A stretch of DNA of 64,000 bases from Anaerolineae bacterium (GTDB lineage: Bacteria > Chloroflexota > Anaerolineae > Aggregatilineales > Phototrophicaceae), in the NCBI GenBank assembly GCA_023382675.1, contig JAHDWN010000010.1, positions 41,118 through 105,117 on the forward strand. Direction: 5' to 3'. This document shows positions 1 through 64,000 of this stretch, piece by piece (the first letter of the stretch is position 1; every line of letters begins with the position of its first letter). Both the position numbers and the translations under genes were made by a program. A model generated the notes under the pieces. It made no database searches, was not told the origin of the DNA, and saw nothing but the letters and a program-made list of their open reading frames with translations.

Positions 1-40
1 GTGCGCCAGGGAGCATCCTGACGCAGCCGTAGGCACTGCG

Positions 41-718
41 TCACTCGACCAGATCCTCTTCCCAATCGTCCCATTGCGCTCGACGATTGTCGCGCCACCG
101 GTCATAAACTCTCACTGAAAGTCTCAAAATCAGTACGGCCGGCACCACGAGCCAGAAAGATAGGTTGCGCGATATGTTCGGTTGGTTGCCGAGGGCGATG
201 ATCGCCGCCAGGATGATGAGCACCAGCAGAAATAACAGAGAGTAGCGCACAATACCGGATCGTGTGAGCATGACGGGCTTGCGATCGATCAGGCTGACGA
301 GCGCCCCTGCGAAGGCGCCGATCAATGCTCCATCTACCGCGCCTTGTAAGCCACGAGCGACAAAGTCTTCACGCGCATACGTCGGCAGCAATGGGGTGAT
401 CGCATTGGCGATGCCATAGAGCAACATGCCAAAGACCAATCCCAACTGGACGCTCATCCAGTTGAAATTCAGCACGAAACGCATCCCGCGCGCGCCGAAA
501 ATCAGGTAGAGTCCGCCCAGTACCAACCCAACGACAAACGCGATTGTCAATCCGCTCGAAAGCAGCGCCGGGAGGTCAGCACTCCGATGCCACACAATGG
601 CGCGGAGGCCGAGATAGCCGGAGATCAAGCACGCCAGGATGAGAATGCCTGTCAGCGCCTGAACCAGCCGGTACAGGATACCTCTGGGACGTTCCTGGTA
701 GCGTTGTTCGTCACCCAT
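41..718 (-). CDS. multi-pass membrane protein, unknown function
   Basis: 225-aa ORF with several hydrophobic segments and an acidic C-terminus; adjacent to moaB on the same strand. Confidence 0.7.
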   Translation of the reverse strand: MGDEQRYQERPRGILYRLVQALTGILILACLISGYLGLRAIVWHRSADLPALLSSGLTIAFVVGLVLGGLYLIFGARGMRFVLNFNWMSVQLGLVFGMLLYGIANAITPLLPTYAREDFVARGLQGAVDGALIGAFAGALVSLIDRKPVMLTRSGIVRYSLLFLLVLIILAAIIALGNQPNISRNLSFWLVVPAVLILRLSVRVYDRWRDNRRAQWDDWEEDLVE

Positions 719-724
719 AGCCCT

Positions 725-1267
725 CTATTTGCGCACAAGTTCCCAGGCGAAATGATTTAGTTCCGGCAAGATCAGCTTTTCCAGCGCCACTTTGACAGCG
801 TTCGGACTGCCCGGCATGGAGAACACCATGGTGTTCTTGTAAACGCCTGCCGTTGCCCGGCTGAGCATCGCCGCTGCGCCTACCTCCTCGTAGCTGAGCA
901 TACGGAACAATTCGCCAAAGCCGGGCAGATGCTTCTCCAACATCCGGCTTACGACATCGTAAGTCGTATCGCGCGGGCTGATGCCGGTGCCACCATTGAA
1001 CAATACGATACGTATGGCCGGCAGCGCGGTTAGCTCATCCAGAACTTCTGCCACCTGATCCGGTTCATCTTTGATCAACCGATAGGCATCTGCGATGTGC
1101 CCCAGTTCTATGAGCCGCCTTTCGATATAGCGCCGGTTCTCGTCCGTGTCCGGCGTGCGGGTATCGCTGACAGTGACAATCGCAACGTTCACAGGCTTAT
1201 CGCCCGCCTTTTGACGATGCTCATCCGCGCCCATTGGGTTCTCCACAAGCTCATCGACCTTTAGCAC
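725..1267 (-). CDS. moaB: MoaB/MogA-type molybdenum cofactor biosynthesis protein
   Basis: [28 protein letters not shown] and [22 protein letters not shown] motifs. Confidence 0.92.
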
Positions 1268-1473
1268 GATTATACGTGGGTGGGCGTTTGCTAACAGCCT
1301 TGATTGCTGGACAAAGGGACTAGATCATGCCACAATATCGTTAAGACAATGTGGCGGGTATGACGATTTCTTTGAATGGCACATAAATATCAGTTGTTGT
1401 TAGTGATGTATGTAACCGTTGATGTTCCAGTGCGCATGGCCGTGAAGGTCTTTTTGTTTTAGAAGCCACTGGA

Positions 1474-2520
1474 TTGTGCGTTCAGGGAAGGAGTCTGGCC
1501 GTGGAGATGTGTGTGATTCCCGGCGACGGGGTTGGAGTAGAAGTCATCCCTGCGGCGGTGCGTGTCCTCCAAGAGGCCGTTTCAGGCGTGCAGGTTCATT
1601 ATGCCGATGCGGGATGGGATTACTTTCAGAAGACAGGCAATCCGTTGCCCGATGAAACGGTGGCGCTGGCTCAACAATGCAAGGCCGTGCTCTATGGGGC
1701 TGCTGCTTCGCCCTCGTATCCGGTTGATCACTATTACATCCCCGGTGTTCGCTTACGACGTGTCCTGAAAACGTATGCGAATCTGCGCCCCACGCGTTAT
1801 ATGCCCGTGCCGACATCGCGCCCTGGCGTCGATTTGATCGTCGTCCGCGAAAACACCGAGGATGTCTATGTCGGGCAGGAATACACTCAGGACAGTGGCC
1901 GGGTCGGCATTTCTGAGAAAGTTGTCACCCGTGAGGCCACTGAACGGATTGCGCACAAGGCTTTTCAATTAGCCCGGCGCACAAATCGTCAGAAGATCAC
2001 CATTGTCCATAAAGCCAGCGTGATGACGCAAACGGACGGCCTTTTTCGGAAGGTTGCTTTGGAGGTCGCCCAGGAATATTCCGATATCGTGACCGACGAA
2101 CTGCTGGTTGATACGGCTGCCTACTGGATGGTGAAAAACCCGGCTCGTTTCGATATGATTCTCACATCGAATCTCTACGGCGATATTCTTTCGGATATGG
2201 CTGCTGCCTGGGGTGGTGGACTGGGCATGGCACCCTCTCTCAGTATTGGTGATGGGGTTGCAATCGCAGAGCCGGTGCATGGCTGTGCGCCGGATATTGC
2301 CGGGCAAGGGATCGCCAACCCAACAGCATCTATTTTGAGTGTGGCGATGCTCTTGCGTCATCACTGGGATCGTGAGCAAGAAGCGCGGCAGATCGAAGAG
2401 GCCGTTCATGCTGTCTTGAGCGAAGGCGATCATACGACCGACATCTATAGCGAAGGCGCGATTTCCACGGTCGATTTCACCGACAAGATCTGCGCCCATC
2501 TTTCCGCAACTCGAACGTGA
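1474..2520 (+). CDS. isocitrate/isopropylmalate dehydrogenase family protein (start may be 1501-1507)
   Basis: IPGDGVGVEVIPAAV, VRENTEDVYVGQE, NLYGDILSDMAAAWGGGLGMAPS, EPVHGCAPDIAGQGIANP. Confidence 0.92.
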   Translation: MCVQGRSLAVEMCVIPGDGVGVEVIPAAVRVLQEAVSGVQVHYADAGWDYFQKTGNPLPDETVALAQQCKAVLYGAAASPSYPVDHYYIPGVRLRRVLKTYANLRPTRYMPVPTSRPGVDLIVVRENTEDVYVGQEYTQDSGRVGISEKVVTREATERIAHKAFQLARRTNRQKITIVHKASVMTQTDGLFRKVALEVAQEYSDIVTDELLVDTAAYWMVKNPARFDMILTSNLYGDILSDMAAAWGGGLGMAPSLSIGDGVAIAEPVHGCAPDIAGQGIANPTASILSVAMLLRHHWDREQEARQIEEAVHAVLSEGDHTTDIYSEGAISTVDFTDKICAHLSATRT

Positions 2521-2535
2521 TTGGCTGAAAGGTAA

Positions 2536-2991
2536 ATGATGGACGACGAGCACAACCTGGCGGTCAGCGCAGTCCGCCGCCAAATCGACAGCTTGAGCGC
2601 CAACGAGTTCATGGTGGAACTTGATGGTGTGCGGGTCGGTGGTGTTTTTCGCGTGACAGGTCTGATCCCTTTCAAGCTGGACGTGAAGCCGACATTGACC
2701 AAGCGCGTTCGCGATCCTTTCAAGCTGACCAAAATGGTGCAGCGCGATCCCGAAAATCCATTCAATCGCTGGGTGAAGGATACCGTGGCAGCGCGTGACG
2801 ATATTGTCCGTCCTACGCGCCAGCTTGCGGTGATCGCAGTCGATGATGACACAGAGGTGCGCCGCTGGCTCATCAAAGACGCCTGGATCGCCGAAGTCAG
2901 CTATTCCGATTTCAATTCCGGCTCCAATGAGTTGATTGAAGAAACCCTCGTCATCTACTACGAAGACATCGAAGAACTCTGGATCGGTTAG
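2536..2991 (+). CDS. phage T4 gp19 / contractile tail-tube-like protein
   Basis: 151 aa; FMVELDGVRVGGVFRVTGL N-terminus, PFNRWVKDT, RRWLIKDAWIAEVSYSDFNSGSNELIEETLVIYYEDIE C-terminal pattern typical of tail-tube family proteins. Confidence 0.7.
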   Translation: MMDDEHNLAVSAVRRQIDSLSANEFMVELDGVRVGGVFRVTGLIPFKLDVKPTLTKRVRDPFKLTKMVQRDPENPFNRWVKDTVAARDDIVRPTRQLAVIAVDDDTEVRRWLIKDAWIAEVSYSDFNSGSNELIEETLVIYYEDIEELWIG

Positions 2992-2997
2992 ACATGA

Positions 2998-3027
2998 CAG
3001 GGCGTAGCGAGTGCGCCCTGCCGTTTT
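2998..3027 (+). terminator. intrinsic terminator-like hairpin
   Basis: CAGGGCG-TAGCGAGTG-CGCCCTG followed by CCGTTTT, between convergent genes. Confidence 0.55.
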
Positions 3028-3075
3028 CATTCCCGCTTGATTTACCTGTTCGACTCAGAGTGATAGCTTGCGTGC

Positions 3076-5484
3076 TCATGCTGGAACTGCTGCCAGGTGT
3101 GCCTCCTCTTCGGCAATACGATGGCGTGTGCGAATGATGCTGTCCGGGTTGAGCGAGATCGAGTCGATTCCGCATTCGACCAGGAACGCAGCGAAGTCCG
3201 GATAGTCGCTGGGGCCTTGTCCACAAATACCGACCTTTGAACCGACCTCATGCGCGTCATGGATCAGGTTGCGAATGAGGATCTTCACAGCCTCGTTACG
3301 TTCATCAAACAGCGGCGCGAGGATCGACGAATCGCGATCCACGCCCAATGTAAGCTGCGTCAAATCGTTGCTGCCAATTGAGAATCCGTCGAAGCGTCTG
3401 GCAAATTCCTTCGCCAGCAGAATGTTGGATGGGATTTCAGCCATCACATAGACTTCCAGATCGTTGAGTCCGCGTTTTAGCCCGTGTGCTGCCATGACTT
3501 CGAGCACACTGTCAGCTTCGGCAAGTGTCCTGCAGAAGGGGATCATGACGATGACATTCGTCAGTCCCATCTCATCGCGCACGCGCTTGATCGCGCGGCA
3601 TTCGAGCGCGAAACCGTCTCGATAGAGTTCGTGTGCGTAGCGAGATGCTCCCCGGAAGCCAAGCATCGGGTTGGACTCGGCTATCTCGAATTGCGCGCCG
3701 CCGATCAGGTTGGCGTACTCATTGGTCTTGAAGTCGCTCATACGCACGATCACGGGATCAGGATACTGAGAACTGGCAATCTGAGCGATTCCGCGGGCCA
3801 GGTTATCCACAAAGTAGTCGGCCTTGTTTTCATAGCCGCGTGTGAGCTGTTCGATAGTTCGCTGCGCTTTTACGTCGGTAAGCTCATCGAACTTGACCAG
3901 CGCCATAGGGTGAACTTTGATGTGATTGCCGATGATAAACTCCATGCGCGCCAAGCCGATGCCTTCACACGGTAGCCGCCACCAGCGAAAGGCCGCCGCT
4001 GGGTCGCCGATATTCATCATGATGTGCGTATTCGTATCCGGTACGTCGGACAGGTTGACATCATGAATCTCGTATTCGAGGAGTCCCTCATAGACGTATC
4101 CCTGTGTGCCCTCTGCGCACGACAGGGTGATCTTTTGACTGTCTTTCAGTACGTGCGTTGCCTCGCCCGTGCCGACGACGGCCGGAACGCCTAATTCACG
4201 GCTGACGATCGCGGCGTGGCAGGTGCGCCCACCGAAGTCGGTGATAATCCCGGCGGCACGTTGCATGATAGGCACCCAGTCCGGGTCGGTCATGCCGGTC
4301 ACGAGGATACTGCCGTCGATGAAGTGGTCGATCTCGGACGCATCTTTGATCAAGCAGACTTTGCCTGCCGCTACGGCTTCACCGATGCTCAGACCTGTCA
4401 GAAGCCGGGTGCCTTTTTCCTTAAGCTCATATGTCTTGAGCGCGGCCGCCTCACGCTGCGACTGCACAGTCTCTGGACGCGCCTGGACGACAAAGAGTTC
4501 GCCATTTTCACCATCTTTAGCCCACTCGATGTCCATTGGGCGGCCATAATGGCGTTCAATTGTCGTCGCCCAGCGGGCAAGTTGTAAGATCTCGGTGTCG
4601 TCTAGGACGAAACTACGGCGCTCATCTGCTGTGGTCTCGACGTTTTTGGTCGTCTCTGTCCCGCCAACGGCGTAGATCAGCTTCTTCTCTTTCGCGCCAA
4701 GCTTCTTCTCGATGATCGGTGTCAGGCGCATGTCGTCAAGCAGCGGCTTGAAGATGACGAATTCGTCGGGAGTGACTGCGCCCTGAACAACATTCTCACC
4801 GAGACCCCATGCGCCGTTGATGACGACGACATCCCGGAATCCCGTCTCTGTGTCGATAGTGAAGATCACACCGGAGCTAGCCAGGTCAGATCGCACCATT
4901 TTCTGGATGCCGATCGATAGTGCGACCTGCATATGATCAAACCCCTGGGCGATGCGATAGCTGATCGCCCGATCTGTGAACAGCGATGCAAAGCAGCGAC
5001 GGCAGGCGTCGAGCACTTCGGTGTCGCCGGAGATATTCAGGAATGTCTCTTGTTGTCCGGCAAAGCTGGCATGGGGCAGGTCTTCGGCGGTGGCGCTGCT
5101 GCGCACGGCAACGTCGACGTGATCGGTGTCGTAACGCCGGCACAATTCCTGATAAGCAGCGACGATCTGGTCACTCAACGCCTGAGGGAATTGCGCTCTC
5201 AAGAAACGCCGCCGAATGGCCTTGCCCACTTGTTCTAACGTGGCAATGCCTGTTTCCAGATCTTCCAATAGGTGACGGATTTCATCGACCAGATTATTGG
5301 CCTCCAAAAATCCCCAGTAAGCGGGTGCCGTCGTTGCGAAGCCATCCGGCACGCGGATCCCCTGGCTTGTCAGTGCGACATACATCTCACCGAGCGAAGC
5401 GTTTTTCCCTCCTACGTCGCCAACATCATTGATTGTGAGGGTCTCAAACCAGCGGATGTAAGAGCTTTCCCGTGGTTTGGACAT
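3076..5484 (-). CDS. ppsA: phosphoenolpyruvate synthase
   Basis: 802 aa; VGGKNASLGEMY N-terminus, GGRTCHAAIVSRELGVPAVVGTG phospho-His domain, C-terminal PEP-binding domain. Confidence 0.95.
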   Translation of the reverse strand: MSKPRESSYIRWFETLTINDVGDVGGKNASLGEMYVALTSQGIRVPDGFATTAPAYWGFLEANNLVDEIRHLLEDLETGIATLEQVGKAIRRRFLRAQFPQALSDQIVAAYQELCRRYDTDHVDVAVRSSATAEDLPHASFAGQQETFLNISGDTEVLDACRRCFASLFTDRAISYRIAQGFDHMQVALSIGIQKMVRSDLASSGVIFTIDTETGFRDVVVINGAWGLGENVVQGAVTPDEFVIFKPLLDDMRLTPIIEKKLGAKEKKLIYAVGGTETTKNVETTADERRSFVLDDTEILQLARWATTIERHYGRPMDIEWAKDGENGELFVVQARPETVQSQREAAALKTYELKEKGTRLLTGLSIGEAVAAGKVCLIKDASEIDHFIDGSILVTGMTDPDWVPIMQRAAGIITDFGGRTCHAAIVSRELGVPAVVGTGEATHVLKDSQKITLSCAEGTQGYVYEGLLEYEIHDVNLSDVPDTNTHIMMNIGDPAAAFRWWRLPCEGIGLARMEFIIGNHIKVHPMALVKFDELTDVKAQRTIEQLTRGYENKADYFVDNLARGIAQIASSQYPDPVIVRMSDFKTNEYANLIGGAQFEIAESNPMLGFRGASRYAHELYRDGFALECRAIKRVRDEMGLTNVIVMIPFCRTLAEADSVLEVMAAHGLKRGLNDLEVYVMAEIPSNILLAKEFARRFDGFSIGSNDLTQLTLGVDRDSSILAPLFDERNEAVKILIRNLIHDAHEVGSKVGICGQGPSDYPDFAAFLVECGIDSISLNPDSIIRTRHRIAEEEAHLAAVPA

Positions 5485-5727
5485 TGCTGCCTTCCTCTCA
5501 TTTCATTTGGCATGCACGGAATCGGCACACCGTGGTAATGCAATGCAATTCGTTATATTTATTATCAGATGGAAGAAGGCCGCTTTGCAGTGACGAAGAT
5601 CAGCCCTAGGCATGAAACTCGGCATGACCGGGTGTTCGAAAAAGATGTCTTCTATCATGCTCTTCGCATGACCACAAAAAGGCGCGCTTCCTCGACAATA
5701 AGATCAAATTGAGCAAGGGGGGAAATT

Positions 5728-6264
5728 ATGTTGAAACACATCTTGATTCCGTTGGATGGCTCAGAGCTAGCAGAGCAAGCCTTGCCCTGGGCGCGGCAGA
5801 TTCTGAATCCGGATGGGAAAGTCACACTGGTCACAGCCGTGCATGTGCCCGATGCGCTCTCGCCGGCTTTTACAGGGGCGCTGCCGCGAGTGCGTACCGA
5901 AATGGAACTTACGGGCCTGGCCGACTACAGCCGGTGGGAACAAAAAGTTACACAGGATGTTTATCGTTATCTTGAAGACATAGCGCAATCCCTCAAACGG
6001 AGCATAGCACCATCGCTCGCCGTCGAATTTGTGGTTGCCAGCGGCGATCCGGCGAGTTTGATCGTGGAAACTGCGCAAGAAAAAAAGGTTGATGCAATCC
6101 TTATGTCAACACACGGGCGTTCCGGTTTGCAGCGCTGGTTGTTCGGGAGCGTCGCCGTGCGGGTTCTCGAGTCGCGCGTGTGTCCGGTGTTTACGATCCC
6201 TGGTACGCAGGTAGAGACAGTCAAAGACAACGCAGAGTCGCGTGGCGCCGTGCAACCGACCTAG
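5728..6264 (+). CDS. universal stress protein (UspA family)
   Basis: KHILIPLDGSELAEQAL and DAILMSTHGRSGLQRWLFGSVAVRVL; GGGG-rich SD upstream. Confidence 0.93.
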   Translation: MLKHILIPLDGSELAEQALPWARQILNPDGKVTLVTAVHVPDALSPAFTGALPRVRTEMELTGLADYSRWEQKVTQDVYRYLEDIAQSLKRSIAPSLAVEFVVASGDPASLIVETAQEKKVDAILMSTHGRSGLQRWLFGSVAVRVLESRVCPVFTIPGTQVETVKDNAESRGAVQPT

Positions 6265-6283
6265 TCTTGCTGAGGAGGCAGTC

Positions 6284-6727
6284 ATGGAGACCGTTATTGA
6301 AGCTGTCGAAAAGTCCATACGCATTGGTGTGTCGGCCAGGAAGGTTTTTGATTACATCAGCGATCCAAAACATCTACCCGACATCTGGGCCAACGTCGTC
6401 CGCGTTCAGCATGTCCAGATGCTTGCTCACGGCCGCCATCGTTATCGTTGGCAGTACAAGCTGTGCGGTGTGCGTTTTGAAGGCGAGAGTGAATGCGTCG
6501 CTCTGAGCGTACCGGATCGCATGACAGAAAAGTGGCGTGGCGGCATCCAGGGCCAGGTCGATTGGGTGATGACCCCGCGCGATGGGGATACCCTGGTGAC
6601 ACTGCGCCTGGAATATGCGTTTCCAACGCCGCTGACGCAGAAGCACACTTGCGAAGACGTTCATGCATCACATGCTCGCGACATCGAGATCACGCTCGAA
6701 AATCTGAAGCACGTCATGGAGGGCTAA
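6284..6727 (+). CDS. SRPBCC/polyketide cyclase-like family protein
   Basis: METVIEAVEKSIRIGVSARKVFDYISDPKHLPDIWANV; GAGGAGG SD before ATG 6284. Confidence 0.75.
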   Translation: METVIEAVEKSIRIGVSARKVFDYISDPKHLPDIWANVVRVQHVQMLAHGRHRYRWQYKLCGVRFEGESECVALSVPDRMTEKWRGGIQGQVDWVMTPRDGDTLVTLRLEYAFPTPLTQKHTCEDVHASHARDIEITLENLKHVMEG

Positions 6728-6736
6728 CGAAAGAAC

Positions 6737-7393
6737 TCACTGCGCTTCAATGGTGCCATGGGGCGGGGTGTGCGGCGTAAGGTGTGGCGTTTCGCCCAAC
6801 CGCTCTAACTGCCAGTCACCGTTATCGCGCACAACCGTCGTCAAAGACGTGTTTTCAATCGGCGTTTGCTTCGCCGCTGCACTGCCTGGAAACAGACGGT
6901 GTAAGAGCACGCGCACCACACCACCGTGCGCCACCAATACGACTTCAGGCCCTGGCTCATGTGCTGCAACTTCTTCGAACAGGGCATAGGCGCGCGTTTG
7001 GACCATATGGCGGTTTTCGCCACCTTCGATGCGATGATCGAGCCAATCATCGCGAAGGGAGGCGAGTTCGTGTGCGTAGCGCGCCTGAATCTCGCCGATG
7101 GTAAGCCCTTGCAGCACACCAAGGTGCATCTCACGCAGGCGCGGATCTGTCTGCGGGCGCAGATCGAGAGCGCTGCCGATGGTTTCAGCGGTGACATAGG
7201 CACGCTGAAGATCGCTCGTGTAGATGGCTGTAATTGGGTGCGTTTGCAGGTAGCGCGCCAGCATCTGCGCCTGCTGGAGGCCGCGTTCGTTCAGGGGTGG
7301 ATCAAGTTGCCCTTGCCAGCGCTTTTCGTGATTCCAGTTGGTTTCGCCGTGGCGGATGATGTGAATACGAAGGCTGGGCATAGAATTCCTCAC
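6737..7393 (-). CDS. histidine phosphatase family protein
   Basis: IRHGETNWNHEKRWQGQLDPPLNERGLQQA and VLVAHGGVVRVLL. Confidence 0.92.
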   Translation of the reverse strand: MRNSMPSLRIHIIRHGETNWNHEKRWQGQLDPPLNERGLQQAQMLARYLQTHPITAIYTSDLQRAYVTAETIGSALDLRPQTDPRLREMHLGVLQGLTIGEIQARYAHELASLRDDWLDHRIEGGENRHMVQTRAYALFEEVAAHEPGPEVVLVAHGGVVRVLLHRLFPGSAAAKQTPIENTSLTTVVRDNGDWQLERLGETPHLTPHTPPHGTIEAQ

Positions 7394-7401
7394 GATGATG
7401 C

Positions 7402-7839
7402 TTAAGCTTGGTCGGTGGCGTACTGACGCAAATATGCGGCCAGATCATCTAGCGAGCGGCTGAGATGATGCAGTGAACATTGCAGCATAATATTCAGCGT
7501 TTGATCCGGAAACCGCGCCATACGCGTTCGCCAATCGGTATACACGCCGACGATGTGCTTGCCCCGCGCAAAGCCATAGCCGATTTCCCAGGCGGTGCCA
7601 TCGTCCGTGGCGACCCCGTTAAGATTGGCAACGATGATGTCGCAACTGTCTATCGCGCCGACATCCTCCCGAAAGATCCGTTCCTTAATTCCCGGTAGAT
7701 CTGAACGCGCGGCTTCAAAGCCATCGCGATGCGGCAAGAACGTCGTGAAGCCGGCTTCGCGCACGACGCGGTCGATTTGCTCATCAAACCAGCGCTCACC
7801 TTCATCGAAGAGCGGCCCGGCGATATATGCGTGTGGCAT
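7402..7839 (-). CDS. nucleoside 2-deoxyribosyltransferase family protein
   Basis: MPHAYIAGPLFDEGERWFDEQ, DSCDIIVANLNG, DDGTAWEIGYGFARGK; start moved to 7839, which has an AAAGGAA SD. Confidence 0.85.
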   Translation of the reverse strand: MPHAYIAGPLFDEGERWFDEQIDRVVREAGFTTFLPHRDGFEAARSDLPGIKERIFREDVGAIDSCDIIVANLNGVATDDGTAWEIGYGFARGKHIVGVYTDWRTRMARFPDQTLNIMLQCSLHHLSRSLDDLAAYLRQYATDQA

Positions 7840-7939
7840 TCCTTTTCCTTTCGGCTCAGGCTCATGGTTGACGCATGGCTCAGGAAACGGCAGAATCTCT
7901 ATTATGACTTGGAAATCGTCATTTGATGAGGTGAACTTC

Positions 7940-8272
7940 GTGAAAACATCGCGCTTCAAAACCGATAACCCGCTTGTCTTCGGCCTGTCGATGCTCGCCT
8001 ATACCGGTTTGCTTATCATGGCTCTCGCGGTGGCCTATGGCGTCGTCTCTGGCGCGGATGCAAATACCAGTGCTGTCGGATCGTTCTTCGTCTTGGGGCT
8101 GGTGCTGTTCCTGACCGGAGTTCTCGGTTGGGTTGGCGTGGTTCGCCCCTTTGCGAACTTCGACGACATCAACGTGCCGATGGACACAGGGCATGGGCAC
8201 GAGGAGCATCACGAAGATCATGCCGCGCTTCCCGAAACGACCGAAAAGGGCATTGAGCCGGTACATCACTAG
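7940..8272 (+). CDS. small two-TM membrane protein, unknown
   Basis: 3' part of ORF 7595-8272; two TM helices then a His-rich tail (HGHEEHHEDH). Confidence 0.6.
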   Translation: MKTSRFKTDNPLVFGLSMLAYTGLLIMALAVAYGVVSGADANTSAVGSFFVLGLVLFLTGVLGWVGVVRPFANFDDINVPMDTGHGHEEHHEDHAALPETTEKGIEPVHH

Positions 8273-8277
8273 AGGTC

Positions 8278-8772
8278 ATGTCTGCGATCCCGCCACGCAA
8301 TCCTGTCGGCGATGCCTTCACCGGCGCGTTGATGCGCCGCGAAGAAGGCGATTTGCTTTGCGCGCCAGATGTTGATGCAGTGGCGGAGACTCACACCTCT
8401 TTTGTGTTGCGTTACGGAATTCGCTATTTGGGCAAACCTGCGTTGTCCATTGTGCCCGGCCTGGTGGCCGTCGATTATGGGACATTCCTGAATGGCGACG
8501 ACGCCTGGGAATTTCTGACTCGGCGGAGCAATCTTTATCCCCGCGCTGAGGTCTTTGGTTATCGCAACGATGGTCTGGATGAACAGGTGTTTGTGCGCCA
8601 GCTCGATCTTGCGTTGACGCCGGAAACCCTGGTTTATGCAGATGACACAGCGACAGCACCCATCGCCCGGCCTGTCGCCTATCTTGGACCGGCAGAGTCC
8701 GCGCCGCCGCGTCTGATCGAGTACTTACCACATTTCGCGCATCTCGACGAGTGGCTGGCGGCCCGTTCATGA
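8278..8772 (+). CDS. hypothetical protein
   Basis: 164-aa ORF, co-directional and closely spaced with neighbours. Confidence 0.6.
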   Translation: MSAIPPRNPVGDAFTGALMRREEGDLLCAPDVDAVAETHTSFVLRYGIRYLGKPALSIVPGLVAVDYGTFLNGDDAWEFLTRRSNLYPRAEVFGYRNDGLDEQVFVRQLDLALTPETLVYADDTATAPIARPVAYLGPAESAPPRLIEYLPHFAHLDEWLAARS

Positions 8773-8828
8773 ATCATCCCGAGCGAGGAAATGTGTGTCG
8801 GCTGTTGTTTTGCGAGAGAAGGTAGTGC

Positions 8829-9782
8829 ATGAGTGATATTGATCCCGAACTCGATAGTGTGTTCGAGGAAACGCCCTCCGATCATCGGTCAGGTATGGTC
8901 GCTGTTGTCGGGCGGCCCAACGTCGGCAAATCGACATTGATTAATCGTATCCTGGGCCAGAAGATTGCCGCTGTTTCGCCCAAGCCGCAAACGACTCGCA
9001 AGCGCCAACTCGGTATTTACACCGGAGAACATGTTCAGATTCTGTTCATCGACACGCCAGGGCTGCATTTGCCGCGCCACAAACTTGGCGAGTATATGGT
9101 CAAACATGCCGAAAGCGCCCTCAAGGATGCCGACGTCATTTTGCTGCTGCACGATGTCTCCCAGCCGCCGGATCGGGGTGATGAACACATCGTTGAGACT
9201 CTGACACGGCTGCGCGGCGATACGCCGGTGCTGCTGGCGCTAAACAAGGCTGACGTTCTCGATGCGGATAAGAAAGATCGCTACGTCGCGGCCCATATCG
9301 AGACGGTCAAACCGGCGCAGGCATTCTTGATCAGTGCGCTCACCGGCGATGGCGTCGATCTGCTACTGCAAGAATTGATCGCTCGCCTGCCATTCGGCCC
9401 GCGTTACTACCCGGCGGAGCAGGTCAGCGAGGTCAATATGCGTTTCATCGCTGCCGAGACTATCCGTGAAAAGGTCATGCTTTACACCGAGGAGGAGATA
9501 CCGCACGCTACCGCCGTCGAAATCGACAGTTATCGCGAGCTGCCCGATCAGACGGTTATCAGCGGCATCTTGTACGTCGAGCGTGACAGCCAGAAGGGAA
9601 TTTTGATCGGCAAGGGTGGATCGATGATCAAGCGGATTGGCATGGAAGCGCGCCAGGACCTGGAAGCCATGACCAAAACACAGGTTCATCTTGATCTGCG
9701 CGTCAAAGTTCTGCAGAACTGGCGCAAGGATGCTCGCCTGATGCAGCGGCTCGGCTACAACGTTGCCGCTGATGAAAGATAG
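8829..9782 (+). CDS. era: GTPase Era
   Basis: GRPNVGKSTLINRILGQKIAAVSPKPQTTR, DTPGLH, NKAD, KH domain GILIGKGGSMIKRIGMEAR. Confidence 0.97.
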   Translation: MSDIDPELDSVFEETPSDHRSGMVAVVGRPNVGKSTLINRILGQKIAAVSPKPQTTRKRQLGIYTGEHVQILFIDTPGLHLPRHKLGEYMVKHAESALKDADVILLLHDVSQPPDRGDEHIVETLTRLRGDTPVLLALNKADVLDADKKDRYVAAHIETVKPAQAFLISALTGDGVDLLLQELIARLPFGPRYYPAEQVSEVNMRFIAAETIREKVMLYTEEEIPHATAVEIDSYRELPDQTVISGILYVERDSQKGILIGKGGSMIKRIGMEARQDLEAMTKTQVHLDLRVKVLQNWRKDARLMQRLGYNVAADER

Positions 9783-9804
9783 GGCATTCGCGACCGAATA
9801 CCCT
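9781..9804. terminator. hairpin between convergent genes
   Basis: AGGGcATTCG-CGAC-CGAATaCCCT, 9 bp with one mismatch. Confidence 0.4.
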
Positions 9805-9819
9805 TGCCTGTGCTGCCGC

Positions 9820-10821
9820 TTAACCCGATAGCGCGTCCGCGATGGAGTGTGCGTTGAAACGCATGAAATCGAGATAAGTGGCAGCCGGGCCGTCGATCTC
9901 GCTCAGCGACTCGCTGTACAGGCTGGTTACGACCTGGATGCCAGCCTCCTGTGCCACCGCTTCTGCTACCTGTGGATTACCGGACACCTCGGCGAAGATG
10001 GCTTTTACATGCTCGGATTGCACCGTGTCAATCAAGTCAATCAACGAACGCGGGTCAAGTTCGGCGAGTGTGCTGGCCGATGGAAATACGGTCGCGATCA
10101 CCTCGAAATCATAGGCGGCGGCAAAATAGCCCAGGAATTCATGGTTGGTCACGACTTTGCGCTGGTCTTGCGGAATAGCCGCCAGGATGTCACTCAGTTC
10201 GCTGTCGAGCGCTTCAAGCTCTGAGATGTACGCATCGGCCTTTGTGCGGAAACTGTCTGTATGTTCTGGTGCCAGGGCGCTGAAGGCATTGGCGATGTTG
10301 TTCGCCCAGATGATCACATTGCGCGGATTCATCCAGACGTGCGGATCACAAACACCGTGGTCTTGCGCGCCCACTGTGCAATCAAGTTCCGGGCTTCCAA
10401 GCACGCCGATGAATTCCGCCGCGTGATGTCCGTCTTCTGTACTTAAATCGCCTTCATGACCGTGGGTGTCCATATAGGCAAGGATGTCGATACCCTCGGA
10501 GACAGCCACAACCTGTGTATCAATGCCTACGAGGTTATCCAGTAAATCGCCTAGAAATGTTTCGTAACCTGCACCCACCATCAGCAGCATGTCGGCATCG
10601 GCGACATGGGTGGCATCGGTGGGGTTGAGGATGAAAGCGTGTGCGTCCGCATCTCTTGGAACGAGCGGTGTGACATCAACGAATTCTCCGCCGACAATCT
10701 GTGCCACGTCGCTGACGATCGATGTCGTCGCCACGACTTGCGGCATGTCTTGTGCGCCCACATTACCGACGGCCACGCCAAGCAGCAGTAGCAAACAGAG
10801 CATCCACATACGCTGTTTCAT
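9820..10821 (-). CDS. metal (likely zinc) ABC transporter substrate-binding protein, ZnuA/TroA family
   Basis: VVATTSIVSDVAQIVGGEFVDVTPLVPRDADAHAF, His-rich loop HGHEGDLSTEDGHH, CDPHVWMNPRN, VTNHEFLGYFAAAYDFE. Confidence 0.9.
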   Translation of the reverse strand: MKQRMWMLCLLLLLGVAVGNVGAQDMPQVVATTSIVSDVAQIVGGEFVDVTPLVPRDADAHAFILNPTDATHVADADMLLMVGAGYETFLGDLLDNLVGIDTQVVAVSEGIDILAYMDTHGHEGDLSTEDGHHAAEFIGVLGSPELDCTVGAQDHGVCDPHVWMNPRNVIIWANNIANAFSALAPEHTDSFRTKADAYISELEALDSELSDILAAIPQDQRKVVTNHEFLGYFAAAYDFEVIATVFPSASTLAELDPRSLIDLIDTVQSEHVKAIFAEVSGNPQVAEAVAQEAGIQVVTSLYSESLSEIDGPAATYLDFMRFNAHSIADALSG

Positions 10822-10829
10822 AACTATCC

Positions 10830-10852
10830 TTATTGATACCGAGTCTCAATAA
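10830..10852 (-). promoter_or_regulatory. candidate metalloregulator (Zur/Fur-like) operator
   Basis: Minus strand TTATTGAgAC-TCG-GTaTCAATAA, near-perfect 23-bp palindrome immediately downstream of a predicted -10. Confidence 0.6.
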
Positions 10853-10854
10853 AG

Positions 10855-10883
10855 ATGATAGCAAGCTGCCTGATGTCTGACAA
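10855..10883 (-). promoter_or_regulatory. sigma70-like promoter of the znuA-like gene
   Basis: Minus strand TTGTCA (10883-10878), N17, TATCAT (10860-10855). Confidence 0.6.
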
Positions 10884-10892
10884 GTCCTGAAA

Positions 10893-11738
10893 TCAATCGC
10901 GGCCTAGAACGTAGGTGGCGAGCCGCAGCGCACCCAGCGTGATGAGAGGGGGCAGTGCCAGCGGTAACACAATCTCGATGACAAAGCGCTCAGCAGGATT
11001 GAGCGGCATCAGCCGTGGCAGGTTGATCAAGACTGCGTAGGCGAAGCCCAGCGCCAGGGTGGCGAGGATGGCAGGGATGCGCGCACCTGTTAGCGCGCCC
11101 ATCAAGACGCCGAGTCCCGCGATCATAATGGGTTCGATCAATAACCGTATCAGACAGGCTGCGAAGCCCACGATCATAAACAGACGCGAGATGATGGGGA
11201 AATCGGACGGCGAAAAATAGCCAGCATATTGCAGAATGAGGACGGGCAGGCTGAGCAGCGCCGCACTCAATAGAACCAGATCCAGCGTTTCGATGTAGCG
11301 CCACAGCGCTGCGCTGGCTTTGGCGGCCAGGATGTGATTTAGCGGCATCGGGGTCGCCCGCAGCAATGTAAACCGCTGTTTGCGCCTGGCTTCTGCGACT
11401 GATGTCGCTGCGTGTACCCCAATGCGCGCCAGTGCCTCCAGATAGAAATACAGCACCACCGGGATCAACACAATCGGCACCGTGACGATCGGCAGCAGCA
11501 AGTTGAACAGTCCGGGCAGCGGAAATGACATCAGAATGATGAGGCTTTGCGCAATATACAGGCGTACCGGCATCCAGAGATCCGGAGTCATCACCCGGTG
11601 AAACACACCTAGCTCTTGCCGCACAATCGGATACGACCGGCGCGCCCACTCCGGCAGGGTGCGATCCATGCGCTGGGGATCAGTCGCCATCACCTGCGCA
11701 TAGATGCGTTCGGGTAGCGCACGCTCAAGAGAAGACAT
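10893..11738 (-). CDS. multi-pass membrane protein (ABC-2 permease-like?), unknown
   Basis: 281 aa with about six hydrophobic segments. Confidence 0.65.
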   Translation of the reverse strand: MSSLERALPERIYAQVMATDPQRMDRTLPEWARRSYPIVRQELGVFHRVMTPDLWMPVRLYIAQSLIILMSFPLPGLFNLLLPIVTVPIVLIPVVLYFYLEALARIGVHAATSVAEARRKQRFTLLRATPMPLNHILAAKASAALWRYIETLDLVLLSAALLSLPVLILQYAGYFSPSDFPIISRLFMIVGFAACLIRLLIEPIMIAGLGVLMGALTGARIPAILATLALGFAYAVLINLPRLMPLNPAERFVIEIVLPLALPPLITLGALRLATYVLGRD

Positions 11739-11884
11739 CGCATTTCCTTCGCTTATTCACCTCTATTCTATCGTTATCTGCGTGTTGTGGTTCAAGGTCT
11801 TCTTTGATTACGGGGCCTATTCGGATAAGAACGTAAATTCTCTCTGTATTTTCATGGACGCTAATTATGCATCATATACAATGG

Positions 11885-12019
11885 ATGTATACTTTTAAGT
11901 GTGAAAACTGCACGAATTCAGTAGTAATCCCAATTGACGTAATCGGAGTCGCAACCTTAGAATCGTACTCGGATTATGGAAAAACTCACTTTATTGAGAT
12001 GTCCCAACGTGGAACTTAA
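11885..12019 (+). CDS. candidate 44-aa CxxC small protein
   Basis: Manual translation: MYTFKCENCTNSVVIPIDVIGVATLESYSDYGKTHFIEMSQRGT*; below the ORF-track size cut-off; no clear SD. Confidence 0.3.
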   Translation: MYTFKCENCTNSVVIPIDVIGVATLESYSDYGKTHFIEMSQRGT

Positions 12020-12041
12020 CAATACGACTCGACGGAGCTAA

Positions 12042-12275
12042 ATGACCATGGTCCAATACATGATTGAAACGATTCACCTGTTTCAGGATCAACTGCTGCG
12101 CGAAGCTGAAGCGGAGCGGTTGGTACATGAAGCAATCCAGGAGCGACGCGCGCGCCGCTTCAAGCTGCCTTTGTGGACGAACACAGGCAAAACAGCGCCA
12201 GACAAAGGGCTGGTAGATATTCATGGCAAGGATGCCGAAGGAGAGGCAAACACGACCACGATCAGTCTGAACTGA
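12042..12275 (+). CDS. small hypothetical protein (77 aa)
   Basis: GGAG SD before ATG 12042; strong + strand terminator just downstream. Confidence 0.6.
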   Translation: MTMVQYMIETIHLFQDQLLREAEAERLVHEAIQERRARRFKLPLWTNTGKTAPDKGLVDIHGKDAEGEANTTTISLN

Positions 12276-12302
12276 TCAGGAGCGCTCTCTTCTTAAACAT
12301 TT

Positions 12303-12335
12303 GCGCCGGGTGAAAATCACACCCGGCGCTTTTTT
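12303..12335 (+). terminator. rho-independent terminator
   Basis: GCGCCGGGTG-AAAATCA-CACCCGGCGC-TTTTTT, perfect 10-bp stem plus T-tract. Confidence 0.95.
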
Positions 12336-12341
12336 GTCACT

Positions 12342-13601
12342 TTAGATCGGGCGAGTTACCCGGTCAGGGCGTAACGCTTTGAACAACCCGGCCATACCAT
12401 CGCGCAGTTGTTCTCGTGCGGCTTCTCGCCATGCAGGGGAAGTCAATTCTTCGATCTTGAGCGTGGTGTAACCGCTTTCGACGAATCCCTGGCGAACTCG
12501 TGGGTCGCCGTCAGCACTCCAGAAAACAAAGCTGACCTCGCTCTGCAATTCGTGCGCTGATTTTTCGATGGCATCGACGAGCACGCGCACAACCGTAGCA
12601 GCGGGTGCGGCAGGTGAGATATAGAGTTCATCGACGCTAGTGATCAGATTCTCAACTTGCCAGCCCACGACCGCGACAAGCTCGCCACTCTCTTTTTGTG
12701 CCATTAGATAACTCTTCTGGCCAAACCCAAGCATGATGTCCATCCGGCTAATGTCTTTGCCTGTCACCTTCTGGATGAAATCGGCGATTTGCTCGGCGTT
12801 GCTTGGCGTGCCACGTTTCGCCCGAATGCCATCGACCAGCGGCATTTCCTGGGTTTCAGATGGCTTGCTGATCGGCGGCATTGCAGGAGCTACGGGTGCT
12901 GGCGGGGCTGTGCCTGTGCTCACAACTGCCTGTGGCGGCGTCACCGGCTGGGCGAAAATGTTGTTCCAGGCTGTTTGCACTTGTTTCCACGTTTCGTCAA
13001 CATTGCCGTCATTGTGAATGACAACGTTTGCGCGTGCGAGTTTGTCCGCCTGGGGATTCTGGGCTGCAATGCGTTTGCGCGCCTCAGCTTCACTCATGTT
13101 GCGCTTGCTCACGAGACGTTGGATCTGGGCTTCGACCGGCGCATCGACTACCCAGATGGTATCGCACATCTCTGCCAGATTGCCTTCGAGCAGTTTGATA
13201 GCCTCGACAACGACGATGCGCTGGCTGGCGCGGCTGACAAGCGCTTTGACCGCACTGCCGACGACGGGATGTACAATGCGCTCCAAGGCTGTCATTGCAT
13301 CAGGGAGGGCAAAGGCAATGGCACCCAGCTTTGAACGGTTGATCTGTCCGTTGGCGTCCAGAACGTAGCGCCCAAACATCTCGGCCACCGGTCTATAAGC
13401 GGGTGCGCCTGGCATCATGGCCTGATGACTCAAGCCGTCAGCATCGATTGTGTAAGCGCCGAGATGCTGCAGCATCCGCCGCACGACGCTCTTCCCAACG
13501 GCGATATTGCCTGTCAAACCAATGATGTATTTGTTGTCCCCGCGTGTCACCGCGCCGCCTCCAACATTTGCTTTGGCTCTCTGAACAAATTCATAACCCA
13601 C
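12342..13601 (-). CDS. coaE: dephospho-CoA kinase fused to C-terminal GNAT-like domain
   Basis: IIGLTGNIAVGKSVVRRML P-loop, DADGLSHQAM, VVVEAIKLLEGNLAEMCDTIWVV; Pro-rich linker; about 150-aa C-terminal domain. Confidence 0.88.
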   Translation of the reverse strand: MGYEFVQRAKANVGGGAVTRGDNKYIIGLTGNIAVGKSVVRRMLQHLGAYTIDADGLSHQAMMPGAPAYRPVAEMFGRYVLDANGQINRSKLGAIAFALPDAMTALERIVHPVVGSAVKALVSRASQRIVVVEAIKLLEGNLAEMCDTIWVVDAPVEAQIQRLVSKRNMSEAEARKRIAAQNPQADKLARANVVIHNDGNVDETWKQVQTAWNNIFAQPVTPPQAVVSTGTAPPAPVAPAMPPISKPSETQEMPLVDGIRAKRGTPSNAEQIADFIQKVTGKDISRMDIMLGFGQKSYLMAQKESGELVAVVGWQVENLITSVDELYISPAAPAATVVRVLVDAIEKSAHELQSEVSFVFWSADGDPRVRQGFVESGYTTLKIEELTSPAWREAAREQLRDGMAGLFKALRPDRVTRPI

Positions 13602-13651
13602 ATTGTACCGCTGGTTTGGGTGGAATGACCCGTAAAGGTTGCGCTATTCGC

Positions 13652-13978
13652 TCAACCAGGGCACAACTCGATAATCAAACCGTCGCTCCAATCATATTTT
13701 GTATCCATGAGTGTGCGCACGGCAGCGGCCAGTTCTGGTTCTTGCGACGGATCGATCTGGCGGCCCATGCCGTGGATCTCCGGCTCAGTTCGAGAACCGA
13801 GTCGCCAGCGGATCGCCGGATTCGCGGCAATGTTTTTCACCCAGTGCGATTGCTCGTAGCGTTCAGATACGAGGTAGCAGCACTCCTCATAGGTGACAAA
13901 CCAGATCTCGATCTCATGGGCCTGGCCCGTTTTGTGACCAATCGTTGTTAAATAAAGATACTGCAATTCGCCGGTCAT
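13652..13978 (-). CDS. nitroreductase/deazaflavin-dependent (F420-type) family protein
   Basis: LYLTTIGHKTGQAHEIEIWF...VSERYEQSHWVKNIAANPAIRWRLG. Confidence 0.75.
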   Translation of the reverse strand: MTGELQYLYLTTIGHKTGQAHEIEIWFVTYEECCYLVSERYEQSHWVKNIAANPAIRWRLGSRTEPEIHGMGRQIDPSQEPELAAAVRTLMDTKYDWSDGLIIELCPG

Positions 13979-13997
13979 GCAATCTTTTCCGAAACGA

Positions 13998-14026
13998 AAT
14001 CCCCTTTCGGCGCGGGAAAGGGGATT
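13998..14026 (-). terminator. hairpin downstream of efp
   Basis: AATCCCCTTTC-GGCGCGG-GAAAGGGGATT, 11-bp perfect stem; weak T-tract on minus strand. Confidence 0.6.
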
Positions 14027-14049
14027 CGATCTTGTTCTACTTGATGGAG

Positions 14050-14607
14050 TTAGCCGCGCCCGATGTAGGAGCCGTCACGCGTATCAACTTTGATGGTATC
14101 GCCGACATTGACGAAGATTGGTACCTGGACGGAGAGGCCGGTGTTGGTCTTGATCTTCTTGTTCACACTGCCCGCTGTATCCCCGACCACAGCCGCTTCT
14201 GCTTCGACGACAGTGTAAGTGCAGGTGGTCGGCAGTACGTAGTCGATCACTCTGCCTTCGAAAATCCGCAGATCGAGCGCCATATTCTCAACCAAGAACA
14301 GCGCGTCATCGCCGAAGAACGAGACGGGGGTCTCATACTGATCGTAGGTCTGCGTGTTCATGAAGTGCAGCGTGTCGCCATCGCTGTAGAGGTATTCGCA
14401 CGATTCTTGCTCGACATAGAGGTTGTCAACACGTTCTTCCGCGCCAAACACGCGGTTGACCGTATTGCCCGTGCCGAGGTCGAGCAGTTGGGTATCCATG
14501 TATGCAGTGCCACGACCCGGCTTGTTGTATTTCGTTTTGACGACGCGGAAGAGCTTGCCATCCAGACGAAGGGTTGTCCCCTTCTTCAAATCGCCCCCAG
14601 GGATCAC
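14050..14607 (-). CDS. efp: elongation factor P
   Basis: KPGRGTAYMDTQLLDLGTGNTVNRVF...VPIFVNVGDTIKVDTRDGSYIGR; 185 aa. Confidence 0.95.
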   Translation of the reverse strand: MIPGGDLKKGTTLRLDGKLFRVVKTKYNKPGRGTAYMDTQLLDLGTGNTVNRVFGAEERVDNLYVEQESCEYLYSDGDTLHFMNTQTYDQYETPVSFFGDDALFLVENMALDLRIFEGRVIDYVLPTTCTYTVVEAEAAVVGDTAGSVNKKIKTNTGLSVQVPIFVNVGDTIKVDTRDGSYIGRG

Positions 14608-14652
14608 GTTTTATAGTCTCCGATTGCTTGAACGCTTGATTTTGGCATTATA

Positions 14653-15744
14653 TCAGACGAGATGACGCTGCTTCCAGACCTCAACCACGGGATCGCCCGG
14701 TCGAGCGACGTAGCGATAACCGCCCCAATCGACCCAGGATGCACCACAGCAGGCCACACGAGCGCGCATACTACGCTCACAGGCGGCGATCATGTGCTCA
14801 GCTTCGGCCAGGCAGTGAGCATAAGCGGGATCACGCGGCGCACGCAGCCGCGAGCGCGAACCGGGTGCAGACCACAAGGCGCTTTGTTTTTCGCCTGGAA
14901 TCTTGAGCGAATAATGTAGGTGGCGTTCGATAATCGCGCGCACCTGCGCACGGTCGAACACCGGCGGAGCCAGATGGAACAGCGCCTCATCATCGATCTC
15001 CACGCAGCGCGCTGCGCAGCCAAGTTCGGCGAGTACGCGGTCGATCTCCAGATCATCCTCCCACGTGTGCGTCTCGACCTGGGAAAGCAACGGTTTGCAC
15101 AAGGCAAATGGGATCAAGCCCATCTTGCCCCAGAACCCCTGCCCGCCGGTTTCACAAATCATCTCCAGCGCCACACGATCAAACGCCGCGTTGTGCAAAT
15201 CAACGATCTCCCTCTGTGCGGCACTCATCCCCGGCTGCACGATCTGTACCAACTGTATGTGGGGACTGATAGCACAGGGAATGGCTTGGGTCTGGCTGGC
15301 AGCGACTAGTCTCAGCAGCAGTTCACGCTTGTAGACGGCATCCTGCGCGGGCATGACGAGATACCCCGATGCAGGCTGTTTGATTGCTGCATCGAGGGCA
15401 CAGAGAATGCGCGCCCAGCGGTCGCTTACTGCCATCTGTTGCCAGGTGGCCGGCGTCTCCCATTGGCAGTCGAAAGGGGTTTGACTCGGCTGTGGCTGTG
15501 GCTCTGGATTGGCAATCGCATATTGGATGGTGAGGTGAGAAAAATCAGCGACCAGTGGTTGCAGGCTGTCACGCGTTGCTGCGCTGTTGCAGATAAACAA
15601 AACGCTGTCTTGCGCGGCAAGCGCGCCAAGCCGTGCACGCAGATTGCCATCAAAGATTGCGCGTTCGCGCTCTGTCGTTGGGCGTGTCTGATACATGAAT
15701 TCTGCCGCGAGTAGTGGGTTTTCAGTGGACATCACCTGACTCAT
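14653..15744 (-). CDS. hypothetical protein
   Basis: 363-aa ORF, low sequence complexity absent, no family recognised. Confidence 0.65.
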   Translation of the reverse strand: MSQVMSTENPLLAAEFMYQTRPTTERERAIFDGNLRARLGALAAQDSVLFICNSAATRDSLQPLVADFSHLTIQYAIANPEPQPQPSQTPFDCQWETPATWQQMAVSDRWARILCALDAAIKQPASGYLVMPAQDAVYKRELLLRLVAASQTQAIPCAISPHIQLVQIVQPGMSAAQREIVDLHNAAFDRVALEMICETGGQGFWGKMGLIPFALCKPLLSQVETHTWEDDLEIDRVLAELGCAARCVEIDDEALFHLAPPVFDRAQVRAIIERHLHYSLKIPGEKQSALWSAPGSRSRLRAPRDPAYAHCLAEAEHMIAACERSMRARVACCGASWVDWGGYRYVARPGDPVVEVWKQRHLV

Positions 15745-15948
15745 GATCGTTGGAGCGAGGATTTATCGTTCATCTCCCGGTCGAGTTTATTCATGCCACC
15801 GTGATTCGCAACCTTCATTCTCATCAGCAGGGAGTTGCCTGAGGGAATAGTGATCGTCATGCGTGCGTCGGTTATCAAGCATTCAAGCAACCTACTTGTT
15901 TGCTACAATCATGAACGAGACATTGAATGACACCGGAGCACACTGATA

Positions 15949-18900
15949 ATGCCCGATGAGCGCGACCTGCGCGAACCTGAAAAACCAAGCGATCTTCCCG
16001 AAGAACCCCAAGAGGTTGAAGGCGCGAGCGATGTATCGCCGGCAGATGCCGTTCAGATTCCTGAACCAGCACATGCAGACGATGAGACCGCCGACTTGAT
16101 CATCCCGGAGGAATTCGCCGGACTTTTGTATCTGGATGAGCCGGTAACTTCGGAAACGCTGGCGCGCGAAGCCACCGATCCGACACTGCCGCCCGGCGAC
16201 CCGAATACGTTACCAACCATGCCGGGGCAGGGGAGACAGGAAACAGACGCGGCCAAGAAGACGCTGGCGGGCACGAGCGGGTTGGATCCAAATCCCGATT
16301 TCGACCCGCGCGATCAGCCTGCCGCCTACACGGTGCCGCACATCGTGCCTTTTGAGCACACTGTTGTTCACGTGCCGGTGGCCGGAAGTAAAGAGCAACC
16401 TGCTCCGCCGCCTGGTCAATCCAGTCAGTCGACTCAACGGCCCAGGACGCCAACCTCCAAGAGAATGCCGCCGGTCACACGCCAGCCCAAGCCCGGAACG
16501 GATGGTGTGCCGCAGCCGGTGCCGGGTAATCAGATGACGCAGAGCAACGCCGCGCCCCAGCCACCCTATTATCCGCCGCCCCAGTCGCCCGCGAGCTACC
16601 CTCAGCCAGGGCCTGGGCAGCAGCGCGGTGTTCTGCCGGGGCGACCCAGGCAGAAGCGCATTCTAGGGTGCAGACCTGGCTGTCTGGCGCTTATCGCAGG
16701 GATTTTCGTCACTTTCTGTGGCGGTCTGACTCTGATCCTGGTGATCTTGACGGCAACCCTTGGCGCGCAGTTGGAAGAACGCTATCAGGCCCAGGTCGCG
16801 CGCGTCGGGCAGGAACGCAATTTCCAGAGCACCTTCTACTATGATCGCAACGGGAACCTGCTCTACGAAGCCTTTAGCGAAGGACGGCGGACTAACGTTC
16901 GCTTCGAGGATTTTCCCGCCGATCTCATTAACGCGACTGTCGCTATTGAAGATGATTCGTTCTGGACAAATCCAGGCTTTGAAATCCCAGCGAGCGTGCG
17001 CGCCTTCCTGCAATACGTAGGTCTTGCCAGCGGTGGCAGCGGCGGCAGCACGATCACACAGCAGTTGGTGCGCAACGTCCTTTTCGATTTCGAATACCGC
17101 ACGGAACGCAGTATTCAGCGCAAAGTCGAGGAGATCATCCTGGCGGCGCTCCTGACCAACCGGCAGAGCAAGCAAGACATTCTCACGCTCTATCTGAACG
17201 AAATTTACTACGGCAATCTCGCCTACGGGGCACAGGCCGCCGCGCAGACCATGTTCGGCAAAGACGTGAAAGACCTGACGCTCGGTGAGGCTGCGCTGCT
17301 TGCCGGGCTGCCCCAAGTGCCTGCTGAACTCGATCCGCTCAATCCCGACCCCGCCGTGCAGGCAGCCGTTGATGTCCGCTGGCGCACCGTTCTCGACCGG
17401 ATGGTAGACGAAGGCTTCATCACCGATCAACAGCGCCGAGACACCATTGCTCAAGGCCTGACGTTCGATTCCCAGGATGCGCCGCTCCGTGCGCCGCACT
17501 TCACGGTCCACGCCCAGGCAGAACTTGAGCAGTTGATGACCGAGTTGGGCTACAGCCCGGAGCAAATCGCGCGTGGTGGCCTCCGTGTATATACGACGGT
17601 CGATCTGGGCATCAACGACATGGCGCAACAGACGGCGCGCCAGCAGGTTGCGGGTCTCGCCGCCAACAATGTGAGCAATGCAGCGGTGCTCGTGCTCAAG
17701 CCCCTCACCGGGGAGATCCTGGCCATGGTCGGCAGCGTCGATTACAACGCCGACCAGATCGACGGGCGTGTCAATGTCACGATTTCGCCGCGCCAGCCCG
17801 GCAGCACGATGAAGCCATTCACTTATGCTTCTGCGCTCGAACAGGGAATGACGCCTGGCGACATCATCTGGGATACGCCGACGAACATTGCGGGCTACCA
17901 GCCGCTCAACTACGACCGGACATTCCACGGGCCAGTCCGCATGAGAACCGCGCTGGCAAACAGCTACAATGTGCCGGCTGTGCAAACGCTGCGGCGTGTC
18001 GGGGTGGACTACCTGCTCAACGTCATGGCGCGTTTCGGCGTCGAATCTCTGGGCACGGACAGCAGCCGCTATGGGTTGTCACTCACGCTTGGCGGTGGCG
18101 AAATCACGCTCATGGAGCTGACGCGCGGCTATACCGTCTTCGCCAATGGTGGCGCGTTGGTACCTACGACCTCGATCTTGTGTGTGGTCGATAACGACGA
18201 CAATATCCTCTACCAGTACGAAAATAGCTGCCCACGTGGCAACCAGACGGCAACGACGGTCAATCGCGGTGGCTACGGGGTTCAGGTGCTCGATCCACGT
18301 ATCGCCTTCCTGATCAGCGACATCCTGTCAGACGACAACGCACGTCTGTCTGCGTTTGGCGCGAATAACCCGCTCGCTCTGGGCAATATCCCGGCATCCG
18401 TCAAGACGGGCACGACCGATGACTTCAAAGATAACTGGACAGTTGGTTTTACGCGCAACGTCGCTGTCGGCATCTGGGTGGGGAATACACGCGGTGAGCC
18501 AATGGTGAATTCCACCGGCGTTACCGGCGCTGCGCCGATCTGGAATCAGGTCTTCACCAACATCTATAGCGACCAGCGTATGCTCAATCAGTTTGCAGTC
18601 AGTGGCGGACTCCAGCCGGATTCGCAGCAGCCGCCAAATGGTATGTCCCCGCGGGCGCTGTGTGCAATTTCGCAACTACGCGAACCATCGCTTGAATGTG
18701 GGGCCTCTCTCAGTGAATGGTTCCTGGACACACCCGCAGGCTTGCCTGATGGCAGCGGCCAGCTTGCCTATCCCAATCCGCCGCTGCCGACGCCGGACGC
18801 ACCACCCATTTCCGGCCCCTGGCTGCGTGAGGTCGAGCCGGACATCTATCGCGTGCTCGTCCAGCCGATTCCGGCGGACATCGCCAGCGGCATCATCATC

Positions 18901-19434
18901 AGTGTGGCACCAGGGCAGCCGCCACCACCAGCGCCGCTCTATTGTCAGGTGCCGGTCGAATTGTCGAGCAGCGCTGCGGGCGCACGTGAGCAGTTGTTTA
19001 TTGGCCCACCGCCTGTACCTGAAGACGCTGTGCAGGCAGAACTCTATGCGCGCAACAATGGCATGGCTTTCCTGCCGACTATCGCTTGCTCGCCGGAATT
19101 GTTGTCCGTCGGTGGTTATGGCCCTAGCGTGGTGACGGCCTACGTCAGCAGCCCGACGCCCGGCCAGGTCATCACGGAGAATACGCCGATCATCGGTACG
19201 GTACAGTTCACCTACGATCAGGCACAGTTCTACAAGCTGGAGATCATTGGCGGCGGTTTTGGCGACTGGACGACCATCGGCGCGACTCATTCGGAGTCGG
19301 TCGTCAATGGACAGCTCGAAATCCTGCCCGGCCCTGGATTGGTCTCCGGGAACTACCGGCTGCGTCTGGTGGTCGTCGGCAATGATGGCAACTTCGCGCA
19401 AGCGCCGTATGAAGTGCCCTTCGTTGTGCCATAA
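15949..19434 (+). CDS. class A penicillin-binding protein (transglycosylase/transpeptidase)
   Basis: [52 protein letters not shown]; transpeptidase [12 protein letters not shown] and SVKTGTTDD; 1161 aa. Confidence 0.95.
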   Translation: [1161 protein letters not shown]

Positions 19435-19444
19435 CCAACATAAA

Positions 19445-19481
19445 CGACAGGGGGATTGTCGGTGGCAATCCCCGTCTGTCG
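19445..19481. terminator. hairpin between convergent genes
   Basis: CGACAGGGGGATTG-TCGGTGG-CAATCCCC(GT)CTGTCG, 14 bp with 2-nt bulge. Confidence 0.5.
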
Positions 19482-19485
19482 TGTG

Positions 19486-20520
19486 TTAGCGAATTCGCAA
19501 TTCGTAATTACCACCGCTGCCAAATGCGCCGACGACAATCGTATAGGTGGCCGCCTGCGAAACAGTGAATTCCACGCGCGAATTTGTGTTCGACGCAAAG
19601 ACGATGTCGTCGTTTTCGGCAATTAACTGGTTGTCATGGTTGTAGATCGCCACCGTGGGATCGAGAACGTTGTCCATAGCGTTGACCTCGATGACATAGC
19701 TTTGTCCTGCATTTCCGTGGAATGTCCAGCTATCGCTGACGAACGAATCAACGGTGGCGCGCACGGATTGGCCCGGCTCGATGCTGCCTCTCGCGCTCAA
19801 CTGGTCGGGTAGTGTGTCGGATGTGCCAAAGCTGAAACTGCCGTCCTGCATCATCGCCGCCACTGTAGGATCGGCCATGGCTGCGATGAATGTCGGGTCG
19901 TTGACGATTTCATCCATCATGTTGTTTACGACACCTGACATTTGCTGACCAAGCTGATTCATCGTTACGTAGACTGCGCCGCAGAGCAAGAACAGGATGC
20001 CGAAGCAGCCAATCGCGCCGAGCGCCCAGGGGTTCCAATGTGCTTTCTCTTGAGGCTTTGCTTTCGGTTTCACTGCCTCCGAGCTATCCGAAGGCCGGCG
20101 TTTTGGCTTCGAGTCGGCCTCAGCAAACGGATCGTCATCTGCATCCGCTCCAGTGCCAAAGGGATCGTCGTCGAAATCAACTGTCGAAAATTTGTTGCTC
20201 GCAGATTTAGTCGGGGATTGTGTTTCTTCCAGGAGGTCGGCGAAGGGATCCTCTTCTTTAACAGGTGCGGGCGGGGGTGGGACGAAACGTGCCAGCATCT
20301 TTTGCGCTTTTTCATCGCCGGGGCGCAGCTTGAGCACTTCTTGCAGGGCTTCCTGCTGTTCGGCAGGCTCGCTCAAAGCGTTGGCTAACAGCCACCACGC
20401 GTCGGCATTTTCTGGATGCTGCTGGATCACGGAGATCAAGAGTTGTTCCGCTTGCTGCTTTTTGCCCGCCTTGATCCAGTTGTAGGCTTGAACTAACTCC
20501 GCTCGATTAGCATCTGGCAT
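19486..20520 (-). CDS. TPR-like N-terminus, one TM, C-terminal PPC-like domain protein
   Basis: AYNWIKAGKKQQAEQLLISVIQQHPENADAWWLLANAL; TM; DSWTFHGNAGQSYVIEVNAMDNVLDPTVAIYNHDNQLIAENDD; start likely ATG 20520. Confidence 0.8.
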   Translation of the reverse strand: MPDANRAELVQAYNWIKAGKKQQAEQLLISVIQQHPENADAWWLLANALSEPAEQQEALQEVLKLRPGDEKAQKMLARFVPPPPAPVKEEDPFADLLEETQSPTKSASNKFSTVDFDDDPFGTGADADDDPFAEADSKPKRRPSDSSEAVKPKAKPQEKAHWNPWALGAIGCFGILFLLCGAVYVTMNQLGQQMSGVVNNMMDEIVNDPTFIAAMADPTVAAMMQDGSFSFGTSDTLPDQLSARGSIEPGQSVRATVDSFVSDSWTFHGNAGQSYVIEVNAMDNVLDPTVAIYNHDNQLIAENDDIVFASNTNSRVEFTVSQAATYTIVVGAFGSGGNYELRIR

Positions 20521-20707
20521 CGGCCATACTCCTGCGTGTGATGTCACTATACCTTCAGTATAGATACGAGCACACCACGACAGGCTTAAGCTCATCCGAA
20601 AAAGGGACATAGACTGCAATGCGCGATAAAGATGTGGCTGTGGACAACGGCAGCAGGCCGCTAGTGTTTGGGTTGAGAGGGGGGGCGGACAGAAAGTAAA
20701 GCGCCCA

Positions 20708-20752
20708 AACGGGTTCGAGCGGACGGCATGCTTATGAACCGCTCGAACCGTT
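20708..20752 (-). terminator. long hairpin downstream of M20 peptidase gene
   Basis: Minus AACGGTTCGAGCGG - 16 nt - CCGCTCGAACCcGTT then TGGGCGCTTT. Confidence 0.5.
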
Positions 20753-20766
20753 CGTCAGCTAGTGCG

Positions 20767-21912
20767 CTACATTTGCCAGTCTTTGAGCATCGCGGCCAAC
20801 AGTGTTGCCCGGCGTGGTAGGCTGTTGAGCACGACGTGTTCATGCAGCGCGTGCAGGCCATCGCCCTGCGGCCCCAGGCCATCCAGCACTGGCACGCCCA
20901 ATGACGCGACAGTATTGCCGTCCGAGCCACCGCCACTACTATCTTCGTAGACCGGCACGCCGTATTTCTCGCCGATAGACTTGCACTGCGCGTAGGTCTT
21001 CTGCATCAGCTCATTGCGTTCCATTGGCTGATGACCGTTGATTTGCGTCACTTCGAGCTTCGCGCCGGGGACGAATGGCGTCAGGTTGGTGATCTTGGTG
21101 TTGATCGCTTCCCAGTCACGCACAGTGACCGTGCGCACGTCTACGAAGAAGGATGTGTGCTCCGGGATGACGTTGGTCGCCGTGCCGCCGTTGACCATCG
21201 TCACCGAAACCGATGTGCCGTGCTTGAGATCGTTGAGCGCGTGCAGGCTCATCACCTGCTGTGCCATCTCGATGATCGAGTTGATGCCCTTCTCCGGTGC
21301 ATTGCCCGCGTGCGAGGGCAGACCCGTAATGTCGATGCGATAAGTCGAGACACCCTTGCGCATGGTCTTCAGGGCTTCATCAATCGTGGCTGGTTCCATC
21401 ACCAGGGTTAGTCCGGCTTGCGCTGCACATTCCTTGATGATCGGCTTGGAATAGATGCTGCCGACTTCCTCATCCGTCGTCATAAGGATCCAGATCGGGC
21501 GTTGGGGGAGTTCGCCGCGTTCAACCAATCCGCGAATCGACCACAAAGCGACGGTGATACCGCCTTTCATGTCAATTGCGCCGGGGCCGAACAGTTTGCC
21601 TTCTTCATCGATACGCGCTGGGCGCTGCGCCAGTGTGCCCAGCGGCCATACGGTGTCGATGTGAATCAGAAACATGATCGGCTTGCCCGGCGCGTCCTCA
21701 TGCCACTTGGCGAGCAGAATATCGCCGGCTTCCTGCTGGGCAAAGCGCGTGACTGAGGATGCACCGAGCGCGCGGAACTGGTCTTCCATGAATGTGCCGA
21801 GTTTATCGACCGAGGTTTTGTCGCGCGTCGGCGTTTCGTAATTGACCAGTGTGGTCAAGAAATCGACCATCTCTTGCTTACGGGATTGAAAGTATTGCAG
21901 CAGTTCAGACAT
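20767..21912 (-). CDS. M20 family metallopeptidase (carboxypeptidase G2-like)
   Basis: IMFLIHIDTVWPLGTLAQRP, GPGAIDMKGGI, MTTDEEVGS, GTATNVIPEH, DSSGGGSDGNTVASLGVPVLDGLGPQGDGLHA. Confidence 0.92.
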   Translation of the reverse strand: MSELLQYFQSRKQEMVDFLTTLVNYETPTRDKTSVDKLGTFMEDQFRALGASSVTRFAQQEAGDILLAKWHEDAPGKPIMFLIHIDTVWPLGTLAQRPARIDEEGKLFGPGAIDMKGGITVALWSIRGLVERGELPQRPIWILMTTDEEVGSIYSKPIIKECAAQAGLTLVMEPATIDEALKTMRKGVSTYRIDITGLPSHAGNAPEKGINSIIEMAQQVMSLHALNDLKHGTSVSVTMVNGGTATNVIPEHTSFFVDVRTVTVRDWEAINTKITNLTPFVPGAKLEVTQINGHQPMERNELMQKTYAQCKSIGEKYGVPVYEDSSGGGSDGNTVASLGVPVLDGLGPQGDGLHALHEHVVLNSLPRRATLLAAMLKDWQM

Positions 21913-21946
21913 CTGAATTTCCTCAGCGAACAGGTATAGATAAACA

Positions 21947-21975
21947 ACAGAGGCAAATTGGTCATTTGTCTCTGT
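21947..21975 (-). terminator. terminator-like hairpin
   Basis: ACAGAGgCAAAT-TGGTC-ATTTGtCTCTGT (one G.T pair), minus-strand TTGTTTATC after stem. Confidence 0.6.
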
Positions 21976-21996
21976 AGATTGCCTTATACCGGGCGA

Positions 21997-23310
21997 CTAG
22001 AACGGACACACGTCAAGAGCGGTGTAGGTTGGACTTTCGCTGCCGTACCGGTTAAGCAGCCCGAGTGTCTCCGGATGAGCAGCGATTATAGTCTCTACTT
22101 CCAGACATGCGCTACGAAGATTATTCGTGATTTGCAGCGCATCCCAGAATGTCTGCGCTATTTGAATGAAGATAGGTGCGGCAGCAGGGTCTGGGTAGTT
22201 CTGCTGCAGGAATTGGTACAGCTCGATACGGCGCTCATCTTCGAGGAAGGCGTAGGTGATCATCAACCGGTAAATCGCGTAAGTCGGCAGGATTTGTTCG
22301 TCGTCATTCTGCCAGTTGCGCAAATTCGCGTCCGCGAGCACCTGCTGGTAAAGCTGGATGGCCTCGTCGTAGGAAGCTGCGCTGAAGGCGGCGTCTGCCT
22401 GATGCACCACTTGAATGCGGTATCGTGGCGGATCGAGCTGTGTCAGCGAGCGTACGTAGCTGCCACCGTTCCAATCGTAAACGTCAAATCCGGTGCGCCG
22501 TGGCCCGGTCTCGGCGTTGCCGTCATCGTCCTGGCGCACAAGCAACTCGAATACCTGATCCTGATCGACATCTTCGATAGTGGGCGGACGACTTGACTCT
22601 ACCGGAGCACCGAGCAGGTTGACCGACTGCCCCAGGCGATCCAGCCAGTTGATCAACTGCGTGCGATAGACGCAGGTATCGTCGGTATTCCCACTGCAAA
22701 CCCGGCTGCTGAACAGCAGGTCGATAGCGCCGTCAAACGTCATGTCATTCGCCCACAAGATTTGTGGGGGTTCTCCGCCGAGTGTCGTCTCGTAAACCGG
22801 GACGACGCGCCCGTCGGCGCAGCTTGTGATCAAGAGCGAGCCACCGCCGTCTGATGCGAGATAGCTGACGATGATTTCTGGCGTGCCCTCACCGCTCAAA
22901 TCGAGATCGGCGCGAACAAATCCACTTGCGCCGAGAACACCCCATTGCGAGCGCAACGCCTCTTCCAGGTCTGGGGCTGAGCCGCCAGCGTCTAGATAGC
23001 GGACGATGGCCGCGTCCATCTCGCGGGCGATGGCAGGTGGCGATTCGAGTTCGATGGCAGCAAGGACGGGGCAGCGGCCATAGCTCGGTGTGGACGTTGC
23101 CTGATTGCCCGCGTTGACGGCCCCAGGATTCAAAGCCAAATCGCCATCCAGTGCCAGCGCGATCTGCGTTGGCATTTCTCCGGCGGCGTAGCGCCCTGGA
23201 GTCATCGTCGGGAAGGGGTTACGTGTGGGCGACACATCCGTCACGGATGCTGTTGCGCAACCCGTGAGAACGATCGCAATCCCACAAACGAGAGTAGAAA
23301 ATCGCCACAT
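21997..23310 (-). CDS. putative lipoprotein, unknown
   Basis: VLTGCATASVTD lipobox; TPR-like C-terminal part. Confidence 0.75.
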   Translation of the reverse strand: MWRFSTLVCGIAIVLTGCATASVTDVSPTRNPFPTMTPGRYAAGEMPTQIALALDGDLALNPGAVNAGNQATSTPSYGRCPVLAAIELESPPAIAREMDAAIVRYLDAGGSAPDLEEALRSQWGVLGASGFVRADLDLSGEGTPEIIVSYLASDGGGSLLITSCADGRVVPVYETTLGGEPPQILWANDMTFDGAIDLLFSSRVCSGNTDDTCVYRTQLINWLDRLGQSVNLLGAPVESSRPPTIEDVDQDQVFELLVRQDDDGNAETGPRRTGFDVYDWNGGSYVRSLTQLDPPRYRIQVVHQADAAFSAASYDEAIQLYQQVLADANLRNWQNDDEQILPTYAIYRLMITYAFLEDERRIELYQFLQQNYPDPAAAPIFIQIAQTFWDALQITNNLRSACLEVETIIAAHPETLGLLNRYGSESPTYTALDVCPF

Positions 23311-23333
23311 GCCGCGTAGTATAGCGCCCTGTG

Positions 23334-24044
23334 TCAGCTTTGCTCAACAAGATCAGGGAACACCAGCGGATCAGGTAGGGCATCCGGGAAGGAGGTGCTC
23401 AAATGCTCGTGATTGATGCTTAAGCCCTGCAAAATCGGCGGGATGACGCTCCTTATCCGCGCCGATTCTGTCCTGGGAGACATCACGTTGATGACGATGA
23501 TCTCGCGCCCATGCGTGACGGCGAGAACCATCCCATGAAACCCTTCATGCTCGCCTTGACCATAGGCATAGAGATAATATGCCGCGTCATGTGTACCCCA
23601 ATTGAATGCTTTTGTAGGGCTGATCTCGACGCCTTGCATGTGCTCTGGCGATCCGGAAGCATGATCAAGTACCTCATAGGCGAGATTATCTGACGCTTCA
23701 GTATCTGGGATGAATTCGCTGATGTCCGGGACAAAAATGTAGATAGTAATGCCACTGGAAGGCTGCCCGCTGCCGATCGAACCCATATGCTCGACCACTG
23801 TCAAGCCATTGGTCGTATCTGCTTCCCAGTTGGCGGGTATCCATGCACCAATGTCAAAGTCACCAATCTGCGTTTCGACCCACTTTGTAGGTTCGTCTGG
23901 TTGTACTGGTTGAGTCTGTGGGTTTTCAGCGGCGTCTGGGGTTGTGCTCGGTACAGGAGTAGCTGTAGAGGTAATCTGCCCGCATGATGGCGCGAGAAGC
24001 AAGATAACAATAATGATGGGCAGATGCTTGATCATGCGAATCAT
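23334..24044 (-). CDS. putative lipoprotein, unknown
   Basis: LLAPSCGQITSTATPVPSTTP lipobox followed by Thr/Pro-rich linker. Confidence 0.72.
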   Translation of the reverse strand: MIRMIKHLPIIIVILLLAPSCGQITSTATPVPSTTPDAAENPQTQPVQPDEPTKWVETQIGDFDIGAWIPANWEADTTNGLTVVEHMGSIGSGQPSSGITIYIFVPDISEFIPDTEASDNLAYEVLDHASGSPEHMQGVEISPTKAFNWGTHDAAYYLYAYGQGEHEGFHGMVLAVTHGREIIVINVMSPRTESARIRSVIPPILQGLSINHEHLSTSFPDALPDPLVFPDLVEQS

Positions 24045-24179
24045 ACTGGTGATTTACACTACATTCGGGCATATCTGTCTTACATCACGCCCACTCCTAA
24101 GCCAATACTAGCACAAACCCTGTCACAAGATGTCCGATGCTAAACGACCTCTCATAGACAGTTCACGATTGCAGTCTGC

Positions 24180-25865
24180 TCACTGAGTGACACGCCGCCG
24201 CACCAGATCGTAAAGCCAGCGCAGTTCCTGGATGCGCAGCAGTATCGCCATGCCGACGAAAATCGCTACTGCCAATGCGCCGCCGATGCCGACGACCAGT
24301 ATTTCGCGGATCAACGTCGATGCACCGATGGCGATTTGCAGTGATGGCAGTACCAGCGCCAGCGCCGCTCCCATGGTCAGCGCCGCCAGTCCGGTTTGCG
24401 CCGTCGTCATCGCCAATCTTTGCTCGCCCATGCCGCGCAAGCGCCGGTGCAAAAGGATGGCTGAGATGCAGGTATGCGCGATGTGTTTGACGCTGTCGGC
24501 GATCATCAGGCTGAACAGGCCCAGCGTTGGCAGCAGAAGCAAGGTCACGCTCAGGTAGAGCAGCAGGCTGAAGAAGCCAATCACCGCCGGCGTCAACGTA
24601 TCCTGGCGCGCGTAGAATGCGTAGACGAGCAGCACATCCAGGGCGGCGAACGGCAGCCCGATCAGATATAGCCGCAGCGCATGGGCGGTGATGTCCGTGT
24701 CGATGCTGGTAAACGCGCCGTGTTCAAAGATCAAACCGACGATGGGCTGGGCCATCACGAACAGGCCGATTGTCGCTGGCAGGATCAAGGTGATCACTAA
24801 TCGTAGTCCCAACCCAAGCGTATCCTTGAAGGGGTGCTCGCCTTCCTCGTGCAGCAGCGCTGCCTGCCTGGACAGTGTCGGCAGAATCGCGACGCTGATA
24901 GCTGTACCCACCAGTCCGTGCGGGAACTGGATGAGCGTGGTCGCCCAGTTCATGTAACTGATGCTGCCTGTGCCCGTTTGGCTGGCGAAGTTGTAGCTGA
25001 GCGTGCGCACGAGCGTATCCAGCACCAGCGAGATCATGACCGGCGCATAGAGCCTGGCGATCCGCCGAATACCAGCGTTGCGCCAATTGAGCGTGAACCG
25101 GATCGATGAGAGACGTATGCCTGGCAGTTGCAAAGCGAGCTGCACAAGCGCGCCGATCAACCAGCCAAACGCCGCCGCGATGATGCCGGAGGCCGGGCGC
25201 ATCATCGTCCAATCGATCCAGTAGCCGTGGAAGACAGGTGTGACCTGCTCAGGCGGGGCCAGCAGCAGCGTGCCGATCACGACCGCGCCGTTGAAGACTG
25301 CCCCGGCAAAAGCGGGCAGCGTAAACGCACGCTGAGCATAGAGCGCGCCGCTCGCCAGGGCAAACAGGGCCAGGAACAAGAGGGCAGGCGAAGTCAGGCG
25401 CAGCAGATCGACGGCCAGCGTCTGCGTTTGCACGTCAGCGCCGCTGCTGACCAGCCGGACAGCCGCCGGCGCGAAGATTTGCAGCAACAGGATCAGTACC
25501 GCCATGACCACGGTCGCCAGGCTGAAAAGCACTGACAGCAACTGGTAGAGCGCCTTTTGTCCGTTCTTAGCGGCTGTTTCGCTTAACACCGGCACAATTG
25601 CGCTGTTGACGTGACCCGCGATCAGAAGGTCGTGAAGTGTCTTGGGAATAATCAGAGCGATGTTATAGGCGTCAACCGCGCGCGATGCCCCAAACAGGTT
25701 CGCCAGGACGACATCGCGAGCCATGCCCAGCACACGGCTGACGATATTGCCCAGGGCAAGCACGCCGCTCGCCCGCGCGACGCCCGCGTTCGTTTCCGCC
25801 TGGTCGATAGCAGTTTCCACGCGATGAGGCTCGGAGACAGAAGTATCGATCTGGGTGTGCGTCAA
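24180..25865 (-). CDS. murJ: lipid II flippase MurJ
   Basis: LGNIVSRVLGMARDVVLANLFGASRAVDAYNIALIIPKTLHDLLIAGHVNSAIVPVLSE; multi-TM. Confidence 0.92.
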   Translation of the reverse strand: MTHTQIDTSVSEPHRVETAIDQAETNAGVARASGVLALGNIVSRVLGMARDVVLANLFGASRAVDAYNIALIIPKTLHDLLIAGHVNSAIVPVLSETAAKNGQKALYQLLSVLFSLATVVMAVLILLLQIFAPAAVRLVSSGADVQTQTLAVDLLRLTSPALLFLALFALASGALYAQRAFTLPAFAGAVFNGAVVIGTLLLAPPEQVTPVFHGYWIDWTMMRPASGIIAAAFGWLIGALVQLALQLPGIRLSSIRFTLNWRNAGIRRIARLYAPVMISLVLDTLVRTLSYNFASQTGTGSISYMNWATTLIQFPHGLVGTAISVAILPTLSRQAALLHEEGEHPFKDTLGLGLRLVITLILPATIGLFVMAQPIVGLIFEHGAFTSIDTDITAHALRLYLIGLPFAALDVLLVYAFYARQDTLTPAVIGFFSLLLYLSVTLLLLPTLGLFSLMIADSVKHIAHTCISAILLHRRLRGMGEQRLAMTTAQTGLAALTMGAALALVLPSLQIAIGASTLIREILVVGIGGALAVAIFVGMAILLRIQELRWLYDLVRRRVTQ

Positions 25866-25960
25866 ACAGGCACGTCCTTCGCGTTTCTGCGGTGGCTGCG
25901 CTCGGAAACAGAAGTGCTAAGCATAGCACTGAATGCATCCGACGCCAGCGCGCGATTTGC

Positions 25961-26731
25961 CTACGACTGTGTCGGGCGTGGCGCTAAGACAAAGACAAAT
26001 GCTGCCGCAAACAGACCTGGCATGATGTTTTTGAGACCCGGCGTGCCTTCATAGGGCACTTCGCGAACAATGCTAAATCCGAGCTGTTTTGCCCACCAGT
26101 GAAAATCTGCTCGCGTCCAGTAACGCAAATGCTCGCCGGGCGTGACCACCCATTGCAGCGGGAATCGCCCCAGGAGCAGACGCAGCCGGTGCTGGTGAAA
26201 CCCGGTATTCGGTACGGAGACGATCAGGCCTTTGCGGGCGAAAGGACGCAGGTCGATCAGCAGTTTTTCCGGGTCGGGGATGTGTTCGATGATCTCGGAC
26301 ATGATGATGTAGTCGAACGATTCATGCACAAATTTGCTCACCGGCTCGTTAATGTCGGCCAGCGTGACGTTCAGGCCGTGCGCTTGGCAGAAATCGACCG
26401 CTTTCTGTGAGACATCCAATCCGTAGCCCTCGACGCCCTTTTCTCGGATGATGTATTCGAGCAGTGCGCCATCGCCGACGCCGAGATCAAGCACGCGGTC
26501 GCCTTTGGTGACGATGCTGGCGAAGACCTGGGCGCGTCGCAGTCGCCACGGTGACAGAATACCCAGACCGGATTGCGCTTTGCTGTCCCAGTATTCGTCG
26601 TAATCAACCACGCCGACTCGCGCCGTAGTCGGATAGGCCACGAGGCGGCGTAAGCCTCGATAGCGGTTTGCCAGCCACAGATAGGGAGCACGCAGGGGTG
26701 AATTGCGCAGGGTCGATTTCAGTTCTTGCAT
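25961..26731 (-). CDS. class I SAM-dependent methyltransferase
   Basis: DRVLDLGVGDGALLEYIIREKGVEGYGLDVSQKAVDFC, IIMSEIIEHIPDPEKLL. Confidence 0.88.
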   Translation of the reverse strand: MQELKSTLRNSPLRAPYLWLANRYRGLRRLVAYPTTARVGVVDYDEYWDSKAQSGLGILSPWRLRRAQVFASIVTKGDRVLDLGVGDGALLEYIIREKGVEGYGLDVSQKAVDFCQAHGLNVTLADINEPVSKFVHESFDYIIMSEIIEHIPDPEKLLIDLRPFARKGLIVSVPNTGFHQHRLRLLLGRFPLQWVVTPGEHLRYWTRADFHWWAKQLGFSIVREVPYEGTPGLKNIMPGLFAAAFVFVLAPRPTQS

Positions 26732-26851
26732 GATGATCTTTTGCTCAACTGGCCGCGCTGCTGCGTCCGGTCTTTCCGAAGCTTGCTCAATGAATGGACT
26801 ATCGAGCGAACGCGCCCGATTATACAGGTTGCTGTGAGTGTCTACCGAGGG

Positions 26852-27961
26852 CTATTTCAACACGGCAGACACAATGGTATCTATGTGCTCCGCCAGCCGA
26901 TCTTCGCTGAACAAGCGCGCGCTCTGGGACGCGGCCCCCATTGACAAGCGGGCGCGCAGCACGGGATTGCGCAGCGTGAGCAGTTGTTCCGCGTAGTCAT
27001 GGCCATTGTCGGCGATCACTACATTCACGCCATCGACATAAGGATAACCACCCAGTGCGCTCCGCTGCATGATCGTAGGTATGGTGTTGCAGAGCATTGC
27101 CAGGGCTTGCGGTATTGTCATCAGATGCGTTGTCGGAGGCACGATGGCGATGTCCATGTCCGCCAGAAACGACTCAATGCTGGGAATGTCGGGATCCAAA
27201 ATGATGTTGGGAGACGCAATAGGCAGGGCAGGGGGCGGATTGGCCGGAATGTGGAAGACGAATCCGTTCGGTGCTGCCGAGTCCACACTCGGCGCAATGA
27301 TGTCGTAGAGTGCGCCCAGTGAGTCTGCGTCATCGCCTGGAAGGATGTAGGCCACACGCAATGGGCGGGCAGGAAATGGCGGTCGCGAGGGGCGCAATTG
27401 GTGCGCCAGTGACAGTAGCGGCAGCAAATAGGCTGTTTGCGCTGTGCCCACGTATGATCGCCGCTCAGATGGGCTGGCGGCGGCGAAGATGCTCGTCACG
27501 CCGGTCACCCGCCGGTTGTGACTTGGATCCGTTGTGTCGCCAACCGACCTGATGACAGTGGGTATTCTTCGGCGATGCGCTCGCTCAGCCGCCATCCATA
27601 GGTGGCTGCCGTGACACCAGACTGCGTCGGGCGGCCAATCATTCATCAGGAGTTCGAGGGCACGCAGGAAAGAGGTGACCGACTCCGAGGGGATTCCATA
27701 GTCGTCAGCCTGCATCCGATTGGGCGGACGGCGCGCGCCTGAACGCTGCTTCTCCTCCGCCACCAGAGTGACCGGGATACCCTCGGATGCGTACAAGCTG
27801 CGCGCATCGCTCTCAGTTTGATCTGGCGCAAGACCTGTCAACAGGTACACGTCATGCCCTGACCTGCTGAGGTGCTGCAAACTAAGCAGCAAATCCTGCT
27901 CGAACAGACTCGGACTCGTGAGCGACTTGATCGCCGGGGCAACGGCGAGCAAACGAGCCAT
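26852..27961 (-). CDS. glycosyltransferase (GT4-like)
   Basis: SLQHLSRSGHDVYLLTGLAP..., DMDIAIVPPTTHLMTIPQALAMLCNTIPTIMQ; ATG 27961 overlaps upstream TGA (TGATG). Confidence 0.75.
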   Translation of the reverse strand: MARLLAVAPAIKSLTSPSLFEQDLLLSLQHLSRSGHDVYLLTGLAPDQTESDARSLYASEGIPVTLVAEEKQRSGARRPPNRMQADDYGIPSESVTSFLRALELLMNDWPPDAVWCHGSHLWMAAERAHRRRIPTVIRSVGDTTDPSHNRRVTGVTSIFAAASPSERRSYVGTAQTAYLLPLLSLAHQLRPSRPPFPARPLRVAYILPGDDADSLGALYDIIAPSVDSAAPNGFVFHIPANPPPALPIASPNIILDPDIPSIESFLADMDIAIVPPTTHLMTIPQALAMLCNTIPTIMQRSALGGYPYVDGVNVVIADNGHDYAEQLLTLRNPVLRARLSMGAASQSARLFSEDRLAEHIDTIVSAVLK

Positions 27962-29349
27962 CAGCGTCTCCACAGCTCGCGCAGGGCGACCACGGTAGTC
28001 AGTGTTACCGAAATAATGAAAATCAGATTGATCGTCCATGCGCCGCTTTGCGCAGCATAGGACTCCAGCAAGCTCAGGTAAGGTTCAGGAGTGGCAATGG
28101 CGAACGGCGCGGGTGTGATGTGCCACTGCGTGATCAGACCATAACCGATGGCAAGACCTGCCACGAGACTGACGATCTTAATGGCGATGATCCGCCACAT
28201 AACGTTGAGCGCCCGGTAAAGCGGCCCTAGAACGCCACCCACTGTCGTAACGATGCCCAGAAGCGCAAGCGCCATCACGGCGGGGATCGCCGGTATCCAG
28301 CGGTCTCCCAGCACCGGCGGCATCAACTGTGGCGCGAATAATGCCAGTGCGCCATAGACGAACATGCTGCCCAGTGCCAACACTATCAGTACACGTGGGA
28401 ACGCACGGCGCAAGCGCGCGAATTCTTTGCGTCCCACCATCTGGGGAACGACAGCTTGCATGTTATCGAAGACGGCAGACGTGAGGATAGACAGGTAGCT
28501 GATGCCGTTGAGCGCGAGACCAAGAAACCCGGCTGCGCGCGCGCCCGCCAGTGTGCCGACCAGTTGTAGCGGCAAGTGTGTGAAGTAGGCGGCCAGGTTC
28601 TTATCCACGGCGTTGGCAAAGCCGAACCAGAGATACTTTCGGGTCGGTACGCGCTGCGCACGGCGTGCGACCGTGATCAGAGAGGGGAGCGTCGGTTCGA
28701 CGGCCTGTCGCTCGCGTGCATATATCCACAAGGCCAGCAGCATCGTCGTGTAAGAATATACCAGCCGAGCGCCCACCAGCCCGGCTGCCGATGGTATCAG
28801 GATGACCGCCGCCAACACACATAGGGTAAGTACAAGTTGATTGGCGATACTCATGAACGCAATCGTGCGCATCTGCCTCCGGCTCTGCAAGCCGATGATG
28901 ACGAAATTGTAGAAACTGTCCGCAATTGCGGTAAACGCCAGTCCCGCCGCCAGCACACCGATTTGACTGTCGCCCTCATACAGCCGAGTGGTGACCACAG
29001 GCCCCAACAGCACAATCAACGCTGTGATCGTCAGGTTGACCATCGTCGTCACACGCACGTAAACCGCCAGCGCGTCCAGGATGTCGCGCGCGTCGCGTGT
29101 ACCCACCGCCATTCCCAGGTGTGTGCTGATACTTGTCGGAATACCGGTCAGATCGAGCGTGTGCCACAGCGTTACGAATCCCAGCGCCAGGTTGAAAACG
29201 CCATTGATCTCCGGGCCGAGCACGCGCCATGCGATCAGCGATGAGATCGCCGAAAGCAGGGTCGCGCCGGTTTTTCCAATTTGGAGCACGGCAGTATCGC
29301 GCGCAAATTTACTTTGGCGCAGGCGTCTGAAACTGGTTTGTAGTGTCAT
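27961..29349 (-). CDS. oligosaccharide flippase family (Wzx-like) membrane protein
   Basis: LQIGKTGATLLSAISSLIAWRVLGPEINGVFNLALGFVTLWHTLDLTGIPTSIS; 10+ TM. Confidence 0.85.
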   Translation of the reverse strand: MTLQTSFRRLRQSKFARDTAVLQIGKTGATLLSAISSLIAWRVLGPEINGVFNLALGFVTLWHTLDLTGIPTSISTHLGMAVGTRDARDILDALAVYVRVTTMVNLTITALIVLLGPVVTTRLYEGDSQIGVLAAGLAFTAIADSFYNFVIIGLQSRRQMRTIAFMSIANQLVLTLCVLAAVILIPSAAGLVGARLVYSYTTMLLALWIYARERQAVEPTLPSLITVARRAQRVPTRKYLWFGFANAVDKNLAAYFTHLPLQLVGTLAGARAAGFLGLALNGISYLSILTSAVFDNMQAVVPQMVGRKEFARLRRAFPRVLIVLALGSMFVYGALALFAPQLMPPVLGDRWIPAIPAVMALALLGIVTTVGGVLGPLYRALNVMWRIIAIKIVSLVAGLAIGYGLITQWHITPAPFAIATPEPYLSLLESYAAQSGAWTINLIFIISVTLTTVVALRELWRR

Positions 29350-29393
29350 TATGTATTAGTGCCAGAGACGTTCAGGACGTTGCAGCGACGACG

Positions 29394-30545
29394 TCAGTTA
29401 AGCCGCTCAAGGATCGTACCGGTGCCCATGCCGCCGCCGCAGCACATCGTTTGCAAGCCGTAGCGCTTGTCGTGTGTCTCCAGTGCGTAGAGCAGCGTCG
29501 TCATCAAGCGCGCACCGCTTGCGCCAAGCGGATGGCCGAGCGCAATCGCACCACCGTGGACGTTTACCCGGTTCATATCCGGGTTGATTTCGCGCTGCCA
29601 CATGCCAATGACGGCAGCGAAGGCTTCATTGACTTCGAACAGATCGATCTGGTCGAGTGTCATCCCCGCACGCGCCAATACTTTGCGTGTCGCTGCGATT
29701 GGCCCGGTCAGCATCAGATGCGGATCGCTGCCCACGGTGGCGGCGCTGACGAGGCGCGCTTTTGGCTTCAGGCCGAGCTGTTCGGCTTTTTCGCGGCTCA
29801 TCAACACCAGCGCCGCTGCACCATCGCTGATCTGGCTGCTGTTGCCAGCGGTTGTCACGCCGTCTGCGCTGAACGCCGGTTGCAGCGTTGCCATCTTCTC
29901 CAGCGAAGCATTAGCGCGAAACCCCTGATCCTGCGTGACCGTCAGCGCTTGACCTTCGTCGTCAATGCCTTCAATCGGCGTGATTTCATGCGTCAGCCAG
30001 CCTTTGGCGGTGGCCTGGGCGGCCTTGACGTGACTTTCGTAACCGATCTGATCGACCTCGGCGCGTGAAATCTGCCATTTCTGCGCGATCTCGTCAGCAG
30101 CCAGACCCTGAGGGATGATGTTGTACGCATCCATAATTCGGTCGGTGAATGGTTGACCAGTACCCAGGCTTGAACCCATGGGCACACGTGTCATGCTTTC
30201 GACGCCGCCCGCTACGATGATCTCCGCCTGCCCGGACGCGATCATTGCTGCCGCCAGATGGACACTCTGCTGGCTGCTGCCGCATTGAAAATCGACGGTG
30301 GTGCCAGGAACTTCCAACGGCAGACCCGCATCCAGCACCACATTGCGGGCCAGATTGAAGGTTTGTTCGCTCACCTGACTCACGCAGCCCATGATCACGT
30401 GCTCTACCAGTGAAGGATTGAGATTCGCCCTTGCCAGCGCTTCACAAAGCGCCGTCGATCCGAGTCGTACCGGGTGGACTTCACGTAACCAACCATTGCG
30501 CTTGCCGACCGGCGTGCGTGCTGCCGAAACAATGACTACATCCAT
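29394..30545 (-). CDS. acetyl-CoA C-acetyltransferase / thiolase
   Basis: VVIVSAARTPVGKRNGWL, DFQCGSSQQSVHLAA, VNVHGGAIALGHPLGASGARLMTTLLY, TMCCGGGMGTGTI. Confidence 0.95.
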   Translation of the reverse strand: MDVVIVSAARTPVGKRNGWLREVHPVRLGSTALCEALARANLNPSLVEHVIMGCVSQVSEQTFNLARNVVLDAGLPLEVPGTTVDFQCGSSQQSVHLAAAMIASGQAEIIVAGGVESMTRVPMGSSLGTGQPFTDRIMDAYNIIPQGLAADEIAQKWQISRAEVDQIGYESHVKAAQATAKGWLTHEITPIEGIDDEGQALTVTQDQGFRANASLEKMATLQPAFSADGVTTAGNSSQISDGAAALVLMSREKAEQLGLKPKARLVSAATVGSDPHLMLTGPIAATRKVLARAGMTLDQIDLFEVNEAFAAVIGMWQREINPDMNRVNVHGGAIALGHPLGASGARLMTTLLYALETHDKRYGLQTMCCGGGMGTGTILERLN

Positions 30546-30687
30546 CGTCGCCCTCGTGTGATGCTCAGAACCAATCCATTATGCCCATCATACCTGATTT
30601 CACAGTATCGAAGGAAGCGCGTGATTCTGCCTCTAGCGTGCGTGCAATCGTTTCGTTAGGCTTGATGGTCTACGAAAGGAGCGCCCT

Positions 30688-31578
30688 GTGAATGGTAATC
30701 GAAGAATTCCATGGCTCAAGCTTATATTCGATGTCGTCTTGCTTGCTGCCGGGGCGCTTATCTCGGCAGTTGGGGTGATCGTTTTCCAGGTTCCGTTTAA
30801 CATCGCTCCAGGCGGCGTTTCTGGCCTGGCCATCATCATCAGCCACCTGGCTGGTGGGCTGCCAATCGGGTTGCTGGTACTGATCGGCAATATCCCGATT
30901 CAACTGGTTGCGTATCGGATTTTGGGCGGATGGCGTTCGATCATTGCTACACTCTTCGCCGTTATTCTGTATTCGGTGCTAATTGACATTCTCACGCCCG
31001 TGCTGGCAGGCCATGCCCTCAGTGACGATGTCTTTCTCAATGCGCTGTATGCAGGCGTTGTCGGCGGCGTCGGTGGCGGGTTGGTGTACCGGGCAGGGGG
31101 CACTCTCGGCGGTACTTCGACGCTGGGGCGGATCTTGCAGGTGAAGTATGGCACGCCGTTGAGCAGCAGCACGCTCTATACCGACAGTGGTGTGGTCTTG
31201 CTCGCCGGTCTGGTCTTCGGCTGGGAAGGAGCGTTATACGCTATCGTTGCTTTGTTCGTTGGCGGCGCAGTCTCCGATTACATTCTCGAAGGCCCCAGTG
31301 TCATCCGCACCGCCACCATCATCACCGACTACCCGGACACCGTCGCGCAGGCCATCATCCAGCAGATGGGACGCGGCGTGACTTCCTGGCAGGGGACGGG
31401 CATGTTTACGCATAAAGATCGCGGTGTGCTGTTCGTAACGGTGGGACGTCAACAGGTAGGGGCACTGCGGCGCGTGGTGCGCGAGGCTGATGTACACGCA
31501 TTCCTGGTCATAGGGCAGGGGCACGCTGCTTACGGTCAGGGATTCCGCGAAATTAGCGGTGATGAACTCGTCGGATGA
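30688..31578 (+). CDS. YitT family membrane protein with DUF2179-like C-terminus
   Basis: PFNIAPGGVSGLAIIISHLAGG, GGTLGGTSTLGRILQVKYG, C-terminal VTVGRQQVGALRRVVREADVHAFLVIG. Confidence 0.9.
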   Translation: MNGNRRIPWLKLIFDVVLLAAGALISAVGVIVFQVPFNIAPGGVSGLAIIISHLAGGLPIGLLVLIGNIPIQLVAYRILGGWRSIIATLFAVILYSVLIDILTPVLAGHALSDDVFLNALYAGVVGGVGGGLVYRAGGTLGGTSTLGRILQVKYGTPLSSSTLYTDSGVVLLAGLVFGWEGALYAIVALFVGGAVSDYILEGPSVIRTATIITDYPDTVAQAIIQQMGRGVTSWQGTGMFTHKDRGVLFVTVGRQQVGALRRVVREADVHAFLVIGQGHAAYGQGFREISGDELVG

Positions 31579-31598
31579 TCTCGTTTGAGCCAATTTAA

Positions 31599-31624
31599 AA
31601 CGCCCGGTCGATTATCCGGGCGTT
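31599..31624. terminator. bidirectional intrinsic terminator
   Basis: AACGCCCGG-TCGATTAT-CCGGGCGTT; TTTTAAATT on minus strand after stem; between convergent genes. Confidence 0.7.
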
Positions 31625-31647
31625 CAAGTCTTGTGTCTTCTCGGTAG

Positions 31648-32952
31648 CTATAGACGCTGTTCGATCAAGCTGTAGAGGTTGCGTGTTTCAAGCGACGGCT
31701 CAATTCCTAATGTGTCTTTGAGCTGCTTCACCAGCCGCTGATAGTGAGCACGCGCGTCTTCTACCATGCCGATGTGAAGGTAGAGCGCCATGACTTCGCG
31801 ATGAATATCCTCTCGTTCAGGCGTCTCTTTGAGTGCGCGCAGGAACAGGCCCAACGCCTTTTCATGTTCTTCGCGGCGCTTCGCAATCCGTCCAATGCTG
31901 ATCAATGCCTGGCCGTACAGGGTGCGCAGACGCGTGCGTCGCTCCACCATCCACGGCATTTCCAGCCCTTGCAGGAAGGGACCTTGATACAGGTCGATGG
32001 CACGGCTGAGGAGCATGACTTCTTCGCGATCATCCATCGTCAACAGCGCGCGTTCAACCGCTGTCTCAAAATCCTCGACATCATAATGACGAACAAGCTT
32101 ATCACTGGGCGTATAGAAACCGCTGCCGTATTGTGTCAATTCGTAGCTGCCCGGTTCCTCTATCTTCATGCCAATGCGCTCGCTAATCTTGCGCTTGGTC
32201 ACATGGAACACATTGGTAGCATCCTTGACCGGCAAGTCCGGCCAAAATGTCGTAAATATTTCATCACGTGTAACGAGCGGATTATCCATAAAATAGAAGA
32301 ACAAGTTACGCGGGAGTGCCCCATCCCAATTCGTGATAGCAACACCATTCACAAGAACGTGACCACGCCCCAGGGCATAGACTTCAAGTTGTGGCTTTAC
32401 CGTTTCCTCGACACGGAAGATGAGATCGTCTTTTCTACGCTCCGTACCCAACACTACCGCATCGCCGCGTTCCACAAAACCATACCAAGGTTGGTGGGTG
32501 AGTAGGCGCGAACTGAGGGCTATTTGTATGTTCGCAGGGACGTTATTGATCAGTTCGGTGAAAAAGGTATTCATCGCGTCGTCGAACGGGATGCGGTCGA
32601 ATTCGTCGATGTAGAAGATCAGAGATGATTTCTTGCTGTGGGCTTTCAGGTCTTCTGCTAGTGCCTGCCCCAGGCGCTTGGCATCGATTCCTTCAAGTGC
32701 AGCATCAAGGTTCTTACCAAAACCTTTAATGGAAGAGCCAAAATCACTAATTAAACCTTGCAACCATAAATGTAATGTATTTTGTTCAGCAGTGATGCGG
32801 TAGTAGAGGAGATCTTCTCCACCTGATTGTAAATAGTAGTTCAAGAAAACATTGCGATAATTAGTCCAGGGGTACAGTAATACTAATTTCTTCCCCTTCG
32901 TCCGTTCGCGAAAAGAGTCTAAGGATACATGTGCAATTTCACGAACGGTCAT
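31648..32952 (-). CDS. BTAD-domain transcriptional regulator with degenerate ATPase-like N-terminus
   Basis: Walker-B-like SLIFYIDEFDRI, winged helix (LPRNLFFYFMDNPLVTRDEIFTTFWPDLPVKDATNVFHVTKRKISERIG), BTAD repeats; start reset to ATG 32952 with SD GAGGT. Confidence 0.85.
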   Translation of the reverse strand: MTVREIAHVSLDSFRERTKGKKLVLLYPWTNYRNVFLNYYLQSGGEDLLYYRITAEQNTLHLWLQGLISDFGSSIKGFGKNLDAALEGIDAKRLGQALAEDLKAHSKKSSLIFYIDEFDRIPFDDAMNTFFTELINNVPANIQIALSSRLLTHQPWYGFVERGDAVVLGTERRKDDLIFRVEETVKPQLEVYALGRGHVLVNGVAITNWDGALPRNLFFYFMDNPLVTRDEIFTTFWPDLPVKDATNVFHVTKRKISERIGMKIEEPGSYELTQYGSGFYTPSDKLVRHYDVEDFETAVERALLTMDDREEVMLLSRAIDLYQGPFLQGLEMPWMVERRTRLRTLYGQALISIGRIAKRREEHEKALGLFLRALKETPEREDIHREVMALYLHIGMVEDARAHYQRLVKQLKDTLGIEPSLETRNLYSLIEQRL

Positions 32953-32985
32953 AATTACCTCAGCTATGTCGTCTATAGCAAAAGC

Positions 32986-33034
32986 GTATTGGGGCAAATA
33001 AGCACAAATGTGCTACTACGAAATCACCCAATAC
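32986..33034 (-). promoter_or_regulatory. nested inverted repeats in BTAD-gene leader
   Basis: GTATTGGG (32986-32993)/CCCAATAC (33027-33034) enclosing AGCACA-AA-TGTGCT (33001-33014). Confidence 0.55.
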
Positions 33035-33041
33035 TACATTT

Positions 33042-33077
33042 GCAGACCATATTAGCTATGTATGGTCTGCTTGTCAA
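33042..33077 (-). promoter_or_regulatory. sigma70-like promoter with overlapping operator for BTAD gene
   Basis: Minus TTGACA (33077-33072) N17 TAATAT (33054-33049); perfect inverted repeat GCAGACCATA-N9-TATGGTCTGC at 33042-33070. Confidence 0.7.
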
Positions 33078-33311
33078 TATGTTATCTGGTGGGGAGTGGC
33101 GATTTTTACGTGCTGATTCTCTCGTATAACAGAATAGTGATAAGACTGTAATTCATAAAATCGATTTACATAGTCATCAAATTTATTATATACGAATCAT
33201 CATCTGAATCATTATCTATGGTTAGGAAAATCGAACGGTATAAAGCTACCTGAATGACTATTATCATCTCCTCAAAAGGCTGTCGCACGGATGCGCTCAC
33301 AAAACTAGTGA

Positions 33312-33340
33312 TTGTGATAAGTGTACGATAAATGTATAAT
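33312..33340 (+). promoter_or_regulatory. sigma70-like promoter for the histidine kinase gene
   Basis: TTGTGA (33312-33317) N17 TATAAT (33335-33340), about 36 nt before GTG start. Confidence 0.55.
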
Positions 33341-33376
33341 TGAGCACAGGTATTGCGTTGATTTTAAAACAATTTT

Positions 33377-36300
33377 GTGCTGCCAATAATCGGGGGAAAT
33401 GGCCCTCGTGACGAATCTGAAATCGAGTTCAAATTGGTTCATACTTCATCCGCCGCTCGGCTGAAGCTGTATCTGGGCGGGCTGTTGGCGGCTATAGCCC
33501 TTATCGTCTTGATTATCAGTTATTCCGTAACAGCGGTCACACTGTTGGGATTGCTCGCCTGGACCGTTTGCCTGCTCTTGGCGAGTATCCTGCTCATCGA
33601 AAGCGAACTTGAGCGGCGAGTCGCCTGGTATGGGCTGGCATCATCACTGATGATGGTGATATTGCTGTCTCTGGGGGCTGCGCCTGGGCTTGCATTAGGG
33701 CTTTTCAGCACAACAAGCGCAGGTGTTTTCCAGCGGTTCCGACGCTCGCAATCAGCGCAAATTACGACAAACGACATCATAAAGCTTCTTTGTGAACACT
33801 GGCTCATGATGCTGCCAGGCTTGCTGGTTGCTCTGTTTGTGTTGCAGATGTTGGGCGTCTCACTGCCTGTTAGTACCCTTAACGTCAATAATGGCCTTGG
33901 CATTGTCTTGGCCTTACTTGCCGGGTTCATTGCGCGTCAGATCATCTGGTATTGGCAGCGGCGCGCACCGGCGCCGAAAGAACTTGTTCGGATATATCCT
34001 TTTAATGCCATTATGATTGATAGCGTGCTCCAGGTGTTTCTCCCTTTGGCAGCACTCGCCTTTGATCGGGATTACGGCTGGCTCCTCGCCTGCGGCATTG
34101 TCGTCACCGCGCTTTACATCCTCCGTAGCAGCCAGGATGCCGCGACCCAACGGCAACTTAGAGAAGAAATTTCTGCGCTCAAATACTTCCAGCAGGGCAC
34201 GCAAAATATCCAGGATGCGAGCAGGCGAACGCTCGAATCATTGGAAAGGGAGCAGGCGCTCGAAATTGCGCTTGAAACGGCTTCCAATCTTGTGGCGGCC
34301 AGCGGCGCGGCTGTGTTTTTAATCGCGTATGATCACAATATTTTCAAATTGGAGCAGGCGTCGGGTTCTGCCGCACAGTTTGCTGCGCAATGGTCATCTG
34401 TGCCTTCTTCTGTCGACTTCACGTATGAGTCAATGCGGATTGTCCATAAATCCGCCGGCGATGCGCCCTCCGACTTGCCTGAGTTTGCTCAAGATAGTCC
34501 TTACCAGATGATCGTTGAAACGCCACTGCGATTGTCGAATCGTACTTTGGGGATTTTACGGCTCTATTTTGAACATGAGCGTGTGCTGACCGATGTGGAA
34601 CGTTCACTGGTTGAGCAGTTGACGAGCAATACGGCCCAATTCTATGAAACACTTGGCTGGTTTTCGGTCATGGAAAACTATGCCGTCGAAATGGTGCAAC
34701 TTACGCATCTGGCGCAGATTTCCTCATCCAACCTATCGCTCGATACAGTTCTAGAAGACATGATCCGCGTCCTGCGCCAATTGGTAAACATGAACAAGGT
34801 GACTCTGGCGCTTGCTCACGCTCAAAGCAGCGGGCCGCAGGCACTGGATCTCTATGGCGACGTTGCGAACAGTGGCGTCCTCATGCTTGACAGCGTTCCA
34901 GAATTCGCCATTATGCGGCAGCCTGAGCACCAGCGCCCGCGCTATTTCGAAGAATCCGATGCCGATTTGTCTGCGCCGCTGCGTGAGCTTATTGCTGCCT
35001 ACGGGCATTCGCTCGCAGTTTTTCCGCTCCTGTCTCATTACGATTTGTTGGGGCTGATCATGATGAGCGATGCGAGGGGCGCACGCTTCGCGGATCACCA
35101 GTGGCAGGTACTCGAAATGGCGAGCAATCAGATCGCATCGCATATCCTGAATGCGCGTCTGTTTGTGCTGACACAGGCCGCCCTCAACCTGCGCATGGAG
35201 CAATTGTCGATTCTCTCCACCATTGCACAGCAGATCTCCAGCGCTCTCGACCCTGATTCGATTCTGGCAACAATGCTTGAAATGGCAGTACGTTCTACGG
35301 AAGCCAATACAGGCACAGTCTCACTCCTGCTGGAAAGTGATGATGTCTGGAAGATACTTCAATATCAAGAAGATGGCACCCTGAATCGAATTCAGCGCGC
35401 ACAGACACGCGATGAGGGCGTGATCGGTCAGGTGCTGCGAACCAAAGAGACCGTGACGATCCCAGACACGCGGCAGGTAGCGTCCTACCTATCGAGTTCT
35501 AGCACGAATATTTATCTTTCCGCTGTCGCTATTCCCCTCGTTAGCGAGACAAAGGTCATTGGCGTGTTGCACATGGAAAGCCTGCGCCCTGACTTCTTCA
35601 CCAGGGAAAAGGTGAGTTTTCTCACCAATCTGGCGCGACACGCCGTTATCAGTATTGAAAACGCCCGGCTACTTTCCGAGCGTCAGCGTCAAATCCAGGT
35701 TCTTCGCGAGCTACAAAGTCTGTCCATAAAACTATCCAGCGCTACCGAAACCAAGGTTGTTGCCGAACAGGTATTGGTGACTTCACTCGAATTGTTGGAT
35801 GGACGGGCAGCCATTCTCTTTCGAGTCATCGAGGAGGAAGGCAAGCGTCACCTGGAGGTGTTGGCAGAGGATGTCCGCGAGAAACAAGACGAACAGATCA
35901 ATGTCGCTTTCAAAACCACCAGTCACGCATTGCGGGCGGCGCAAAGTGGTGAAATGCAAATCGTTCCTGATCTTCGCACCATCGGCAGCGGCAGCCAGAA
36001 GGCATTCAGCGCTATATTCGTGCCCATCATGCGGGGTGAACGCACCCGCGAGATCTTGTGCATAGGGTTGCGCACAAAACGCACGCTCGGTAAACGAGAA
36101 TTGGACACTGTCGCGCTCCTGGCAAGCCAGGCGGGCGGTCATCTGGAGAACGCCACCCTACATGAATACATCCACGCGGGCAACGATAGAATGCGAGCAA
36201 TCCTCAATTCTACGCGTGATGGTGTCATTCTACTCGATAAGAGTGGTCGATTGGTGGAAGTCAATCCCTCGGCGCAGCGCCTTCTGGGCATCGACCTCGA

Positions 36301-37279
36301 TGATCACATCGGCCAGGGCCTGGTCGATATCCTGCTGCAATATGCCAGCACCGACGAGTTTCAAAATGCTGGCTATAACCGTGAGGAAGTCACGGTTTTG
36401 GCGCGCCAGTTGCGGTTGGAACCGGAACGCATCTCACGCCGTCAATTCTCACGCACGAGTCCCAAGCAGACAATTTATATCGAGGAAATTGGCTCACCCG
36501 TCGTCGACTCAGAAGGCCAGATCTCTGGTCGGTTGCTCGTGCTGCGCGATGTGACTGAGCAAAAGCAGCTCGCTGATTATCGCGATGAGATCACCCATAT
36601 GGCGGTACACGATCTGCGTGGCCCGCTGGCTTCGATCATCAGCAGCCTGAGTTTTACGTTGGAAGATCCTACTTTCATCTCTGACGAGGATGCGCTGCGC
36701 AAAACGCTAGGGTTGTCCCTGGAGAGCGCCAACAACTTGATGCGTTTGGTGGAGAGCTTGCTCGACATAGCGCGACTTGAAAAACGACAGATGCCGCTGC
36801 ATTTCATGCCGACAACGGTAGATATTCTGGTTGCGGAGACGATCATCACGCTAACCAGCTCCATTCAAAACGCGAATGTCACAGTGGAGCGTGATATAAC
36901 GCCAGACATCCCATCTCTGACTGTTGATCACGATATTATTCGCCGCGTTCTTGTCAACCTGGTCGATAATGCGCTCCGTTTTACCCCGGCGGACAGCAAA
37001 ATCCTGATCCAGGCCAGAGATTTTCCCGAATATGTCATGATTCGCGTCGCTGATAGCGGCCCAGGCATTCCGCCGGAAGAACGTGAGCGCATCTTCGAAA
37101 GATTCCGCCAGGTCAAAGCGAATCAGCCCTTACGCGGCGCACGTGGTGTAGGGCTTGGCTTGACCTTCTGCAAACTGGCCGTCGAAAACCATGGTGGTCG
37201 CATCTGGGTAGAAAACGATAGTCCTTTGTCTGGCGCTTGTTTTGCGCTGACATTGCCCCGTAAACCGGCGAACCACTGA
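33377..37279 (+). CDS. membrane sensor histidine kinase with several GAF domains and a PAS domain
   Basis: N-terminal TM helices; GAF-like repeats; PAS (RAILNSTRDGVILLDKSGRLVEVNPSAQRLLG); H-box HMAVHDLRGPLASI; ATPase LVDNALRFTP, DSGPGIPPEERERIFERF, GVGLGLTFCKLAVENHGG. Confidence 0.93.
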   Translation: MLPIIGGNGPRDESEIEFKLVHTSSAARLKLYLGGLLAAIALIVLIISYSVTAVTLLGLLAWTVCLLLASILLIESELERRVAWYGLASSLMMVILLSLGAAPGLALGLFSTTSAGVFQRFRRSQSAQITTNDIIKLLCEHWLMMLPGLLVALFVLQMLGVSLPVSTLNVNNGLGIVLALLAGFIARQIIWYWQRRAPAPKELVRIYPFNAIMIDSVLQVFLPLAALAFDRDYGWLLACGIVVTALYILRSSQDAATQRQLREEISALKYFQQGTQNIQDASRRTLESLEREQALEIALETASNLVAASGAAVFLIAYDHNIFKLEQASGSAAQFAAQWSSVPSSVDFTYESMRIVHKSAGDAPSDLPEFAQDSPYQMIVETPLRLSNRTLGILRLYFEHERVLTDVERSLVEQLTSNTAQFYETLGWFSVMENYAVEMVQLTHLAQISSSNLSLDTVLEDMIRVLRQLVNMNKVTLALAHAQSSGPQALDLYGDVANSGVLMLDSVPEFAIMRQPEHQRPRYFEESDADLSAPLRELIAAYGHSLAVFPLLSHYDLLGLIMMSDARGARFADHQWQVLEMASNQIASHILNARLFVLTQAALNLRMEQLSILSTIAQQISSALDPDSILATMLEMAVRSTEANTGTVSLLLESDDVWKILQYQEDGTLNRIQRAQTRDEGVIGQVLRTKETVTIPDTRQVASYLSSSSTNIYLSAVAIPLVSETKVIGVLHMESLRPDFFTREKVSFLTNLARHAVISIENARLLSERQRQIQVLRELQSLSIKLSSATETKVVAEQVLVTSLELLDGRAAILFRVIEEEGKRHLEVLAEDVREKQDEQINVAFKTTSHALRAAQSGEMQIVPDLRTIGSGSQKAFSAIFVPIMRGERTREILCIGLRTKRTLGKRELDTVALLASQAGGHLENATLHEYIHAGNDRMRAILNSTRDGVILLDKSGRLVEVNPSAQRLLGIDLDDHIGQGLVDILLQYASTDEFQNAGYNREEVTVLARQLRLEPERISRRQFSRTSPKQTIYIEEIGSPVVDSEGQISGRLLVLRDVTEQKQLADYRDEITHMAVHDLRGPLASIISSLSFTLEDPTFISDEDALRKTLGLSLESANNLMRLVESLLDIARLEKRQMPLHFMPTTVDILVAETIITLTSSIQNANVTVERDITPDIPSLTVDHDIIRRVLVNLVDNALRFTPADSKILIQARDFPEYVMIRVADSGPGIPPEERERIFERFRQVKANQPLRGARGVGLGLTFCKLAVENHGGRIWVENDSPLSGACFALTLPRKPANH

Positions 37280-37358
37280 CGCGGGTTCTGTGCATTTCTG
37301 ATAGGAATAGGGCACAATCGACAGTACACTGCTGAGACTAAAACAGGAGTTTGAAACA

Positions 37359-38918
37359 ATGCTGCCACCTTTCCGTACCGAACCATTCACAGATTTTTCT
37401 AAACCTGAGAATGAAGCAGCATTTCGCGCTGCGCTCGAAAAGGTCAAAGCTGAAATGGGGCGTAGCTTCCCGCTCGTTATCGGCGACCGGCGTCTGCTGC
37501 TTGATCAAACATTCACGTCGATCAATCCTTCACGCCCATCTGAAGTTCTGGGAATATTTTCCAAGGGAGATGTATCCCACGCCGATATGGCGGTCGCAAC
37601 AGCGTTGGAGGCCTTCAAAACCTGGCAGTACACCTCTGTGGCTGACCGCGCGCGTTATCTGCTGCGTGCCGCCACCGAACTGCGCCGGCGCAAGCACGAA
37701 TTCAGCGCGACGATGGTGCTTGAAGTCGGCAAGAGTTGGGTGGAGGCGGACGCTGATACGGCGGAAGCCATCGACTTCATGGAATACTATGCGCGCCAGG
37801 CGATGCGCGTAGCGGATAGCAGCCACTTGCTGGTGCCAAATCCTGGCGAGCAGGTCGGCCTGTACTATATACCCCTTGGCGTCGGCATCGTCATTCCGCC
37901 CTGGAATTTCCCGCTCGCGATTCCTACGGGTATGTTGACGGCGGCGCTGGTTGCCGGCAATGCGGTTATCCTCAAGCCTGCGCAACCCAGCCCGTGGGTG
38001 GCCTGGAAGCTGTGTGAGCTGTTCTGGAATCAGGGTCTGCCACCCGGCGTGCTTAATTTCGTGTCTGGTCCCGGCAGTTCGACCGGCGCGCAGATGGTCG
38101 CGCATCCGAAAACGCGCTTCATTGCTTTTACTGGCTCGCGCGATGTCGGCCTCAATATCTTCGAGCAGGCTTCCAAAGTTCCCCCAGGGCAAATCTGGCT
38201 TAAGCGCACAATTCTGGAAATGGGTGGCAAAGACGCCGTCGTAGTCGATGAGACGGCGGATCTTGAAGCTGCTGCGCAAGGCATCGTGGCCGGCGCGTTT
38301 GGCTTCCAGGGACAAAAATGCTCGGCAGGCTCGCGCGCGATCATCGTCGGTGATGTTTACGACCAGGTAGCTAACCGCGTGGTTGATCTCACCCGCAAAC
38401 TTCAGATCGGCGCGCCTGACATTGGCCCTCACATTGATATGGGGCCGGTCGTCAATCTCGATTCGATGCAGAAGATCATGGGCTATATCGAGGTTGGCAC
38501 GCAAGAAGGCGAGTTACTCCTGGGGGGCAGCCCCGTCGAGACGGCAGAAGGCGGCTATTTCCTCCCACCAACGATCTTCGGCGATGTGACATCGAATGCA
38601 CGCATTGCGCAAGAGGAAATCTTTGGCCCCGTGTTGGCGCTGATGCGCGCGCGCGATTATGACGATGCGCTCGACATCGCCAATGGCACGGAGTATGGGC
38701 TGACCGGCGCGGTCTACAGCCATGATCGGGCGCGGTTGGAACAGGCGCGGCGAGAATTCCACGTGGGCAATCTGTATCTCAACCGCAAATGTACCGGCGC
38801 GCTGGTAGGCATCCATCCCTTCGGCGGTTTCAACATGAGTGGCACGGATAGCAAAACCGGTGGCCCAGACTATCTACTGCTGTATACCCAGGCCAAAAGC
38901 GTGGCGGAGCGGTTGTAA
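37359..38918 (+). CDS. pruA: L-glutamate gamma-semialdehyde dehydrogenase (P5C dehydrogenase)
   Basis: [79 protein letters not shown]. Confidence 0.93.
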
Positions 38919-39060
38919 CGCCGACCGTTGCCGAATCGAACTTCGCGATGGGGGTAGGCTGTCTCCAACGCGATTTTCGCCTATGTTGACGCCAATGCTG
39001 CTGTCGTCTTATAATCCTCTCATCTTGTCCATAGAATTCAGACAGCACGCGAACTGCATG

Positions 39061-39079
39061 GGGGCGCAACGAGCGCCCC
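39061..39079. terminator. short hairpin
   Basis: GGGGCGC-AACGA-GCGCCCC then TATGTTT. Confidence 0.45.
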
Positions 39080-39121
39080 TATGTTTAACCTCATTCTCTA
39101 GGTAGCGGAAGGCATGTAACC

Positions 39122-39652
39122 ATGCGTGGCAGCGAGGGTGGACCTATTCGTCACGAAGTATTAACGTGGACAGATGTCGACAAGCTCATCGACATCCTCG
39201 TTCCGCAAATTCGTAGCGCAGGCTCCTTTGATGGTATGGTGATGATTACGAGGGGCGGTGTCATTCCGGGGGGGATGCTGTCAGAAGCACTGGGAATCTT
39301 TCATCTCTTGACGGCTGCCGTCGATTTCCCAGCCAAAGAGGCCGCGGTAGGTTTAATGGCCTTGCCGACGTTTATTCAGTTTCCAGAACCAGTACAACTT
39401 GCTGCTCGCCGCCTCCTGATCGTGGATGATGTTTGGGGGAGTGGGCGAACCAGCATTTCTGTGCGCGAACGCATCATTGCGGCTGGTGGCAAACCCATGA
39501 CCTGTGTCATGCACTTCAATCCCTACCGCTCGCTTTTCACCAAAGAACAGCCAAACTTCTACGGTGCGATCACCGATGCTTACATCGTTTATCCCTGGGA
39601 AGCTGATCGTGGGTTGCGCAACATCGGTATGGGTATGCCTGAAGCGAACTAG
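39122..39652 (+). CDS. phosphoribosyltransferase domain protein
   Basis: MVMITRGGVIPGGMLSEAL and PRPP motif LLIVDDVWGSGRTSISVRE. Confidence 0.85.
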   Translation: MRGSEGGPIRHEVLTWTDVDKLIDILVPQIRSAGSFDGMVMITRGGVIPGGMLSEALGIFHLLTAAVDFPAKEAAVGLMALPTFIQFPEPVQLAARRLLIVDDVWGSGRTSISVRERIIAAGGKPMTCVMHFNPYRSLFTKEQPNFYGAITDAYIVYPWEADRGLRNIGMGMPEAN

Positions 39653-39710
39653 AAGCCGTCGTTATCGCGGGCGGCGATTATCGCTCCCATGCATCTGAGA
39701 ATCTAGATCT

Positions 39711-39733
39711 GGGGCGCACTTGTGATGCGCCCC
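39711..39733. terminator. hairpin between convergent genes
   Basis: GGGGCGCA-CTTGTGA-TGCGCCCC then TTGTGATT. Confidence 0.55.
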
Positions 39734-39745
39734 TTGTGATTCAGG

Positions 39746-41218
39746 TTAGTAGGGGAAGGTATAGCGCACGGTGTAGGTAATCACCGTCTCACCGCCGGGC
39801 GGGACCTGAGGCCGGAACTCAATCGTCGCTGAGTCCATTTTGGTATACTCCGCGCTGGCATTCAGAATTTCCCAATTGCTCCAGCGATAGAGGTGTTCAG
39901 GCACGCGAATTTCGACCGTGTCGCTGTCCTTGCGGTTGCGCAGGCGGATCTCGAATGTCTCTTCAACCACATTGCTGGCAATGATCCTGAAATCGGTTTG
40001 TGTCCGCTCGCCCACCAGATCAAAAGCATTGCCCAGATAGATGCGGATAGATTCGCCTGATGGAGTATGGTCGATCCGGTTTTCACCGATCAACAACGCA
40101 GCACCGTCTACGTCTTCCTGGTAAACGCGCACACGACCCGCAGGCAGATCTGCGCCCAGGCCACTTTCTTCGCCGGTGCTGAACTCAAGATAGTTCTGAA
40201 CGTCGGTGATGCCCGTCTGCCCATAGTACTGGTCGTTGATTGGCCCGTAGTAGCCATAGAAGGGGCCGCCGCCTTCATAGACGAAGAATGTGTTGGCGGC
40301 AACGCCTGCGCCGTTGACGAATTCAACCTGCTTCGTCTCATTGTTGCCGACCGTCACTGGCCGCGCGATTTCGTAGAGTTGATATTCGAAGAATTCGCGC
40401 TGTTCGACCGCTCGTGTCGGTGCTGGTGCAGCCATGGCTTCCATAACCATGTCATTGGCGACCTGCGGCTGTGGCAGCCGGTTGACATCGCCCGCCACCA
40501 GCTTGACCTGAGCGTCACGATAGGTCGTGCCGCTGCTGTTGCTGAGCGTGATCCAGCCGTTCAGATCGAGCGAATGGTTATCGGTGGCGAGCAGCAGGTT
40601 ATAGTCTGCCGTCCACGATACGCCGCCCGTCAAATAGGTCAACTCGACCTGCTGGTCGCCGCCAGTGGCACTTTCCAGCAGCCAGCGCAGTGTTGGACGT
40701 GTGATCAGGCCGCCGGGCAAATTCGGGAAGCGAATGTCGCGCACTTCGTTCAGCCGCACGACGAACACCTGTCCATCATCTGCACGGATGATCAATTCGC
40801 CGCGTCCGCTCAAAAGCTGACCGCGATATTCTGTACCATCCGTCGTCACGATCTCGATATTTTCGTCCAGATAGCGGTTGAGCAGCGCCGCGCTATCCAC
40901 CAGGTCATAGACATAATTCTGTTCCAGAACGACCGTGCCCTGCGGATCGGTGATCGACGTGAAGCTGACCGAAGTCGCGTCGATGGATGAAGCCACGTCG
41001 GTAAAATCGACCGTGTTCAGCCCAGTCGTCAGGGGGAAGGTGCGCCGGTCGCGGACAAGCGCTGTCCCCTGGTTGTATACCGTCAGGCTCACCGAGTCGC
41101 TGTCGAGTTCGCCTGTGTCCTGTGCCTGCACAGGCGTCCTGAGACCTGCAACGCCGAGCCAGAGCGCCACCAGCGTAAAAACGGCCAGCGTCATCAAAAC
41201 AGCCTTACCTTTTTTCAT
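39746..41218 (-). CDS. DUF4139-type secreted protein
   Basis: Signal peptide; LTVYNQGTALVRDRRTFPLTTGLNTVDFTDVASSIDATSVSF; LTYLTGGVSWTADYNLLL. Confidence 0.8.
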   Translation of the reverse strand: MKKGKAVLMTLAVFTLVALWLGVAGLRTPVQAQDTGELDSDSVSLTVYNQGTALVRDRRTFPLTTGLNTVDFTDVASSIDATSVSFTSITDPQGTVVLEQNYVYDLVDSAALLNRYLDENIEIVTTDGTEYRGQLLSGRGELIIRADDGQVFVVRLNEVRDIRFPNLPGGLITRPTLRWLLESATGGDQQVELTYLTGGVSWTADYNLLLATDNHSLDLNGWITLSNSSGTTYRDAQVKLVAGDVNRLPQPQVANDMVMEAMAAPAPTRAVEQREFFEYQLYEIARPVTVGNNETKQVEFVNGAGVAANTFFVYEGGGPFYGYYGPINDQYYGQTGITDVQNYLEFSTGEESGLGADLPAGRVRVYQEDVDGAALLIGENRIDHTPSGESIRIYLGNAFDLVGERTQTDFRIIASNVVEETFEIRLRNRKDSDTVEIRVPEHLYRWSNWEILNASAEYTKMDSATIEFRPQVPPGGETVITYTVRYTFPY

Positions 41219-41327
41219 CGTCTGTACTCCTTCCGAGTCCCATGATCGATTGTAGTGCCATTGTGATGACGTTCAGATGGATGATTTTGTTCCCAACTGG
41301 ACGCTCTGCTTGCGCCCGTGCCTATTG

Positions 41328-42191
41328 TTAGCTCTTGATTGCGCTCACACCGAAGGCCTCCGGGCGGCGTGTCACACGGGTGAAGCCTGCCGCTTCCAGC
41401 CGCCGGATGACACCGGGCGTGTATTTCGCACCGTGCCCACTGTTGGGGTCGCCGATGTAGTGGAACAGCCGTCCACCGCGCTGGCAAACGCGGTACAGCT
41501 CGCGGTAAAACTCGGCGCTGTAGAGATCGCCTGCCAGTTGGATCGTCGGCGGGTCGTGGATGATCCGCGCGAAGGTTTCGGTTTCCATCTCTGCCACCTC
41601 ATCGAAGCTGTCCCCGACAATACGCCGGATACATGGGTTGGTGAACAATTCGCGCGACCAGGGATTCTGTTCTGCCATCTCAACAACTGCCGGATCGAGT
41701 TCGATGGTGATGACTTCCTGTGCTGTCCGCGCCGCTAGAATTGCCGTGTAGCCCAGTCCCATGTTGGTGTCCAGCACGCGCCCGCTCATCGGTGCGATGG
41801 CCTTGATTTTGGCCTGTGTGTCGCGCATTGGATTGGTGTTTTTGATGCGGTGCATCGGGAACCCGGCGATCAGCATTGTCGGTGCGCTGTGGGTTGGCAC
41901 CAGGCTGACGTGGCGGTTCGTGACTTCGCTGAACGTCTGGATTTTGCGGATCTCGCCCGCCTCCAGCGCATAACAACCGATTTCGTCCTGGCGAATGATC
42001 TCCGCGTCCGGCCAGCGCAGGCGTTCGCCCCCGGCGAATTTCAGCCCATCGTCATCCAGCGCGATCTCGATTGTCTTCAGCCCCAGATCGACAGACATCT
42101 CGCATTGAGCATGTCCACGCTTTCGGGCATCAAAAGCGGCTGCCAGGCTGTATGACGAAAGCACAATCATCGGTTGCACATTTTTACCCAT
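41328..42191 (-). CDS. predicted methyltransferase of archaeal type (COG2521-like)
   Basis: VLDTNMGLGYTAILAARTAQEVITIELDPAVVEMAEQNPWSREL, IIHDPPTIQLAGDLYSAEFYRELYRVCQRGGRLFHYIGDP. Confidence 0.8.
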   Translation of the reverse strand: MGKNVQPMIVLSSYSLAAAFDARKRGHAQCEMSVDLGLKTIEIALDDDGLKFAGGERLRWPDAEIIRQDEIGCYALEAGEIRKIQTFSEVTNRHVSLVPTHSAPTMLIAGFPMHRIKNTNPMRDTQAKIKAIAPMSGRVLDTNMGLGYTAILAARTAQEVITIELDPAVVEMAEQNPWSRELFTNPCIRRIVGDSFDEVAEMETETFARIIHDPPTIQLAGDLYSAEFYRELYRVCQRGGRLFHYIGDPNSGHGAKYTPGVIRRLEAAGFTRVTRRPEAFGVSAIKS

Positions 42192-42438
42192 CCTGTACAG
42201 TCCTTCGCGCCCGCGATCAGGTGTCAGAGTACAACTCTACCATGGATTGCTTGCCGCCCAACGTTGCTGGTCATGGCGACGTGACCAACAGTGTATTGCA
42301 CTCGCAGCGGCAGCAGTCGGGCGATGGCTGCGAGGCAATCAGAAATTCGCGCGCGTGCAGCAGTACGGCGCGGGCACGGTCTATATTGGATTAGGAGTGT
42401 CGGCTACTCTGGTGAGCGGACGGCAGCGCTGACTGATC

Positions 42439-43347
42439 TCAGGTCAGCATTTGCAGCAGACCAGGCTGGATCGAAAATGCCAGTTCATGTCCGCCGAACA
42501 TTTCGCCATCGAGTTCGAAGCTCATCGATGTTTGCGACTCGATTCGCACTTCGCGGGCCTGCTGATAGTTCACCTTGGGATGATTCAGATGAGCACCTCG
42601 GTACACTTGCTCGAACGCCATCAATATCCGTGGACGCGACATGCCTTTAACCAGTACCACGTCAAACAGTCCGTCGTTCGTCTTGGCCTGTGGCGCGATT
42701 TTCATGCCGCGTCCGAAAGTCGTGCCATTGGCGACCGCCAGCAGATAAGCTGCGCCGTTGTACCAGGCCGATCCGTCAAGGGCGATCCGCACTGCCTGTG
42801 GGCGATAGCGCAGCATGGTTGCGATGGTCGCTTGCAAAAACGTCCATGAACGGCGCTGAGGATCGCGATTGATCCGTTGGGCCACTTCGCCGCTGATGCC
42901 TGCGCTGGCAATGTTGAGGAAAAATCGCTCCTGGCCGTCGTAATTGACCGCGCCAATATCGACAGGCTTTGGTGTTGCCTCTGCAATCCAACGCGCTGCC
43001 GCCTGTACGTCGCGGAAAGGGATGCCTGCGCCACGTGCCCAATCGCGCCCTGTGCCGACCGGCAAATTGCCGTAAATCATCGGCGGGCCATCCGGGTTGC
43101 GCGCATTGAGATGTGCCAGCGCGTTGATCAGTGAGTGATTGGTGCCGTCACCGCCAATCGCAATCACGCGTGTCAGGCCGCTGGCATAGGCTTTGTCCAG
43201 GTGCTCGGCCACTTCTTCCGGATGCTGGGTGACGGCGACCACCAACTCTCCCAGGCGCTCCCAAAGCAGCGGCTCCAGATCTGTCCAAACTGCGCCCGCC
43301 TTGCCGCCGGCGGCGTTGGGATTAAGGATGATCAGTGTCTTGGTCAT
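42439..43347 (-). CDS. diacylglycerol kinase family (YegS/DagK-like) lipid kinase
   Basis: LIILNPNAAGGKAG, VIAIGGDGTNHSLINAL, GNLPVGTGRDWARGAGIP. Confidence 0.92.
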   Translation of the reverse strand: MTKTLIILNPNAAGGKAGAVWTDLEPLLWERLGELVVAVTQHPEEVAEHLDKAYASGLTRVIAIGGDGTNHSLINALAHLNARNPDGPPMIYGNLPVGTGRDWARGAGIPFRDVQAAARWIAEATPKPVDIGAVNYDGQERFFLNIASAGISGEVAQRINRDPQRRSWTFLQATIATMLRYRPQAVRIALDGSAWYNGAAYLLAVANGTTFGRGMKIAPQAKTNDGLFDVVLVKGMSRPRILMAFEQVYRGAHLNHPKVNYQQAREVRIESQTSMSFELDGEMFGGHELAFSIQPGLLQMLT

Positions 43348-43720
43348 TGTCGCTGCTTCGTTTCAAACATTTGTCGAGATGTCCCCGAAGTTGACTGATA
43401 TTGAAAGGTTTGCTGAGGTAAGCATCTGCGCCGTGCTCAAGCGCAGGTTCGAGGTCGTCCTTTGCGCCGCTGGATGCGATCAGACACAGGTGTTGCCAAT
43501 CCGGGTTTTCACGGACGCGCGTCAGGAATGTCAGGCCGTCCATGTCTGGCATTCGAATGTCGCAGATAATGACATCCGGTAGCACGTCGTGTGTCTGGAG
43601 ATATTCAAGACCGGAAAGGCCGTTATCGAGAGCCTTGACTTGATAACCGAGTGCTTCCAATAACTCCTTTAAGACGTTGCGAAAATCAATATTATCGTCC
43701 AGCAGAAGCACCGACTGCAT
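43322..43720 (-). CDS. single-domain (CheY-like) response regulator
   Basis: SVLLLDDNIDFRNVLKELLEALGYQV, VIICDIRMPDMDGLTFL, DAYLSKPFNISQL; start ATG 43720. Confidence 0.92.
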   Translation of the reverse strand: MQSVLLLDDNIDFRNVLKELLEALGYQVKALDNGLSGLEYLQTHDVLPDVIICDIRMPDMDGLTFLTRVRENPDWQHLCLIASSGAKDDLEPALEHGADAYLSKPFNISQLRGHLDKCLKRSSDNDQDTDHP

Positions 43721-43838
43721 AACGTCTCCTAAGTGCGGGGGCACATTTGTCGCACGCCAACTCAACTGAGCATTCCATAGAGAAGCGACAAGGATGCAAT
43801 GTCTGACTATAGAGTATGGGCAAATCAGTGATTAGATC

Positions 43839-45101
43839 CTAAACACGTATTTGTCCATCACCAATCACGACCCATTTGTACGTCGTTAGTTCCTCCAACC
43901 CCATCGGGCCGCGCGCGTGCAGCTTCTGTGTGCTTACAGCGATTTCTGCGCCCAAACCAAACTGAGCGCCATCATTAAACCGGGTACTGGCATTGACGAA
44001 CACCGCCGACGAATCGACTTCATTCAAGAAGCGCTCTGCATCCGCCATGTTGTGGGTGAGGATGCTGTCGCTGTGATTCTGGCTGTGTGTATTGATGTGT
44101 TCAATGGCCTCATCCAGGGTATCCACAACTTTCAGACCCAGAACCAGCGACATCCATTCTGTATCGAAATCCTCAGGCCGTGCCGCCTGGACACCCTTTT
44201 GGGTGATGCCGTTCAAGGCCGCCAGCGCGCGCGGTTCGGCACGAAAGGTCACACCCCCCGCTGACAGAAAATCGACCACACGGGGTAGGAATTCGGCGGC
44301 GATTTTCTCGTTGACAAGCACTGTATCCAGCGAGTTACACACCGATGGGCGCGACGTTTTAGCGTTATAGATAATTTCGAGGGCACGTTCCTGATCTGCG
44401 GTTTCATCCACGTAGATGTGGCAGACGCCAATACCCCCCGTGATCACAGGGATCATGCTGTTTTCGCGACAGAGCTTGTGCAGTGCCGCGCCTCCACGCG
44501 GAATGATCATGTCGATGTACTCATACATGTGCAGCATAGCGAGGATCAAATCACGGTCGGTGCTTTCGATCAGCTGGATACCATCCGTAGGGACGGCTGT
44601 CTGTGCCAGCGCTGCTTTCATCACGCGCACGAGTGCCGTGTTGCTTTCGATGGTCTCTGAGCCGCCGCGCAGCAGAACGGCATTGCCACTCTTGATGCAC
44701 AACGTCACAACATCGACCGTGACATTAGGGCGCGCTTCGTAAATGACACCAATGACGCCAATTGGCGTTGTTCGCCGGGCAATGCGCAGTCCGTTTTCCA
44801 GCACCCGCTGATCATATTCACAACCCACCGGGTCGGGCAAAGCCACGATCTTACGGACATCGGCAACGATTCCCGTCAGCCGCCCCTGAAGATTCAGTCT
44901 ATCAACCAGTGCATCGGTCAAGCCCTTGGCGCGCGCAGCCTCTACATCTTTGGCATTCGCCGCCAGGATTTCATCGGTATGCGCCTCCAGGGCGTCGGCG
45001 ATTGCCAGCAACGCCTCATTGCGTTGTTGAGTGTTCAGACGTGCGAGTTTTGGCGCGGCAATTTTGGCTCTGCGCCCCAACGCCTGTAAGTCGACTGACA
45101 T
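43839..45101 (-). CDS. proA: glutamate-5-semialdehyde dehydrogenase
   Basis: LGRRAKIAAPKLARLNTQQRNEALLAIADAL, PIGVIGVIYEARPNVTVDV, IPRGGAALHKLC. Confidence 0.96.
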   Translation of the reverse strand: MSVDLQALGRRAKIAAPKLARLNTQQRNEALLAIADALEAHTDEILAANAKDVEAARAKGLTDALVDRLNLQGRLTGIVADVRKIVALPDPVGCEYDQRVLENGLRIARRTTPIGVIGVIYEARPNVTVDVVTLCIKSGNAVLLRGGSETIESNTALVRVMKAALAQTAVPTDGIQLIESTDRDLILAMLHMYEYIDMIIPRGGAALHKLCRENSMIPVITGGIGVCHIYVDETADQERALEIIYNAKTSRPSVCNSLDTVLVNEKIAAEFLPRVVDFLSAGGVTFRAEPRALAALNGITQKGVQAARPEDFDTEWMSLVLGLKVVDTLDEAIEHINTHSQNHSDSILTHNMADAERFLNEVDSSAVFVNASTRFNDGAQFGLGAEIAVSTQKLHARGPMGLEELTTYKWVVIGDGQIRV

Positions 45102-45109
45102 CGCCCCCC

Positions 45110-46213
45110 CTATGTCAAGACCACCATATTATTACGATGAATAACTGCATCGCCATAACTATACCCCAGAATATCGATAATCTGAGGTGACTTGACACCG
45201 CAGATCTTGCGCAGATCGGTGCTGTCGTAGTTCGTCAGACCGTGTGCGATGCTGCGTCCTGAAGGTGCAATGACCGAGACTACAGCCCCACGCTCGAATT
45301 CGCGCGCGATGCGAACGATGCCCACAGGCAGCAAACTTGCACCGCCAGTCAGCAGTTTTTTGGCCGCGCCGTCATCCACGTATACTGTCCCACGTGGCTT
45401 TTCCATCATCAGCCAGCGTTTGCGGCTCTCCATATGAGTTGTTGATGCTGGGAAGCGCGTGCCGAGCTGCTCGCCTATGATCAACCGCGTGATCACGTCT
45501 GGCAGGCTTCCGCTGGAGATCACGGTCATGACACCGCTGCGCCCGGCCAGTTGCGCTGCTTGAAGTTTGGTCGTCATGCCGCCAGTGCCGAGGTCGCTGT
45601 TCGTGCCGCTCGCCACCGCCCAGGTGCTGTCGTCGATTTTCGCCACCTCGCCAATCAACTGCGCATCCGCATGGGTGCGCGGGTCAGCGGTGAACAAGCC
45701 GGGCTGGTCGGTCAGCATGATCAGCAGGTCTGCCTCGACCAGCGTCGCCACCAGCGCTGAGAGATTGTCGTTGTCGCCAACGCGGATCTCGTGCGTGGCA
45801 GTGGTGTCATTTTCGTTGATGATCGGGATGATCCGATGTTCAAGCAGGGTCGCAATGGTATCGCGTGCATTCAGGTGCCGGCGGCGATCACTGAGATCGT
45901 CACGGGTGAGGAGCACCTGCGCGACGATGATCTGAAAGATGTCGAACAACTCGTTGTACTGCTGCATCAGACGGCTCTGGCCGACGGCACTGAACATCTG
46001 CTTGTGTGGCAGTGAACGTCCTAATTCTGGAAAGCCCAGGCGTTCGCGCCCAGCCGCAACCGCGCCCGAAGTAACCAGGATGACTTCGTGCCCTTCCTGG
46101 TGCGCCCGCGCGATTTGCCGCACGATTTCCAGTATTCGCTGGCGATTCAAACTCGGCGTGCCCGCCGTCAACACACTGGTGCCCAGTTTGACGACAATAC
46201 GCATCGCAGTCAT
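45110..46213 (-). CDS. proB: glutamate 5-kinase (with C-terminal PUA-like domain)
   Basis: IVVKLGTSVLTAG, VTSGAVAAGRERLGFP, FSAVGQSRLMQQYNELF, IINENDTTATHEIRVGDNDNLSALVA, GTGGMTTKLQAA. Confidence 0.96.
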   Translation of the reverse strand: MTAMRIVVKLGTSVLTAGTPSLNRQRILEIVRQIARAHQEGHEVILVTSGAVAAGRERLGFPELGRSLPHKQMFSAVGQSRLMQQYNELFDIFQIIVAQVLLTRDDLSDRRRHLNARDTIATLLEHRIIPIINENDTTATHEIRVGDNDNLSALVATLVEADLLIMLTDQPGLFTADPRTHADAQLIGEVAKIDDSTWAVASGTNSDLGTGGMTTKLQAAQLAGRSGVMTVISSGSLPDVITRLIIGEQLGTRFPASTTHMESRKRWLMMEKPRGTVYVDDGAAKKLLTGGASLLPVGIVRIAREFERGAVVSVIAPSGRSIAHGLTNYDSTDLRKICGVKSPQIIDILGYSYGDAVIHRNNMVVLT

Positions 46214-46227
46214 GCAATGTCCCTGGA

Positions 46228-48360
46228 TTATGTCAGATTGAAAGTGCCCATGCTTTCGCGCATAAATTCTTCTTGCGAAACAATGGCCGGTTCTCCCGCA
46301 CCGGGCTGAAGATGCACATAGCGACCATCAGATTGTAGTTCCCAGGCCTGAGTATTGTCGGCCAGGCATGTCGCCAACATGTTCAGCGCTTGCTCTTGAA
46401 GCCGCACATCCAAAACGGGGAAAACAACTTCCACACGATTGTACAGATTACGGCGCATGAGATCTGCGCTTCCCATGTAGACCCGTTGATCTTCCGGGGC
46501 GTTGTGAAAATAGAAAATGCGACTGTGTTCGAGATAGCGCCCGACGATGCTGCGCACGCGGATATTTTCGCTCATGCCCGGCAGTCCTGGACGCAAGCAG
46601 CACAGCCCACGGATGATCAGATCGACGTGCACGCCCGCCTGCGATGCCTGATACAGCTTGCGGATTGTCATATCCTCTTCAAGCTGGTTCATCTTGAAGA
46701 CCAACCGCGCTGGTCTGCCTGCGCGCGCCGCGGCGATTTCGTTATCGATCAAGTCGAAAAATCGGTTGCGCAGGTATTCTGGCGCGACGAGCAGCCGAGA
46801 GTAAGTTGTGCCTGGCGCAAACCCGGTCAAACGATTGAACAGTCGCGACGCGTCATCGCCGATCTGGGGATGGCACGTGAACATTCCCAGATCGCTATAA
46901 AGTCGCGCTGTGCCGGCGTTGTAATTGCCCGTACCGAGATGAACGTAGCGGCGCACACCATCTTCGTCACGCCGGACGACCATGCCAACCTTGGCGTGAG
47001 TCTTGATGGGAAGTTCTTCTACCCCATAGAGCACGTGGACGCCTGTTTCTTCCAGCGCGCGCGCCCATTCAAGGTTGTTTTCTTCGTCGAAACGCGCCTT
47101 GAGTTCTACGAGCGCTGTCACCTGCTTGCCGTTTTCCCGCGCTGCCATCAATGATTGGACGACTGGCGAACGCTGCCCAACACGATAAAGCGTCACTTTG
47201 ATGGCGAGTACGTGTTCATCGCGCGCTGCCTGCTCAAAGAACGCTTCGACCGGGGAAAACGAATCGTAGGGATGATGCACAAGCCAGTCACGGTCACGAA
47301 TCGCAGAGAAAATATCCGGGTATTCGGTCACGATTGGCGATACGCGCGGCACATAAATCGGATATTTGAGGTCGGGTCTCTGGACGCTCATTAGCTCAAA
47401 AAAACTGCTGCCGCCTAACGCGCCATTCACGTGATACACATCGCGTTCGGGATCGACCTCGAATTCCCCAATCAGCTTGTCCAGCGCCGTCGTGCTTGTG
47501 CCTTCCATCACCGCCAGTCGGACAATAGACCCAAACTGGCGCTCCTTCAAACTCTCCTCAATGAAGTGGCTGATGTCTAGATCGCGGTACTCGCGCTCGT
47601 TTTCGTAGTCGATGTCGGCATTGCGGGTGACACGGAAGGGCGTGCATTCGGTCACATCCATCCCTGGGAAAAGCAGATCGAGATTGCTGCTGACGACATC
47701 CTCCAGCCAGACGAATGTATCTCGCACCTCAATCCCCGCGTAGCGCTTGAGCACTTGTTCCAGATTGACCAACCGTGGGAGCGAGTCGGGTATTTTCAGG
47801 CGCACGAATTCGTCTTCGCTGCCGTTCATGTCGGCACGTCGTAGTCGGATGGCTAGATTGAGACTCAGATTGGAGATAAATGGAAACGGACGGGTATAGT
47901 CAACTGCCAGCGGCGTCAACACAGGGAAGACTTCGTTCTCGAAATAAGTCCGCAGTGCCGCGCGCCATGCGGCTGGAATATCATCGATTGCTTTGATAGC
48001 GACGCCTTGCTCGGCAAGCTGATCGAGAAGATCGTGCATGAGAACACGTTGTTCGCGCATCAACGTTGTGATTCGGGTGCGTATTTCGTCCAGCAACGCC
48101 GCCGACTGATAACCATCCGGGCGCTTCGCGCGACCCTCAATCTTGAGCTTCGTATGCACGGACGCAACCCGAACCATAAAGAATTCGTCGGTATTGTTAC
48201 TGACAATCGCTAGAAACTTGATCCGCTCAAGCAGGGGAATAGCAGAATCTTTTGCCTGTGCCAGAACACGGTAATTAAAGTCGATCCAACTTAACTCCCG
48301 GTTGATGTAATTTTCACTGTTCAACTTGGGAAGTGCAGAGTCGTTAGAATGACTGTCCAT
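46228..48360 (-). CDS. ppk1: polyphosphate kinase 1
   Basis: YINRELSWIDFNYRVLAQA, HHPYDSFSPVEAFFEQAARDEHVLAIKVTLYRVG, HLGTGNYNAGTARLYSDLGM; start likely ATG 48360. Confidence 0.95.
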   Translation of the reverse strand: MDSHSNDSALPKLNSENYINRELSWIDFNYRVLAQAKDSAIPLLERIKFLAIVSNNTDEFFMVRVASVHTKLKIEGRAKRPDGYQSAALLDEIRTRITTLMREQRVLMHDLLDQLAEQGVAIKAIDDIPAAWRAALRTYFENEVFPVLTPLAVDYTRPFPFISNLSLNLAIRLRRADMNGSEDEFVRLKIPDSLPRLVNLEQVLKRYAGIEVRDTFVWLEDVVSSNLDLLFPGMDVTECTPFRVTRNADIDYENEREYRDLDISHFIEESLKERQFGSIVRLAVMEGTSTTALDKLIGEFEVDPERDVYHVNGALGGSSFFELMSVQRPDLKYPIYVPRVSPIVTEYPDIFSAIRDRDWLVHHPYDSFSPVEAFFEQAARDEHVLAIKVTLYRVGQRSPVVQSLMAARENGKQVTALVELKARFDEENNLEWARALEETGVHVLYGVEELPIKTHAKVGMVVRRDEDGVRRYVHLGTGNYNAGTARLYSDLGMFTCHPQIGDDASRLFNRLTGFAPGTTYSRLLVAPEYLRNRFFDLIDNEIAAARAGRPARLVFKMNQLEEDMTIRKLYQASQAGVHVDLIIRGLCCLRPGLPGMSENIRVRSIVGRYLEHSRIFYFHNAPEDQRVYMGSADLMRRNLYNRVEVVFPVLDVRLQEQALNMLATCLADNTQAWELQSDGRYVHLQPGAGEPAIVSQEEFMRESMGTFNLT

Positions 48361-48477
48361 AATATCCGCCACAATGCTGAAATAGGTAAGCTTGTGCCTG
48401 CCAATGAGTATGCCTGAAACAGTCTCGGTTTGCCCAATACCGCCGGGTAAATCGTGACTATTTAACACATTCATAAT

Positions 48478-48540
48478 GTGAAGAGAAACCGCTTTCCCGC
48501 GTGAGCCGGGAGCTCTTCGGACTACGCATAACCTGACTGT
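48478..48540 (-). other. candidate IS200/IS605-type right end / omegaRNA 3' scaffold remnant
   Basis: Minus GAAGAGCTCCCGGCTCACGCGGGAAAGCGGTTTCTCTTCAC: TCCCG/CGGGA hairpin ending in TTCAC, directly after a TnpB-like C-terminus; flanked by CACATT-CAT-AATGTG. Confidence 0.45.
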
Positions 48541-48640
48541 TAGCGCTCGCTGCTCGATCTGAGACGCTTTTGATCTAGGGATAGAATATTCTGGGCTGCA
48601 TTGCCATCTCGGTCAAGCGTCAACCCTTGTTGTGGAGAAT
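48540..48640 (-). pseudogene. decayed TnpB (IS200/IS605 OrfB) C-terminal fragment
   Basis: In ORF 48540-48806: VCNSPQQGLTLDRDGNAAQNILSL, matching the TnpB RuvC-III signature (CGLTLDRDxNAAxNIL). Confidence 0.65.
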
Positions 48641-48982
48641 TGCACACTCGGGGATTATGCACACGGTCAATGACTATGGGGAATTGTAACGGCGTAAGCG
48701 ACTGCGCGAGAGGGATACTCCGATCTTGAATGTGCTCGAATTCCGGTAATCGACAGGTCAGAACACGAATGTGTGGCGAGGAACAAGAAATTGGAACGAA
48801 GGACACAAACAGATAGGCAGGATGCTGACGACGATTGTGTAGGTTGTGTCAAACAGTTATGACATACGCGGCTCGACTTGACATTTGCAGCTAGAATCCT
48901 GGCGCTTGGCCCATCTTCTAGGTGCGGATCAAATGAAATATTCAATAACGTGGCTTAGATGCTGCTGACAGTATTTTCTCAT

Positions 48983-51748
48983 TCACTGATTATCCGTGTG
49001 ACGGAGGCTTGCGATTGTGAAGATCATGAGCAGCAGCCAGGGCAGCCCTGCCAGCGGTAGCCAATCTAACCAGTCTGGGTGATATTCAAAGACCACCTCG
49101 CTTGTGCCTGCCGGGATCGAAACTGCACGGAACATGACATCAGCGCGATAAATCAGCACGGGTTCAGCATTGACTGTCGCCCGCCAACCGGGATAGTAAG
49201 CGTCGGTCAACAGCAAATAACCTGGACGTGCCGACTCCACATCAACGACCACCCGCTCCGGCGTGTATTCGCGGACAGATGCCGGAGTGAAGCCTTCGTT
49301 CGAAGCGGTTGCAGCTTCCGGCGGCAGCCCCATGATCAGCGCCGTTCGCGCCGGATCGAAGTCGGCGCTGCGCATGATGTTGAGTGCATCTTCCGTCCCG
49401 TAAATATCGTCAATCAATGACAGGCTATCGTAAAGGGCAAAGGCGCGCGGCAGCACAGCTTTGTTTTCATAGAGTTTTATGTCGCTCGAAAGCACCCGTG
49501 ACCAGGGCGTGACGGTCAACTGCTGGAAGTCGCCGCTACGCTCATCAACCAGCGTCGCTGCGCGAATCACCTGTGGGTTCTCTGCCTCAATCGTGATTGC
49601 CGTGACGGTATTCGCTGAATCCGCGCGAAATTTCGCCAGGCGGTCACTATCGAGAAACTCGGCCGTAGCCGCCGCCAGAGTGATTTGGCTCCCGTTCTCA
49701 TAAGTGAAAATGACGTTGGGCGTGCAGTTAGAAGACTCCAGACACAAAAGATAGAGCGCATCCGCATCGAATGCTGGTTCTGGCATAAGCGTCAGGCGCT
49801 GACCATTCTCAAGGCTGGTTGTAAAGGCGGTGTCATAGGCGACATCCTCATGCCAGACATCATAAATCTTATCCAGCAGCAGATAGCGCACGTTCGTCAG
49901 ATCCAGCCAGCGCCGGTCGGGGATGCACGCACCAGCGCAATCAGTGCGTGCAAGCACTTCCCTCAGTCGTCCATCGATGGTGCGTAGTTCACCCGGCGGG
50001 AGCAGCAGCGACGTGAATGCCGTGTAATAGCTGGTGGGGAGCACGCCGCCGTCGAAGCCGTCAATCGTCGGAATGCCCCAATAAAGCGGCAGATTCGCCG
50101 CCAGAACCTCCTGGTGTTTGATCGCCACCAGGGCGATCTCGATCTCTTCCTCGCTCATGCCCAGCCGTTGATAGCGCGCAATCAGCGCCGCTTTGTCACC
50201 CGGATCGAACAAGAGATCCGTGATGCTGAGGAGGCGCCCGGGCGGCGTTTCGCGCTCGGCGTAGATCTCCATTTGACTGACTGTGAATCGCTGCTCGTTG
50301 AAGGTGTCAGGCGGGGTCAGCCGGTTATAAGGCAGCGCATGGGCAGCCAGAAGCAATTCTAGAATCGTGATTCCAACGGCAGCGGTGGGCGCACGACTTC
50401 TTAGACCCAGTAAGATCAACAACGCAGCGATCAGCGCCACTCCCCACCCAATCAACGAGCGCGTCTCAGGCGGATAAAATGGGATCGGCTCAGGATTTCG
50501 GGCAGTGAGCGTGACCGCTCCGAGCGCGAGCGCCGCAGTGATGACGAGCAATACGCCGCTGGCCCACATGCGATTGCGCTTGATGTACACGCTCAACGCT
50601 TGAGTACCCAACCCGGCCAGCATGGAGCCACCCAGCGTAAACAAGACCAGCCAGCGTGCCGGCACACGGAACAGGTTGAAGCCCGGCAGTGCCGCCAGTT
50701 GCCAGTAGATGGGGTTGTACTGCCCGAAGGCAAAGAGCAAGCCGATGATCGCCAGCACTATCCAGGGGAGCTGTGGCGTGCGCAAAATCGCAGCCAATCT
50801 TGTGCGTGCATGGCGTGCTTCAGGCATAGCCAGCAATCCCAGCAGCGCCAATCCGAGCGCCATCACGCCGGGATACGCGATGTATTCGGCAAAGATCGGT
50901 TGGTCGTAATTGGGCAGCAGAGCGCGCGCGGCGAGGAACGGGTTGAACGAAAAAGCTGTCGCTTCGTTCTGATTCAGCCCGCCGTGCCTGTTCGAGACGT
51001 TCGTCAGCTCCAACGTCGGCACGATCTGTGGCAGCGCCAGCAGCAGCGCACCCGCGCCTGCCAGGGCCAGCCAGATAAGCCGCCGCGTGCGCTGGGGCAG
51101 CATCAAGGCATATATTCCCATCCCCACGCCGCCGATGAACACGGTTTGCGTATGGCCGGTGAAGAACTGGAGCGCCAGTGTTGCTGCCAGCAGCGCAGCG
51201 TAACGCGCCGGACGCTTATCCAACTTGTGTACCAGCCAGAAAAGCCATGGCAGCCAGGCCAGACCTTGAAGCTGGTTGATCTGCTCGACGCGCCCGCCCA
51301 GGTAGCCGCCGAATGTGAAGATCACAGCCGCCAGGAATGCTGGAAGCTTGCCAACACCGAGCGCCGAACGCGCCAGCAGATACGCCCCCACAGCCATCCA
51401 TGTGATGTGCGCCAGCAGACTGATACGGATACCGTCTGGTGGAGCAAGGGGCGCTGCCAGCCAGTTGGGTGGATAGAACATGCCAAGCTGGCTGTTGGCA
51501 AGCAGGGGCACACCGGCGAACAATTCGGGCGACCAGAGCGGCAGTCTTCCAGCCATGAACGCCGTGTTGCGCGCATGCCAGTAGGGGTAGAAATACGCAA
51601 AAGTATCGCCACGTGCCAGAATGAAATCGCTGAATGCATGGCGATAGAAAAACAGCAGCGTGAGCGCAAACAGCGCCAGAATCGGCCAATGGCTTCGGAT
51701 AGTTTTCATACAACAGTGACGGGGTGATCGGCGTTGCAGGCTTGCCAA
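48983..51748 (-). CDS. YfhO-family large membrane protein
   Basis: 921 aa; RGDTFAYFYPYWHARNTAFMAGRLPLWSPELFAGVPLLANSQLGMFYPPNWL; C-terminal LLLTDAYYPGWRATVNAEPVLIYRADVMFRAVSIPAG. Confidence 0.88.
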   Translation of the reverse strand: MASLQRRSPRHCCMKTIRSHWPILALFALTLLFFYRHAFSDFILARGDTFAYFYPYWHARNTAFMAGRLPLWSPELFAGVPLLANSQLGMFYPPNWLAAPLAPPDGIRISLLAHITWMAVGAYLLARSALGVGKLPAFLAAVIFTFGGYLGGRVEQINQLQGLAWLPWLFWLVHKLDKRPARYAALLAATLALQFFTGHTQTVFIGGVGMGIYALMLPQRTRRLIWLALAGAGALLLALPQIVPTLELTNVSNRHGGLNQNEATAFSFNPFLAARALLPNYDQPIFAEYIAYPGVMALGLALLGLLAMPEARHARTRLAAILRTPQLPWIVLAIIGLLFAFGQYNPIYWQLAALPGFNLFRVPARWLVLFTLGGSMLAGLGTQALSVYIKRNRMWASGVLLVITAALALGAVTLTARNPEPIPFYPPETRSLIGWGVALIAALLILLGLRSRAPTAAVGITILELLLAAHALPYNRLTPPDTFNEQRFTVSQMEIYAERETPPGRLLSITDLLFDPGDKAALIARYQRLGMSEEEIEIALVAIKHQEVLAANLPLYWGIPTIDGFDGGVLPTSYYTAFTSLLLPPGELRTIDGRLREVLARTDCAGACIPDRRWLDLTNVRYLLLDKIYDVWHEDVAYDTAFTTSLENGQRLTLMPEPAFDADALYLLCLESSNCTPNVIFTYENGSQITLAAATAEFLDSDRLAKFRADSANTVTAITIEAENPQVIRAATLVDERSGDFQQLTVTPWSRVLSSDIKLYENKAVLPRAFALYDSLSLIDDIYGTEDALNIMRSADFDPARTALIMGLPPEAATASNEGFTPASVREYTPERVVVDVESARPGYLLLTDAYYPGWRATVNAEPVLIYRADVMFRAVSIPAGTSEVVFEYHPDWLDWLPLAGLPWLLLMIFTIASLRHTDNQ

Positions 51749-51777
51749 AAGCAGATTTGAACGCCGAAAAGGACCCG

Positions 51778-52113
51778 CTATACAAAATCCTCTTCTGAGA
51801 GCAGTGGTAATAGATAAAGCATCGGCTCCTCATATGGATGCGCGGCGCGGATCGCGGCGACGACCTGTTTGACCTTCTCTCGATCACAGATCGTTTCGAC
51901 GCGCACTTCGGGAACTTCGTTGAGCTGCTCTTTGGCACCCAGGACGGGGTTCGCGGCGGCGCTCGGCTTGAAGCGACCGATGCCGTCGCTTGTATAGGAA
52001 CAGTGCGTGTACTCGCCGAGTTGTCCCGCGCCTGCGGCGGCCATTGCGCCCAGCAACTGATAAAGATGCGTATGCGGTACGCCGACCACGATCTGAATGC
52101 GTTTGAAGTCCAT
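51778..52113 (-). CDS. stand-alone NIF3/YqfO insert-domain-like protein
   Basis: RIQIVVGVPHTHLYQLLGAMAAAGAGQLGEYTHCSYTSDGIGRFKPSAAANPVLG...IRAAHPYEEPMLYLLPL; start ATG 52113. Confidence 0.8.
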   Translation of the reverse strand: MDFKRIQIVVGVPHTHLYQLLGAMAAAGAGQLGEYTHCSYTSDGIGRFKPSAAANPVLGAKEQLNEVPEVRVETICDREKVKQVVAAIRAAHPYEEPMLYLLPLLSEEDFV

Positions 52114-52394
52114 ATCGATAGCGCCTGCGGATAAAATGCCTTGACAGGCGCACAGCTTAGCGCAAACCTGCGAAGGCGCAAGAGGTACACCTGCGAACCT
52201 CAGGCTGCGAGTCTTTCTTGCGTTTGGTTGCAGAGACTCAGCGGCTGATTGAGAATTTACACCCGCGCGGGCATATAATCTGCTGTAGGGTTCTCTCGCA
52301 TACTTTTGGAAGCAGCCTCGATATCTATTCCTACAACAAACCGCGATCAATTGCGTATAGTGGATAGGATCGAAGGTCTCACCAGGAACAAAAC

Positions 52395-55052
52395 ATGACG
52401 CAATTGCTCTTTTATTTGCGCTATGCCGCCCGTAACTTGCGCCGCAATCTACGCTGGACACTCTTCGCTATATTCAGCATCGGCGCAGGTGTTGCCGCTA
52501 TCGTCGCTCTCCGTACCCTGGGCCTGGCGATTGGCGACTCGCTCATCGATACGGCCCGTGTCAGCAATCATGGTGACATCACCATTTCGACTGCGAACTT
52601 CGGCAGTGGCTTTGCCGGCTTTGTCGATGATGGCGGTAGCGGCAACGGTTTGTCAGAGGGAACACTCGACAGGCTCCGCCAGCGTGCGGCAGATCTGGGT
52701 GGGCAGTCAACTGCCTACATCATCGCCAGCAACATGCAGATCACTACGGTTGATGCGGTTACGGTTGGGCGTCCACAGTTCGTAAGTGCATTATTGGTCG
52801 ATCCGGAGACATTTCCCGTCACCGATGGGCTGCTGATCCAGGAGCCTGCCGGTGCGAGCCTGCGCGATCTTCTCGGCGAGAACGAAGTCGTCATCAGCCG
52901 CAACCTCGCACGTGATCAAGGGCTGAACGTCGGCGATACGGTGCGTGTAAGCGGCACTGAAGCGATATTCACTGTGACCGGCATCGTCGCTACTGAGCAA
53001 GAAGCCAGCCTGCGCAACTTGTTTGCGTCGTTTTTCGGCTTCGCTTATTTGAATATCGCTCAGGCTGAACAGTTGCAGATCAGCCCGCAGCCAAATTCGA
53101 TCAGCATTGTGCTGCCCGAAGGATCGGACATTGACACGATAGCCAATGAAATGGGTGCGCTCGCCCCTCGCGCCGATGTCACCAATGTCAATCGCCTTTT
53201 GCGCCAGAATCAGCAGTTCTCGGACATCATTGGGCGCTTTATCGTCATCATGGGTCTGGGTGCGCTGCTCATCGGTGGCGTCGGCATCATCAACACGATG
53301 CTGGTTATGGTTGGGCGCAGGACGATGGAGATCGCATCGTTCAAGACCTTTGGCCTGAAAGGCCGCCAGATTGGCGCGCTATTTCTGGCCGAAGCCTTTT
53401 TCCTCGGCCTGTTCGGCAGCCTGATCGGCTGTGTGATGGGTATCCTGCTCAGCGCAGTCGTCAATGCCTATGGCGAAACCTTCTTGCAGCAGCACCTCAC
53501 CTGGCGCATCTACCCTGAGGCGATGCTCTATGGCATTGCTCTGGGGATGGTCGTGACGATGGTGTTTGCCATACTCCCGGTGTTGACCGCCAATCGCGTG
53601 CGCCCGGCCATCATTTTGCGCCCCAACGAAATGTCCATTCCCGGCACGAGCATCTTCCATTCGCTGCTTGTGCTCCTGTTGGTCGTCATCGTTATTGGCG
53701 GTGTTGCCGGGCGCATCCTCGGTAGCGCTGTGGCGGGCATGATCGGCGTGGCACTGACGCTGCTCTTCATGGGCATTCTGGTCGGCATCCTCTGGCTGCT
53801 AGTCTGGTTGATTGGGAAGCTGCCTGCCTTTGGCAATGTCGATCTCAAGCTGGCGCTGCGCAATCTGTCATCGCGCAGGATTCGTACAGCCACGACACTG
53901 TTGGCATTGAGCGGGGGCATGTTCGCTTTGAGCAGCATCACTTTTGCCGGGGTTGGCGCGCGGGAAGTCATGAACTTCCAGCTTGCCAACCAGCTTGGCG
54001 GCAACGTGCTTATCTTTCCGTTCACCAGTCTGGTGTCGGCTCAGGTCGGGCGCGGGCTGCTCAATGCGCAGTTGAACCAGATTGACGGCATCCTCTACCG
54101 AACGGAACTTCAAAACTACTCGGCCACCATCGTGGCAGTGAATGGCGAGCCGCCGAACTATGTCATTCCAGTGCCAGACTTCGTGCTCAACAGTATGCCA
54201 GAGCGGGCACGGCGTGAGATGATGGAGGAGATGCGCGATATCACTGTACCTATGCAAGCGCGTGACACTGACAATCCGAATTCGCTTACCGGCATCGTGG
54301 CCGGACGCGGGCTGACACCCGATGATGCCGATCAAGCTGTCATTGTCGTGCCCGAAGGCGATCTTACCAGCCAATTGGGCCTGACCGTCGGTTCGACCCT
54401 CACACTGCGAGAAGATGGGCAATTGCACGATTTCAAAGTCGTGGGTGTCAGTGCCGCGCCAACGGTCGGGTTCAGTACTGGCGCATTCTATGTGCCGCCG
54501 AACGCCTTCGGCGCGCAGCCGGATTTCAGCTTCTACGTCCTGCAAACCGAGCCGGATAAGCTGAACGAGGTGCTGCTGGCGCTGACCGCCAACCCGCTCA
54601 ATTTCACTATCGACATATCTTTTATAGACGGCCTGCTCAAACGCTTCATCGATCAGTTCAGCGCGATTCCGACCGTGGTCGGGTTACTTTCGCTGTTGGC
54701 TGCGGCGGTGACAATGGCGAACACCGTCTCACTGGCGACGTTGGAGCGGCGGCGGCAGATCGGTATTCTCAAGACGGTTGGCCTGAAGGGCAATCGCGTG
54801 CTCGGCGTCATGCTTCTGGAGAATACGCTGATTGGTTTGCTGGGTGGGGTGTTGGGCATCGGCCTGAGCGCGCTTGGCGTGGCAATCGCCACACAGCTTG
54901 GCGTCGGCGAAGCCATCCCGATTCCGCGCGAGGCGCTTCCGGTCGCGATTGCCCTGATTGTGGCCTCGATTGTGATTGCCTGGATAGCGACGTTTCTCAG
55001 CGCGCGCCCGGCCATCGCCGAGCAGGTGACGCACGTGCTACGCTACGAATGA
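52395..55052 (+). CDS. ABC transporter permease, FtsX/MacB type with duplicated FtsX domains
   Basis: RYAARNLRRNLRWTLFAIFSIGAGVAAIVALRTLG; GVGIINTMLVMVGRRTMEIASFKTFGLKGRQIG; LATLERRRQIGILKTVGLKGNRVLGVML. Confidence 0.93.
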   Translation: MTQLLFYLRYAARNLRRNLRWTLFAIFSIGAGVAAIVALRTLGLAIGDSLIDTARVSNHGDITISTANFGSGFAGFVDDGGSGNGLSEGTLDRLRQRAADLGGQSTAYIIASNMQITTVDAVTVGRPQFVSALLVDPETFPVTDGLLIQEPAGASLRDLLGENEVVISRNLARDQGLNVGDTVRVSGTEAIFTVTGIVATEQEASLRNLFASFFGFAYLNIAQAEQLQISPQPNSISIVLPEGSDIDTIANEMGALAPRADVTNVNRLLRQNQQFSDIIGRFIVIMGLGALLIGGVGIINTMLVMVGRRTMEIASFKTFGLKGRQIGALFLAEAFFLGLFGSLIGCVMGILLSAVVNAYGETFLQQHLTWRIYPEAMLYGIALGMVVTMVFAILPVLTANRVRPAIILRPNEMSIPGTSIFHSLLVLLLVVIVIGGVAGRILGSAVAGMIGVALTLLFMGILVGILWLLVWLIGKLPAFGNVDLKLALRNLSSRRIRTATTLLALSGGMFALSSITFAGVGAREVMNFQLANQLGGNVLIFPFTSLVSAQVGRGLLNAQLNQIDGILYRTELQNYSATIVAVNGEPPNYVIPVPDFVLNSMPERARREMMEEMRDITVPMQARDTDNPNSLTGIVAGRGLTPDDADQAVIVVPEGDLTSQLGLTVGSTLTLREDGQLHDFKVVGVSAAPTVGFSTGAFYVPPNAFGAQPDFSFYVLQTEPDKLNEVLLALTANPLNFTIDISFIDGLLKRFIDQFSAIPTVVGLLSLLAAAVTMANTVSLATLERRRQIGILKTVGLKGNRVLGVMLLENTLIGLLGGVLGIGLSALGVAIATQLGVGEAIPIPREALPVAIALIVASIVIAWIATFLSARPAIAEQVTHVLRYE

Positions 55053-55060
55053 TAGTCAAT

Positions 55061-55094
55061 GCGGGTGATGGGCAGCAACAGCACCATCACCCGC
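55061..55094. terminator. hairpin between convergent genes, overlapping the 55087 stop codon
   Basis: GCGGGTGATGG-12 nt-CCATCACCCGC, 11-bp perfect stem. Confidence 0.6.
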
Positions 55095-55488
55095 GCTTAT
55101 ACTTGGCCTGTGTGTCGTCCCATTCTGCCGCGTCGAAGTCGATCAGCGCGTCATCTTCACGCCGATGATCGAACGTGTCGCGCTTGGCTTTGCTGTAGGC
55201 GTCCATCATCTGCGCCGCTTTTCGCTCGCGCTCGATCTCTTTGCGGATCGCCCGATCGCGCGTTTCACTAAAGATCCAGTAGCCGCCATGGATCATGAGC
55301 AAGATGAACCAGACGACAGACCCGACCTCGATCAGCGGCGTGCCTTTCCAGAACGGGTTGTACATAAAGGTCATCGAGACAAACGTGAAAATAAGCAGAT
55401 GTGTGAAGAATGCGATGCGCCGGGCAAGCCTTCGTTCGACCCGCACGCGGATTGCCTGGTAATCGATGAAATTCTCGTAGTTGTCCAT
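55087..55488 (-). CDS. 2TM-domain protein (paralogue of next gene)
   Basis: Two TM segments, REIERERK helix, C-terminal LIDFDAAEWDDTQAKYKRG. Confidence 0.75.
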   Translation of the reverse strand: MDNYENFIDYQAIRVRVERRLARRIAFFTHLLIFTFVSMTFMYNPFWKGTPLIEVGSVVWFILLMIHGGYWIFSETRDRAIRKEIERERKAAQMMDAYSKAKRDTFDHRREDDALIDFDAAEWDDTQAKYKRG

Positions 55489-55490
55489 GT

Positions 55491-55898
55491 TCAGCCTCGC
55501 TTCCGTTTGACATTTTCTGCCCAGGCTTCAGCATCAAAGTCGATCAGTTCACCATCCGGCGCATCAGCCAGCCGCAAAATCCGCTCGCGGGCATATGGAT
55601 CGGCTTCTTCAAGCTGTTCGAGCAGCCGCCATTTGCGTTCGCGCTCAATTTCCCGGCGGATGGCGTCATCGCGCAGCTCGGCAATCACCGCCCACAAAAG
55701 ATGAAAGCCCAGCACGATGAACCAAATGGTTTGAACGCTTCCGGTGTACCAGGCAGTTCGTTCCCAGATCATCAGGTACGCGGCGAAAAATGCAAACACG
55801 TGCGCCATTGCTAAGAGTCTACGTCGCCAGCGCCCACGAACGGCTTTCGCTACGGCTTGATAAGTGGGATCTGTATCTTTCATAATCGATGTTTCCAC
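55491..55898 (-). CDS. 2TM-domain protein
   Basis: Two TM segments, REIERERKWRLLEQL, C-terminal LIDFDAEAWAENVKRKRG. Confidence 0.75.
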   Translation of the reverse strand: METSIMKDTDPTYQAVAKAVRGRWRRRLLAMAHVFAFFAAYLMIWERTAWYTGSVQTIWFIVLGFHLLWAVIAELRDDAIRREIERERKWRLLEQLEEADPYARERILRLADAPDGELIDFDAEAWAENVKRKRG

Positions 55899-56010
55899 TA
55901 TTCACCTGTCACTGAATACGCAGTTGTCCCGGCCAGCGTTGCAGGGTTGGATGGTTGTGTTCAGATGCCCCACATAGGATAGCGTGCGGGTCGCCTCGTC
56001 CGGTTTGGCA

Positions 56011-56038
56011 TTGATTGACACCCCCTGTCTGCTATAAT
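56011..56038 (+). promoter_or_regulatory. rpsO promoter (extended -10)
   Basis: TTGATT N16 TATAAT with TGc extension (TGCTATAAT). Confidence 0.55.
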
Positions 56039-56116
56039 GCTTCCATTAATCTTGACCTGCGTGCCTTTGTCCGGTGCGCATGGTGTCTGTATGAATGTCG
56101 TAAGGGCAACAGCACA

Positions 56117-56386
56117 ATGAGTCTCACGAAGAACGAGAAGAACACCATCATTTCCAAGTACGGTCGGCATCAGGGCGATACCGGTTCGCCGGAAGTTCAA
56201 ATCGCACTGCTTACCACCCGTATCCACCAGTTGACCGAGCATCTCAAGCAGCATCCGCAGGACCAGCATTCGAAGGTTGGTCTGCTCAAGCTCGTCGGCG
56301 CGCGTCGGCGTCATCTGCGCTATCTCGCCAAGACGAATGCGGACGGCTATCATCAGATTCTGCAAGACCTCGGTCTGCGTAAATAA
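56117..56386 (+). CDS. rpsO: 30S ribosomal protein S15
   Basis: [69 protein letters not shown]. Confidence 0.98.
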
Positions 56387-56399
56387 GTCGGACATACAA

Positions 56400-56425
56400 G
56401 GGTGTCGAACTGGACACCCGTTTGT
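56400..56425 (+). terminator. hairpin downstream of rpsO (partial terminator/processing site)
   Basis: GGGTGTC-GAACTG-GACACCC then GTTTGTGTGTTT. Confidence 0.6.
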
Positions 56426-56438
56426 GTGTTTATGAGGA

Positions 56439-56519
56439 AACGCCCGGCAGCGCAGAGATTGGCAAGCCTTGCTAAACGTGCTTTTGGCGCGGCTTGCCAG
56501 TCGCTGGGTGTCGGGCGTT
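56439..56519 (+). promoter_or_regulatory. long structured leader hairpin before pnp
   Basis: Nested helices AACGCCCG/CGGGCGTT, CAGCG/CGCTG, GGCAAGCC/GGCTTGCC. Confidence 0.55.
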
Positions 56520-56558
56520 GTCTTTGTCGCCAAATTCGAGACAACAAGGAGATAACAC

Positions 56559-58790
56559 ATGTCTACTGAGACGAGCATGGACAACGTCCACCGGTATGTC
56601 GTGCAACTCGGCGGTCAGGAATTGATCATCGAAACGGGCAAGTTTGCCGAACAGGCCGGCGGCGCAGTCACTGTTCAGGTAGGGCAGACGGTCGTTTTTG
56701 CCACTGCCACGATGAGCAAGTCCGCCCGCGAAGGGATCGATTTCTTCCCACTCAGCGTCGATTACGAAGAGAAACTCTATGCCGCCGGGCGCATTCCCGG
56801 AAGCTATTTCCGCCGTGAAGGCCGGCCATCCGAGAGCGCGATCTTGATTTCGCGTGTCGTTGACCGCCCGCTGCGCCCACTTTTCCCGGAATACATGCGT
56901 AACGAGGTCCAAATCATCTTCTCGGCGCTCAGCCACGACCAGGAAAACCAGGTCGATATGATCGGCATTATCGCTGCCAGCACTGCGCTCATGATCAGCG
57001 ATATCCCCTGGGAAGGGCCTGTTGCTGCCGTGCGCATCGGCCTGATTGACGGTGAGTTCGTGGTCAACCCGACCATCCCGCAGATGGAAGACAGCATCCT
57101 CGATCTGCGCGTGGCGGGCACTGCCGATGCCATCAACATGGTCGAATGCGCGGCGGTCGAGATCGACGAAGAAACGATGATCCGGGCGCTGATGTTTGCC
57201 CACGAAACGATGCAGCCGATCATCGAACTGCAGAAGCAGATCGCGGCGGAGATTGGCAAGACGAAGTCCGAATTCATCAGCAGCCAGATCGATGAGTCCG
57301 TCGAGACTCAGGTGGCTGAACGCGCGCGTGAGACTGTGCGCCAGGCATTGATCGAGACGACTGACCGCACGGAGCGCAACGAACGCCTCGACGCCATCCG
57401 TGATGAACTGCTCGCTGCTTTTGAAGCTCAAAATGCGACGCTCTCTGAGGGCCAGACTCCTGTCGAAGCCAAGGCGGTCAAGCAGGCCTTCGATGACGTC
57501 ATCTACGAAGAAGTGCGCCGCCGCATTGTCAGCGATGGTGTGCGGCCCGATGGCCGCGATTACACGACCATTCGCCCGCTGGCGGCGGAGGTCGGCATCA
57601 TCCCGCGTGTGCATGGCTCCGGCCTGTTCAAGCGCGGGCAGACCCAGGTGATGACGATTGCGACGCTCGGCACGCCGCGCGATGCGCAGTCGATTGAGAC
57701 CGTCAGCCCGGAAGAATCGCGCCGCTACATGCACCACTACAACTTCCCGCCCTACAGCACCGGCGAAACGTCGCCGCTGCGTGGTCCCAAGCGTCGCGAG
57801 ATCGGCCATGGTGCGCTGGCGGAAGCTGCTCTGCGCGCGATGATCCCGTCCGAGGACAAGTTCCCCTACACGATCCGCCTCGTCAGCGAAGTGCTCAGCT
57901 CCAACGGCAGCACGTCGATGGCGAGCGTCTGCGGCAGCACCCTGGCATTGATGGACGCGGGCGTACCGATTGTGCGCCCGGTCGCCGGTATCGCCATGGG
58001 ACTGGTCAAAGAAGGCGATCAGATGGCCGTCCTGACCGACATTCAAGGTCTTGAAGATCACCTTGGCGACATGGACTTCAAGGTCGCAGGGACGGAGCAG
58101 GGCATCACGGCCTTGCAGATGGACATCAAGATCAAGGGCGTGAGCGAGGACGTGCTGCGCAAGGCGCTCGCCCAGGCGAAGGATGCGCGTATGCAAATCC
58201 TCGAACTGATCCTCAACACGATCGCGGAACCGCGCGCCGAAATCAGCGAATTTGCCCCTCGTATGACGAGCATCAAGATCAACCCCGAAAAGATCGGCGC
58301 GGTGATTGGCCCCGGCGGCAAGGTCATTCGTGGCATTCAGGATCGTACTGGCGTCAAGATCGACATCCAGGAAGACGGCACGGTCTTCGTCGCGGGCGTC
58401 GACGGTGCAACTGTTGCGCTCGCCATCGATGAGATACGCGGTCTGACGGAGGACCTTGAAGTCGGGCGCATCTATACGGGCAAAGTGACACGCATCGAAT
58501 CTTACGGCGCGTTCGTCGAAATCATGCCCGGCAAAGAAGGCATGGTACACATTTCGCAGCTTGCCGATTACCGTGTCAACCGCGTCGAGGACGAAGTTCA
58601 GGTCGGCGACGAGGTCATGGTTATGGTCACCGATGTTGATCCCGGCGGACGTGTGCGTCTCAGCCGCCAGGCAGTTCTAGCCGGCTGGACGGCTGAAGAA
58701 GCGCGTGAGCGTGATCGTCGCCCACCGAGCGGCGGCGGTGATCGTCGCGGCGGCGGTGATCGCCGTGGCGGTTACGGCGGTCGTCGCTAG
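56559..58790 (+). CDS. pnp: polyribonucleotide nucleotidyltransferase (PNPase)
   Basis: RNase PH domains ([25 protein letters not shown]), KH ([20 protein letters not shown]), S1 ([38 protein letters not shown]), RG/GG-rich tail. Confidence 0.98.
58731..58766 (+). repeat. 18-nt tandem repeat encoding PNPase GGGDRR tail
   Basis: ggcggcggtgatcgtcgc / ggcggcggtgatcgccgt. Confidence 0.75.
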
Positions 58791-58811
58791 CGTCGAGTGC
58801 CACACAGCATA

Positions 58812-58843
58812 AAAACGGGCGGTACATGTGTATCGCCCGTTTT
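58812..58843. terminator. bidirectional intrinsic terminator
   Basis: AAAACGGGCG...CGCCCGTTTT with T-tracts both ways, between pnp and anti-sigma gene. Confidence 0.85.
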
Positions 58844-58896
58844 GATTTTCCGTGAATGTATCGAAGTGCGTCGCCAGTAATGAGACTCGGCGCTTG

Positions 58897-59724
58897 TCAG
58901 AAGCGTGCCACCGCAACAGGCGGGGTGGTGGGGAACTGGCTGCCCGCAACCGGTTCGACGCTGATCCCAAAAGCGGTATAGCGGTCGAAAGACTGGCCCG
59001 CGTGGAAGACGAGCATGCCCGTCCCATCTGGTTTGACCTGAAAAACGCCCGCACTTTCCCGATCTTCACCCTGCAAGAGCCACAACTGGTAGGCCTGCTC
59101 CGGTGTCAGTGTCGGCAGCCGGTCAGTATAGAGAACCGCGTAGCGCGTTTGCGGATCGTAGACCACTGTCGCATAACCGCTATCTTCGGTGTTTTCTGGT
59201 GAATACATCTCAACGCGGACAGCGCTGCCGGCGCTCAAGGCCAGCAAGAGATCGTTTTGCTGCTGAAGCGAAGCGGCGATCTGATTCTGATCTTCTCGCA
59301 TACGGTTGACCTGCGAGAACCAGAAGGCGTTCGTCAAGATGAGCGCCGCAACCACGGCGGCAGCCAGCCAGCCCAGAGGATAGTTGCGTCTGCGACCGCC
59401 GCCTGCCAGCTTGGCGACTGGAGCTGGCTCTGCCTCAATCGCGCGCAGGATGTTGGCACGTAGGGCAGGTGGCGGCTCTACGGCTGGAGCGGTGCCCAGC
59501 ATCGCCGTTTTGAGCGAACGATATGTCTTGACCTCAGCGAGCACCTCTGGGCAGCGAAACAGCGCCGCCTCGACCAGTCGCGTCTCATCGATGTCGGTTG
59601 CGCCCACGGTGTATGCAGGAACAAGCGCCAACGCCTCAGAACAGTCGATCTCGACTGCCGTTTCTGAGGATTCAGTGTTTTCATCGGAAGTTGGAAACTG
59701 TGTGTTCATGTCCTCGAATGTCAC
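58897..59724 (-). CDS. anti-sigma factor, RskA-like
   Basis: Single TM; C-terminal TPEQAYQLWLLQGEDRESAGVFQVKPDGTGMLVF; downstream of ECF sigma. Confidence 0.88.
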   Translation of the reverse strand: MTFEDMNTQFPTSDENTESSETAVEIDCSEALALVPAYTVGATDIDETRLVEAALFRCPEVLAEVKTYRSLKTAMLGTAPAVEPPPALRANILRAIEAEPAPVAKLAGGGRRRNYPLGWLAAAVVAALILTNAFWFSQVNRMREDQNQIAASLQQQNDLLLALSAGSAVRVEMYSPENTEDSGYATVVYDPQTRYAVLYTDRLPTLTPEQAYQLWLLQGEDRESAGVFQVKPDGTGMLVFHAGQSFDRYTAFGISVEPVAGSQFPTTPPVAVARF

Positions 59725-59811
59725 TCAGCGGATCGTCACCGATCCGCAGCATCTTATCTACTACTATAACGTTGGATTACAGGCAGTTGGATGTGACTTT
59801 GCTCAATTTCA

Positions 59812-60393
59812 TTACGAATTCTCATCCTCAGCCGGGTGCTCTGCCTGCCACATGTGCCTGAGACGCTGCACACCCAGACGCAGGCGCGTTTTGACCGTCC
59901 CCAGCGGTATGTTGGTCTTGTCAGCGATTTCACTATGAGACATGCCCTGAAAGAACGCCAGTTGCAGCATTGCCTGCTGCTCATCCGGCAGGGCAGCTAT
60001 CATGCCGCGCAGTGCTGTGCTGTCGAGATGCAGGTTTTCATCCGCGCTGTCGCTGTCTGGGAGCAGATCATAAAGACTGTCGATGGATGATGAATTGCGC
60101 AGCGGGCGGCGTTGCTCTTTGCGCAGTCTATCAATGGCCGTGTAGCGCGTCATTGTCAGCAGCCAACTGACCAGCTTGCCACGCTCCTCATCCCACGTCA
60201 CTGCTTGCTGCCAGACCTTGAGGAAGACATCCTGGACGACTTCTTCAGCCATGCCATCGTCTTGTAAGACGTGCCGCGCCAAACTGAAGACCAGCGCGCC
60301 GTATCTGTCATAGAGTGACGCAAAGGCAGACTGATCGCGTTGCAGAATGCGTGACATTAAATCACTGTCGGCTATGAGCGTTGCTTCGGGCAT
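59812..60393 (-). CDS. ECF RNA polymerase sigma factor (SigK-like)
   Basis: AFASLYDRYGALVFSLARHVLQDDGMAEEVVQDVFLKVW; MSHSEIADKTNIPLGTVKTRLRLGVQRLR; start ATG 60393. Confidence 0.93.
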   Translation of the reverse strand: MPEATLIADSDLMSRILQRDQSAFASLYDRYGALVFSLARHVLQDDGMAEEVVQDVFLKVWQQAVTWDEERGKLVSWLLTMTRYTAIDRLRKEQRRPLRNSSSIDSLYDLLPDSDSADENLHLDSTALRGMIAALPDEQQAMLQLAFFQGMSHSEIADKTNIPLGTVKTRLRLGVQRLRHMWQAEHPAEDENS

Positions 60394-60544
60394 TGAGTCA
60401 GATGCATGTGGCTTGACGATTGCGGTATGAAGTGTATCACAGACTCGAATTGGTGGGCAGTAGCTCACGAACGCTATGTCCGCAGGCGCGCGCACGTGTT
60501 ACACTCTAAAGCCGCCTTATCCATATCAAAAAGGGAAGATCGAC

Positions 60545-61759
60545 ATGGCAGACTTCGATCTCATGCGTCGCTTGACGGTTGCCGAGGGCGGCAAAATCAT
60601 CTTGCTCGTCATGGATGGTTTGGGCGGGTTGCCCCGTGAGCAGGGCGGGCTGACCGAATTGGAAACGGCCAATACGCCGAATATGGATCGTCTGGCACGT
60701 GAGGGTAGCACCGGCCTAAGCATCCCGGTCACACGCGGGGTTGCTCCAGGCAGCGGCCCGGCACATCTAGGACTGTTCGGCTACGACCCCCTCGTCTACG
60801 ACATTGGTCGCGGCGTTCTGGAAGCAATTGGTATTGGCCTTGACGTTGGCGCAGGTGATGTCGCCATTCGCGGCAATTTTTGCACAGTCGATGCTTCCGG
60901 CAACATCACCGACCGCCGCGCCGGACGCATCCCGACAGAAGAAGGCGAAAAGCGCGTTGAACTCCTCAAGGACATCAAACTCGATGGCATCGACATTCAA
61001 ATCGCCGCCGGTGAAGGCTATCGTTTCGCCATGGTTTTGCGCGGTGAAGGTCTGAACGATGACGTTCAGGACACCGACCCGCAGGCGACCGGCGTGCCGC
61101 CGCTGCCCGCTGTCGCATCCAGCCCGGCAGCCGAACGCACGGCTGCGCTTGCCAACCAATGGCTTGCTGCCGCGCGCGAACGCTTGCGCGGTCACGAACC
61201 TGCTAACATGGTCACACTGCGCGGCTTCGCCACCGACCCCAACCTGCCCAAGTATGCCGATGTCTACAAGCTGAAGGCGGCCTGCGTCGCCACGTACCCG
61301 ATGTACAAGGGCGTCAGCCGTCTTGTCGGCATGAAAACCATCGAGACCGACCTGCACTTCTCGATCCAGGACGAGTTCGATACAGTGGCCGAAATCTGGA
61401 ATAGCTACGATTTCGTCTTCTGCCACGTCAAGTACACCGACAGCCGTGGCGAAGACGGCAACTTCGACGCCAAAGTCAAGGTTATCGAAGAGGTTGATGC
61501 CGCTCTGCCGATCCTGCTCAACCTCAACCCGGCTGTCATGATCATCACTGGCGACCACTCGACGCCCGCGACGTATCGTGCGCATAGCTGGCATCCTGTG
61601 CCGACGCTTCTCTGGGCACCCGGCACGCATATGACCGACCGTGCGCAGGCGTTCGGTGAGCGCGACTGTATGGGCGGCGCGCTGGGGCAGTTCCTCGCAG
61701 TTGACCTGATGCCGATGGCGCTGGCTCATGCCAAACGCCTGGTCAAGTACGGCGCGTAA
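60545..61759 (+). CDS. apgM: 2,3-bisphosphoglycerate-independent phosphoglycerate mutase, archaeal (ApgM) type
   Basis: IILLVMDGLGGLP, TPNMDRLAREGSTGLSIPVTRGVAPGSGPAHLGLFGYDP, ITGDHSTPATYRAHSWHPVPTLLW; start ATG 60545. Confidence 0.93.
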   Translation: MADFDLMRRLTVAEGGKIILLVMDGLGGLPREQGGLTELETANTPNMDRLAREGSTGLSIPVTRGVAPGSGPAHLGLFGYDPLVYDIGRGVLEAIGIGLDVGAGDVAIRGNFCTVDASGNITDRRAGRIPTEEGEKRVELLKDIKLDGIDIQIAAGEGYRFAMVLRGEGLNDDVQDTDPQATGVPPLPAVASSPAAERTAALANQWLAAARERLRGHEPANMVTLRGFATDPNLPKYADVYKLKAACVATYPMYKGVSRLVGMKTIETDLHFSIQDEFDTVAEIWNSYDFVFCHVKYTDSRGEDGNFDAKVKVIEEVDAALPILLNLNPAVMIITGDHSTPATYRAHSWHPVPTLLWAPGTHMTDRAQAFGERDCMGGALGQFLAVDLMPMALAHAKRLVKYGA

Positions 61760-61789
61760 GTTGCTGAGCGCCGCTAATGCGGATCGCTT

Positions 61790-62725
61790 ATGTCTGATGT
61801 TATCGTCATCGGCGGCGGATTATCGGGCTTGTCCGCCGCCTGGGAACTCCAACGCCTGGGCATAGCCTACACCCTGATTGAGGTGAAGCCGCGCCTGGGC
61901 GGCAGCATCCAGACGGAGTACACCGAGGGCTTCATCATCGATCATGGCCCATTCGTGTTGGAGAAGTACGGCGATTGGCCGTTCCTGGCCGAACTGGGCC
62001 TTCCGGACTCGCTGATGACGATGGGGCGCTATCGCGATGGCGAGCTGGTGGTCTTTGCCGAGGGGACGCAAACGCTGGTTGACGCTTTGGCAAGCCGTCT
62101 GACTGCGCCGATCATGCAGCGCATGGCTGTCAGCAGCCTGGGCTTGATCGATGATCGGCGTTATGGTGTCTGCCTGGAAAATGGCGTCATGCTCGAAGCG
62201 CGGGGCATCGTTGTCGCTGTGCCCGCCCGCTATGCCGATCACATGCTGCGGACGCTCGCGCCGGAAGCCGCGCTCTTGCTCAATGACTACCGTTACGATC
62301 CGGTCGCACGTGTGCATCTCGGCTTTCAGGCGCAGGCTGTCCCGCGCGAACTGCCCATTGCTACCGGCGGCCTGTTCAAATTCGCCGAAAGCTACGGGCT
62401 GCCCGGACGTGTGCCTGCTGATCACGTGCTGGTGCGCGCCGGGGTGCGCCTGGATGTTGAACCGAGCGTCGCCACGCCCGACCAGGCGTTGGCAGGGGCG
62501 CGTATGCATTTCGACGCCGAGCCCGTGTTGGCGCGCGTACACTATTGGCCGGAAGCCGATCCCCTGACGCGCTATCTGCCAGAGCATAGCGCCATCATGG
62601 ATGCCATGGATGCCGCCCTGCCGCCCGGTATCGTGCTCGTGGGCAGCGACTACCGTGCCCGACGGCTGCCCGATCAGGTGGCGCAGGGGCGTTTAGCCGC
62701 GCGCAAGATCGCAGATGTGCTGTGA
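61790..62725 (+). CDS. FAD-dependent amine oxidase/protoporphyrinogen oxidase-like, short form
   Basis: VIVIGGGLSGLSAAWELQRLGIAYTLIEVKPRLGGSIQTEY; 311 aa. Confidence 0.82.
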   Translation: MSDVIVIGGGLSGLSAAWELQRLGIAYTLIEVKPRLGGSIQTEYTEGFIIDHGPFVLEKYGDWPFLAELGLPDSLMTMGRYRDGELVVFAEGTQTLVDALASRLTAPIMQRMAVSSLGLIDDRRYGVCLENGVMLEARGIVVAVPARYADHMLRTLAPEAALLLNDYRYDPVARVHLGFQAQAVPRELPIATGGLFKFAESYGLPGRVPADHVLVRAGVRLDVEPSVATPDQALAGARMHFDAEPVLARVHYWPEADPLTRYLPEHSAIMDAMDAALPPGIVLVGSDYRARRLPDQVAQGRLAARKIADVL

Positions 62726-63237
62726 AGGCGGTTTTACTCACCGGCAGGCCGGGCGTGGGCAAGACGACGACAATCCGCACCATCGTGGCGCAGTTGGGGC
62801 TGCCTGCGGGCGGTTTCTACTCGGAGGAGATCATTGAGGCCGGGCAGCGCGTCGGCTTCCGCATCGTCACGCTGGATGGGCGCAGCGGGTTGCTCGCTCG
62901 CTTCAAGCTGCCTGGCGCGAAGATCTGCATCGGCAAGTATGGCGTCACGCTGGAGGCGCTCGAAACCATCGGCATCAACAGTATCCGCCAGGGCATCGCC
63001 GCCGGGTTGGTCGTGATCGATGAGATCGGGCCGATGGAGATCAAGTCCGCCGCGTTTTGTGCCGCTGTCGATGTGGCGCTCGCCAGCCCGGCTCGCATTC
63101 TGGGCACGATCGTCAAACGCAGCACGCCCTTTACCGACGCGATCAAAGTTCGTGCGGATGTCGAGGTAATCGAGATCACACCGCAGAACCGGGATGTGTT
63201 GACACAATCATTGTGCCAGCGCTTCAAGAGTGCCTGA
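62722..63237 (+). CDS. THEP1-type nucleoside-triphosphatase
   Basis: VLLTGRPGVGKTTTIRTIVAQL...GGFYSEEI...VGFRIVTLDGRSGLLA...GLVVIDEIGPMEIKSAAF; GTGA overlap with upstream gene. Confidence 0.88.
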   Translation: MKAVLLTGRPGVGKTTTIRTIVAQLGLPAGGFYSEEIIEAGQRVGFRIVTLDGRSGLLARFKLPGAKICIGKYGVTLEALETIGINSIRQGIAAGLVVIDEIGPMEIKSAAFCAAVDVALASPARILGTIVKRSTPFTDAIKVRADVEVIEITPQNRDVLTQSLCQRFKSA

Positions 63238-63270
63238 TACAATGGCGGCAACACCACAGACGAGGATGAT

Positions 63271-63900
63271 ATGACCAATCCCCAATGGCTCGATTGGGCG
63301 CAGCGCTTGCAGATGATTGCCCAGGACGGTCTGAGTTACGACCCGCGACCGTTTGATCAGATGCGCTTCGAGCAGATACGCGATATTGCTGCCGAGATCA
63401 TCGCTCACTATGGTGGCGCAGATTTCCAGACTGTCCACGCATTATTTGCCGGTGAAAAAGGTCATGCCACCCCTAAGGTCGATTCGCGCGGCGTCGTCTT
63501 TCGCGGCGACGAAATCCTGCTCGTGCAGGAGAAAGCCGACGGCAACCGCTGGACGCTGCCGGGCGGCTGGGTCGATATTAACGAACCGCCGAGTCTGGCG
63601 GTCGAGCGCGAAGTCTGGGAGGAGAGCGGCTACCGCGTGCGCGCGACGAAGTTGCTGGCACTCTATGACCGCAACCAGCATGATCATCCGCCGCACATCT
63701 ATCATATCTACAAGATCTTTTTTCGCTGTGAACTGCTCAGCGATGAACGCGCCGAGGGCGACAATCTGGAGACGGCGGGCGTTGGCTTCTTCAAACTGGA
63801 CGCGCTTCCAGAGTTGTCCCTCGGTCGTGTAACCCCGGCGCAGATTGCCCGCTTTTTCGAGCATCGCCTGCATCCAGACTGGCCGACGGATTTCGATTAA
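63271..63900 (+). CDS. NUDIX hydrolase with N-terminal Nudix_N-like segment
   Basis: GGWVDINEPPSLAVEREVWEESGY Nudix box; N-terminal WLDWAQRLQMIAQDGLSYDPRPFDQMRFEQIRDIAAEI. Confidence 0.92.
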   Translation: MTNPQWLDWAQRLQMIAQDGLSYDPRPFDQMRFEQIRDIAAEIIAHYGGADFQTVHALFAGEKGHATPKVDSRGVVFRGDEILLVQEKADGNRWTLPGGWVDINEPPSLAVEREVWEESGYRVRATKLLALYDRNQHDHPPHIYHIYKIFFRCELLSDERAEGDNLETAGVGFFKLDALPELSLGRVTPAQIARFFEHRLHPDWPTDFD

Positions 63901-64000
63901 TTGACTCTCTACAAAAGCGAAAACTGCTGTAGAATCTTGAAGGTTTGCATCTACCCCATTTGAAAAGGCTTGCTGGCAAAGATGATGCATGTTCCTCTGT

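Follow-up and report, generated by a model that had tools for sequence, protein, structure and literature searches.

The window analysed here is a 64-kb stretch of DNA from an Anaerolineae bacterium. On its minus strand, the polyphosphate kinase gene ppk1 is preceded by a YfhO-like membrane-protein gene, and between the two sits a short relic derived from a tnpB element's 3′ end (Table 1). Matches to ppk1 mostly begin at query residue 32–55, and the true start of this gene is probably the ATG at 48360 rather than the listed ORF start at 48474. The relic is read in frame by a minus-strand ORF whose C-terminus is ...VCNSPQQGLTLDRDGNAAQNILSLDQKRLRSSSER*; this ending and the sequence downstream of it are as an earlier note on this DNA had quoted them.

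Table 1. Coordinates of the features between ppk1 and the YfhO-like gene (positions in the window).
Feature	Position	Strand	Basis or remark
Relic of tnpB element 3′ end: last tnpB codons and right end (RE)	48485..48626	-	about 142 nt; alignment to L045
RuvC-III-type motif GLTLDRDGNAAQNIL of TnpB	48582..48626	-	tblastn and HMM
88-aa ORF, relic read in frame	48540..48806	-	no TnpB similarity upstream of about 48665
Decayed RE / omegaRNA 3′ scaffold region	48485..48533	-	covariance model match and alignment
Subterminal RE hairpin position	48491..48513	-	family stem not formed by relic
Flank just outside RE, where a guide would be encoded	48466..48484	-	holds most of the CACATT-CAT-AATGTG palindrome
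Stretch between relic and upstream gene	48627..48982	-	356 nt, no detectable origin; no left end (LE) or tnpB body
ppk1 (polyphosphate kinase) ORF, neighbour	46228..48474	-	homologues begin near residue 40

A tnpB Tip Followed by a Right End

The 15 residues GLTLDRDGNAAQNIL correspond to the TnpB C-terminus, with 80% identity over 15 aa to the TnpBs of loci L003/L069 (tblastn). With the TnpB encoded on contig C20 of the same genome as query, the local 750 bp gave a match at E 1.4e-6, and across the entire window the relic ranked first (E 0.001). An HMM built from 14 TnpBs of the same taxonomic family and run on all open frames of the window scored the relic frame at E 6.6e-6, with the runner-up at 0.42. 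This profile search, which the earlier note had called for, bears out its recognition of the RuvC-III signature of TnpB/IS605 OrfB; the C-terminal RuvC motif is present, with tblastn and HMM matches limited to about 30 residues around it. Pfam PF07282 matched at E 0.0039 and 17.7 bits, below its cut-off of 26.3 bits because just 24 residues, the last third of the domain, are present, and an NCBIfam search of the region gave no match. The second Cys of the last zinc-ribbon Cys pair is absent from the relic.

At the DNA level, the copies nearest to the relic are L045, an intact tnpB with its RE from the same-genus genome G013, and L047, the tnpB locus on C20 of the window's own genome. A local alignment of the relic with L045 has 100 of 129 aligned positions identical (77.5%) with 19 gap positions, and its score of 91 compares with a best of 33 among 300 shuffles; the two intact loci, compared with each other, share 92 of 137 positions with 3 gap positions. 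Read off these alignments, the spacing between DRD motif and RE end is the same in the relic and in L045, at 130 nt, and 128 nt in L047.

A covariance model of the RE (R1), built from 16 family REs with the relic left out, gave a single match in the 64-kb window, on the minus strand, at 13.4 bits and E 0.081. Taken alone this match is weak, but since it also lies just after the TnpB motif and on the same strand, we regard it as strong support. Together with the alignment to intact L045, it upholds the earlier identification of an IS605-type right end. That an unrelated intergenic ORF resembles DRDxNAAxNIL by chance could be argued from the shortness of the match and from a Pfam score under the curated cut-off, but this would leave to coincidence both an RE match that was obtained independently, exactly where and in the orientation expected, and a DNA alignment far above shuffles; the joint match to motif and RE refutes this reading, and we consider its probability practically negligible. 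The sequence comparisons thus support the assignment of the relic as a tnpB C-terminus with an IS605-type RE, keeping roughly the last 15 recognisable tnpB codons and, downstream of them, an RE homologous to those of the family, with order, orientation and spacing all as expected.

Decay of the Right-End Hairpin

Intact tnpB loci were drawn from 98 genomes of the family and the DNA after the stop codon was compared. The family REs share a subterminal hairpin followed by ~9 nt to the element end, which is usually GTCAC. The 8-bp stem covaries, with 95% of cells paired and six of the eight pairs changed on both sides, values that none of 500 shuffles reached for pairing and covariation; the hairpin is a real structure of the family. 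Five intact family REs, each folded alone, formed this same 8-bp stem, with z between −1.17 and −1.76. The relic RE folded alone adopted a fold that differs from the family stem (z +0.62), with 151 of 200 shuffles folding at least as well, and longer relic stretches of 94 and 214 nt were no more stable than shuffles. In the model alignment the stem region of the relic has two broken pairs and lost bases, and a 3′ stem-loop lying about 10 nt or less from the scaffold end is not formed. Rfam searches returned no match for the relic region at E up to 10 or for the intact relatives at E up to 0.1, so that Rfam has no model recognising the RE of these elements.

The terminus is altered as well, reading GTTTC (GGTTTC) where relatives usually have GTCAC. 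Assuming a 6-nt insertion, it could alternatively be read as GGT[TTCTCT]TCAC, and the boundary, 48485 by alignment, would then lie at 48478. The proposal that a guide would start near 48477 is accordingly uncertain, agreeing with the second boundary and not with the first. The CACATT-CAT-AATGTG palindrome that had been noticed beyond the RE is present at 48466–48480; it is a 6-bp inverted repeat lying partly or wholly in the flank, and by our own estimate many repeats of this size are expected by chance in 64 kb.

These features bear on whether the relic was retained as a solo omegaRNA, still transcribed and guiding a TnpB encoded elsewhere (e.g., on C20) to a target that the flank beyond 48485 would specify. 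The surviving piece does cover the scaffold region, and an intact TnpB of the closest kind is encoded in the same genome. However, the RE stem is not formed, and its loss argues against function because, among the features of TnpB omegaRNA scaffolds, the 3′ stem-loop alone is consistently conserved (PMC10278001). The terminal GTCAC is altered, the putative 16-nt guide has no other exact or one-mismatch copy in the genome (its one two-mismatch site is not above chance expectation), and no RE-model match lies beside ppk1 in 29 related genomes. We therefore hold such a role to be highly improbable.

Missing Body and Left End

The earlier note held that the nuclease body is gone, and this stands: no tnpB or left-end DNA was found in 48626–49000, where all local alignments to the relatives' tnpB genes and LEs were at shuffle level. 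A left-end motif common to loci L001 and L013 had no match at ≤3 mismatches. A complete tnpB, with the RuvC catalytic residues and a zinc ribbon, was not found, TnpB matches being absent upstream of about 48665. Since a 3′ part at 77% identity would reveal a co-linear body, the tnpB body appears to have been removed or replaced and not merely mutated. A minus-strand ORF at 48667–48945 with a C-x-x-C vaguely like the first half of a zinc ribbon was dismissed as chance; it lies ~160 nt too distant and has no TnpB score.

Related Elements in the Genome and Family

A search of the window's genome for an intact TnpB, as the earlier note had proposed, recovered three full-length tnpBs, the C20 copy among those nearest to the relic, and one partial or truncated copy. 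The genome also carries Y1 transposases and RE-bearing copies without tnpB, and debris such as the relic is therefore to be expected in it. The presence of Y1 transposases and of related tnpB-less, RE-bearing elements, together with the description of PATEs that consist of a tnpB tip and RE (PMC7290912), could be taken to favour an ends-only non-autonomous element (PATE/MITE) still movable in trans by the genome's Y1 TnpA. The relic does not have both palindromic ends of such an element, as no LE-like sequence was found in 48626–49000 within the sensitivity of the searches and the stem of its decayed RE is broken; within the same sensitivity, the segment is single-copy in the genome. This makes a still-movable element very unlikely.

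Several other elements were observed in the course of the survey. The tnpB-less elements (L106:193-556, i.e., G000:C6:170392-170755; L107, C6:13799 region; L105, C10:18103-18302; L150) have a conserved non-coding core of 82 nt (GGCTCTTTAACAACTGAATG...GCGTTGGGATGGGCAGTCCATCCCGTAAAACATTCAACGC), after which come RE hairpins of IS605 type with GTCAC at their end. Between the two C6 copies, identity is 88% across 365 bp; on C10 the core is joined to a different RE type, and it recurs in other genomes of the family. No Rfam match was obtained for these elements, which may form a PATE/MITE family whose body is a structured RNA. A second tnpB tip (L108:1244-1441, G000:C36) comprises a truncated 127-aa frame with a zinc ribbon, then an RE; its DRD motif carries a 7-residue insertion, and we consider it another decayed copy, of another tnpB type. 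In the same-genus genome G006, eight RE matches have an equal score of 63.5 bits (contigs C93, C215, C385, C388, C389, C392, C718 and C888), four of them within 70 bases of the contig start, and these are probably a recently multiplied tnpB element breaking the assembly. A search for IscB (RRXRR) in the genus gave no matches, but with the controls equally silent this result carries little weight.

The Syntenic Site in a Relative

The empty site that had been suggested for comparison was sought in relatives, and one syntenic locus was found. Anaerolineae bacterium SJ143 (G002, loci L016 and L111) has a ppk1 89% identical to that of the window and the same YfhO-like gene upstream, and its intergenic region of about 200 nt contains no tnpB and no RE, the RE covariance model included. 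The comparison rests on this one relative, whose intergenic region hardly aligns: the 356-nt stretch upstream of the relic aligns to it at shuffle level, and flank homology resumes at TTAAATAG (48458–48465). A 12-bp match (TCAGGTTATGCG / TCAGGTTAAGCG) in this intergenic region was considered as an older shared RE and rejected, with a BLAST E of 2.9 and no RE-model match in L016.

Origin and Present State of the Relic

We conclude that the relic is very probably what remains, in inactive form, of an IS200/IS605-type (IS1341-like, tnpB) element that inserted upstream of ppk1. A full tnpB element would have inserted between the YfhO-like gene and ppk1 after the split from the nearest sequenced relative; a later deletion would have taken almost the whole of tnpB together with the left end, and substitutions and small indels would have destroyed the RE stem. 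Insertion in the window's lineage fits the absence of the element in G002, the alternative being that the insertion is older and that the element was lost there.

Of the two outcomes that the earlier note had left side by side, a dead IS or a retained RNA, the first is favoured, the second being opposed by the broken stem, the altered terminus, the silence of Rfam and a relative's site without relic or RE-model match. Without a detected LE, and with RE stem and terminus altered, the relic should not transpose; that it acts as an omegaRNA is unlikely, and we take it to do nothing specific now. One counterpoint is that the size of the preserved segment matches a processed omegaRNA scaffold, which a random deletion need not give. 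That the deletion spared just this scaffold unit, and that its transcription upstream of ppk1 still supplies a solo guide RNA to an intact TnpB of the genome in trans, seems to us exceedingly improbable.

As a dead remnant the relic matters little and documents one more decaying tnpB insertion. Its recognition illustrates that a 15-residue motif and a hairpin position, each a weak signal, became decisive once spacing and intact relatives were compared. The locus would be of importance only if an RNA were expressed, since that RNA would be a solo guide standing apart from its nuclease gene.

Comparison With Known Systems

By ancestry the relic belongs to the IS200/IS605 tnpB elements, although it lacks tested features of an intact element and of an omegaRNA. 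Like tnpB-only (IS1341-like) members of this group, it has the DRDxNAAxNIL motif, an RE end ~130 nt later and a subterminal hairpin position; unlike intact ones, it is without tnpB body, zinc ribbon and LE, its stem is broken, and it has GTTTC for GTCAC. The reRNA of ISDra2 is about 150 nt including the guide (PMC8612924), and the processed omegaRNA scaffold of AmaTnpB is 106 nt (PMC10278001). As in these RNAs, the relic spans the tnpB 3′ end and the RE, with the hairpin position no more than 10 nt from where the scaffold ends, but it has lost the conserved 3′ hairpin and is known here from its sequence alone. A PATE-like IS605 remnant in Halanaerobium hydrogeniformans consists of a 28 nt LE, the final 58 nt of tnpB, and an RE (PMC7290912). 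The relic similarly has the last few dozen bases of tnpB and an RE, with no transposase or nuclease gene, whereas the Halanaerobium remnant keeps its LE with a hairpin and a complete RE. The Halanaerobium remnant is a direct precedent for the relic, which is of a known kind, an ordinary dead insertion-sequence fragment.
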